Positions 1 through 39,584 of a DNA stretch of 39,584 nucleotides are shown here, in pieces (position 1 is the first letter of the stretch; each line of letters starts with the position of its first letter). The stretch covers positions 1-39,584 of IMG/VR virus record IMGVR_UViG_3300047365_000016; one strand, 5' to 3'. The translations under genes and the position numbers were made by a program. The notes beneath the pieces are model-generated. The model searched no databases, was not told the DNA's origin, and saw only the letters and a program-made list of their open reading frames with translations. Source of the stretch: a virus.

Positions 1-2322
1 GTTGTACAAAAAGTATCTGGAGATGGTATTCTTGGAGATAATACAACTGTTGTATCTGTAGATAGTGCGACTCAATTGACACTGAGTTCAAATCCAACTA
101 CACCAGGTGAAGTTGTTATCAATATCTTTGGTGCACAATATACGGATGGTGTTACTGTTGATGGTACAAATGTAACAATTAAAGTTTCAGATACAACACC
201 TACTCTTTATTATTTCTGTTCTACAGAAAATATTGATCACCAAAACGAAGGTGGCGATGATAACGATGAAGCACAAATTACAGTTAGCACAAATAATCCT
301 AAGACATTTGGTAGTGGATTCTCATTATCTGTAACTGATGTTATTGTAGAGGAAGTTGTAAAAGGAACTGTACAAGATGGTTTCTTTGAAGTTCAAAAAC
401 TTACAACACCATTAGCAGAAGCGACTGAAGCTGTGATTGCTAATGCGACTATTAGTACATTACTAACATCTACAGCAATTACATGTGGTAATTTCTCTGG
501 TCCTGCAGCAGGAAATATCGACATTGCTGTAGATGATCCTCTAACTGGAATTGTTAATGTTACTGCTGCTACATTAAACGTAGGTTCTAAGGTTCAGTTT
601 GCGGCAACAACAGGTGATCTTACTGTTACTAATATCCTCAAGGGTAGTGAAGTAAGAATTGGTGATTACTTAAAAATTGAAAATGTTGATAATTCGTTCA
701 GATCACTTGGTGGATTTGATGTTAAGTTTGTTCCTGATACAGGTAGAATTGCGGATGTTTTAACTAATACTGCTATTGCTGTTCCATCTGGTAATACATC
801 AGAAAGACCTGTTGCTGGTATCGTAAAAGATGGTTGTATTAGATTTAACACAGACACAAATCAATACGAAGGTTATAGTTCACAAACTTCTTCATGGGCG
901 TCATTAGGTGGTGTTAGAGATCTAGATGGAAATACATTTATCTTAGCGGAAGAGAGTGTAGGTAATAACGACAATACTTTATGGTTTATTAACGACAATA
1001 TTAATACGGTTAGGTTCACTCCAAATCATCTTGAATTTGTCAACATGAAGAAGATGCGTTCTGTGAATGTGACTGCTCCTGCATATACAGAGTGGGCAGC
1101 AAACGTTCCTGTAACGGAAGGGCAATATCTCAAGTATAAGAATAACCTTTATCTTGTTCCTAGTGGTGGAGCTGGTACTACTGCTACAAGTGGTAGTGAA
1201 CCAACACATACAAGTGGCACTCTACCTAATGGTTCTGCACAACTAGAATACTCTCAAATCGCAGTTGCTCCTCTAACATTTGAGGATATTGAAGAACTGA
1301 GAATTGGACCTCTAGGTGATTTGCCATTAAGTATTAATGGCGATTTAAGATTAGCAGATAATGTAGTATCAACTGATGTTAGTGATCTACTTCTAAGACC
1401 TAACTCTGGCAAAAAAGTTATTATTGATGCAGCAACATCTCTTGTAATTCCAAATGGATCTACTGGCGAAAGAGGAACAGCAGAGCAAGGTTCTATTAGA
1501 TACAATACAACCAATCTAACATATGAAGGTTATGATGGAACCAACTGGGGTTCTCTTGGTGGTGTCAAAGACGTTGATCAAAACACTTATATTATTCCGG
1601 AAACCGTTCCTGGTGCTAATGAAAATATTTTATACTTCTACAATGATGGAAACAACTCATTACAACTCACCACGTCAGCACTTGATTTCTATACCGTAGA
1701 TACAATCAGATCGCAATCAAGCAATCAGTTTGAGATTACTGCAAACTTAATGACATTTAATAATGCAGAAACTACATTTGATAATACTGATACAACTAGG
1801 ACATTCCTACATACTTCAAAACCATATTTTGATCTTGGTGTTTCCACAGGCATCTATGTAGATCCTATTCTTAGATTGGATGATCAAGGTGATGTATATC
1901 TAAACACTGGTTTTGGCACTGGTAACTATAATGGAGTTAAGGTCTTTGATGGAGATCTTAAAGAATTTGAACTTGCAGATATTAAAATTTCATCTGAGAA
2001 AGTAACTTTGATTAAAGGTTCTGCGAATAATGGTGGTTCCAACATATATGATACAACTGTTGCTAAAGGAGCAAAGGTAGTTGTAGTGGCAGAAAATCAA
2101 GCAGATGGTTCTAAAGAATTTATTGAATTTGGTGTAACAGATGATGGTACAGATATATTCCATACAGAGTATGGAAACTTAAGAACTGGATACCAATTGA
2201 TTGTTCCAGAGTTTGAATTTACTTCTGGAAATGAAGCAAGGTTAAATATTACATTAGGAGCTGATGTTCCTACTACAAATACCGTAGTTATTACTTTCTC
2301 ATCCACAATTACCAAGAACTAA
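1..2322 (+). CDS. virion structural (appendage/fibre-like) protein, 5' end cut by window
   Basis: The reading frame is open from base 1, so the true start lies upstream; the first possible in-window start is a TTG at 76, which I do not believe is used. At least 773 residues are visible. The protein is rich in Thr, Asn, Gly and Val with no cysteine cluster or enzymatic motif, as in beta-rich phage appendage proteins. It carries two copies of a roughly 50-residue unit (about 784-960 and 1450-1620): Arg-Pro/Gly-Thr, then a G-I-R-(F/Y)-N-T strand, a YEGY motif, W-x-S-L-GGV-(R/K)-D, and NT-(F/Y)-I-x-x-E. Related pieces recur in the fibre-like gene at 13105. It lies upstream of the giant fibre gene and is followed one base later by the next gene. 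Structural role is inferred from composition, repeats and neighbours; no precise T4 counterpart recognised. Confidence 0.75.
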   Translation, partial: VVQKVSGDGILGDNTTVVSVDSATQLTLSSNPTTPGEVVINIFGAQYTDGVTVDGTNVTIKVSDTTPTLYYFCSTENIDHQNEGGDDNDEAQITVSTNNPKTFGSGFSLSVTDVIVEEVVKGTVQDGFFEVQKLTTPLAEATEAVIANATISTLLTSTAITCGNFSGPAAGNIDIAVDDPLTGIVNVTAATLNVGSKVQFAATTGDLTVTNILKGSEVRIGDYLKIENVDNSFRSLGGFDVKFVPDTGRIADVLTNTAIAVPSGNTSERPVAGIVKDGCIRFNTDTNQYEGYSSQTSSWASLGGVRDLDGNTFILAEESVGNNDNTLWFINDNINTVRFTPNHLEFVNMKKMRSVNVTAPAYTEWAANVPVTEGQYLKYKNNLYLVPSGGAGTTATSGSEPTHTSGTLPNGSAQLEYSQIAVAPLTFEDIEELRIGPLGDLPLSINGDLRLADNVVSTDVSDLLLRPNSGKKVIIDAATSLVIPNGSTGERGTAEQGSIRYNTTNLTYEGYDGTNWGSLGGVKDVDQNTYIIPETVPGANENILYFYNDGNNSLQLTTSALDFYTVDTIRSQSSNQFEITANLMTFNNAETTFDNTDTTRTFLHTSKPYFDLGVSTGIYVDPILRLDDQGDVYLNTGFGTGNYNGVKVFDGDLKEFELADIKISSEKVTLIKGSANNGGSNIYDTTVAKGAKVVVVAENQADGSKEFIEFGVTDDGTDIFHTEYGNLRTGYQLIVPEFEFTSGNEARLNITLGADVPTTNTVVITFSSTITKN

Positions 2323-2323
2323 A

Positions 2324-2824
2324 ATGGCAACTACAATCGAAAAATTTGATTCCGCAGGTGGTTTTTCTATCGGAAAAACTGTGATTGTCGATGAAAGTCG
2401 AAATGGTAAAGATCTGAATACTTTAGAAATTAAAAACTCTAACTATGCAGATAGTAATACTACCACATATATTTTAAGAGGTATCAACACAGCATCTCTA
2501 GAATTAGATGGCGTAGGAGCACAAATTCCTATTGCTAATAGCACCATGAATTTTATTACTGGACATATTATTGCAGTAAATGCTTCTGGTGTTATCTTCA
2601 CAAGTAAATTAGAATCTGCGGTGTATTGCGACGGAGTAGGTTCAGTTACTGTAATGTCAACTATGGAAACAATCATCAAAGATGATATTCCTGCGGGTCA
2701 AACTTGGTCAATTACTCCAGTGGGAGCAACTAATAGATTTTCTTATACTACTATTAGAGCAGGCACAACATCTACTATTAAATGGGCAGTATCAACTCAA
2801 GTTACAACACTTGAGTGGGCATGA
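2324..2824 (+). CDS. small putative virion structural protein
   Basis: A 166-residue protein starting one base after the preceding stop codon, so the two are probably co-translated. Composition is beta-rich (Thr, Ser, Ile, Val, Asn) with few charged residues and no signal peptide or membrane segment. The C-terminal half (about residues 125-160) has alternating hydrophobic and Thr/Ser residues, like beta-strands of phage appendage proteins. I do not recognise the family. Its place between two large fibre-like genes argues for a virion or appendage component; an oligomerisation or tip domain encoded as a separate gene is one possibility. Confidence 0.65.
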   Translation: MATTIEKFDSAGGFSIGKTVIVDESRNGKDLNTLEIKNSNYADSNTTTYILRGINTASLELDGVGAQIPIANSTMNFITGHIIAVNASGVIFTSKLESAVYCDGVGSVTVMSTMETIIKDDIPAGQTWSITPVGATNRFSYTTIRAGTTSTIKWAVSTQVTTLEWA

Positions 2825-2829
2825 GAATG

Positions 2830-2836
2830 CTAAATA
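2830..2836 (+). promoter_or_regulatory. late promoter element CTAAATA ahead of the giant fibre gene
   Basis: CTAAATA matches the T4-type late -10 element (TATAAATA core, often CTAAATA in cyanophages) in the 52-base gap before the start at 2877. The spacing to the start codon is 40 bases, longer than at several other sites here. Confidence 0.5.
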
Positions 2837-2876
2837 CAACTGAGGATAATACAGGTTCTGGGAGTTAGACTGCGAC

Positions 2877-5800
2877 ATGTCAATTCATATTAATTCCGAT
2901 AAGGAAAAGTTTCAGGGTTCCAAACCTAAGCTGGTCGGTGATAATGAACTTACTGTTAGAGGCGGTACAGGTTCATTAGAAAAAGAAATTCTAAGGACGC
3001 AGTTAGATGCTAATACGGGTTTACCCCGTGTTGGTATTAATAGAACGGGGCAGAGAGTTAATGATGTTAAAATTTTAACTGGTGGTTCTGGATATATTTC
3101 GCCACCAATTATAACAATATCGGCACCTATTGGTGGGGGTGGAGTCCAAGCACAGGGTTCTGCATTTATCTTTAATGGTCAGGTTGTATCTATTGCTGTC
3201 AATGATCCCGGCAGTGGATATACTCAAGCTCCTACAGTTACCATTCAAGCTGGTGGCGGTGTTGGTGCTTCTGCTGAGGCATTACTTGATACTGTTGATT
3301 TTGAACTTGACATCAACGGTGCTATTAGAACCTCTACGTCTATCATTTCCGATACGGCGAGAATCCTCAACTTGGATATCGACAACTTCGTTACTCCAAA
3401 CGCAGCATTTAGAGCACCCTCTCTAAAAACTTATATTAATAATTCGGGTACTTTATGGTCCTCGAATATTATTCTACAGGAAAATGCGTACAGGTACTTT
3501 GGACAGAACGTATATCAAGCATTAAACTCAGGACAAACTGGATCTAGCGCACCTGTTCATACGGATGGCGAAGCACTAAATGGTGAAGTTAATTTCAAAC
3601 ATATTGGTTTTCGTGTAGTTGACGAAAATGATTTTGGATATTCAGAAACTGGTGCATCTGGGGTATTCCCTCGTTCTATTACTCCTTTACTAGGAGATAG
3701 ATCAGACAAGATTGCTACTACAGAATACGTCCTCAACCTAGCAACGAATGACGTTGGTGGTCGTATTTACGTTTCACAAACTATTGGTTCTGACTTAAAC
3801 GATGGTCGTTCTGCCGTAAACCCAGTTCGTTCTATCAAGAAAGCAGCACAACTTGCATGGGCGACTCCTGGTGTTAAGGAGACCCTTATTGTTTCTGGTG
3901 GTGACTACGTAGAAGATAACCCAATTTCACTGCCACCTGACGCATCAGTTGTTGGCGATAACCTTCGTCTCGTAATTATCAGACCTGCCAACCCCGGCAA
4001 GCATATCTTCAAGTTTGGTGATAAAAACTACGTTACTGGTGTCACTTACAGAGATAAGATTGATTCCAATGGCGATGCAGTTGCGACTTGGGATTTCGCA
4101 ATGGTCTTTGACGATAAACAGCGTATCTTAATTGATGCTGATGTCAATGGAGATTTTGGTACTAGTTTCCCAATCGGTCATCAAATTTTTGGACCACAAC
4201 AGTTCAGAGTTACATTCCAAAATAACACTGGTCTATCTACTTTAATTACTGGATTGAGCGTAATTGGTGTTAACACTGGTTCCAGAGCAAATATACAAAA
4301 AGTTGTATTTGATGATATTACTGGTCCTAGTGCATACATTAGTGGTACTCTTGATATTACACTAGATAGTGGTTCTTTTGTTGAGGGAGAACAATTTAAT
4401 TTTGTAACTTCTATTAGTTATAGCGTAGGAAGTCCCTTAGCATTAACGTCTACCGGAACAACTTCTGCAAACAAAATTACATTTAGCACTGATCCAACTT
4501 CTATAACCCCAGCTGGAACATACGTATATTTAAGTGATGATGGTAATGCAATATTTACTCCTTCTGCTGGTTACTACGAAGTAACTCAAATTGAACCAAA
4601 TGATATCAACAATCCAACTTCATGGGAAGTTAGTTACTTACCTGTTCTTGGATCTACTGGATGGACCGCAATTCAAACTGCGTCTATTGAAGTATTTACC
4701 GGAAATGCTCAGGTAGAAACATTAAATACTACAGCTCTCAAATCAATTCGTGCTGAGGGAGAAGTTGTTTCTGTAGATGAAGATTACACATCACTTTTGC
4801 CTATCTCCAGATTAGATTTCTCATTACAAGGAGATACCAGTATTGCAACTGGTGGATTCCAAGGCACCCAATTTGGGAATGCAGAAGATCTTGGTGGTAT
4901 TGTATTTTATACAAATGCTCTGGTTGGCAGAAATAATACACATGACTTTAAAGAAGGTCAAGAGATCTTAATTGAAGGTCTCCCAACTTCTTCACCTGAT
5001 CTATCTGCGTTAAATGGCAGACAGAGAATTTATAAAGTATTAGAAGATGCTGATGGTCGTTGCAGACGATTTGTCATTCCTAAAAAAATGCCAGCTCTTA
5101 CTGATGCGGAATTTGATCCAGGTCAATTTGCAACTGTTAAGACAGCAACAAAATCTATTACCTTATCGCTACTTAACTCCCCAAACACATTCCCAATTAG
5201 TTCTCCTGTAGATAGGAGGTTCCAAGACGCCTGTACGTTACTGCGTAACAATAGAGATTTTATTGCTGATGAAGTCGTAGGTAAAATTAACGATCAATTT
5301 GCAAGATACTTCTACTCTGCATATAATATCAGCGGAAACTCATTTGATATTTTTGTAGGTCTTGCAGAACAATCTCACACATATGTTTCTGGTGGTACTG
5401 TAAAGTTTGGTGGTACTACTTATAACGTTTTAAACTTTGTTTACAGTAACGCTGTAACTGGTGTTGCAACTGTAACAACAGATAGTCTTGTTGCGGGTTT
5501 GAATGAAGATGATCACATCAAACTAGAGGGAATGACTCTAGAATGTGATGCTGGTCAAAAAGTTTATCCATCTTATAGTTCACCAAGTGCTACTGGCAGT
5601 GATGGTGATAGTCAGTGTAAAGAAGATATTGTTCACTTTATTAACGCAATCATTAGAGATTTAGAATTTGGATCTAATCATAATGTAATTGAAGCAGCTC
5701 AAAAATATATTGTAGATGGTAAGATTACTTACATTGAAGATGAAATTATTCAAAATGCTCGTGCTATTGAATATGCTAGAGAACTAGCAATTTATTGTAT

Positions 5801-8800
5801 GAGGAACTGGAGAACCGAAAATGGTGCTCCATCGGATCCCATCTACACACCACTACATTCATCTTTACCAAGATATTTTGATGATACTATTATTACATTA
5901 ACTGCAGGAACACCTGCTTGTGCTAACGTAGCATCTGCTATTGATACTTTATCATTCCTTTGGTCTGATGTCATTACCAATAATGCGTCCGGCACATATC
6001 TAGATGCTGCGTATTTAATTTCTAGAAATAAAGATCTTATTGCTGATCAAGCACTTATTGATACGGAAGCACAATTTCCTTCATTAAATCTTAGCGATAC
6101 CAACCAAAGAAAATGTCGTAGAGATATTAGAATTGTACTTGATGGTCTTATCAAAGACTTGGTACTTGGTGGCAATAATGGAATTGTTACTGTTGCTGAA
6201 TCATACTTCACTGGTGTTCAGTTAACTGGTATTGCCGAAGCGCAGCGTCCTTCTACGATATATGCTTTCCAGAGAGTTAAAATATATGCATTGGAAACAA
6301 TGCGTAACTGGTCTGATGGTGTAGTCGATTCTGTAACACCAGTTGGTGCCATTTACAATTCTACTACAGGTGATTTAAATATCACTTACCCTGTTTCTGG
6401 TGGTGGTATTCCACAGGTAGGAGACAGAATTGCGTTTACAGAAGATGCTATCACTTTCTCCTGTGATATGGGTGGTGGCGCTGCTAACCACGCAAGTCCA
6501 AACAGATTTGATTCCAACTACGGAAAGAGTTACGAAATCAATTCTGTAACTGGAACGACAATGATTGCCATTGGATTGAACGTTGGAGACGCAGGAACTG
6601 CAGCAGGAATTGCTCATACATTTGTTAGTGCAAAAACAAACGGAACGATCATTATATTCAATCCGACTACAGTAACTTCCACCATTCCTAGGTTTGATGA
6701 TTGGAATATCTTATTGGATTCCACACCACTATGTGCGAATGTCGCAACTTCCATTAATACAATAATGGATCTGTTTGAAGATATTTTAGATGAGACAATT
6801 TCTGCTGGAACAACAGTTAAAACTTTTGGAACATTATTTGATCCAGCATTGCTAATAACATATCCTGATAATTTTATCTATGATTCCAATAATGTAAGAA
6901 TGGCAATTCGGGGTGACTTTGATGATAATCCTATCATCGAAGCATCACCATACACTCAAAATGCATCTGTTATCTCCTTCCTAGGTGGTGGTGGTGCTCT
7001 AATTGATGGTAGTAAGGTCAAACAACCTAACTGTCCTTTCCCTGGTCTTGAACTAGATGGATCCGCATCCTTCCCTAATCAGGGTAAGTCGATGGTTGCT
7101 GCGGCATTCACGATTGTATCTTTTGGTGGCACAGGTTATAAAGTTATAAACGATGGTTATACTCAGTTAGTTTCTGTCTTTGTTATCTTCTGTGCTGATG
7201 GCGTTCTTTGTGAATCTGGTGGTTATGCATCTATCACCAACTCCGCTACTAACTTCGGACAGTATGCTCTAAGAGGTATTGGATTTAGAGAAGATCCATA
7301 TACATTTGATATTGCAACAATCTCTAACGTTTCTTCTACTCCTACTGGTAGAACTATTCTAACAGTAACTGGTTTAGGAAGAGAACCACTAGAGCATTAT
7401 GTTGCTAAAATTGATGGTTATAGAAATACTAATACAGACATCGAATACTTTGTTGATGTTGTTGCTGCAGTTACAGTTGGTCCTCCTTTCTCTGCTCAGT
7501 TAACATTTGACGATGGCACAGGTGGTGCCATGGATCTAACCGATAATGCAACTAATCAGGCAGTATCTACTGGTTCATTGTTAGGTAAGACAATCAATCT
7601 ACACAGACCATCTATTGTTAACTCTTCTTCCCACACTTGGGAATTTGCTGGTTCGGGAACTAATTACTTAGCACTACCTGAGAACGGTGGTACTAAGATT
7701 GAAGCATTTGAACAAGTTTCCGAACAGTATGGACGTGTATATGTCTCTGGTACTGACGAACTTGGCGACTTTAAAGTTGGTACGTTTGCTAGAATTGAAA
7801 ACAGAACTGGTAATATTACTTTCACTGGTACGGTTACAATTTCTGAAGTTGAATTCTTGAAACTGAAAGGTGGCGACGTTGTTGTTACTGGTTTCGACGC
7901 ATCCAACACACTTGGTGGCGCAACTGCGACCGACTCTAAACTACCCACACAAAAGGCAGTTAGAGATTATATCACTAACAACCTTGGACCTTACATCAAC
8001 AAACCATACTCTACGAATGCTGTTCCTAGAGCACTGGTTGAACTTACTGATTCTGGTAAAATTTCTATCGACCAGATCCCAGCACTTAGACCATTTAGTG
8101 TCTTCACTGTTGCCAACCAAGCAGAAAGAACTTCACTAGAAGGAGCACTTGCTGGTGATATTGCGATCCAACAGGATACATCCACATCATTCATTCTAAA
8201 CAATGATAATTCTAGTTTGTTCCTAGGGTTTGCTGTAGATCCAGCATTATCATTTACTATTGGTGATGTATTTACCGGTAGCATTTCTACTGGACGTATC
8301 CAATCAACTGAATACAGAAAGGGTGTTGTATATCAAATTAATGTCAACAACGGTGGTTCTGGATATGTAACCCCACCGGTAATTACATTTGCTGGTGGCA
8401 ATCCAGAAGCAGGTGCAGTCGCAGCTGCCGCAACTTGTACTATTGCCAATGGTACAGTAGTTACTGTAACAATCATCGACTTCAATGGTTATAAAGGTGG
8501 TTTTGGATATACCACTGCTCCTACTATAACATTCGCTGCTCCTCCTGGAGCTGGTGTACAAGCACAAGGTAATGCTTTACTTGAAAGCAGATTGTATGGC
8601 AATATTGTTAATAATATTAAAATTGAAGACACCGATACTATTAACGATAGTACATCACCTACTCCAAATACAATTAACATTAACAGAGGTGTTAATACAT
8701 CTTCATTCGATATTAATAACTGGGTATCTCTATCTTCCAACCAGATTGCTGCATCCGATATTACATCCGGTGTTATTGAAACAGATAGACTAGCATCTGG

Positions 8801-11800
8801 CGGTGCTGCAAACTCATTCACTTTCTTACGTGGCGACCAAAACTTTGCTCTTGCCATGCAATCCATTAAGGGTGCTGAGAGAAGATACTTTGCTCTACTA
8901 GCAGCACAGTGTAATTCTGGTTCTAGTCAGATGTTGTTTACTACCAACTCTGATGTTCTAATCGGACACGAAGTTAAGAACAACGTTGCCGGTGTTCAAA
9001 ATAATACAAACATCACTGGTGTTATCACAGCTGCTGGTTTAACCACTGTAGCACTAAACAATCCAGTAACACAAAATATTCCAATCAACACGATCATCGA
9101 ATTTGAGCGTGGCGAATCTCCAATGACGTTTGAATCTACCTATACTTTAGGTGGATTTGTTGATGCTGTTATCGTTGCCAATGGTGGTAGTGGATATACT
9201 AATGGTCAGTATTTTGATGTTGAACTACAAGGTGGCACAGGCACAGGTCTTAAAGCAAATATTGTTGTTTCTGGCAACGCAGTTACAGATCTGACAGTTA
9301 CCGATGGTGGTAGTGGATACAACGCTGACTATGCTATCACAGTTTCTCCAACAGAAATTGGTGCTGGTTCTAATCTTGTATTGAATGCTAAAGTTTCTAC
9401 TGTTAATAGACAGTATGCAAACGTTGCTATTGATATCACCAGAGTTTCGGATCTAACTATTTCCGCTGATCTTTACGGAACAATTGGTGTTTCTAGATAT
9501 AAGAAAGCACAGTTCAATATCGGTCAGGCTGGTAATGGTTCGGTTGAACTTAAGACAGGTCCAGATAGTGGTCTAGACGCTGACTTACTAGATGGTCAGC
9601 AAGGTAATTACTATACAAATGCATCCAATCTATTTTCTGGAACAATTCCATCCGATAGATTAAATGGTACTTACAATATTGACGTTAGTGGATCTTCAAA
9701 CAACACTATCAGATTACAAACTGGTACTAACAACCCAACATCAAATCCAGATCCAAACAGTTTTGTTGAAGGTGCTATTTCAAACACAGTATTTAATAGC
9801 TCCAACGGATTGGGATCTGCTTATCCTTCTGTTAATACTGGTATTGGATCTGGCACATCAACTAAGCACTTAGTTCTAACTCTAAGAAACGGTGCGTCTG
9901 GTTTCGACGCATCATTTGGTGGCGTAAGACAACTTGCGTTTGCTAATGATGATAACATGTATCTTCGTGGTTCTGGTAACGGAGTCACAACCTGGAACTC
10001 TTGGGCTAGAGTATGGAGTTCACTAAATGATGGTGTTGACTCTGGACTAGATGCTGACAGATTAGATAATAGACAAGGAACTTGGTATCAGGATGCTCTA
10101 AACATTAACTACGGCACACTATCTGAAAATCGCCTTCCTAGATTTATTAGTGAAACTAAATTTAGAGATAAAATTACCATTAAGTCATTCAGTGGAGATC
10201 CTAAGTATAGAATTTATGTTTCCGGTCAGATCTTAAACACTGCGCCATTTATTCCTGGCGATCCTACTAACCCTTCAATCAATCTTTATAATGCGAACGC
10301 ACAAGGTGTTGGTAGTTTTGTCCTCGACAATGTTATAACCAATGATGACCTTACTGACAACTTTAATGATTATACAATTCTGATTGGTAGATTAACTTCC
10401 GGTAATTTTGTTGGTGCCTTAACAATTGGTACTGCATCTAATAGAGTAGAGTTTGACGACTTTACTATTGAAGATGGTAATACTGTAGAAGTTGCTAACT
10501 TCCAAAGTAATGGTGGTGTCGCAGAACTACAGTTAGGTAGAAAAGATGGCAATACATCTTCACCCTCAATTATATTCAACTCTTCGCAACTGTCCGCAAA
10601 CTTTAATGCAAAAATTGAAGCATCTGGTGGTAATGCAACTGATGGTTCTGGCGCTCTTAATGTTTCTGTTGTAAACGCTAATGCTTTTACAATAAACAAT
10701 CAAGTTATTTGGAATGCTGGCAATATCCTGTTTAGTAGTTCTAACGTTCCAAATTATGCGGTACAGCGTGATGCTTCTGGCAATTTCTCTGCGGGAACAA
10801 TTACTGCAGATGTAACTGGTGCTTCTTCACTTAACGTATTGAAGACAGGCGATACCATGACCGGACCTTTGGTCCTTACTGGATCTGGTTCTAACTTAAC
10901 AGTATCCGGAACCACAAACTTAAATAGTTTTGTTAATGTCGCAGATGATTTTAACGTAGATAGTGGTGTACTATTTGTAGATGTATCGGCAAATGAAGTT
11001 GGTGTTAATACTACAAATCCAGTAGCTAATCTAGATGTTGTTGGTGATCTTGGTATTTTTGTTCGCACATCAACTGATAGTGTTGGAGCTCAAATTAGAT
11101 TCTCTGATCTAGGATCAGCAGCTCAAAATGGTAAAATTGAATATTATCACTCTGATAGTAACACACCAAACTCCCAATATAATGAAGCATTCTTTATTGA
11201 AGGAACAGAAACTAAACTAGCACTACAAGTTACTGGTGATATTCTTGCTACAAGAAGAATGGGTGTTGGACTCACCCGTGAACCAAACTTCACCTTTGAA
11301 GTTGCTGGTAATGGATGCTTTAATGATGGACTAACCATCGACCAAGCAAATGATAATAGTGGTGCTCCAATTAGTTTCCGTGGTGCTTCTTCCTATAGAA
11401 ACTTTAGAGTTGGTAACCAGTTAGTTGGTAACCATCTATTCACAATCCAAGCATCCACTAATAACGGTGGAACAACTTGGAACGGAACTCCTGCTATCAG
11501 CATTAAGGGTGATGTCAACGCTGTCTCTATTAACACAACTTCTACATCTGGTGTAGATCCAGAATCTAACACAACCAGAAATTATAAGTTGAATGTTCAG
11601 GGAGATATGAACATTAATGGTCAGTTCTTCCAGAACAATGCGGAGTTTGTAACTTCAAGATGGACAGAAGCAACTAACAATTTAGACATCTATAGAATTT
11701 CTAAAGTTGGTGTCAATAAAACAGATCCAGTATATGAACTAGATGTTTCTGGTGATATTCAAGTTGCGAATGGAACCCTTTATTCTAATGGTGTCAAGCA

Positions 11801-11960
11801 ATGGATAGACTCATATGGTATCTTTAAATCTAATAGTAACACAGTTGCTGAGGACGTAACTATTCCAGCAAATATTAACTGTGTAAGTGCTGGACCTATT
11901 ACTATTGCTACTGGTTACACTGTAACTATAAATAGTGGTGGTAACTGGGCTATCGTATAA
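2877..11960 (+). CDS. giant modular tail-fibre / virion structural protein (3027 aa)
   Basis: One uninterrupted 9-kb frame. Visible modules: GGSGY-type glycine turns near residues 70-120; a segment from about 293 (VSQTIGSDLNDG, then GGDYVEDNPISLPP) typical of a pectin-lyase-like beta-helix; two Cys-containing helical repeats (about 776-980 and 1040-1145), each ending in MRNW; a return to beta-helix-like sequence about 1350-1480 (SPYTQNASVISFLGGGGALI); a PTQKAVRDYI fibre motif near 1691; more GGxGY repeats near 1824, 1872, 2102 and 2143; and two LDADxLD repeats near 2232 and 2391. The C-terminal third looks like a fibre shaft with repeated 'V..TNP...LDV.GD' motifs. A GGGAG ribosome site lies about 13 bases before the ATG. 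The most likely role is a long appendage contacting the host, possibly binding or cutting surface polysaccharide; catalytic activity is not established. Confidence 0.85.
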   Translation: MSIHINSDKEKFQGSKPKLVGDNELTVRGGTGSLEKEILRTQLDANTGLPRVGINRTGQRVNDVKILTGGSGYISPPIITISAPIGGGGVQAQGSAFIFNGQVVSIAVNDPGSGYTQAPTVTIQAGGGVGASAEALLDTVDFELDINGAIRTSTSIISDTARILNLDIDNFVTPNAAFRAPSLKTYINNSGTLWSSNIILQENAYRYFGQNVYQALNSGQTGSSAPVHTDGEALNGEVNFKHIGFRVVDENDFGYSETGASGVFPRSITPLLGDRSDKIATTEYVLNLATNDVGGRIYVSQTIGSDLNDGRSAVNPVRSIKKAAQLAWATPGVKETLIVSGGDYVEDNPISLPPDASVVGDNLRLVIIRPANPGKHIFKFGDKNYVTGVTYRDKIDSNGDAVATWDFAMVFDDKQRILIDADVNGDFGTSFPIGHQIFGPQQFRVTFQNNTGLSTLITGLSVIGVNTGSRANIQKVVFDDITGPSAYISGTLDITLDSGSFVEGEQFNFVTSISYSVGSPLALTSTGTTSANKITFSTDPTSITPAGTYVYLSDDGNAIFTPSAGYYEVTQIEPNDINNPTSWEVSYLPVLGSTGWTAIQTASIEVFTGNAQVETLNTTALKSIRAEGEVVSVDEDYTSLLPISRLDFSLQGDTSIATGGFQGTQFGNAEDLGGIVFYTNALVGRNNTHDFKEGQEILIEGLPTSSPDLSALNGRQRIYKVLEDADGRCRRFVIPKKMPALTDAEFDPGQFATVKTATKSITLSLLNSPNTFPISSPVDRRFQDACTLLRNNRDFIADEVVGKINDQFARYFYSAYNISGNSFDIFVGLAEQSHTYVSGGTVKFGGTTYNVLNFVYSNAVTGVATVTTDSLVAGLNEDDHIKLEGMTLECDAGQKVYPSYSSPSATGSDGDSQCKEDIVHFINAIIRDLEFGSNHNVIEAAQKYIVDGKITYIEDEIIQNARAIEYARELAIYCMRNWRTENGAPSDPIYTPLHSSLPRYFDDTIITLTAGTPACANVASAIDTLSFLWSDVITNNASGTYLDAAYLISRNKDLIADQALIDTEAQFPSLNLSDTNQRKCRRDIRIVLDGLIKDLVLGGNNGIVTVAESYFTGVQLTGIAEAQRPSTIYAFQRVKIYALETMRNWSDGVVDSVTPVGAIYNSTTGDLNITYPVSGGGIPQVGDRIAFTEDAITFSCDMGGGAANHASPNRFDSNYGKSYEINSVTGTTMIAIGLNVGDAGTAAGIAHTFVSAKTNGTIIIFNPTTVTSTIPRFDDWNILLDSTPLCANVATSINTIMDLFEDILDETISAGTTVKTFGTLFDPALLITYPDNFIYDSNNVRMAIRGDFDDNPIIEASPYTQNASVISFLGGGGALIDGSKVKQPNCPFPGLELDGSASFPNQGKSMVAAAFTIVSFGGTGYKVINDGYTQLVSVFVIFCADGVLCESGGYASITNSATNFGQYALRGIGFREDPYTFDIATISNVSSTPTGRTILTVTGLGREPLEHYVAKIDGYRNTNTDIEYFVDVVAAVTVGPPFSAQLTFDDGTGGAMDLTDNATNQAVSTGSLLGKTINLHRPSIVNSSSHTWEFAGSGTNYLALPENGGTKIEAFEQVSEQYGRVYVSGTDELGDFKVGTFARIENRTGNITFTGTVTISEVEFLKLKGGDVVVTGFDASNTLGGATATDSKLPTQKAVRDYITNNLGPYINKPYSTNAVPRALVELTDSGKISIDQIPALRPFSVFTVANQAERTSLEGALAGDIAIQQDTSTSFILNNDNSSLFLGFAVDPALSFTIGDVFTGSISTGRIQSTEYRKGVVYQINVNNGGSGYVTPPVITFAGGNPEAGAVAAAATCTIANGTVVTVTIIDFNGYKGGFGYTTAPTITFAAPPGAGVQAQGNALLESRLYGNIVNNIKIEDTDTINDSTSPTPNTININRGVNTSSFDINNWVSLSSNQIAASDITSGVIETDRLASGGAANSFTFLRGDQNFALAMQSIKGAERRYFALLAAQCNSGSSQMLFTTNSDVLIGHEVKNNVAGVQNNTNITGVITAAGLTTVALNNPVTQNIPINTIIEFERGESPMTFESTYTLGGFVDAVIVANGGSGYTNGQYFDVELQGGTGTGLKANIVVSGNAVTDLTVTDGGSGYNADYAITVSPTEIGAGSNLVLNAKVSTVNRQYANVAIDITRVSDLTISADLYGTIGVSRYKKAQFNIGQAGNGSVELKTGPDSGLDADLLDGQQGNYYTNASNLFSGTIPSDRLNGTYNIDVSGSSNNTIRLQTGTNNPTSNPDPNSFVEGAISNTVFNSSNGLGSAYPSVNTGIGSGTSTKHLVLTLRNGASGFDASFGGVRQLAFANDDNMYLRGSGNGVTTWNSWARVWSSLNDGVDSGLDADRLDNRQGTWYQDALNINYGTLSENRLPRFISETKFRDKITIKSFSGDPKYRIYVSGQILNTAPFIPGDPTNPSINLYNANAQGVGSFVLDNVITNDDLTDNFNDYTILIGRLTSGNFVGALTIGTASNRVEFDDFTIEDGNTVEVANFQSNGGVAELQLGRKDGNTSSPSIIFNSSQLSANFNAKIEASGGNATDGSGALNVSVVNANAFTINNQVIWNAGNILFSSSNVPNYAVQRDASGNFSAGTITADVTGASSLNVLKTGDTMTGPLVLTGSGSNLTVSGTTNLNSFVNVADDFNVDSGVLFVDVSANEVGVNTTNPVANLDVVGDLGIFVRTSTDSVGAQIRFSDLGSAAQNGKIEYYHSDSNTPNSQYNEAFFIEGTETKLALQVTGDILATRRMGVGLTREPNFTFEVAGNGCFNDGLTIDQANDNSGAPISFRGASSYRNFRVGNQLVGNHLFTIQASTNNGGTTWNGTPAISIKGDVNAVSINTTSTSGVDPESNTTRNYKLNVQGDMNINGQFFQNNAEFVTSRWTEATNNLDIYRISKVGVNKTDPVYELDVSGDIQVANGTLYSNGVKQWIDSYGIFKSNSNTVAEDVTIPANINCVSAGPITIATGYTVTINSGGNWAIV

Positions 11961-11966
11961 AAAATT

Positions 11967-12722
11967 ATGGCAGGCATTTTAAAAGTTGACCAGATCCAAA
12001 ACACCGCTGGTGTTAATATTATGGATCTGCAGAATGATAAATTACAAATTTGGGATGGCAGTGGTTATTCTGACATGACCACTCCTGGTGCTTTACTTGG
12101 CATTCAAGTGTATACATCGCAAAATGGTACGTGGAATGCTAAATCTACTTCTGGTGGATCTGGAACTTGGACAAAACCTGCGGGTTGCAACCATGTTTTA
12201 GTATATGTTACTGGCGGTGGAGGTGGAGCACGCATTAATGATAACAGCTACCGTGGTGCAGGTGGAGGTGGCGGCGCTACTTCAATCAAATATATTGATC
12301 TCTCTGGTGTTGCTAGCGTTACTTACCAGTATGGTGGCGGTGGTGCATATGTAAGAAATGGCGGAAGAGCAGGAACGGGAGGAACTTCATCTTTTGGTTC
12401 TTATTGTACTGCTACTGGTGGACAAGGCGGACAATCAGACAACCCTCACCAAGGTGGTCCTGGTGGAAATGCCAGTGGTGGAGACATTAACGTCCCTGGT
12501 GGTGGTGGAGAAATGGCACACGATGCCAACAGAGAAGGTGCAGGCGGATCTAGTTATTGGCACAAAGCAGGATCGTCTCACCATTACTATAACAACCAAG
12601 AAGAAATTACTCACGGACAGTGGGGTTCTGGCGGTGGTTATGGTTATTATTCACAGAATGATTTTGCTTATAACAATAGCAACGGCGGTGCTGGTTGCGT
12701 TATCGTATGGGAGTATACTTGA
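11967..12722 (+). CDS. glycine-rich tail-fibre tip / putative adhesin
   Basis: A 251-residue protein with a short fibre-type N-terminus (MAGILKVDQIQNTAG, residues 1-15), a Q-I-W-D-G-S-G motif near 27, and a long glycine-rich C-terminal domain from about residue 70. That domain has several GGGGG or GGxGG runs (about 76-80, 92-97, 112-116, 159-164) alternating with short aromatic and His-rich loops (HHYYNN near 206). Glycine-rich runs of this sort form polyglycine-II sandwiches in some T4-like receptor-binding adhesins (gp38-like) and related tail-tip domains. It starts 6 bases after the giant fibre gene and is followed by a small tail-associated gene. Host-receptor contact is inferred from domain style and position; it could instead be a decoration or tip protein of another appendage. 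Confidence 0.7.
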   Translation: MAGILKVDQIQNTAGVNIMDLQNDKLQIWDGSGYSDMTTPGALLGIQVYTSQNGTWNAKSTSGGSGTWTKPAGCNHVLVYVTGGGGGARINDNSYRGAGGGGGATSIKYIDLSGVASVTYQYGGGGAYVRNGGRAGTGGTSSFGSYCTATGGQGGQSDNPHQGGPGGNASGGDINVPGGGGEMAHDANREGAGGSSYWHKAGSSHHYYNNQEEITHGQWGSGGGYGYYSQNDFAYNNSNGGAGCVIVWEYT

Positions 12723-12723
12723 T

Positions 12724-13077
12724 ATGTACCAATCATTAGTTCATAAGGAAACAGGAAATATTTGTCAGTTCTTAAAAACTGGAACTGAAGGAAGATTTGA
12801 AGTTCATGAAGATTTTATGTGGATCGAAGGTCCATATGAATTAGAACCAAAAGATACTGAAGCTGATTACTTCTACAATTTCCAAGATAGGGAGATTCAG
12901 AGAGTAGTTTTGAAACCCCCTTCATATGATCTTTCAAGAAGAATGGACTATCCTGGAATTGCAGATCAATTAGATATGTTATTTCATGACATGGAAAGTG
13001 GTCTGGTTCCAGGAAAAGATACTTCCTCTTGGTATGCTGCTGTGAAACTTGTTAAAGAAAACTATCCAAAACCCTAA
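12724..13077 (+). CDS. small tail-fibre-associated / assembly-like protein
   Basis: A 117-residue protein; the ATG at 12724 lies one base after the stop of the glycine-rich gene. The frame stays open further upstream inside that gene, but the upstream part reads as a shadow and the downstream start fits the packing. The C-terminal half carries a common phage motif: YPGIADQLDMLFHDM near residue 80, then a Trp, then V-K-x-x-Y-P-K-P at the end. This pattern recurs in small proteins next to tail-fibre genes, some regarded as fibre assembly or tip factors. The N-terminal half is acidic and soluble-looking. Assembly or capping of the adjacent adhesin is an inference from position. Confidence 0.65.
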   Translation: MYQSLVHKETGNICQFLKTGTEGRFEVHEDFMWIEGPYELEPKDTEADYFYNFQDREIQRVVLKPPSYDLSRRMDYPGIADQLDMLFHDMESGLVPGKDTSSWYAAVKLVKENYPKP

Positions 13078-13080
13078 ATA
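13074..13080 (+). promoter_or_regulatory. late promoter element CTAAATA ahead of the 428-aa fibre-like gene
   Basis: CTAAATA overlaps the stop codon of the preceding gene and ends 25 bases before the ATG at 13105. The same spacing is seen before gp13, the basic protein at 24631 and gp17. Confidence 0.6.
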
Positions 13081-13104
13081 CTTTTATAGGACAGAAGCGT
13101 AACC

Positions 13105-14391
13105 ATGTCTCAGTTAACTGTTGGAACAGTTGTTACAGGAAATGCTAGTTTAACCACTCAAGGTTTAAAACTACCATCTTTTAACAACGCGGGAAGACCA
13201 GCATCCCCAAACGTCGGTCAAATCATTTATAATACCGATGAAAACAAAGCACAGATCTGGAATGGATCTGACTGGGATGAGGTTGGTGGGGGTATCCCCG
13301 AACCTGCAAATATCACTAGAGGATCTTATCTAGTATCCGATGGTGAAAACGGTGTTTTCTGGGCGTATCCTGGTCAAACTGTTGCATCTGCTCCTCTTAC
13401 AGGATTCAGATATAGGAGTTTGATAACACATGGTTTTCTGGTGGCGGGGTATAAAGGATCTAATCCTTGGAGAACTGTTAATAAAACATGGCACGCAAAT
13501 GATATTACATTCTATTGTGGTGAGCAGTTAACTAGAGCACTAACTTATGCTGACTGTACCTGGAGTGATTACTTTGGTTATGCTCACGGTTGCATTAATG
13601 CATTCACGGGAGCATCCAGTCATACTGATTCCATCAACCTACACACAGGTATGAGGAGAATGTTTGGTACTACAGGAAGTAATCCTGGTGGTGGTACTTA
13701 CTCTCCAACTTCCCCATATGGTTGGGAAGGTGACGACCCTAGAGGCGTCATGGGATACACTGTTGTTGGTGGTTGGAACATGCCTGTCAGTAGAGACAGG
13801 AATGCATGTGCTACCGCACAAAAACAACAGTTTGGTTATAACTTAGGTGGCGGTAACGCTGCTGTAGGTAAACTACATTATCCTTCCGAGATTATGTATC
13901 AGGTAGGTAGTTCACCTTCTGGTAGTGATCATACTGCTGCATGTGGAGATGAAGAAAAATCTTGGGCGTCTTTCTCTGGTAGTAGATATTCTGTAGATCA
14001 CTCAAATGATTCCTGGTCTGGTTGGTCATCCAATGCTGCTCCTGATGGAGTTTGTAAGTTCCTACCTTCCAAGTACGGTCATTTCTATGCTGGTACTGGA
14101 AACAATGTCACATCACCATGGTCAAAGTATAGTGGTTCAAGTGGAGCTGGTCTAGCAAACGGAACGAAAGTCCGTGCTTACGGTGAAGAAAACTTCATGA
14201 TGGGACAGGACTGGGGTTATATGATGGGACAATATGATGGTCAACAAAACAACCACACAACCAAGTGGGATTATACTACTGACGTTGAGACCAACATGGG
14301 TGCTGCGACAAGACCCAAAGGTCATTATGGTCAATCTTCTGGCGGTTGCTGTTCTGGTGCCGCTTCTGTAACCGCACTTCAGGCACAATAA
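13105..14391 (+). CDS. tail-fibre-like virion structural protein (428 aa)
   Basis: The N-terminal 65 residues carry a motif shared with other structural genes in the window: SLTTQGLKLPSF, then R-P-x-x-P-x-x-G-Q-I-I-Y-N-T, then QIWNGSDWDEVGGG. The remaining region is unusually rich in Gly, Ser, Tyr, Trp, His and Cys (for example CCSGA near the C-terminus), with many short aromatic motifs and scattered Cys and His, suggesting a compact, possibly metal-binding or disulfide-bearing tip domain. It lies directly downstream of the adhesin pair and has its own late promoter. I read it as a virion appendage protein with a conserved attachment domain and a specialised C-terminal head domain whose family I do not recognise. 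Confidence 0.65.
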   Translation: MSQLTVGTVVTGNASLTTQGLKLPSFNNAGRPASPNVGQIIYNTDENKAQIWNGSDWDEVGGGIPEPANITRGSYLVSDGENGVFWAYPGQTVASAPLTGFRYRSLITHGFLVAGYKGSNPWRTVNKTWHANDITFYCGEQLTRALTYADCTWSDYFGYAHGCINAFTGASSHTDSINLHTGMRRMFGTTGSNPGGGTYSPTSPYGWEGDDPRGVMGYTVVGGWNMPVSRDRNACATAQKQQFGYNLGGGNAAVGKLHYPSEIMYQVGSSPSGSDHTAACGDEEKSWASFSGSRYSVDHSNDSWSGWSSNAAPDGVCKFLPSKYGHFYAGTGNNVTSPWSKYSGSSGAGLANGTKVRAYGEENFMMGQDWGYMMGQYDGQQNNHTTKWDYTTDVETNMGAATRPKGHYGQSSGGCCSGAASVTALQAQ

Positions 14392-15200
14392 TGAGATATC
14401 TAATCATAAACGAAAAGGAAATCAAGCAAGAGCAGTTTGTCAGTTCATCGGCAACTGGAGATCTTCGCTTACATTACAACGAAATGTTTTCGTTGATGCA
14501 CTTCTCGTGTGTAGAAGTTAGCGAAACAATTTATCAAGTCATCTACAAAGAGTGGGAACACAAGTATAAGGAAGTTACTAAACAACAAGCTTATAACGGA
14601 TCTAACTTTTTCTCTGAGATCAGACCTTTTGGTAAGGTTGCTGTAAATACAGGAGAAGCAGGATTTGCTTGGACACCTGCTAATGAAATTCTTAAAGTGC
14701 CCATTGAATTAACGGATAACATTTTAAAAGATGTTATGGATTTTATGGTTGATTTTGCAAAAGAAATTATTGAAGACGAGTACAATACAAGATTTAGAAA
14801 TCTCAAGAACACAACAGATTTAGAATCTGCATCTTGGGAGATTCAAAAACATGAAGCAAGAGAATGGTTGACATATAAAGGAGGACAAGGACACAAAACT
14901 CCTTTCCTAGATTATCTTTCTATGGAAAGACACATTAATAAAGATGAATTAGCAAATAAAATTTTAGTAAAAGCAGAAGAATGGGAAGATAAACTTTCCA
15001 CTATGCTCGTATCATATCAATCATTAGTGAAAAAATTTGAAGATTGCACTTCTGTATGGGACCTAAATATATTATACGAGGATTACATCGGTATCCTCTT
15101 GCCCCAAAAACAAGCAATTGAAATGGGCAGAACGGTCTCTGAAACTGATTGGGATCGCAAACCTGAATATGAGTGTGACGCATATGTCTTTAAATTCTGA
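14391..15200 (+). CDS. conserved-looking phage protein of unknown function (269 aa)
   Basis: The ATG overlaps the previous stop (TAATG). The N-terminus reads MRYLIINEKEIKQEQF; an earlier in-frame ATG at 14346 lies inside the preceding gene and is less likely. The protein is soluble and mixed alpha/beta at first, then mostly helical and highly charged (Glu/Lys) from about residue 115, ending in helices with many aromatic residues. No catalytic motif, signal peptide or membrane segment is visible. It heads a three-gene run of overlapping genes between the fibre region and the oxygenase island. Function unknown; a virion or assembly role is possible from position only. Confidence 0.6.
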   Translation: MRYLIINEKEIKQEQFVSSSATGDLRLHYNEMFSLMHFSCVEVSETIYQVIYKEWEHKYKEVTKQQAYNGSNFFSEIRPFGKVAVNTGEAGFAWTPANEILKVPIELTDNILKDVMDFMVDFAKEIIEDEYNTRFRNLKNTTDLESASWEIQKHEAREWLTYKGGQGHKTPFLDYLSMERHINKDELANKILVKAEEWEDKLSTMLVSYQSLVKKFEDCTSVWDLNILYEDYIGILLPQKQAIEMGRTVSETDWDRKPEYECDAYVFKF

Positions 15201-16026
15201 CGCTAATTTATCTGATATTGTTTCAGATGTAAGAAACATTGTTAGTTCTGATACTAACGAAATCCATTTATCAAAATCTTTCGTAAATGAATTTGGTCTA
15301 ACCAATAAAGATTTTGATATCCTGTCTGCTAGTATGCGCTTTAATAGTGGCATGACAGAGTATGAGTGTGAGCACTTTGTTGCTGACCCTCAATTGACTC
15401 CATGGAGAAAAGTCCGTCAAGCACTGATGGAACTTGAAACTAGGTATCATGCCTACATGGAAAATAGAAACAGTTTAAGAAAAGCAGAAATTTTAAGAAA
15501 GAGATTAATTAGGGACATGGAGTTAGTTCCTGATGAACTCGATAAAGAGTTGATGCAAATTGACATGGAGAAAAATGATTATGATGTTGGTATTTGGAAA
15601 AGAAAACTCAGACAATCTGAACTAGAGTTAAAATATTTTTTAAATATTATTGACAAGTATGTTGACGAGGACAATCCCATTGAATATTACTGTGAAGAAC
15701 AACCACATGAAGTAAGAACCTATTGGGTTGCTCGTATGGGTAAGCAAGCAGCAATGGATATTGTATCGTATGGTAGAATTGGTGCTGGTAACATGACAAC
15801 AATCATGGACATGCCAGAAGAAGATCAAGTGGAAGCACTTGGTGTTGCTGTTAAATATTCTGGTATGATTGGTGGTGGTATTGATAAACTTAATAAAATG
15901 ATCGCACCACAGATCCAAGCACAGTTACAGGAAGATGGTATTGCGCTTCCTAAACTACAGCAACATAAATACTCAGGACAACTACAAATAGAGCAAACTA
16001 ACAATGTCGAGTCAAAGACACCTTGA
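15184..16026 (+). CDS. unrecognised helical phage protein (280 aa)
   Basis: Several in-frame starts exist (15118, 15169, 15184); I prefer 15184 because it minimises overlap with the preceding gene (17 bases), though no start has a convincing ribosome site. Residues about 85-170 are long, highly charged helices likely to form a coiled coil (AEILRKRLIRDMELVPDELD and following). The C-terminal third has Gly-rich hydrophobic segments (VKYSGMIGGGIDKLNKMIAP). No known catalytic motif or membrane segment was seen. It overlaps the next gene by 23 bases, implying translational coupling. Confidence 0.55.
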   Translation: MSLNSDANLSDIVSDVRNIVSSDTNEIHLSKSFVNEFGLTNKDFDILSASMRFNSGMTEYECEHFVADPQLTPWRKVRQALMELETRYHAYMENRNSLRKAEILRKRLIRDMELVPDELDKELMQIDMEKNDYDVGIWKRKLRQSELELKYFLNIIDKYVDEDNPIEYYCEEQPHEVRTYWVARMGKQAAMDIVSYGRIGAGNMTTIMDMPEEDQVEALGVAVKYSGMIGGGIDKLNKMIAPQIQAQLQEDGIALPKLQQHKYSGQLQIEQTNNVESKTP

Positions 16027-16219
16027 ATTGGTTCCTGTAATCCATCACTCTATTCTTCGTAGATATGAATGGGTAGACCAAACAAAAGATCTTAACCGCG
16101 AAAAACTCTTGGAGTTAGCGGAAAGTAATAAGTATATTCTGGACACAAACCCAGAAGCAGAACACATGTATATGGAAAAAGTGATTGTAGATTATGGCAA
16201 AATTTTCTCTCCCTCTTAA
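16004..16219 (+). CDS. small hypothetical protein (71 aa)
   Basis: A short, charged protein beginning MSSQRHLELVPVIHHSILRR, overlapping the genes on both sides by 23 and 26 bases. Overlap at both ends and a full-length ATG-to-stop frame in a tightly packed run support it as real. The sequence is helical-looking with no membrane segment and no cysteines. Family not recognised; it leads into the oxygenase island and may be co-translated with the U32/methyltransferase fusion. Confidence 0.5.
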   Translation: MSSQRHLELVPVIHHSILRRYEWVDQTKDLNREKLLELAESNKYILDTNPEAEHMYMEKVIVDYGKIFSPS

Positions 16220-17885
16220 CACCAAATTACCAGAAGATTTTGTAGTTAATACTTTGATTCCTTTTCTTAAAGAATACAAAGATTACATTTATGATATCTA
16301 TTTCACCTGTCGTATGCCACCTTTCGTGCAAGATGCGATGGGTGATGTTGTTGATGGGGATATGAGAGATACCTCTCTCAATGCTTTATTTGTTTCCCAA
16401 GAGACAGGCATTCCCTTGTCTGCTACATTTAATAATATTCAAGTTCCTCCTACTCAAGAAAACTTAGATATTTTTATTGAAAATTTTAGATTTCTATATG
16501 ATGCAGGAGTTCGTATTGTAACTCTACCCCATACATCATGGGTCTTGACAGGACAGTTGCAGAAAGAGTTTCCTGAACTGTTTATTAAAAATACTATACT
16601 AAGAGAAGTCACAAGACCTAATGAGATTGTGAACCTAGCAAAAGCAGGGTTTCACTATGTCAATCTAGACAGAGATCTTATGCGTGACAGAGATACTCTA
16701 CTTAAGATTAAAGAAGCAAAAGAATACTGTGCTGACATTGGTAAACCAGTAAAAATTTCCTTACTTGCCAATGAATGGTGTTGGGGTGGTTGTCCTATCA
16801 TGCCCGAACATTACCATTACAATATGGTGAGAGAAAAAGATGACCCTCAGTATTTTAATACTAGTTTAAGTAGGGTGTCTTGTTCTTCATGGGATGAAAG
16901 AGATCCTGCAGCATCACTGAAAGCAGCAACTATCCCACCCTGGAAAAAAGATTGGGAAGAGTTTCTTGATCTAGGTATTGATGTATTCAAGATGCATGGC
17001 AGAGAGAATGCAATGCGTCTCATGGAAAGCATGGATATTATCAAACGATGGGCGGCAGACGAGGAGATACTACACCCACAGTTTAATGACTACATTGAAG
17101 ATGTAGCTCTAGAAGAGAAACCAATTGACATCTGGAGAGAGAAGATCAAGACATGTGGTTTTGATTGTTGGAAATGTAATTATTGTGATTCAGTTGTCCA
17201 GTCCAGAATGAAACGTAGTGATAGACATTTTGATGATGATATAGAACTAGTTCTAACATCGATTGAAAAAGCAGCAAGATGTGATAGTGAGTTTGTAGAA
17301 GAAGGATATAAGTATCCAGGATTGTCTTCCAATATCGTAAGGCATTTCTTAAACAACCTTTTGTCTAAACCTGATGCTATCTACATGGAACTTGGTGTTC
17401 ATGCTGGTAGTACATTTTTTGCTGCTACCATGAATAGAGATGTGGAAGCATTTGCTGTTGATGATTATTCAGAAGAAGATATTTCTCCGTTTAGAGATGA
17501 AGTAAATGTAGAGATTGATAACCCAAAGAAAATATTCTTTAATGGGTTGAGAGAGAAACAATACTTCTGTCCCAAATCAATTCAAGATTTGACACCAAAA
17601 AATATACACAAACAACCTAATGTTATTTTTTATGATGCTGATCATGATCCACAATCTCAGTATGATAATCTAACATTTTTGATTCCCGCATTTGCGGACA
17701 AGTTTATTCTTGTTATTGACGATGCAAATTTTATGGGTGTTGTGCAGGCAGCAGAGTTCTTTGTAAAAGAGAACAACTTAAATCTTTTGTTTGAGAGAAA
17801 GATTCTAACCAAAATTCCAGAAGATCCTAATGGATGGTGGAACGGTATTCATGTTATGGTACTTACAAAAAATGAACTCATTTAA
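16194..17885 (+). CDS. U32-peptidase-like Fe-S protein fused to a SAM-dependent methyltransferase-like domain
   Basis: A 563-residue two-domain protein. Residues about 1-340 resemble the U32 family TIM-barrel: a TLPHTSW strand near 110-116, a 'HYVNLDRDLMRD' segment at 154-165 and 'LLANEWCWGGCP' at 190-201. Cysteines at 196, 200 and 230, plus a cluster at 321, 325, 328 and 331, are candidates for an iron-sulfur site. Some U32 members (UbiU/UbiV, RlhA, TrhP) are hydroxylases rather than peptidases. Residues about 370-563 look like a class I methyltransferase: the 'ELGVHAGSTFFAA' SAM-binding loop near 397-409, a 'FYDADHDPQSQYDNL' acidic strand, and 'VIDDANF'. It overlaps the small gene upstream by 26 bases and the first oxygenase by 14. 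Domain assignments are motif-based; substrate unknown. Confidence 0.7.
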   Translation: MAKFSLPLNTKLPEDFVVNTLIPFLKEYKDYIYDIYFTCRMPPFVQDAMGDVVDGDMRDTSLNALFVSQETGIPLSATFNNIQVPPTQENLDIFIENFRFLYDAGVRIVTLPHTSWVLTGQLQKEFPELFIKNTILREVTRPNEIVNLAKAGFHYVNLDRDLMRDRDTLLKIKEAKEYCADIGKPVKISLLANEWCWGGCPIMPEHYHYNMVREKDDPQYFNTSLSRVSCSSWDERDPAASLKAATIPPWKKDWEEFLDLGIDVFKMHGRENAMRLMESMDIIKRWAADEEILHPQFNDYIEDVALEEKPIDIWREKIKTCGFDCWKCNYCDSVVQSRMKRSDRHFDDDIELVLTSIEKAARCDSEFVEEGYKYPGLSSNIVRHFLNNLLSKPDAIYMELGVHAGSTFFAATMNRDVEAFAVDDYSEEDISPFRDEVNVEIDNPKKIFFNGLREKQYFCPKSIQDLTPKNIHKQPNVIFYDADHDPQSQYDNLTFLIPAFADKFILVIDDANFMGVVQAAEFFVKENNLNLLFERKILTKIPEDPNGWWNGIHVMVLTKNELI

Positions 17886-18441
17886 ACATCAATATATGAT
17901 CGTTCATCTTGACGATGATTTTTTTCCTTTATTAGAAAAAGCACTAAAACCATATAACAAATACAATCAAGGTAAAACTGATATATGGGATGGTGATACG
18001 TATACTAGTAGTGAAGATCATCCATATAGAAGCTCTAAAGTTTGTTGGGTAGATGATAGTAATGTATACGAATTAATGGATGGATTGGTTGCGTTTGCAA
18101 ATTCAAAATGTGAGTGGAATCTAGATGTAAATTTTATGGAACCATTTCAACTAACAAAGTATGATGTTAATGATTTTTATGATTGGCACATTGACGAATC
18201 AAACTGGAGTCCTGATAAAAGACCAGAGAATAGAATTCGTAAAATAAGTTTTACTGTTTTATTAAACGATGAGTTTGAGGGTGGTGAATTTGAAATTCGT
18301 ACATCAGAAAAAAATGTGATAGAATTGAAAAAGAGAGATATTATATTATTTCAAGCAGACACTCCACATAGAGTAAAACCAATTACATCAGGTGTTAGAC
18401 ATTCTTTGGTGGGTTGGATACAAGGACCAGCATACAAATGA
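17872..18441 (+). CDS. 2OG-Fe(II) oxygenase-like protein 1 of island (189 aa)
   Basis: Prolyl-4-hydroxylase-like double-stranded beta-helix signature: iron triad H106-x-D108 (DFYDWHIDES) and distal H166 (TPHRV), with 2-oxoglutarate-anchoring R176 (GVRHSLVGW) ten residues later. The intervening 'SFTVLLNDEFEGGEFEI' is the standard strand pair of the PKHD type. Enzymes of this family use O2 and 2-oxoglutarate to hydroxylate protein residues or small molecules. I start at ATG 17872, overlapping the methyltransferase gene by 14 bases; an alternative ATG lies at 17896. Its stop shares an ATGA with the next gene. The target is unknown. Confidence 0.85.
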   Translation: MNSFKHQYMIVHLDDDFFPLLEKALKPYNKYNQGKTDIWDGDTYTSSEDHPYRSSKVCWVDDSNVYELMDGLVAFANSKCEWNLDVNFMEPFQLTKYDVNDFYDWHIDESNWSPDKRPENRIRKISFTVLLNDEFEGGEFEIRTSEKNVIELKKRDIILFQADTPHRVKPITSGVRHSLVGWIQGPAYK

Positions 18442-19001
18442 AATTTATTAAAGAGTATAAATTAAACGATTTATCTATTTGTGATAAGTTAATAGACCTG
18501 TTCCATGTTGCTGACGAGAAAGAGTTAACCTATGCTGGTCGTGTAGGTGGGGGAAGTATTGTCCCTGAAATAAAAAAGAGTAAAGATTTTTTTATTGAAG
18601 AGGCTGCTCCATGTGGATCTGCAAAGGACTATAAATTTGATTTGTATAAAAACCAGGTTGATAGTTTTATAAAAGAATATTTGCAGTCACTAAAGATTGA
18701 TAATTTATCTTTTGTTGCGAAACAATTACCTCAGATTCAATACTACAAACCTGGGGATGGATTCTATACATGGCATGTAGATGCATCTGGTCTTGAAGGT
18801 TGTGATAGAGCGTTTGTCTATATCACGTATCTTAATGATGTCCCTGATGGTGGTACAGAATTTTACTACCAAGATTACACTGTCAAAGCAGAGAAAGGTA
18901 AAACTGTTATCTTTCCAGCAGGTCTTACTCACAAGCATAGAGGACAGATATCAGAGACACAAGAAAAATATATTATTACTGGTTGGATTTGGTGGACATG
19001 A
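18438..19001 (+). CDS. 2OG-Fe(II) oxygenase-like protein 2 of island (187 aa)
   Basis: The iron-binding motif H113-x-D115 (YTWHVDAS) and distal H165 (GLTHKHRG) are present, and K177 occupies the place usually held by the 2OG-binding Arg or Lys. The central 'TYLNDVPDGGTEF' matches the prolyl-hydroxylase-type core. The ATG overlaps the previous stop as ATGA, so the gene is probably translationally coupled. Sequence similarity to the neighbouring oxygenases is low outside the metal motifs, so this is not a fresh tandem copy. Substrate unknown. Confidence 0.8.
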   Translation: MKFIKEYKLNDLSICDKLIDLFHVADEKELTYAGRVGGGSIVPEIKKSKDFFIEEAAPCGSAKDYKFDLYKNQVDSFIKEYLQSLKIDNLSFVAKQLPQIQYYKPGDGFYTWHVDASGLEGCDRAFVYITYLNDVPDGGTEFYYQDYTVKAEKGKTVIFPAGLTHKHRGQISETQEKYIITGWIWWT

Positions 19002-19579
19002 ATAAACCTATTGTTATTAAAAATGTATTACCAGAATCAGAGTGTATTACTCTCTGGGATTATTTTAATCGCAGATCTCCATCCATGAATAGTTTAGCTA
19101 CGTGGACATTCAACAATGCTTCATATGGTCAAGGTGATCCTGTGTCTTGGCAGCATCCACTAAGAACTGATCTTATCTTTACTAAGTGTGCTACTACGGT
19201 AAGATTAAAAATGATGAAGTATCTACGTAGAGATATAAAACTATGTAAGATACATGTCAATGGTCAAACTGCAGGACAGAATACCATCTTCCATAAAGAT
19301 TGGGAAGAGCATGGTGTGTGGACGTTCATTTATTTTAATCAACCACACTGGGATGTAGAGTGGGGTGGTGAATTTGTATGTCAGACACCTGATGATGAAT
19401 ATCATTTCACACCTTATGTTCCTAATACAGGAGTATTCATCCCGTCAAACTGGTTACACAAAGGTCAACCACCCAATAGTTTAATTGGAAATGAAATCAG
19501 GACAACGATTGCTTTTTCTTTCTGTGATCCTGATATACATGAACATATTATTTCACAAACTACAAGAAAATGGTATTAG
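18998..19579 (+). CDS. 2OG-Fe(II) oxygenase-like protein 3 of island (193 aa)
   Basis: H99-x-D101 (TIFHKDWEE) is followed by the strands 'WTFIYFNQPHWDVEWGGEF', then distal H154 (SNWLHKGQPP) and R168 (EIRTTIAFSF). This order and spacing fit a 2-oxoglutarate/Fe(II) dioxygenase. The N-terminus (MNKPIVIKNVLPESECITLW) follows the common pattern of an N-terminal helix before the beta-helix core. It starts on an ATGA overlap with gene 2 and overlaps gene 4 by 10 bases. 'WGGEFVC' and the GVFIPSNWLHKG strand resemble sugar- or protein-modifying relatives, but I cannot name a target. Confidence 0.78.
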   Translation: MNKPIVIKNVLPESECITLWDYFNRRSPSMNSLATWTFNNASYGQGDPVSWQHPLRTDLIFTKCATTVRLKMMKYLRRDIKLCKIHVNGQTAGQNTIFHKDWEEHGVWTFIYFNQPHWDVEWGGEFVCQTPDDEYHFTPYVPNTGVFIPSNWLHKGQPPNSLIGNEIRTTIAFSFCDPDIHEHIISQTTRKWY

Positions 19580-20085
19580 CAATTAGGGGATATCCAGTAG
19601 ATATTGATGCAGATAAACTTATAAAATTTATTGATACTTCTATTGTAGATAATACCCTTACTAAAAATATGGATCATGTATCTAAACTTACCTTTACTGA
19701 TGGTAAGGATGATTTTTTAGAACATGATGAACCTATGATCAAACATTTAAAATGGTCTTTCTATGATGCATGTTCCAGGTTTTGGGGTATGGATATATTT
19801 GATTACAATATAAGTTCGTGGGTGTATGTAGATTGGAATAACAATCCAATAGAACCATACATGCATTCACATAATCCAGAGAATCCTTTTACATTGTCTG
19901 GTATAATGTATGTAAAATTAGGTACATCTGGAACTACAATGTTTCCTATACCGAAAAGAGAACCATATTACTTGCCCAATAAATTACTGACGTGGTTTAT
20001 ATTTCCATCCAATCTACCACATACACCAGGTAAAGGAGTGGAAGATCAAAAACGATACAGTATAAGTGCTGATTTATATCCATGA
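19570..20085 (+). CDS. 2OG-Fe(II) oxygenase-like protein 4 of island, HxH type (171 aa)
   Basis: The proximal motif is H99-x-H101 (PYMHSHNP) instead of HxD, followed by 'LSGIMYVKL', distal H151 (IFPSNLPHTPG) and R162 (KRYSISADL). The run of His-x-His, SG-x-x-Y-V, FPS-x-x-x-H and R-x-S-I-S is the signature I associate with the small phage/bacterial family 2OG-FeII_Oxy_5. The protein is short but has the whole core. ATG at 19570 gives a 10-base overlap with gene 3; its stop overlaps gene 5 as ATGA. Whether the second His replaces Asp as an iron ligand cannot be told from sequence. Confidence 0.7.
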   Translation: MVLAIRGYPVDIDADKLIKFIDTSIVDNTLTKNMDHVSKLTFTDGKDDFLEHDEPMIKHLKWSFYDACSRFWGMDIFDYNISSWVYVDWNNNPIEPYMHSHNPENPFTLSGIMYVKLGTSGTTMFPIPKREPYYLPNKLLTWFIFPSNLPHTPGKGVEDQKRYSISADLYP

Positions 20086-20687
20086 TTTATCAACAAAGCA
20101 ACCTCTCATTTATATCAGAGAAAATACCAGATAATGTATACAAAGATCTATACACATACACAAAGAAACGTAGACAAGAAAGAACCTGGAATTATAATGG
20201 GCGACTAGCTGGTGCCTTGGCACAGCAGTCAAGTTTATCTGAATGGAAGTATGAGTGTCCTAAATTTGAAGAATATGTTATTAATCTTTCGACACAACTG
20301 TGGTCTGAGGTATATGAAACCTGTCCGTGGGATTTTCAACAGACAAATAATGTTACACCATATATCAAACTAAGAAACCTATGGGTAAATTATCAGAGAC
20401 AAAATGAATACAATCCTATCCATACACATTCTGGTATTGTGAGTTTTGTTATCTTTGTCGATATACCATATGGTGAAGAAGAGAGAAACACACATAGAAG
20501 CAATGGTGCGTTCCAACTAGAAGCAGAAGTGTTACCTGTGGATAAGTCCTGGAACGGTGTTATACTAATGTTTCCATCTACAACTAAACATGCTGTCTAT
20601 CCTTTTAAATCTACCATACTTGAGAGAGTGACAGTATCTGGAAACTTAACTTGGAACGTGGAGGGTCCTGATGAAGAACATTATTAA
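20082..20687 (+). CDS. 2OG-Fe(II) oxygenase-like protein 5 of island, HxH type (201 aa)
   Basis: Like its neighbour this carries H114-x-H116 (NPIHTHSG) after 'LWVNYQRQNEYN', then a hydrophobic strand 'VSFVIFVDIPYG', distal H170 (MFPSTTKHAVYPF) and R182 (LERVTVSGNL). The spacing fits the 2OG-FeII_Oxy_5-like pattern. The N-terminal 100 residues, rich in aromatic and charged residues, differ from gene 4, so the pair are distant relatives. ATGA overlap with gene 4 and a 17-base overlap with gene 6 indicate coupled translation. Substrate unknown. Confidence 0.7.
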   Translation: MIYQQSNLSFISEKIPDNVYKDLYTYTKKRRQERTWNYNGRLAGALAQQSSLSEWKYECPKFEEYVINLSTQLWSEVYETCPWDFQQTNNVTPYIKLRNLWVNYQRQNEYNPIHTHSGIVSFVIFVDIPYGEEERNTHRSNGAFQLEAEVLPVDKSWNGVILMFPSTTKHAVYPFKSTILERVTVSGNLTWNVEGPDEEHY

Positions 20688-21213
20688 AGACAACTGTATC
20701 AATCCAAACTATCAAAATTTTATTCACGAAACATTGAGAGTTGATACAGATTTTAGGTGGGTCTACCACGACAATCTATCAGAAGATGGAGAGAGTCAAC
20801 TACCAGGATTTTCTCATATGTTCTTACTTGACGGAAAATCTACTAGCAGTTATACTGGAATGTTTATGCCTCTCTTATTTGAGGCATGTTATAATACAGG
20901 AATCAGTGTTTCTAATGTCATTCGCGGTAGATGTTTTTTACAGACGCCTGGAGTGAGACATAAAGAATATGATTCTATGCATGTTGACTTAGCAGATCCA
21001 CATATGGTCTGTCTATATTATGTAAATGATAGTGATGGTGATACGTATTTTAGTGAAAGAATGTACGGAGATCCGATTGCTGAATATGATATAAATAGCA
21101 ATGTCACACCAAAGAAGGGACGGTGTGTTTTCTTTGATGGTTTACGTTTTCACTCAAGCAGTAAACCCACACACAATTCCCGATTTGTAATTAACTTCAA
21201 TTTCATCCCCTGA
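20671..21213 (+). CDS. 2OG-Fe(II) oxygenase-like protein 6 of island (180 aa)
   Basis: The iron motif H104-x-D106 (SMHVDLADPH) is followed by 'VCLYYVNDSDGDTYF', then H161 (DGLRFHSSSKP) and R171 (NSRFVINFNF). The order HxD, strand with Y-Y-V-N-D, G-D-T-x-F, then FFDG-x-x-F-H and R-x-V-I-N-F-N matches a phage-type 2OG dioxygenase. It closes the six-gene array; six bases downstream begins the small coiled-coil gene, and the run ends at the terminator near 21424. Target unknown. Confidence 0.75.
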   Translation: MKNIIKDNCINPNYQNFIHETLRVDTDFRWVYHDNLSEDGESQLPGFSHMFLLDGKSTSSYTGMFMPLLFEACYNTGISVSNVIRGRCFLQTPGVRHKEYDSMHVDLADPHMVCLYYVNDSDGDTYFSERMYGDPIAEYDINSNVTPKKGRCVFFDGLRFHSSSKPTHNSRFVINFNFIP

Positions 21214-21218
21214 TAACT

Positions 21219-21416
21219 ATGGATCCCGCACAACTTAAAACAAACTTTGAAGAGCAAATTGCTACAACCGAAAAGCAAATTGCTGAACTCGAAACAAATC
21301 TAGTCAAAGCAAAAGAATATAAAATTAAATTGGAAGGCGGTCTAGAAACTCTAGGTCTTCTAGAAGAGAAACCTGAGGAAGCAGCAGAAGCAGCGCCCAC
21401 AGAAGTAGTAGAATAA
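21219..21416 (+). CDS. small acidic coiled-coil protein (65 aa)
   Basis: Residues about 5-45 form one amphipathic, Glu/Lys/Gln-rich helix with heptad-like leucine and isoleucine spacing, followed by a Glu/Ala/Pro tail (EEKPEEAAEAAP). No cysteine, membrane segment or catalytic motif is present. It is the last gene before a strong terminator and gp13. A structural or chaperone-like role is possible; nothing in the sequence decides it. Confidence 0.6.
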   Translation: MDPAQLKTNFEEQIATTEKQIAELETNLVKAKEYKIKLEGGLETLGLLEEKPEEAAEAAPTEVVE

Positions 21417-21423
21417 CTCTCAG

Positions 21424-21458
21424 ATCCCTTCTTCCTAAATAGGTAAGAAGGGATTTTT
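21424..21458 (+). terminator. intrinsic terminator between the oxygenase island and gp13
   Basis: Perfect 10-bp stem ATCCCTTCTT (21424-21433) with AAGAAGGGAT (21445-21454), extended inward by a CCT/AGG pairing, then TTTTT (21454-21458). It lies 8 bases after the stop of the coiled-coil gene. The loop holds the late-promoter motif listed separately. Confidence 0.85.
21435..21441 (+). promoter_or_regulatory. late promoter element CTAAATA ahead of gp13
   Basis: CTAAATA sits in the loop of the terminator hairpin and ends 25 bases before the gp13 ATG. It restarts transcription where the previous unit stops, if the motif is functional. Confidence 0.6.
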
Positions 21459-21465
21459 GTGTGTA

Positions 21466-22266
21466 ATGGCGTCTCCAAATTCAAGAGCTGATCTTATCAC
21501 ATATTGTAAGAGGCAACTTGGTGAGCCTGTATTACAAGTTAACATTGATGACGAACAAGTAAATAATGTTATTGATGACACGTATCAGTTCTTCCAAGAG
21601 AACTGCTACAACGGCATGGAAAGATGTTTCATGAGGCATGAAATCACTGCCGATGACATAACTCGTTTCAATGGTAAGTCAACAACATCATCTGGAACAA
21701 CAAACTGGGAAGAGTCTACTAACTATATTCCTGTTCCAGATCATGTAGTTGGTGTCAGTAAAGTTTTTGGTTTAGTCAGCAACTCAATTAGATCTAATCT
21801 CTTTGGTGTTGAGTATCAGATGTTCCTGAATGATCTATATGCATTCGGATCTCTTGATATTGTCAACTACTTTATGAATAAGCAGTATCTAGAAACTCTA
21901 GATATGATTCTGAATAATGGTTCGTTCCAACAGTTCAGATATACACAGCGTCGTGATCGTTTATATCTTGACATCAATAAAGCATTCCTCAAAGAAGATA
22001 CTTATCTTGTAATTGAGGCACATAGGATGATTGATCCTACAGATGCTACAGAGATGAATAATGATATGTTTGTCAAGAAATATGCTACTGCTCTTATGAA
22101 GAGACAGTGGGGTCAAAACTTGATTAAATATAACAACGTTCAACTACCTGGCGGTATCACGCTTAATGGTAGAGAATTGTATACAGACGCATTAGGCGAG
22201 ATTGAGAAAATCGAAAGCGAAGTTCTCAGTAAGTACGCCATCCCACCTATGGATATGATCGGATAA
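21466..22266 (+). CDS. gp13: neck protein gp13
   Basis: 266 residues in the position expected for the T4-like neck protein gp13, directly before gp14. gp13 and gp14 seal the filled head and form the collar to which the tail joins. The sequence begins MASPNSRADLITYCKRQLGE and has 'INIDDEQVNNVIDDTYQFF'-type helical segments early on, both typical of cyanophage gp13; it is shorter than T4 gp13 (309). I start at ATG 21466; a TTG three codons earlier is inside the terminator tail and unlikely. The gene ends one base before gp14. Assignment rests on sequence style and strict synteny. Confidence 0.88.
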   Translation: MASPNSRADLITYCKRQLGEPVLQVNIDDEQVNNVIDDTYQFFQENCYNGMERCFMRHEITADDITRFNGKSTTSSGTTNWEESTNYIPVPDHVVGVSKVFGLVSNSIRSNLFGVEYQMFLNDLYAFGSLDIVNYFMNKQYLETLDMILNNGSFQQFRYTQRRDRLYLDINKAFLKEDTYLVIEAHRMIDPTDATEMNNDMFVKKYATALMKRQWGQNLIKYNNVQLPGGITLNGRELYTDALGEIEKIESEVLSKYAIPPMDMIG

Positions 22267-22267
22267 G

Positions 22268-23392
22268 ATGCCTACTAGTCCCTATTTTCCAACTTACTAC
22301 GCAGGTCATAGCGGCGAGCAAGGTCTCGCACAGGATCTTGTGGACGAACAAATCAAACTGTTCGGAACAGACATATACTATATTCCTAGAGTAGCTCTAA
22401 AAGATAACACTCTTAATGAGGTTAGATACTCTAAGTATCAAGAACATTTTCAAATTGAGATGTTGCTTCAAAACGTCATGGGATTTGGAGACAACGCTGA
22501 GTTTATCTCCAAGTTTGGTTTAAGGATTACTGATGAGATTATCTTCCGAGTATCTACTAGAAGATGGGACGAAGAAGTAGCAGATCATAATCCTACTATT
22601 ACTGTTGAGAGTAGACCTAACGAGGGAGATCTACTCTACTTCCCACTAACAAAAGATATCTACGAGATTAAATTTGTTGGTAAGGAAGAACCATTCTTCC
22701 AGTTTGGTAAGATCCAATTCTATGCTATCACTGCTGAGATCTATGAGGTTGGTAGTGATTCGTTCGAGACAGGCGTTGAAGAGATTGATGATGTGGAAGA
22801 ACTATTTGATCCAGCAATTAAACTATTCATGGACCCTGGTGGTTCTGGAGACTTTATAGTTGGAGAAGAGATTGTTGGTGATGAGTTCTTAGCAAAAGCA
22901 ACATCTGCTATTACAGGCGATGCTGTTTCAGGTATTACAATTTCAGATGGTGGAGCACATTATAAAGTTGCTACACCACCATCCGTAACTATTTCTGGAG
23001 GAGGTGGAACAGGTGCAACTGCTACTACAACGGTTAGCTCTACTGGCATTGTTAACGGCATTGCTATCACCAGTGGCGGGAGCGGTTATAGTTCTGCGCC
23101 TACTATCACAATTGATTACTCACCCAAAGATAACAGAGCAGAAGTTAAGTCCTGGGATAGCGCAACCAGAGCTCTCCAAGTCTACAATAGAACAGGAACC
23201 TTTACTACTGCTGAAGTAATTACTGGTATAACTTCAGGTGCCAAGTGGAGTCCTGAGACATTCGACACTCTAAATAATACCAACAGCAACTACGATCAGA
23301 ATAGACAGATCGAAGATTCTGGTGATGAGATTATCGACTGGACTGAAGGTAATCCATTCGGTGAATTTGGCAACTTTACGGATAGCATCTAA
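22268..23392 (+). CDS. gp14: neck protein gp14 with a GGxGY-repeat insertion
   Basis: 374 residues. The first 170 match the neck-protein gp14 pattern (FPTYYAGHSGEQ, GTDIYYIPR, 'FGLRITDEIIFRVSTRRW'). gp14 joins the gp13 ring to complete the head neck. T4 gp14 is 256 residues; the extra length here comes largely from a Gly/Thr/Ser-rich stretch (about residues 220-285) with SDGGAHYK and TSGGSGYSSAPTITI motifs. These resemble the GGxGY repeats in the giant fibre protein. The stop overlaps the gp15 ATG (TAATG). Confidence 0.85.
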   Translation: MPTSPYFPTYYAGHSGEQGLAQDLVDEQIKLFGTDIYYIPRVALKDNTLNEVRYSKYQEHFQIEMLLQNVMGFGDNAEFISKFGLRITDEIIFRVSTRRWDEEVADHNPTITVESRPNEGDLLYFPLTKDIYEIKFVGKEEPFFQFGKIQFYAITAEIYEVGSDSFETGVEEIDDVEELFDPAIKLFMDPGGSGDFIVGEEIVGDEFLAKATSAITGDAVSGITISDGGAHYKVATPPSVTISGGGGTGATATTTVSSTGIVNGIAITSGGSGYSSAPTITIDYSPKDNRAEVKSWDSATRALQVYNRTGTFTTAEVITGITSGAKWSPETFDTLNNTNSNYDQNRQIEDSGDEIIDWTEGNPFGEFGNFTDSI

Positions 23393-24192
23393 TGTTAGGA
23401 TCACATTTTTATAACCAAATAGTTCGCAAGAACATTATTGCATTTGGTACACTCTTCAATAATATCACAATGAAGAGTTCTGATCCTGAGACAGGAGAAG
23501 TTTTAGAGGAAATTAAAGTTCCTCTTGCCTACGGACCAAAACAAAAGTTCTTGGTTCGTATTGGAGAGAATGCTAGCAGCAGTAAAGTGGCAATTACTTT
23601 GCCACGTATTTACTTTGAGATGACAGGAATTGATTACGATTCTTCCCGTAAGACATCACCAATTCAAAAATACAAAACTATCATTGATGGTAATGGTGGT
23701 GAAGTTAGAGTTCAATATGTTCCTGTTCCTTATAATATAAATTTTGAACTAGGAGTTATTGCCAAATCTCAAGATGATGCTTTACAGATTGTAGAGCAAA
23801 TTCTGCCATATTTTCAACCATCTTTTAGTATCACTCTTAACATGATACCAGACATGAATGAGAAACGTGATATTGCTATCATATTAAATGGTATCAGTGG
23901 AGAAGATGAGTGGGATGATAGTTTTCTAGAGCGTAGATATATTGCTTATACACTACAGTTTACAATGAAATCGTATCTGTATGGTCCATACAACACTGCG
24001 GATGTCATCAAGAAAGCAATTATCCATGAAACTTTGGGCGATCTTGATGTCGGTCGTAGAACAATTACAAGAACATATACACCAAAAGCAATTACAGATA
24101 TCAATACTGATGGAGTTATCGATGTAAACGATGATGCCTTAGTTGATGCTGGTGATGACTTTGGATTTAATGAAGGGATTCAATTCTTATGA
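23392..24192 (+). CDS. gp15: tail sheath stabiliser / tail terminator gp15
   Basis: 266 residues, close to T4 gp15 (272). The N-terminus 'MLGSHFYNQIVRKNIIAFG' and the central 'VQYVPVPYNINFELGVIAKS' are characteristic of gp15, which caps the tail and stabilises the contracted sheath, joining tail to head. ATG overlaps the gp14 stop; its own stop overlaps gp16. Near the C-terminus residues 236-247 (DINTDGVIDVND) match the EF-hand/dockerin calcium loop spacing; whether metal binds is unknown. Confidence 0.9.
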   Translation: MLGSHFYNQIVRKNIIAFGTLFNNITMKSSDPETGEVLEEIKVPLAYGPKQKFLVRIGENASSSKVAITLPRIYFEMTGIDYDSSRKTSPIQKYKTIIDGNGGEVRVQYVPVPYNINFELGVIAKSQDDALQIVEQILPYFQPSFSITLNMIPDMNEKRDIAIILNGISGEDEWDDSFLERRYIAYTLQFTMKSYLYGPYNTADVIKKAIIHETLGDLDVGRRTITRTYTPKAITDINTDGVIDVNDDALVDAGDDFGFNEGIQFL

Positions 24193-24602
24193 GTAACCTA
24201 GAAGATAACATGGAGGAAATCCTCAACATTAGTGCTGAACCTGTTGAGGAATCCAAACCATCTAAACCACAACCACCTAAGGTTGATGCTGAAGATCGTG
24301 AAAAAGATTACAGATATACACGTACTGAATTATACTCCCTCATAGACAAGGGTCAGGAGGCGGTCAACGGGGCATTAGAGGTCGCTCAGGAGTCAGGGCA
24401 CCCAAGAGCGTATGAAGTCGCTGTAGCGGCAATGAAGCACGTCGCAGACATGACAGACAAACTTGCTGATCTTCATAAGAAGATGAAAGATCTTGACGAG
24501 GATAAGAAAGGACCATCTAAAATTACCAACAATGCTATGTTTGTAGGATCTACAGCAGAGCTTCAGAAGATGCTTAAGGATATGAGTGGGGGTAAACGCT
24601 AA
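24189..24602 (+). CDS. gp16: terminase small subunit gp16
   Basis: 137 residues (T4 gp16 is 164). A charged, Pro-rich N-terminus (about 15-40) is followed by helices containing 'YRYTRTELYSLIDKGQEAVN' and a KKMKDLDEDKK stretch typical of cyanophage gp16. The protein recognises or regulates the packaging machinery with gp17. The ATG overlaps the gp15 stop; the order gp13-gp14-gp15-gp16 supports the call. gp17 is displaced 2.9 kb downstream by the accessory pocket. Confidence 0.85.
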   Translation: MSNLEDNMEEILNISAEPVEESKPSKPQPPKVDAEDREKDYRYTRTELYSLIDKGQEAVNGALEVAQESGHPRAYEVAVAAMKHVADMTDKLADLHKKMKDLDEDKKGPSKITNNAMFVGSTAELQKMLKDMSGGKR

Positions 24603-24605
24603 ATA
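24599..24605 (+). promoter_or_regulatory. late promoter element CTAAATA ahead of the basic protein gene
   Basis: CTAAATA overlaps the gp16 stop and ends 26 bases before the ATG at 24631. Confidence 0.55.
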
Positions 24606-24630
24606 ATCTCGTACACCCTCGTCGGTTGTC

Positions 24631-25056
24631 ATGAGAGATTATAAAGAATTAAAAGAACTCTGTGAAGCAAAGCGCGGTCTCTACGCAAATATCCACGCAA
24701 AGCGAAAACGAGGAGAAGCACCAGCGAAGTCAGGTAGTAAGGACTACCCCGCTAAGGATGCTTTTCAAAAGGCGGCGAGGACTGCCAAAGAAAGTTTTGA
24801 ACTCACCACAGAAGCAGCCTGGACAAAAAAAGCAGGCAAAAACAAAGAAGGAGGTCTCAATGAAAAGGGACGAAGATCTTATGAGAAGGAAAATCCAGGA
24901 TCTGACCTTAAGGCACCAAGCAAAAAGGTTGGAAACCCCCGCAGGGCATCGTTCTGCGCTCGAATGAAGGGCATGAAAAAGAAACTAACCAGCAAAAAAA
25001 CTGCTAACGATAAGGACAGCAGAATCAACAAATCACTACGTAAGTGGAATTGCTGA
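24631..25056 (+). CDS. small basic conserved phage protein (141 aa)
   Basis: Very Lys/Arg-rich throughout. Residues 14-45 read 'KRGLYANIHAKRKRGEAPAK' plus a KSGSKDYPAK segment, and the C-terminal half has AAWTKKAGKNKEGGLNEKGR followed by NPRRASFCARMKGM. Both short motifs recur widely in marine phage and some bacterial small proteins of unknown function. The charge suggests nucleic-acid binding. A stem-loop begins at its stop codon. Confidence 0.7.
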   Translation: MRDYKELKELCEAKRGLYANIHAKRKRGEAPAKSGSKDYPAKDAFQKAARTAKESFELTTEAAWTKKAGKNKEGGLNEKGRRSYEKENPGSDLKAPSKKVGNPRRASFCARMKGMKKKLTSKKTANDKDSRINKSLRKWNC

Positions 25057-25078
25057 CATACTTGTTAAAAGTATGTTA
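25054..25078 (+). other. stem-loop at the stop codon of the basic protein gene
   Basis: ACATACTT (25056-25063) pairs with AAGTATGT (25069-25076) around a 5-base loop, with T-A and G-U closing pairs that include the stop codon. No U-tract follows, so it is a weak terminator candidate and may instead stabilise the mRNA end. Confidence 0.45.
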
Positions 25079-25105
25079 AAATAGAGCAATTTTACTCACA
25101 CAATC

Positions 25106-25111
25106 TATAAT
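25106..25111 (+). promoter_or_regulatory. possible sigma70-type -10 box ahead of the petE unit
   Basis: TATAAT occurs 6 bases before the ATG at 25118, in the gap after the stem-loop. No good -35 hexamer is seen at 16-18 bases. If used, the transcript would be nearly leaderless, so the call is weak. Confidence 0.25.
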
Positions 25112-25117
25112 TATATT

Positions 25118-25285
25118 ATGAGTTCTGATATGACAATGCGTTTAAATGACAGCGACATCACACGTTTAGTCAAAGCTTGCCAACTCTACCAAGAGAAGAC
25201 GGGTTCTGAATACATGTGGGACGAGTATAACGATTTAATTCAAAAACTCAACACTTACAAAGAACAACATTCTGTAGCGAAATGA
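25118..25285 (+). CDS. small hypothetical protein (55 aa) coupled to plastocyanin
   Basis: ATG at 25118 gives a 55-residue soluble, charged protein beginning MSSDMTMRLNDSDITRLVKA and ending in YKEQHSVAK. Its stop overlaps the plastocyanin ATG as ATGA, which supports both genes being real and co-translated. No known motif seen. It follows a hairpin and a possible -10 box, so it may head the plastocyanin transcript. Confidence 0.55.
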   Translation: MSSDMTMRLNDSDITRLVKACQLYQEKTGSEYMWDEYNDLIQKLNTYKEQHSVAK

Positions 25286-25605
25286 AATCTTTAATTACGA
25301 TTCTGGTTGTGTTATTTTTTGCTGCCCCAGTATGGGCAGTAGATGTAGTAATGGGTTCTGGTGGGAACCTAGTATTTGAACCTAATGAGATCACAATCTC
25401 GGCAGGTGACACAGTTCACTTTATCAACGAAGCACTACCACCACACAATATTATTGTAGAAGCACGTCCTGATCTCTCTAGAGAATCATTACTGTTTGCT
25501 CCAGGAGAAACACAGGACGTTGTATTTGCTGACGCAGGAGACTATAACTTCTTCTGTGGTCCCCATCAGGGAGCAGGTATGACTGGTGTTGTTCACGTAA
25601 ATTGA
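25282..25605 (+). CDS. petE: plastocyanin (auxiliary photosynthesis gene)
   Basis: 107 residues. A signal peptide (residues 1-19, MKSLITILVVLFFAAPVWA, cleavage after VWA) directs export to the thylakoid lumen. The blue-copper fold shows ligands H55 (LPPHNII), C92 and H95 (FFCGPHQGAGM) and M100. Plastocyanin carries electrons from cytochrome b6f to photosystem I. Phage-borne copies are known among cyanophages and are thought to support host electron flow during infection. The gene is coupled by ATGA to the small gene upstream, and the following gene starts 10 bases after its stop. Confidence 0.95.
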   Translation: MKSLITILVVLFFAAPVWAVDVVMGSGGNLVFEPNEITISAGDTVHFINEALPPHNIIVEARPDLSRESLLFAPGETQDVVFADAGDYNFFCGPHQGAGMTGVVHVN

Positions 25606-25614
25606 GAGACTATA

Positions 25615-25818
25615 ATGAATTGGTCTCCCGAATTAAAAAAACGATATAACTTTGCTTTATCAGCATTTTCAAGAATGTATGGTACAAGTCATATCACAAT
25701 GGAGATGATGCACTTCAGTTATCAATGGGCGGATTCTGATAACAATCATCCAGAAGGAACATTAACTAGTATCGATTTTTATTTCCGAGACTTATGGACA
25801 AACGCAAAAACGATATGA
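25615..25818 (+). CDS. small hypothetical protein (67 aa)
   Basis: A GAGAG ribosome site lies about 7 bases before the ATG. The protein is soluble and rich in aromatic residues (MNWSPELKKRYNFALSAFSR start; FYFRDLWTNAK near the end). Stop overlaps the next small gene as ATGA. Family not recognised. Confidence 0.6.
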   Translation: MNWSPELKKRYNFALSAFSRMYGTSHITMEMMHFSYQWADSDNNHPEGTLTSIDFYFRDLWTNAKTI

Positions 25819-25898
25819 AAGTAATACCATCGTTAGTAATTTTAGGTAGCATTGCTTTTTTTGTTATCTGGGGAATCAACAACGCTTATCCAGTATGA
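25815..25898 (+). CDS. 27-residue single-membrane-segment microprotein
   Basis: The sequence is nearly all one hydrophobic helix (VIPSLVILGSIAFFVIWGI) with a short NNAYPV tail. It starts on an ATGA overlap and ends on another, which is the main evidence that it is translated. Its size and topology resemble one-helix photosystem and cytochrome subunits, but I see no residue pattern that names one. Too short for confident homology by eye. Confidence 0.45.
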   Translation: MKVIPSLVILGSIAFFVIWGINNAYPV

Positions 25899-26053
25899 TG
25901 TTACAATTCGCTAGATTCTGTGGGGTTGTATTAAACAACCCATACGGATTAGGATTTCTCTCAACCATTTTAGTCTTTGTCCCCATCATAGGAATGTGGG
26001 CAGTTCATAAATACGATTGGCAGCACTGGGAACCTTTCCACAAACATGAATAA
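25895..26053 (+). CDS. 52-residue single-membrane-segment protein
   Basis: Begins MM at an ATGA overlap with the preceding microprotein. It has a polar/aromatic start (LQFARFCGVVLNNPYG), one hydrophobic helix (about residues 18-37, FLSTILVFVPIIGMWAV) and a His/Trp/Lys-rich tail (HKYDWQHWEPFHKHE). Its stop overlaps the next gene by 8 bases. No family recognised; the His-rich end may bind metal, which is speculative. Confidence 0.5.
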   Translation: MMLQFARFCGVVLNNPYGLGFLSTILVFVPIIGMWAVHKYDWQHWEPFHKHE

Positions 26054-26237
26054 GGAACCGGACTACACTGTCAATTTAACAATAGAAGATATACGTCTCT
26101 TACACCATTGTGTGATAAAGAGGTTAGAAATGTGGGAAGGATTTCCTGCTCGACCAGCAGAAGAACAAGAGCACCTATGGGTAATGAGAGATTCTCTTTT
26201 CCGAATGATGTTAGATTATAAATTTAATGAACTATGA
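26046..26237 (+). CDS. small hypothetical protein (63 aa)
   Basis: A soluble helical protein (MNKEPDYTVNLTIEDIRLLH start) with a Glu/Arg-rich middle, overlapping its upstream neighbour by 8 bases and its downstream neighbour by an ATGA. The TVNLTIEDIRLLHHCV stretch resembles a short helix-forming phage domain but no family is certain. Part of the coupled run downstream of plastocyanin. Confidence 0.55.
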   Translation: MNKEPDYTVNLTIEDIRLLHHCVIKRLEMWEGFPARPAEEQEHLWVMRDSLFRMMLDYKFNEL

Positions 26238-26311
26238 GTGCTATATTTGTATTTGGATTTGTAATACTACTTACTATAGGAATGGAACTTACTTGGCCTG
26301 TTAAGAAATGA
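26234..26311 (+). CDS. 25-residue single-membrane-segment microprotein
   Basis: MSAIFVFGFVILLTIGMELT followed by WPVKK. One hydrophobic helix ends in two lysines, and ATGA overlaps occur at both ends. Evidence for translation is context only. Function unknown. Confidence 0.4.
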   Translation: MSAIFVFGFVILLTIGMELTWPVKK

Positions 26312-26517
26312 ATTTATTATTACGCCCTCTTGATAATGTTACTGATCCTGTATGGTCGGTAATTATATGTGTAATACTAGCAGTTGCCGGAGCATTGTTC
26401 GTAGTCGTATACATACTACGACAAGCATTTGCAGAGTTAGAAGATGGGAGCAATGACGCCACCGAGCAGGAAGAGCTGCTACAACTTTCGAGTGACGGAG
26501 ATCAATCGTGTCCTTGA
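26308..26517 (+). CDS. small membrane protein (69 aa)
   Basis: One membrane helix (about residues 15-38, VWSVIICVILAVAGALFVVVY) with an acidic, Ser/Gln-rich cytosolic-type tail (EDGSNDATEQEELLQL). ATGA overlap with the microprotein upstream; its 3' end overlaps the nuclease gene by 74 bases in another frame. Not clearly a holin: there is only one helix and no lysis gene nearby. Function unknown. Confidence 0.5.
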   Translation: MNLLLRPLDNVTDPVWSVIICVILAVAGALFVVVYILRQAFAELEDGSNDATEQEELLQLSSDGDQSCP

Positions 26518-26905
26518 TGGTGATACTATTGATGTTACTATCGACCTCGGGTTTGATTTATACAAGAAAGAAAGAGTTAGAGTTGCTGGAGTTGATACGC
26601 CAGAGAAGAGAACTAGAAACCTTGAAGAGAAAGCTCTGGGACTAGATGCTACCAACTGGATGAAAGAAAAACTAGAAGGTGCTATTGCTGGTGATGATGA
26701 ACTCTCTGTCCGAACTGAATTGGTTGGCGGTATGGGTAAGTACGGTCGCCTTCTTGGTTGGTTATATATTGGAGACGCAGAAATATCATTGAACGAGCAG
26801 ATGATTACTGAAGGGTACGCTCATGCCTATGATGGAGGCACTAAAGATATGAACTTAGAAAAACTAAGAGAGATTCGTAGAGAACATGGCACGTTAATAG
26901 AATAA
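26444..26905 (+). CDS. thermonuclease-like (SNase-fold) nuclease
   Basis: 153 residues with the staphylococcal-nuclease pattern: VLDGDTIDVTIDLGF (about 23-37) with acidic D25 and D27, R44-V-R46-VAGVDTPE (44-54), GKYGRLLGWLYI (98-109) with R102, and LNEQMITEGYAHAY near 116-129. These correspond to the Ca2+-binding acids and catalytic arginines of the fold. Phage copies are thought to degrade host DNA or RNA. ATG at 26444 or 26453 is possible. A stem-loop begins at the stop codon. Confidence 0.85.
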   Translation: MGAMTPPSRKSCYNFRVTEINRVLDGDTIDVTIDLGFDLYKKERVRVAGVDTPEKRTRNLEEKALGLDATNWMKEKLEGAIAGDDELSVRTELVGGMGKYGRLLGWLYIGDAEISLNEQMITEGYAHAYDGGTKDMNLEKLREIRREHGTLIE

Positions 26906-26922
26906 GTGTAAACCCACACTTA
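26903..26922 (+). other. stem-loop at the stop codon of the nuclease gene
   Basis: TAAGTGT (26903-26909) pairs with ACACTTA (26916-26922) across a 6-base loop; the stem includes the stop codon. It is followed by TAAAAAAG, not a U-tract, so termination on the + strand is doubtful. Confidence 0.4.
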
Positions 26923-26950
26923 TAAAAAAGTAGCTAAACGATACATTCTT

Positions 26951-26984
26951 TTCCACTACATACACTATAATGTTTGTAGTGGAA
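26951..26984 (+). repeat. 10-bp inverted repeat enclosing a TATAAT box
   Basis: TTCCACTACA (26951-26960) and TGTAGTGGAA (26975-26984) are perfect inverted repeats. The 14-base centre holds TATAAT at 26966-26971, upstream of the membrane gene at 26992. It may be an operator over a sigma70-type promoter or an RNA hairpin; no clear -35 hexamer was found. Confidence 0.55.
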
Positions 26985-26991
26985 TATTATC

Positions 26992-27213
26992 ATGCTTGGC
27001 ATATACGTATTACTTACTGGTTTCGTTTTACTTGTAGCATATGCAGGTATGGAAGAAACAGTGCGTCTCTTCGCATACATTGATCTTATGATTAGATATC
27101 AGTGGATTAAATTTAGAACGTTTATGATGAGACGTAAACTAGAACAACAACTCATAAAGGATTTACCTGATTACAATAAACTCATAAAGGAATTAAAAGA
27201 TGACCAACGATAA
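26992..27213 (+). CDS. small membrane-anchored protein (73 aa)
   Basis: A hydrophobic N-terminal segment (about residues 2-20, LGIYVLLTGFVLLVAYAG) is followed by a basic helical region with RYQWIKFRTFMMRRKLEQQL and a Lys-rich end. The pattern is a single N-terminal membrane anchor with a cytoplasmic helical domain. It follows an inverted repeat with a TATAAT box and overlaps the next gene by 14 bases. Function unknown. Confidence 0.6.
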   Translation: MLGIYVLLTGFVLLVAYAGMEETVRLFAYIDLMIRYQWIKFRTFMMRRKLEQQLIKDLPDYNKLIKELKDDQR

Positions 27214-27499
27214 GGAACTGTCGGATCTCAAACTAGAGAGAAAAGAATGTCCTAAATGTGGTGCTATTTGGATTAACGGCAAACACATCTTCAGTGGCAC
27301 TGCCGCATCATATGATAGAAGTGAACTAGACCTTGCTGGTTTAGTTTGTAATAACTTAGGAGATAATACTTGTATCAACCCATCAAAAGGAAAAGAGGGT
27401 GGAACTACTTGGGAATATCGCGCAGGATATATTGATGGTATGATCAAAGGAAAAAGAGATTCTATCAATGAATTAAATGATAAATTTGGAGATCTCTAA
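27200..27499 (+). CDS. zinc-ribbon-like small protein (99 aa)
   Basis: C17-P-K-C20 (KECPKCGAIW) and a second pair C50/C58 (LVCNNLGDNTC) are candidates for a zinc site. The remaining sequence is Gly-rich and charged with a 'YRAGYIDGMIKGKRDSINEL' helix. It lies directly before gp17 and its stop overlaps the CTAAATA promoter of gp17. Zinc binding is inferred; no function recognised. Confidence 0.6.
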   Translation: MTNDKELSDLKLERKECPKCGAIWINGKHIFSGTAASYDRSELDLAGLVCNNLGDNTCINPSKGKEGGTTWEYRAGYIDGMIKGKRDSINELNDKFGDL

Positions 27500-27502
27500 A
27501 TA
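27496..27502 (+). promoter_or_regulatory. late promoter element CTAAATA ahead of gp17
   Basis: CTAAATA ends 25 bases before the TTG start of gp17, matching the spacing before 13105 and gp13. The match supports both the promoter and the unusual start codon. Confidence 0.6.
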
Positions 27503-27526
27503 CTAGTGGTGAACTAGGTTTTTGTT

Positions 27527-29179
27527 TTGGCGACTGGTACTGATGTATATTTGGGTAATCCCAACCTGAAAAAGGCGGGGACCCCAATACAATTTACAAA
27601 GAAGCAGATTGATGAGTGGATCAAGTGTAAGAATGATCCCATCTACTTTGCGATGAACTATATAAAAATCATCTCTCTTGATGAAGGTTTGGTGCCTTTT
27701 GAGATGTATGATTTTCAAAAAAAGATTTTGAGTGATTTTCATGAGACAAGATTCAACATCGCAAAGCTCCCAAGACAAACAGGGAAGTCTACTACGGTTG
27801 TCGCTTATCTTCTTTATTACGCAATTTTTTACGATAGTGTTAATATTGGTATTCTTGCAAACAAGGCATCTACCGCTAGGGAACTGCTAGGAAGATTACA
27901 ACTTGCTTACGAGAATCTACCAAAGTGGATGCAGCATGGTGTGTTAGTCTGGAACAAAGGTAATGTGGAGTTAGAAAATGGCAGTAAGATATTGGCAGCT
28001 TCTACATCTGCAAGTGCTGTCCGAGGCATGTCGTTTAACATTCTCTTCCTCGATGAGTTCGCATTCGTTCCAAACCATGTTGCGGAGCAATTCTTTGCCT
28101 CTGTTTATCCTACTATTACTTCTGGTAAATCAACGAAAGTAATTATTATCTCTACGCCCAATGGCATGAATCACTTCTACAAGATGTGGGAGGATGCTAG
28201 GCGTGGTAAAAATGATTATACTACTAACGAAGTTCACTGGTCTCAAGTTCCTGGCAGAGATGCTAAGTGGAAAGAAGAGACGATTAAGAACACATCCCCA
28301 AGACAGTTCGCGCAGGAGTTTGAATGCGACTTCCTTGGATCTGCTGACACTTTGATTAGTCCAGCAAAACTACAAACTATACCATTCGCTGATCCGATTA
28401 AATCAAATGCTGGACTTGATATCTATGAGAGAGTCGAAAAGGATCACGAATATATTATTACTGTCGATGTTGCCAGGGGAATTGGTGGCGACTATTCTGC
28501 TTTCCTCGTGTTTGATATCACCACGATGCCGTATAAGATCGTTGCGAAGTACAGAAATAATGAGATTAAACCTGTATTGTTTCCCTCAGTAATTTTTCAA
28601 GTTTGCAAAGAATATAATAACCCATACGTTCTGGTAGAAGTAAATGACATTGGAGATTCTATTGCTGCTACTCTCAATTATGATCTTGAATATCCTAATG
28701 TACTTATGTGTGCAATGCGTGGTAGAGCGGGTCAAGTTGTGGGTCAAGGATTCTCAGGATCAAAAACACAACTAGGTGTCAAGATGAGTGTGACCGTGAA
28801 GAAGATCGGTTGCTCTAATCTCAAAGCTATTATTGAAGAAGACAAGTTATTGTTTAATGATTTCCAGATCTTCCAAGAACTTACCACGTTCGTTCAAAAG
28901 AAACAAGCATGGGAAGCAGATGAAGGATACCATGATGACCTTGTAATGTGTATGGTTCTCTTCGCATGGTTAGTCATGCAAGAGTATTTTAAAGAGATGA
29001 CAGATCAGGATATCCGAAGAAGAATCTATGACGAACAACGTAATCAAATAGAACAAGACATGGCTCCATTTGGTTTCCTTGATGATGGTATGGGTGATGA
29101 TACTTTTGTTGATGGAGATGGAAACCTTTGGGAATATGGAGACAAGCAAGAAGAAGTCGGATACATGTGGAACTACTAA
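27527..29179 (+). CDS. gp17: terminase large subunit gp17
   Basis: 550 residues (T4 gp17 is 610). ATPase domain: Walker A RQTGKST (83-89) and Walker B ILFLDE (172-177). Nuclease domain: D314 (ITVDVARG), E371 (VEVNDIGD) and HDD at 470-472. gp17 cuts concatemeric DNA and powers packaging into the prohead. The frame has no usable ATG near its start: an in-frame TAG at 27515 is followed by TTG at 27527, so TTG is the likely initiator, giving MATGTDVYLG. Its stop overlaps the next ATG (TAATG). Confidence 0.95.
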   Translation: MATGTDVYLGNPNLKKAGTPIQFTKKQIDEWIKCKNDPIYFAMNYIKIISLDEGLVPFEMYDFQKKILSDFHETRFNIAKLPRQTGKSTTVVAYLLYYAIFYDSVNIGILANKASTARELLGRLQLAYENLPKWMQHGVLVWNKGNVELENGSKILAASTSASAVRGMSFNILFLDEFAFVPNHVAEQFFASVYPTITSGKSTKVIIISTPNGMNHFYKMWEDARRGKNDYTTNEVHWSQVPGRDAKWKEETIKNTSPRQFAQEFECDFLGSADTLISPAKLQTIPFADPIKSNAGLDIYERVEKDHEYIITVDVARGIGGDYSAFLVFDITTMPYKIVAKYRNNEIKPVLFPSVIFQVCKEYNNPYVLVEVNDIGDSIAATLNYDLEYPNVLMCAMRGRAGQVVGQGFSGSKTQLGVKMSVTVKKIGCSNLKAIIEEDKLLFNDFQIFQELTTFVQKKQAWEADEGYHDDLVMCMVLFAWLVMQEYFKEMTDQDIRRRIYDEQRNQIEQDMAPFGFLDDGMGDDTFVDGDGNLWEYGDKQEEVGYMWNY

Positions 29180-29409
29180 TGAACATTGAAGACCAATTTT
29201 CATTAGAACATATTCTATTCAAAGAAAGAAAATGTAGATCATGTGGGATTAAAAAAGATCTTATAGAAGATTTTTATCTTACGCGAAAAACTAAGAAAGG
29301 ACATCCATCAGCATACGCCTACGAATGTAAAGAGTGTACTGTCAAAAGGGTTATGGAATCTAGAAAAAAGAGAGATCCATTTACTGATTGGGGATATCCA
29401 GATTGGTAG
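29179..29409 (+). CDS. small zinc-finger protein (76 aa)
   Basis: Two Cys pairs, CRSCG (residues 16-20) and CKECT near 51-55, separated by a basic region with FYLTRKTKKGH. This CxxC...CxxC arrangement is common in small phage proteins and in zinc modules found with HNH endonucleases, but the HNH residues themselves are absent. The ATG overlaps the gp17 stop; an upstream in-frame ATG lies inside gp17. Nucleic-acid binding is likely but unproven. Confidence 0.65.
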   Translation: MNIEDQFSLEHILFKERKCRSCGIKKDLIEDFYLTRKTKKGHPSAYAYECKECTVKRVMESRKKRDPFTDWGYPDW

Positions 29410-29447
29410 TTCATGTATTGTTCACCACCTCTGAAGCATTCAAAAAT

Positions 29448-29454
29448 CTAAATA
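29448..29454 (+). promoter_or_regulatory. late promoter element CTAAATA ahead of gp18, in a palindrome
   Basis: CTAAATA lies inside ATCTAAATAGATTTAGAT (29446-29463), where ATCTAAA and TTTAGAT are inverted repeats. The gp18 ATG is 38 bases downstream with a good AGAGGT ribosome site. Confidence 0.55.
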
Positions 29455-29491
29455 GATTTAGATAAAATTGATATCTAAAGAGGTATAAAAC

Positions 29492-31396
29492 ATGGCAAGT
29501 CAAGTCTCGCCTGGTGTTGTTATTAGAGAACGTGATTTTTCCAATGCTGTTGTAGTAGGAGCTACCGCTATTCGCGGTGCTATTGCTTCTTCATTCCGCA
29601 CTGGTCCAGTAGGCAAAATTGTAAACATTGGTTCCGAAAGAGAACTTATTGATGTGTTCGGCGCACCATCCGAGGCTAACGCTGGAGATTGGTTGGTTGC
29701 TTCAGAATTCCTCCGCTACGGCGGACAACTCGCAGTTGTTAGAGCAACAACTAGTGTTTTAAATGCTACCGAAAGTGGTAGTGGTGTTCTTATCGGTGAT
29801 AAGGATGCTTTCGATGCTGGCGTAACTTCCGAGAAGTTTGCTGCTCGCTATGCTGGTGCTGAAGGTAACAACCTTAGCATCGTAGTCGTTGACCGTGGCG
29901 CTGATTATGTCATCGCAAAAACTGGTCATGGTTTAGCAGTTGGTGGCACATATACAGACGATGCTGCCGTAGGACACGAAGTGTATGAAGTTATTAACGC
30001 TAATAGTTTCTCTATTGTAAAAGGTTCTGCTGTTCCAACTCCTGCTGCTGGTGATACAGCAACTGCTTGGGATTACAATTCACAAACAATCGCTTCAACT
30101 GGTTTAACTTATAAAGCAATTGGTCCTCGTCCTGGCACATCTGCATATGCTGCAGAGCGTTTCCTTTCAAATGACGAAGTACATGTTGCTGTTGTTGATA
30201 CAGCAACCAATACTATTGTTGAGAGACTAACGTATCTCACAAAATTAACTGACGGCAAAACTCCAGAAGGTGCTTCATCTTATTGGAAGGATTACGTAAA
30301 TCAGTATTCCAGATATGTCTATGCTGGTGTTGGTCTTAGTTCTGCTGAAGTAACAACTGTTGGAGAAGATCCCGGTGCTGCTGCTGCATCTTATGGTGCT
30401 ACTGCTGCTTCCCCACTAGAACTAGCAAGAATTCTGCCTACTGCAGGTGGTGCTTTAACTGGTGGTACTGATGACTACGCATATACTGCTGGTGAAATCC
30501 AAGCAGCATATGATGAGTTCCTAGATACAGAGCAAACAACTGTTGACTTCGTTTTGATGGGTGGAAATGCTGCTAACGAAAACGATACTGTTGCTAAAGC
30601 ACAAGCAGTTGCTGCTATTGCTAACAGCAGAAAAGATTGTGTCGCATTCCTTTCTCCTTGGACTGGTACTCAAGTAGCTACTTCTGGTGGCAGTGCTTTG
30701 ACTCCAGCACTACAACTATCAAACACAATAGCATTCTTTGATAACATCAGTTCTTCTTCATATGTTGTTCTAGACAGTGGTGTTAAGTATACATACGATC
30801 GTTTCAATGACAAGTATCGTTACGTAGGTTGTAACGGTGATGTTGCTGGTGTATGTGTTTCAACTTCTTCTATCCTTGATGACTGGTTCTCACCTGCTGG
30901 TCTAAATCGTGGTGGTATTCAGAATGTTGTAAAACTTGCTTTCAATCCAAACAAAGCACAACGTGATGATCTTTACACAAATAGAGTAAACCCAATCGTC
31001 TCAATGGTCGGTTCTGGTCCTGTTCTATTTGGAGATAAAACTGCTCTTGCTTCTCCTTCCGCATTTGACAGAATTAACGTTCGCCGTTTATTCCTCAACG
31101 TTGAGAAGAGAGCAAGAGGACTCGCAGAAAGCGTACTCTTTGAGCAAAACGACAGCACAACTCGTGGAGCATTTGCTGCTTCAATGACTTCTTATCTTGC
31201 TGAAGTTCAAGCACGTAGAGGTGTTACAGATTTCTTGGTTGTTTGTGACGACACAAACAATACTCCAGAAATCATCGACAGAAATGAGTTTGTCGCTGAA
31301 CTCTACCTCAAGCCTACACGCTCCATCAATTATGTAACAGTTACAGTAACTGCTACTAAGACGGGCGTTTCGTTTGCTGAAGTCATCGGTAGATGA
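29492..31396 (+). CDS. gp18: contractile tail sheath protein gp18
   Basis: 634 residues (T4 gp18 is 659). The N-terminus MASQVSPGVVIRERDFSN and the 'ATAIRGAIASSFRTGPVGKI' segment are hallmark sheath sequence; the C-terminus ends in KPTRSINYVTVTVTATKTG, the conserved inner domain. The sheath contracts to drive the tail tube through the host envelope. It has its own promoter and strong ribosome site, and gp19 follows after a 38-base gap, as in T4. Confidence 0.96.
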   Translation: MASQVSPGVVIRERDFSNAVVVGATAIRGAIASSFRTGPVGKIVNIGSERELIDVFGAPSEANAGDWLVASEFLRYGGQLAVVRATTSVLNATESGSGVLIGDKDAFDAGVTSEKFAARYAGAEGNNLSIVVVDRGADYVIAKTGHGLAVGGTYTDDAAVGHEVYEVINANSFSIVKGSAVPTPAAGDTATAWDYNSQTIASTGLTYKAIGPRPGTSAYAAERFLSNDEVHVAVVDTATNTIVERLTYLTKLTDGKTPEGASSYWKDYVNQYSRYVYAGVGLSSAEVTTVGEDPGAAAASYGATAASPLELARILPTAGGALTGGTDDYAYTAGEIQAAYDEFLDTEQTTVDFVLMGGNAANENDTVAKAQAVAAIANSRKDCVAFLSPWTGTQVATSGGSALTPALQLSNTIAFFDNISSSSYVVLDSGVKYTYDRFNDKYRYVGCNGDVAGVCVSTSSILDDWFSPAGLNRGGIQNVVKLAFNPNKAQRDDLYTNRVNPIVSMVGSGPVLFGDKTALASPSAFDRINVRRLFLNVEKRARGLAESVLFEQNDSTTRGAFAASMTSYLAEVQARRGVTDFLVVCDDTNNTPEIIDRNEFVAELYLKPTRSINYVTVTVTATKTGVSFAEVIGR

Positions 31397-31434
31397 TAAT
31401 TAATTATAGAGAAAAAATTACGAGATAAACAACA

Positions 31435-32022
31435 ATGGCACTGTCAAACGTTTCTAGTTTCTTACAAACTATCGGTCAGGGCGTTAAGCCCAACATGTTC
31501 CTGGTGGACGTTAAGTTTCCTGACGCTCTTTCAAAGGGCGGTGAGGATCTGAAACTTACAAATATTCTTTGTAAGTCTGCTGCTCTACCAGGTTCAAATC
31601 TAGGTGTGATCGAAGTTCCTTTCAGAGGAAGAACAGTCAAAATCGCAGGTGATCGCACCTTCGATACATGGTCTGCTACTTTCTTCAATGATAAGGACTT
31701 CAAACTTCGCGCATTCTTTGAAGAGTGGGCAAACAACATCAACACCCACGAAGCAAACACATCCCCACTCTTTACTCCATCAACAACTTCTGGTTACATG
31801 GCAGATCTTTCTGTCAAGCAACTTGAAAAAGATGCGAGCGAAGAAGGATCAATTCTCAGAGCATATACTCTGAAGTATTGCTTCCCAACTAATGTTTCTC
31901 CTATCGATCTTGCTTATGATAGCAATGATCAGATTGAAGAATTCACTGTTGAGTGGCAGTATTCTTACTTCACCGCTGAAGCAGGATCCAGAGATGGAGT
32001 TTCTGGCATTGGCGTGGTCTGA
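31435..32022 (+). CDS. gp19: tail tube protein gp19
   Basis: 195 residues (T4 gp19 is 163). It begins MALSNVSSFLQTIGQGVKPN, has 'ALPGSNLGVIEVPFRGRTVK' and 'DRTFDTWSATFFNDKDFKLR', all characteristic of the T4-like tube subunit. Tube rings stack from the baseplate to the neck and carry DNA at ejection. Its stop abuts the next late promoter. No strong promoter motif of its own was found, so it is likely read with gp18. Confidence 0.93.
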   Translation: MALSNVSSFLQTIGQGVKPNMFLVDVKFPDALSKGGEDLKLTNILCKSAALPGSNLGVIEVPFRGRTVKIAGDRTFDTWSATFFNDKDFKLRAFFEEWANNINTHEANTSPLFTPSTTSGYMADLSVKQLEKDASEEGSILRAYTLKYCFPTNVSPIDLAYDSNDQIEEFTVEWQYSYFTAEAGSRDGVSGIGVV

Positions 32023-32028
32023 TAAATA
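32022..32028 (+). promoter_or_regulatory. late promoter element ATAAATA ahead of gp20
   Basis: ATAAATA overlaps the gp19 stop and ends 31 bases before the gp20 ATG. A second TTAAATA at 32045-32051 is too close to the start codon to be the promoter. Confidence 0.5.
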
Positions 32029-32058
32029 GTTGGAAGCGCACAAGTTAAATAGATAATC

Positions 32059-33762
32059 ATGAGTCAGTTATTTGGCTTCCAAATTAACAGAAAAGAGGGG
32101 CAGCGAGGTCAATCTCCTGTCCCTCCTTCTGCTGAAGATCCAGTTGCAGTAGCAGCAGGTGGATATTATGGAACGTATGTAGATACGGATAATCAAGCTC
32201 GTAATGAGTTTGAGATGATCCGTCGTTATCGTGATATGGCAATTCATCCTGAGGTGGATAGTGCTGTAGATGAAGTTGTTAACGAGTTTATCGTAAGTGA
32301 TGCTTACGATTCTCCTGTAGAAATTAACTTAGATAATCTAGGTGTTGGTGCTGGAGTAAAAACTAAAATTCGTAATGAGTTTGAGTATCTCAAAAGACTT
32401 TTAAACTTCGACAATCGAGCACATGAGATTGTCCGAACTTGGTATATTGATGGACGTTTATTTTATCATAAGGTTATCGATTTAGATAATCCTAAAAAAG
32501 GTATTACAGAACTTCGTTATATTGATCCGATGAAGATCAAGAAAGTTCGTCAAAAAATTGACAATACTCCAAAAGATTCTCTAGCGAAAGCAGCAATCAA
32601 AGGCACGGCGCTTGAGTATGAATATGGAACGTTTGTCGATTACTATCTTTACAATCCAAAAGGTTTCTATAAAGGCGGTGTCCTAGGACCGATTGGAGAT
32701 ATGTCTTTGTCTCAGGGTGTCAAGATGGCAACTGATTCAATTACATTCTGTCCTTCTGGACTACAAGATTTAAACAAAAGAATGACTCTTGGTTTCCTTC
32801 ATAAGGCAATCAAGACTCTCAATCAGTTAAGAATGATTGAAGATTCAATTGTTATCTACAGATTATCACGCGCACCTGAGCGTAGAATTTTCTACATCGA
32901 TGTAGGCAATCTACCTAAGGTAAAAGCAGAACAATACTTGCGTGATGTTATGTCTCGCTATCGCAACAAGCTTGTGTATGACGCACAAACTGGCGAGATG
33001 CGTGATGACAAAAAGCACATGAGTATGCTTGAAGATTTCTGGTTGCCTCGTAGAGAGGGTGGACGTGGTACTGAAATTACTACGTTGCCTGGAGGACAGA
33101 ACCTAGGTGAGCTCAAGGATGTTGAGTATTTCAAAAAGAAACTATACAACTCACTGAACCTACCACCTTCACGTCTTACTGACGATAGCAAAGGATTTAA
33201 TCTTGGTAAAACTACTGAGGTTCTTCGCGATGAACTTAAGTTTACAAAGTTCATTGGTCGTCTCCGTAAGAGATTCTCTGAGATGTTCCACGACATGCTC
33301 AAGACTCAACTCATTCTTAAAGGAGTAATTTCTCCTGAAGACTGGGATGATATGAAGGAGCATATTCAGTATGACTATCTCTTTGATAATCATTTCAATG
33401 AATTAAAAGAAATTGAAATGATGAACCAGAGGATGATGACTGTAAGTCAAATGGATCCTTTTGTTGGTAAGTATTTCTCTGTTGAATATATCCGTCGTCA
33501 TGTTCTGGGTCAGAAAGATACAGAATATAAGGATATCGATAAGCAAATTCGTAAGGAGATTGCTTCTGGTATCTCTGTTGATCCAGCAGAAACAAATGCT
33601 ATGGATCAAATGACAGCAGCAAACACTGCCCTTGCTCCTGAAATTCAGGATCAGCAAGCACAAGATGCAGCGGAAAGAGAGGCAATTTCTGCTGACGCTG
33701 CGGCAGAAAGAGAAGTAGATAAGGCAAAGAAAATGCCTTCACCTTCTACAAATAATAAATAA
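32059..33762 (+). CDS. gp20: portal protein gp20
   Basis: 567 residues (T4 gp20 is 524). Conserved portal segments include 'YRDMAIHPEVDSAVDEVVNE' early on, RLSRAPERRIFYIDVGNLPK near 278-297, and LPGGQNLGELKDVEYF near 344-359. Twelve copies form the ring at the unique capsid vertex that initiates head assembly and passes DNA. The Ala/Gln/Glu-rich C-terminal tail is typical of cyanophage portals. The order gp18-gp19-gp20-gp21-gp22-gp23 confirms it. Confidence 0.96.
   Translation: MSQLFGFQINRKEGQRGQSPVPPSAEDPVAVAAGGYYGTYVDTDNQARNEFEMIRRYRDMAIHPEVDSAVDEVVNEFIVSDAYDSPVEINLDNLGVGAGVKTKIRNEFEYLKRLLNFDNRAHEIVRTWYIDGRLFYHKVIDLDNPKKGITELRYIDPMKIKKVRQKIDNTPKDSLAKAAIKGTALEYEYGTFVDYYLYNPKGFYKGGVLGPIGDMSLSQGVKMATDSITFCPSGLQDLNKRMTLGFLHKAIKTLNQLRMIEDSIVIYRLSRAPERRIFYIDVGNLPKVKAEQYLRDVMSRYRNKLVYDAQTGEMRDDKKHMSMLEDFWLPRREGGRGTEITTLPGGQNLGELKDVEYFKKKLYNSLNLPPSRLTDDSKGFNLGKTTEVLRDELKFTKFIGRLRKRFSEMFHDMLKTQLILKGVISPEDWDDMKEHIQYDYLFDNHFNELKEIEMMNQRMMTVSQMDPFVGKYFSVEYIRRHVLGQKDTEYKDIDKQIRKEIASGISVDPAETNAMDQMTAANTALAPEIQDQQAQDAAEREAISADAAAEREVDKAKKMPSPSTNNK
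33755..33761 (+). promoter_or_regulatory. late promoter-like element ATAAATA ahead of the gp67-like gene
   Basis: ATAAATA overlaps the portal stop and ends 21 bases before the ATG at 33782. Confidence 0.4.
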
Positions 33763-33781
33763 ATTATACAGAATACTTATT

Positions 33782-33994
33782 ATGGAACAACATAACCCTG
33801 AACCTGGCGTGGTAAATATCGTTGATAAGATCAGCGACAACGACAGGGCATCTGCTATTGATGCTATTCATGATCTACTTTTTGCTAAAGCATCTGATGC
33901 TATGGCAACATACAAGCAGGTTGCCGCGAATACATTCTTTGATGAACCCACAGAAACGGAAGAACCCGATGAAACTGATAACGGAAACGATTGA
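33782..33994 (+). CDS. small prohead core protein, gp67-like
   Basis: 70 residues between gp20 and gp21, where T4 has the small core protein gp67. A helical first part (LLFAKASDAMATYKQVAANT near 38-57) is followed by a strongly acidic tail (EPTETEEPDETDNGND), the same layout as T4 gp67. Core proteins help shape the prohead scaffold and are cleaved by gp21. It overlaps gp21 by 26 bases. Similarity is weak by eye, so the name rests mainly on position and layout. Confidence 0.6.
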   Translation: MEQHNPEPGVVNIVDKISDNDRASAIDAIHDLLFAKASDAMATYKQVAANTFFDEPTETEEPDETDNGND

Positions 33995-34613
33995 AAACGT
34001 CAAAATCCTCACTGAGGAAAGAGACGGAAAGAAACTTCTTTATATCGAAGGAGTATTTTTACAGTCAGAACTAAAGAACCGTAATGGTCGCATGTATCCT
34101 TTCGATGTTCTCAACAATGAAGTTGAGAGATACAACGAAGAGTATGTGAAATCAAAGCGTGCTCTAGGTGAACTCGGACATCCCGATGGTCCTACTATCA
34201 ATCTTGATAGAGTATCTCACAGAATCACAAGTCTTCGCGCTGAAGGAAATAACTTCATTGGTAAGGCACAAATTCTTGATACACCCATGGGACAAATTGC
34301 TAAGTCTTTACTTGGCGAAGGAGTTCAGTTAGGTGTTTCATCCCGTGGTATGGGAAGCATCGAAAAGCGCGAAGATACTTCAGTAGTTCGCGATGACTTC
34401 ATGCTTACAACTGCTGCTGATATTGTAGCAGATCCTTCAGCACCTGATGCTTTTGTTAATGGCATCATGGAAGGTAAAGAATGGGTATGGGACAACGGTA
34501 TTCTCAAGGAATCAAAAGTTGATAAATACCAACGTTATATCAATGGCGCTCCGCGTCGTGAGTTAGAAGAGAGAACACTCAAGGTGTTTGAGGATTTCCT
34601 CGGAAAACTTTGA
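33969..34613 (+). CDS. gp21: prohead maturation protease gp21
   Basis: 214 residues from ATG 33969, which has a GGAAG ribosome site 6 bases upstream; the longer upstream frame overlaps the gp67-like gene and is unlikely. Length matches T4 gp21 (212). Candidate catalytic residues of this herpesvirus-assemblin-like serine protease are H71 (GELGHPDGP) or H84 (VSHRI) and S124/S125 (LGVSSRGMG). It processes scaffold and capsid proteins during head maturation. Downstream are its substrates gp22 and gp23. Confidence 0.93.
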   Translation: MKLITETIENVKILTEERDGKKLLYIEGVFLQSELKNRNGRMYPFDVLNNEVERYNEEYVKSKRALGELGHPDGPTINLDRVSHRITSLRAEGNNFIGKAQILDTPMGQIAKSLLGEGVQLGVSSRGMGSIEKREDTSVVRDDFMLTTAADIVADPSAPDAFVNGIMEGKEWVWDNGILKESKVDKYQRYINGAPRRELEERTLKVFEDFLGKL

Positions 34614-34615
34614 TT

Positions 34616-34623
34616 TATAAATA
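34616..34623 (+). promoter_or_regulatory. late promoter element TATAAATA ahead of gp22
   Basis: An exact match to the T4 late consensus TATAAATA, just after the gp21 stop and 43 bases before the gp22 ATG, which has a GAGG ribosome site. Confidence 0.65.
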
Positions 34624-34666
34624 AACTTAGATTAATTATTTACGGAAAATTACGAGGTAATCTCAA

Positions 34667-35809
34667 ATGTCAGATATGTTAAATGAAAAATTTGAGGAGT
34701 TCGTTACCGAGCAAAAGGTGATTGTAGAAGCTGGTGATCCTATGCCAACAGTTTCTGCTAATATTATCCCCGGTGCTGGTAGTGAACCCTCTCAGGTTTC
34801 TGACGCGCAGACTGGTTCTGGCGGCAAGGATCCTATGCCTTCAGTTCAACCAGGTGTTGCTCCTGGACAATCTGCTGCTGCAGATTTAGGTGGAACTTCC
34901 ACTGCTCCTAATGAGGATGATGACGACGGCGAAGAGAATCCTGGCGCTAAAGCGGCAGCACCTATTTCGCAAGTATCTGGCGATCCCCAACAGCGTGCCG
35001 GTAGTCCTGACGCTATGCCTACTGTTGGTGCTGATGTTGCCTACGCAACTAGTACTGGACCTGCTGTTACTTACCCCATCAAACCTTCCTTTGAAGAACT
35101 TGATGTTTCCGCTGATGTTGCCGCTCTAGTAGAAGGCACAGAACTCTCTGAAGAGTTCGCTGAGAAAGCAAAAGTCATTTTTGAGGCTGCTGTCAAAGCG
35201 AAAATCTCTGAGGAGTATGACAAACTTGTAGAGCACTTTGCTGCTGAACTCGATAAGCACGTATCATCTGCTAAGGCAGAACTTTCCGAGGAAGTAGACG
35301 GCACAGTGTCCTATGCCATCGGTCAATGGATGGAGCAAAACCAAGTTGCTATTGACCGTGGAATCAGAAATGAGATCACTACAGACTTCATCGCAGGTTT
35401 GAAGGGTCTCTTTGAAGAGCACTACATTTCTATTCCCGACGAGAAAGTCGATGTTGTAGAAGGTATGGCTGAATCTATTCGTGAGATGGAAACACGCCTT
35501 GACGAACAGGTCAAAGCAAACGTGAAATTACAAAATCGTCTTAATGAGTCTGCCAAACTCAATATTCTTTCCACCGTGTCAGAAGGACTCGCAGATACTC
35601 AAAAAGAAAAACTCGCAGCACTTGCTGAGGGTCTAGAGTTTGTCTCGGAAGAGTCATTCTCCAAGAAGGTTACGACCATCAAGGAGTCTTACTTCAAAGA
35701 GTCAATCGCTACCCCAACGGAAGTTGTTGATGAATCCCCAGTCGAAGGTGTAGATGATTCTAACCCAGTAATGGCGCAGTATCTAAAAGCACTTGATCGC
35801 TGGTCCTAA
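34667..35809 (+). CDS. gp22: prohead scaffold core protein gp22
   Basis: 380 residues (T4 gp22 is 269). The C-terminal two thirds are highly charged helices and coiled-coil-like (MAESIREMETRLDEQVKANV near 267-286), as expected for the assembly core that gp21 later degrades. The extra length is an N-terminal Pro/Gly/Ala-rich region (about 20-130) with three copies of a D-(P/A)-M-P-(T/S)-V motif near residues 24, 46 and 114. It is flanked by gp21 and gp23. Confidence 0.9.
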   Translation: MSDMLNEKFEEFVTEQKVIVEAGDPMPTVSANIIPGAGSEPSQVSDAQTGSGGKDPMPSVQPGVAPGQSAAADLGGTSTAPNEDDDDGEENPGAKAAAPISQVSGDPQQRAGSPDAMPTVGADVAYATSTGPAVTYPIKPSFEELDVSADVAALVEGTELSEEFAEKAKVIFEAAVKAKISEEYDKLVEHFAAELDKHVSSAKAELSEEVDGTVSYAIGQWMEQNQVAIDRGIRNEITTDFIAGLKGLFEEHYISIPDEKVDVVEGMAESIREMETRLDEQVKANVKLQNRLNESAKLNILSTVSEGLADTQKEKLAALAEGLEFVSEESFSKKVTTIKESYFKESIATPTEVVDESPVEGVDDSNPVMAQYLKALDRWS

Positions 35810-35845
35810 TAATAAACCCCACATTTTTCAAATAAGAGCAAACAA

Positions 35846-37261
35846 ATGTTTAATTCAAAAGCTCTAACCGAAAAGTGGTCTCCTGTTCTAAGTCATGAAG
35901 GCGCTGGTGCCATCAAAGACAACTATAGAAAGGCTGTTACCGCTGTTCTGTTAGAAAACACAGAAAATCAACTACGCGAAGAGCGTGGTATGATGAACGA
36001 AGCTAGTACTGTTGGAGCTATCAGCGCAGCTGGTGGACAAGCACTAGGTGGTTCTGGTCTAACCACCAAGACTGGTGGACTTGCAGGTTTCGATCCTGTA
36101 ATGATCAACCTTATCCGTCGTGCAGCACCTAACTTGGTTGCATACGACATCTGTGGCGTTCAACCCATGAGCGGTCCTACTGGACTTATCTTCGCAATGA
36201 AGAGCCACTACAACACCAGAGCTGGCGCTGAGGCACTCTACAACGAGCCTGACACCAACTTCTCTGGAAACACACAGGGTCCTGGCGCATACAACGATCC
36301 CGTATCTCCTCTTGGCGATGGCGGCACGACTGATGCTAACCCTGGTCTGCTTAACGACGCCACTGGCGGCGGCACAACTGCTGCTAACTACGAGCGCCAA
36401 GCAGGCAACATTGCTAGAGAAACAGCAGAAGTTCTTGGATCGGGTTCGACCTTGTTCAACGAAATGGACTTCAGCATCGAGAAGACTGCGGTCACTGCTA
36501 AGACCAGAGCTCTTCGCGCTGAGTACACTCTAGAATTGGCACAAGACCTTAAGGCAATCCACGGTCTTGATGCAGAGCAGGAACTCGCTAACCTATTGTC
36601 TAGCGAAATCCTTGCTGAGATCAACCGTGAGGTTGTTCGTACCGTTTACACCGTTGCTAAGCCTGGTGCTCAGAACAACGTTGCTAACGCTGGTGTATTT
36701 GACCTCGACGTTGACAGCAACGGTCGTTGGTCGGTTGAGAAGTTCAAAGGACTTATGTTCCAAATCGAGCGCGATGCTAACGCTATCGCACAAGAGACTC
36801 GTAGAGGAAAGGGCAACTTCATCGTCACTTCTGCTGACGTTGCTTCTGCTCTTGCCATGTCTGGCACACTCGACTATTCCTCAGGTCTAACTGGCGCTGG
36901 TGGTCCTTCCATCGGTGACGTTGATGACACCGGAAACCTTCTAGTCGGCACCATGAACGGTCGCATTAAGGTCTATGTTGATCCTTACTCTGCTAACGTT
37001 TCCAACACCCACTACTACGTAGTTGGTTATAAGGGTTCTTCCCCTTATGACGCAGGACTATTCTACTGCCCCTACGTTCCCCTCCAGATGCTCCGCAGCA
37101 TCGATCCTCAGACCTTCCAACCTAAGATTGGTTTCAAGACCCGCTACGGCATGGTCAGCAATCCTTTCGTTGAGTCTTCTGCAGGAACTCCTGATGCTGA
37201 AGCACTTACTGCTTCTAAGAACCAGTACTACAGACGTGTTCGCGTTGCGAACCTCGCCTGA
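35846..37261 (+). CDS. gp23: major capsid protein gp23
   Basis: 471 residues (T4 gp23 is 521). Diagnostic sequence: PVMINLIRRAAPNLVAYDIC followed by GVQPMSGPTGLIFAM. An upstream segment REERGMMNEAST (about 44-55) contains a possible gp21 cleavage site after the Glu of MNE-A, inferred from the T4 (I/L)xE consensus. Hexamers of processed gp23 make the head shell. Codon use looks more G/C-ending than in the AT-rich accessory genes, in keeping with high expression. A strong terminator follows 25 bases later. Confidence 0.97.
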   Translation: MFNSKALTEKWSPVLSHEGAGAIKDNYRKAVTAVLLENTENQLREERGMMNEASTVGAISAAGGQALGGSGLTTKTGGLAGFDPVMINLIRRAAPNLVAYDICGVQPMSGPTGLIFAMKSHYNTRAGAEALYNEPDTNFSGNTQGPGAYNDPVSPLGDGGTTDANPGLLNDATGGGTTAANYERQAGNIARETAEVLGSGSTLFNEMDFSIEKTAVTAKTRALRAEYTLELAQDLKAIHGLDAEQELANLLSSEILAEINREVVRTVYTVAKPGAQNNVANAGVFDLDVDSNGRWSVEKFKGLMFQIERDANAIAQETRRGKGNFIVTSADVASALAMSGTLDYSSGLTGAGGPSIGDVDDTGNLLVGTMNGRIKVYVDPYSANVSNTHYYVVGYKGSSPYDAGLFYCPYVPLQMLRSIDPQTFQPKIGFKTRYGMVSNPFVESSAGTPDAEALTASKNQYYRRVRVANLA

Positions 37262-37286
37262 TATCGGTTATTACGAAATCAACACA

Positions 37287-37311
37287 GGGACCCTGCGGGG
37301 TCCCTTTTTTT
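37287..37311 (+). terminator. intrinsic terminator after gp23
   Basis: GGGACCC (37287-37293) pairs with GGGTCCC (37298-37304) over a 4-base loop, followed by seven T residues. It is the strongest terminator in the window, placed after the most highly expressed structural gene. Confidence 0.9.
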
Positions 37312-37315
37312 GTGC

Positions 37316-37322
37316 TTAAATA
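37316..37322 (+). promoter_or_regulatory. late promoter-like element TTAAATA after the gp23 terminator
   Basis: TTAAATA ends 22 bases before the ATG at 37345, immediately after the terminator. Confidence 0.45.
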
Positions 37323-37344
37323 GAACTAGTAATACTTTATCATT

Positions 37345-37512
37345 ATGCCTCGCGGTCGCTTACACAAAACAGATATGCTTGCAAAGGTGTATAGATTAAA
37401 AACTGAATTGTATGATAAAGAAACAAATCCTGGCATGACAGGTCAGTGGTATGACGGAGCTCATGATTCTCTAGATAAGATCTTAGATATAATTAATGAA
37501 TACGCGCAGTAA
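37345..37512 (+). CDS. small basic/acidic hypothetical protein (55 aa)
   Basis: Starts MPRGRLHKTDMLAKVYRLKT and ends DKILDIINEYAQ, mostly helical. It has its own late promoter-like motif and terminator context, which argues for real expression. No known motif seen. Confidence 0.6.
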   Translation: MPRGRLHKTDMLAKVYRLKTELYDKETNPGMTGQWYDGAHDSLDKILDIINEYAQ

Positions 37513-37520
37513 AATATAAT

Positions 37521-38231
37521 ATGAAAATTATTGACCCATGTGAAATTTTTGCTTTAGATGATCTTAACTGGAGGGTTAACATTTATCATGTTGGAAATTC
37601 AAATAATAGAATTTTAGTAGTTAAAAAATTTTTTAGAAACCCAGATAAGGTAAGAGAGTTTGCTAAATCAGTTGCTTATGTAAATACTATTGATGGTCAA
37701 GTAAGTAATATTCCTGGTTATGTTTACACAATTGGAAATTTGTCTGAGATTGCAAAACCTATAAGAAAAATAATTAAAAGTAAATTTGCAAGTTTTGAAA
37801 CTTCTACTTATTTAAATAAATTTACTTTCCAAAATTACGCAGTAAATCAAAATGTTAGAGAGGTAAGTTTATTTCCTCATACAGATAACATTAGATATGC
37901 TGGTGTATGTTCCCTCAATAAAGATAATGAATATTGTGGAAAAGATAATGGAACTGCTCTATGGAGAAAAAATAGTACATCTGAAGAATATATGTCAAGA
38001 GATTATAACTACAGAGCAAACTACTTTCGTGATGCAGATCCTATAGATAAAATTAAATATGTTAAGTGTGATCCATCTATTGCTATTATCGATGGATGGA
38101 GTAGGTATCATGTAATTCCACATTCGTATAATACTATGATCTTTTACGAAGGTACTTTATGGCACTCCCCATATTACACTGCATCAAAATGGAAAAGTGA
38201 TCGTTTAACGTTTAATTGTTTCTTAGATTAA
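37521..38231 (+). CDS. 2OG-Fe(II) oxygenase-like protein (236 aa), seventh in the window
   Basis: Iron motif H120-x-D122 (LFPHTDNIRYAG), distal H215 (GTLWHSPYYT) and R228 (SDRLTFNCF) fit a 2-oxoglutarate dioxygenase of the DUF6445-like kind. The central part has 'CGKDNGTALW', a GGT-like turn before the next strand. It is very AT-rich compared with the flanking gp23 and gp3, suggesting separate acquisition. It starts 8 bases after a small gene and its stop overlaps the next small gene. Substrate unknown. Confidence 0.7.
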   Translation: MKIIDPCEIFALDDLNWRVNIYHVGNSNNRILVVKKFFRNPDKVREFAKSVAYVNTIDGQVSNIPGYVYTIGNLSEIAKPIRKIIKSKFASFETSTYLNKFTFQNYAVNQNVREVSLFPHTDNIRYAGVCSLNKDNEYCGKDNGTALWRKNSTSEEYMSRDYNYRANYFRDADPIDKIKYVKCDPSIAIIDGWSRYHVIPHSYNTMIFYEGTLWHSPYYTASKWKSDRLTFNCFLD

Positions 38232-38368
38232 TGAAAGATAAAAATTTTAAAAAACTTGCTATGAAGGATTTAAAAATAAAAACTGATATTTTAATGGAAG
38301 AACCTTGTCCAATCTATGAAGCAGATGAAAAAGACTGGGAAGACTTCTGGTATAACGAGGATAAATAG
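38231..38368 (+). CDS. small hypothetical protein (45 aa)
   Basis: ATG overlaps the oxygenase stop (TAATG). A Lys-rich start (MKDKNFKKLAMKDLKIK) is followed by an acidic, Trp-rich tail (EADEKDWEDFWYNEDK). Its stop lies within the late-promoter motif of gp3. Evidence is coupling and packing only. Confidence 0.45.
   Translation: MKDKNFKKLAMKDLKIKTDILMEEPCPIYEADEKDWEDFWYNEDK
38361..38367 (+). promoter_or_regulatory. late promoter element ATAAATA ahead of gp3
   Basis: ATAAATA ends 21 bases before the gp3 ATG. Confidence 0.5.
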
Positions 38369-38388
38369 TATCAGCTTGGGAAGTTGAC

Positions 38389-38910
38389 ATGTCTGCTGAA
38401 TGGTATAAGGAACAACCTACTAATAGGAATTTCCTGAACCCTATTGGTTATCTACTCAAATTAGAAAAATTTGAAGGTGTAGACTTTTTCTGTCAGACAG
38501 CAAATATCCCCGACGTTTCAATGCCAGTTACGGAAGTAGCAAGTCCTTTTAGAAACTTGCCTATCATTCCCAGCGGTGGTGTAACGTTCGGGGATTTTTC
38601 TGTGCGTTTTATTGTTGACGAAGATCTTGTAAACTACAACAGTATTTACAAATGGATTAGAGACAATGGTAACGCAGATCAAATGCAACGCACAGCAAAA
38701 GAGTCAGAGATTTATACCAACGGACAACTTAACATTGTCACCTCACAATACAATCCAGCATTTATTATCGACTACAGAGATATCTTTCCTGTCAGTTTGT
38801 CGGGGTTACAATTTGATGCTACAATGACAGATGTAGAATACATTACTGCTGAAGTTACATTTAAACATCAACAATTTTTTATTCGTGATAAACAATTTAA
38901 AACTCTATGA
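38389..38910 (+). CDS. gp3: tail completion / sheath stabiliser gp3
   Basis: 173 residues (T4 gp3 is 176). The order of motifs follows T4 gp3: 'QTANIPDVSMPVTEVASPF', then GGVTFGDFSVRFIVDEDL followed by a K/Y-rich helix, comparable to T4's VTFEYDPLIVRFIVDEEL. gp3 caps the tail tube at the head-proximal end before gp15 binds. The next gene's ATG overlaps its stop as ATGA. Confidence 0.87.
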   Translation: MSAEWYKEQPTNRNFLNPIGYLLKLEKFEGVDFFCQTANIPDVSMPVTEVASPFRNLPIIPSGGVTFGDFSVRFIVDEDLVNYNSIYKWIRDNGNADQMQRTAKESEIYTNGQLNIVTSQYNPAFIIDYRDIFPVSLSGLQFDATMTDVEYITAEVTFKHQQFFIRDKQFKTL

Positions 38911-39380
38911 ATTTTGAAACTCTTCGTAATAAATTTGACAAATTGAGAGAAGACTGGACAGAAGACTCAGCAGTTGACTTTCAATTTAAGAACAAACAGT
39001 ATACCACGGATCTAGGGCAACTCGCATTATCGATCCCTTTCCAACATAATAAATACTTAAACCATTACACTGACATTCAGCAGATCAAGACTTCGCTGGA
39101 ATTTGAGACCCGCAAACTGGTAAAGAATAAGCGTGAGTATTACTCAGGCGAAGCAGACGCTAAGACCTACGCTGCTAAACCATTCGGATCAAGCATTAAG
39201 ACTTCGGAAAAAATGAGAACTTACCTTGAGGCAGATGAGGAGATCATCAACCTTGAGGCGAAGATCAAATATCTAGACCAGATGCTTTACTGGTTGGATC
39301 AAGTCATGCGTCAAATTTCTAATAGAGGTTTTCAGGTCAAGAGTGCCATTGAGTGGGAGAAATTCGTTAATGGACAATGA
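38907..39380 (+). CDS. uvsY: recombination mediator UvsY
   Basis: 157 residues (T4 UvsY is 137). Shared landmarks with T4 UvsY: the K-x-x-L-N-H/K start of the helical core, 'KREYYSGEADAKTY', 'TYLEADEEI' and the C-terminal ISNRGFQVKSAIEWEKF. UvsY loads the UvsX recombinase onto single-stranded DNA coated with gp32. ATGA overlaps with gp3 and with uvsW show a coupled run. T4-like gene order agrees. Confidence 0.9.
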   Translation: MNFETLRNKFDKLREDWTEDSAVDFQFKNKQYTTDLGQLALSIPFQHNKYLNHYTDIQQIKTSLEFETRKLVKNKREYYSGEADAKTYAAKPFGSSIKTSEKMRTYLEADEEIINLEAKIKYLDQMLYWLDQVMRQISNRGFQVKSAIEWEKFVNGQ

Positions 39381-39584
39381 TGACCACCCTCAGTATTAAA
39401 AAGAAAAACGAAGTATACGTTACCATTCAATCTGCTGAGCCACATGTACATCAGGAGCTCTCAGATTATTTTTCGTTTGAAGTTCCTGAAGCAAAGTTCC
39501 TGAAGAAGAACCCCAGATACAAATACTGGGATGGAACTATTCGTCTGTACTCTCCTGGTACAGGCGACCTTTATGGTGGTCTGA
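39377..39584 (+). CDS. uvsW: DNA/RNA helicase UvsW, N-terminal part only (3' end beyond window)
   Basis: Starts MMTTLSIKKKNEVYVTIQSA on an ATGA overlap with uvsY and runs off the window after about 69 residues. 'LSDYFSFEVPEAKF' and YKYWDGTIRLYS match the N-terminal domain of T4 UvsW (LRDFFSFEADGYRF; WDGRIRL). The helicase motifs are not yet reached. UvsW unwinds branched intermediates and R-loops. The second ATG at 39380 is an alternative start. Confidence 0.85.
   Translation, partial: MMTTLSIKKKNEVYVTIQSAEPHVHQELSDYFSFEVPEAKFLKKNPRYKYWDGTIRLYSPGTGDLYGGL

Follow-up and report, generated by a model that had tools for sequence, protein, structure and literature searches.

Seven overlapping open reading frames, all on the + strand, occupy positions 16194-21213 of the window (the whole 39,584-nucleotide stretch of viral DNA, IMG/VR record IMGVR_UViG_3300047365_000016), as the initial annotation had stated. 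They code for a predicted fusion of a U32-like domain with an O-methyltransferase and for six putative Fe(II)/2-oxoglutarate (2OG) oxygenases, here called ox1 to ox6, and are flanked by genes of the T4-GC 351-353 type on one side and by neck genes on the other. A conserved late-promoter motif and the place in the fibre-to-neck block support late expression of this unit. We tentatively propose that the unit performs late oxidative tailoring, the target being most likely a virion (fibre-locus) protein, a reading to which we give slightly less than an even chance.

All genes of the region are on the + strand. The upstream fibre-locus gene (13105..14391; phrog_1417, 8.9e-70) is T4-GC351-like and occupies the T4-GC351 place of Syn33, P-SSM4 and Syn19; its relatives in RefSeq cyanophages are labelled 'sericin 1 precursor-like'. 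It is followed by a T4-GC352-like gene (14391..15200; phrog_1604, 5.7e-39), for which a Pfam search gave no family above the cut-off, and by a T4-GC353-like gene (15184..16026; phrog_1409, 9.1e-57) whose start codon is uncertain (15169 or 15184). The unit opens with a small ORF of 71 amino acids (16004..16219), which matched no Pfam family. Then come the fusion gene (16194..17885, 563 amino acids), ox1 (17872..18441), ox2 (18438..19001), ox3 (18998..19579), ox4 (19570..20085), ox5 (20082..20687) and ox6 (20671..21213). The right-hand border of the variable interval is a small conserved gene (21219..21416; phrog_580, 3.6e-20), and the neck-gene block begins with the T4 gp13-like head-tail adaptor Ad2 (21469..22266; phrog_211, 1.3e-43).

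Profile matches place ox1-ox6 in the Fe(II)/2OG oxygenase superfamily. In PHROGs all six found a match: ox1 and ox2 in phrog_61 (5.9e-36 and 1.6e-40), ox3 and ox6 in phrog_274 (1.1e-17 and 4.3e-35), ox4 and ox5 in phrog_81 (6.7e-7 and 4e-21). By this assignment the set comprises three cyanophage families with two genes each. Pfam matches were above the family cut-off for ox1 (PF13640, 1.7e-15), ox2 (PF13640, 3.4e-12) and ox5 (PF13759, 7.1e-11), and under it for ox3 (1.9e-4), ox6 (7.3e-5) and ox4 (PF13759, 0.009, the weakest). The placement of ox4 is made firmer by a relative (39% identity over residues 63-170), which matches PF13759 (5.3e-5) and phrog_81 (5.2e-10); an hhalign alignment with the ox5 type lends it moderate support (probability 73%, E 3.1e-5). 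The nearest solved structures to ox1 are PKHD-type hydroxylases. The predicted catalytic residues H109xD111/H169/R179 (ox1), H113xD115/H165 and H167 (ox2), H99xD101/H154/R168 (ox3), H99xH101/H151/R162 (ox4), H114xH116/H170/R182 (ox5) and H104xD106/H161/R171 (ox6) were invariant among the aligned orthologues; the distal base of ox2, Lys177, was taken from the window sequence only. The six oxygenase-like genes of the initial annotation, which had proposed profile HMMs as a check, were recovered by PHROGs without exception. dN/dS was 0.02-0.44 for every gene compared where dS was unsaturated, indicating purifying selection. Searches by phmmer with ox2, ox5 and ox6 gave nothing useful; among phage records the best long match of ox5 was 32.5% identical across 90% of ox5, and another was 42.7% identical over 48%.

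The identity between ox1 and the other five is only 9-18%, on which ground recent tandem duplication was rejected, in agreement with what had been supposed. The further suggestion that the genes were separately acquired held as far as their divergence is concerned, but since the same three families recur together in other cyanophages, reassortment within a pool that phages share fits better.

The fusion protein is, on its predicted structure, a U32-like barrel joined to a COMT/TrmR-like O-methyltransferase. With the whole model the U32 protein 5d88 ranked first for the barrel (Z 15.9, rmsd 3.0, 217 aligned residues). The U32-like domain alone gave a similar result (Z 15.8, rmsd 3.6, 217 aligned), with an MTHFR barrel in the next row (Z 13.9), and because MTHFR barrels stand second in this list, similarity to barrels in general is high. 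Methyltransferases and pyruvate kinase dominated the first Foldseek list obtained with the complete fusion. The methyltransferase half matched TrmR (5zw3; Z 15.9, rmsd 3.3, 172 aligned), with which many COMT-like enzymes tie; PF13578 (Methyltransf_24) was matched at 2.8e-4, under the Pfam cut-off. The window protein did not match PF01136 up to E 1, and of eight records one had a weak match within the fusion ORF (E 0.11). Since the fold was matched but the profile was not, we call the domain U32-like and do not file it as U32; the 'U32-methyltransferase fusion' first described is in this respect upheld for the two predicted folds and not for the profile. Searching PDB sequences with the profile of the fusion gave three matches (E 1.8-2.6), which were taken as chance. 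A viral structure library yielded a 'Peptidase' from an Escherichia phage (20% identity, E 1.8e-10).

Residues E399, G401, G405, D423, D481, D509, D510 and N512 were invariant in all 32 fusion sequences and are candidates for the acidic metal site and the SAM motif of a cation-dependent COMT-type enzyme. The barrel half contains cysteines C39, C179 (31/32 by eye), C196 and C200, with a spacing of X16 where the four-cysteine form of UbiV (C-Xn-C-X12-C-X3-C) has X12 (PMC6747719). C230 and C321/325/328/331 were likewise invariant. The layout appears to be near that of UbiV, with an additional CX3CX2CX2C.

The fusion gene belongs to a conserved, hitherto unnamed cyanophage family (phrog_1458, T4-GC354). 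It was found in 123 phage records, as many as for gene 353, at E limits of 1e-5 and 1e-3; the two sets agree in their totals and when the record names are tallied by first word. In 80 IMG/VR loci it followed gene 353 wherever the contig extended to 353. In S-ShM2 about 5.7 kb separate the two, and petE, gnd and four genes of the 2OG type lie in this stretch. In the part of P-SSM7 that was viewed, a T4-GC351 gene occurs but neither 353 nor 354, indicating that 351 is separable from them. The term 'accessory island' suits the oxygenases but not the fusion gene. A bacterial origin of the fusion was rejected: a scan of genome contigs yielded two relatives in 15 candidate stretches, both on MAG contigs (10,153 and 3,025 bp), and the longer looks like phage DNA in the bin because relatives of 351-353 adjoin the fusion. 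The phrog_1458 profile also matched one of 14 control genomes, that of M. jannaschii.

Upstream of the unit a late-promoter core, ATAAATA (15965..15971, + strand), lies within the end of gene 353. It was present at -216 to -287 in all 25 cassette-clade loci examined, and within 330 bp upstream in one of 14 outer-clade loci (at -190). Ahead of the neck genes, ox6 contains the next core of the window (21091..21097, + strand). Among 12 clade loci, 11 had their following core at or just past the cassette end, and L027 alone had one within the cassette. Part of the conservation of the upstream motif may be coding, since gene 353 has His-Lys-Tyr codons that overlap it, and across the whole window ATAAATA was not enriched (10 versus 12.7 in shuffles). 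A scan of the window for sigma-70-type promoters gave 34, fewer than the 48.1 in shuffles.

The oxygenases have been gained, lost and replaced between relatives. Forty-nine complete environmental intervals contained 0-7 of them, 20 having six or more; these counts, made by BLAST to the window genes plus ORF size after leaving out loci with incomplete intervals, are not independent because many contigs are near-identical. For the 22 outer-clade intervals Pfam was applied to representatives only, and a 182-aa gene was Pfam-tested singly in L009 (PF13640, 1.2e-6) and counted by size elsewhere. The ox1 of L013 is 47% identical to that of the window, against 81-91% for its neighbours, and SpeD, an Fe-S protein and DUF6445 also make use of the slot. 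Such variability would be expected if the slot were a shared hot spot without a shared target, the oxygenases being independent late cargo and the fusion alone belonging functionally with 351-353. We regard this as somewhat unlikely, since the same three families have been collected together repeatedly and the order ox1-ox6 is preserved as far as L050 and L051, whose fusion proteins are 72-73% identical to that of the window. Pairwise identities of the fusion correlated with those of 353 (r 0.96), 352 (0.95), ox4 (0.94), ox6 (0.92), ox2 (0.85), ox5 (0.79), ox3 (0.76) and ox1 (0.50); they single out no target, because ox4 and ox6 track the fusion about as well as 353 and 352 do.

That cyanophage genomes hold many 2OG oxygenases has been known since 2010, when numerous such genes were reported in 14 of 16 genomes (PMC3037559). 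None of the phage records searched holds most of the window cassette; similar arrays nevertheless recur, and at the fibre loci of cyanophages 2OG arrays are nothing out of the ordinary. Each of 18 cyanophage isolates scanned for phrog_61, phrog_274 and phrog_81 had 6 to 23 loci. No strict run, with gaps of at most 200 bp, was longer than four, a length reached in five of the 18, and up to eight loci fell within 8 kb (seven in S-SM1, eight in Syn9). Being confined to three families, the scan gives too low a count: S-ShM2 and S-SCSM1 scored two where runs of four are annotated. The view that single genes are common and six in a row unusual is not supported in that wording, and the idea that such a row has no parallel was rejected; the strict run of the window is longer than those of the isolates, yet of the same kind. 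The arrays of S-SM1 (SSM1_051-059), Syn9 (gp45-gp53), S-SSM5, P-RSM4, S-SSM7 and S-ShM2 share the three families with the window and likewise consist of short + strand genes packed closely together, in or close to the fibre locus; in the window six of them follow the fusion gene directly in a strict run. The fusion gene is absent from both S-SM1 and S-SCSM1. S-SCSM1, with 24 2OG-oxygenase genes (PMC9602691), resembles the window in its large divergent repertoire and differs in that these genes are scattered along the genome; four consecutive ones (240-243) precede a tail-fibre gene annotated as a virion protein. 2OG genes also occur away from fibre loci in S-SCSM1 and S-CAM4.

Some of these arrays include other enzymes. 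Halogenases (two in Syn9) or a Nol-like carbamoyltransferase accompany the 2OG genes in Syn9, S-SSM5 and P-RSM4, and in podovirus-like marine contigs a 2OG array with a tryptophan halogenase stands directly before a virion gene. For a jumbo cyanophage halogenase/carbamoyltransferase/2OG cluster, section 3.4.10 of Iyer et al. 2021 (PMC7824862) predicted a secondary metabolite, an antibiotic or capsule decoration. Their 'second gene cluster', whose enzymes modify sugars and amino acids, resembles the window in encoding several 2OG enzymes, to which some variants add O-methyltransferases; the term 'U32' is absent from the main text of that paper. That the array serves to make or decorate a small molecule or host-surface glycan is, however, unlikely here. 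Halogenase (PF04820), carbamoyltransferase (PF02543) and GT2 glycosyltransferase were each found in none of eight partial records (the window and seven relatives), and a virion block behind a late-promoter motif would be odd timing for host-competitiveness chemistry. This negative result, the position of the arrays at or near the fibre locus in the six isolates, and the places of the S-SCSM1 run and the podovirus-like arrays before virion genes were counted in favour of a virion-protein target, although fibre loci are insertion hot spots and the position may mean little.

If the target is a virion protein, each oxygenase would hydroxylate its own site, and the fusion would hydroxylate and then O-methylate, by analogy with Bacillus subtilis, in which separate U32 proteins (TrhP1 and TrhP2) and the methyltransferase TrmR, of the COMT fold, are reported to act in sequence on tRNA uridine 34 to give 5-methoxyuridine (PMC6599085). 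The fusion differs from these in being one chain, in having no PF01136 match and in its cysteines, which appear nearer those of UbiV with extras. The substrate would be a phage protein made concurrently, the products of the adjacent fibre-locus genes being the likeliest candidates, and gain, loss or swap of oxygenases would alter the surface chemistry of the particle and leave the fibre fold unchanged. Against a protein target, the U32 hydroxylases of known target described in PMC6599085 and PMC6747719 act on nucleobases or quinone.

The same precedent would allow the fusion to modify an RNA base, with oxygenases that are unrelated to it, and both halves match folds of that pathway. We think this quite improbable: the gene context consists of virion genes, no tRNA gene was found in the window, and other O-methyltransferases tie with TrmR. 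That the oxygenases consume 2-oxoglutarate and thereby shift host nitrogen signalling by way of NtcA, as was proposed in 2010 for cyanophages, NtcA sites being reported in all 16 genomes (PMC3037559), is very improbable, since bulk turnover could do without six active sites from three families, each conserved on its own, and would be expected early, not in a late virion unit.

The locus links a set of 2OG oxygenases to a late virion-gene unit, indicates that such slots repeatedly gather three families, and contributes a conserved fusion enzyme (phrog_1458) with predicted chemistry. A broader and rather doubtful extension is that marine phages mature their own particle proteins late, in a RiPP-like manner, by exchangeable tailoring arrays, so that fibre chemistry would evolve by enzyme swap and not by fibre sequence. 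The members of such arrays would be 2OG hydroxylases and the fusion, joined in other phages by tryptophan halogenases and by a QueG-like Fe-S protein.

Seven overlapping ORFs occupy positions 16194-21213 of the + strand and are preceded by a 71-aa ORF. The first encodes the 563-aa fusion of a U32-like domain with a COMT/TrmR-like O-methyltransferase (16194-17885), the others the six 2-oxoglutarate (2OG)-Fe(II) oxygenase-type proteins ox1-ox6 (17872-21213). T4-like cyanophage late genes flank the island on both sides: upstream relatives of T4-GC 351-352-353 and a gene matching the tail fibre assembly family phrog_863, downstream the genes for the head-tail adaptor, for head closure and for the sheath stabiliser. 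All six ox proteins matched 2OG-oxygenase-linked PHROG families (phrog_61, phrog_274 and phrog_81, two proteins each). The seven-gene island described in the initial annotation was confirmed. With Pfam profiles, ox1, ox2 and ox5 exceeded the curated cut-off, ox3 and ox6 stayed under it, and the match of ox4 reached only 0.009. The metal and cosubstrate residues of ox1-ox6 were invariant among the aligned orthologues, and dN/dS was 0.02-0.44 in every gene compared (non-saturated dS), indicating purifying selection.

The phrog_1458 match spans residues 49-559 of the fusion protein (2.9e-231). AlphaFold2 modelled the whole chain with a mean pLDDT of 80, the cysteine-rich stretches poorly, and residues 1-350 alone with a pLDDT of 76. 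For the front part of both models the U32 structure 5d88 ranked first in VIA-align (Z 15.9 and 15.8, 217 residues aligned), followed in the domain-alone model by MTHFR barrels from Z 13.9. The predicted rear part resembles COMT-fold O-methyltransferases, TrmR (5zw3) being among the best (Z 15.9). Because the Pfam U32 profile did not match the window protein and matched weakly inside the fusion ORF in one of eight records (E 0.11), the modelled front part is classified as U32-like, not as a U32 family member. Among 32 aligned relatives C39, C196, C200, C230, C321, C325, C328 and C331 were invariant and C179 nearly so. This layout is close, but not identical, to that of UbiV, whose [4Fe-4S] ligands are given as C39, C180, C193 and C197 (PMC6747719).

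By tblastn the fusion was found in 123 of 50,697 phage records (best identity 57%), all named Synechococcus, Prochlorococcus or cyanophage; gene 353 was likewise present in 123 phage records. None of the 235 matching records, a set that may be without very near records, covered at least 80% of the island at the nucleotide level in a single region. Among 103 pattern stretches from IMG/VR, 100 coded for a fusion relative. The best 80 loci were taken, and in 49 of these the interval is complete, starting at the fusion gene and ending at the phrog_580 or adaptor gene. The cassette clade, the relatives with the named ox genes, accounted for 27 intervals: 11 of them encode seven oxygenases, 9 encode six and 5 encode five; single intervals encode four and two. 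The outer clade comprised the other 22, with gene identities tested in representatives. Four of these lack oxygenases and one has a single 2OG gene; an Fe-S protein accompanies one 2OG gene in 2 intervals and two 2OG genes in 10. The remaining 5 contain a DUF6445-size gene, two of them together with further ORFs. Three related loci (L032, L036, L037) carry a 125-aa S-adenosylmethionine decarboxylase gene between ox1 and ox2 (L032:11219-11593; Pfam for L032). At another (L077:4781-5488) the oxygenase slot is taken by a DUF6445 protein (PF20043, 2.1e-15). It shows an HTD...H...R pattern and may represent a further 2OG-type family.

The initial annotation overstated the rarity of a six-gene row, as other cyanophages hold up to eight family loci within 8 kb. 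Many 2OG genes in cyanophages are well documented (PMC3037559, PMC9602691, PMC9964418). In 18 isolates, phrog_61/274/81-family loci numbered 6 to 23 per genome, were densest within 8 kb in Syn9 (8) and S-SM1 (7), and formed strict runs of at most 4 (S-SM1, S-SSM7, S-SSM5, Syn9, P-RSM4). In S-SM1, Syn9, S-SSM5, P-RSM4, S-SSM7 and S-ShM2 these loci map to the fibre locus or its vicinity. The isolate P-SSM4 has the fusion gene together with few oxygenases. The Fe-S protein at locus L062 (11321-12103; also L059:9682-10530, L074:11315-12106, L093:22317-23015) occupies an oxygenase slot and resembles reductive dehalogenase (3.2e-10) and QueG (4.8e-8) models. A relative (E 2e-7), S-SM1_058, lies inside the S-SM1 array and is weakly similar to QueG (5.2e-4). 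Relatives of ox4 form part of an array in contigs that look podovirus-like (DNA ejection protein match, 2.8e-10). Two such marine contigs (L147:121-6333, L150:503-6200) combine at least seven 2OG-type genes with a tryptophan halogenase, as tested in L150. There a Pfam 2OG match of some strength was obtained for seven genes, for one of them at 0.039 only, the halogenase matches at 2.5e-31, and the array directly precedes the virion structural gene phrog_3287. At the Syn9 fibre locus (NC_008296, 32965-44788) two tryptophan halogenases lie near eight 2OG-family loci, adjoining tail fibre assembly genes.

The cyanophage late promoter has been reported as NATAAATA (PMC2984593). Its core, ATAAATA, occurs ten times on the + strand of the window and never on the - strand, a bias of at least that size being absent from 200 shuffles; the two-strand total was not above chance. 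One core, near 15965, lies 229 bp upstream of the fusion gene. In all 25 cassette-clade loci examined a core was present at -216 to -287, always as CAT AAA TA, synonymous changes being possible. In the outer clade the upstream 330 bp contained a core at one of 14 loci, positioned at -190. For 11 of the 12 clade loci the following core was located in the final oxygenase gene or shortly past the cassette; L027 carries one in the cassette itself, and L039 has no next core.

These components are consistent with a unit for late oxidative tailoring. Since the oxygenases are separately conserved and share low mutual identity, each would act at its own site. The fusion would hydroxylate and then O-methylate, judging from its two predicted folds and the TrhP/TrmR pathway (PMC6599085). 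Given where the unit lies, its late motif and the repeated finding of arrays at fibre loci, the substrate would be a virion protein. The main published rival is that such an array makes a secondary metabolite or decorates the capsule (PMC7824862), but halogenase, carbamoyltransferase and GT2 genes, which would suit it, were each found in none of eight, partial, records of the window's phage group. Pairwise identities of the fusion track those of 353 (r 0.96) and 352 (0.95), also ox4 (0.94) and ox6 (0.92), and least ox1 (0.50); this co-variation in sequence does not decide the substrate. In the open PMC literature on cyanophage peptidase U32, on U32 with methyltransferase in phages, on phage 2OG hydroxylases with tail fibres and on virion hydroxyproline of bacteriophages, no listed title or abstract describes such a system.

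The label 'DNA endonuclease V' of phrog_274 is disfavoured by the catalytic pattern and cross-matches of its members (window 18998-19579 and 20671-21213; related loci L002:8698-9195 and L093:19722-20243). In several cyanophage records members are annotated as denV; the family looks like a 2OG-oxygenase. The same applies to phrog_2297 ('DNA endonuclease'), S-SM1_053 matching PF13640 at 4.7e-10.
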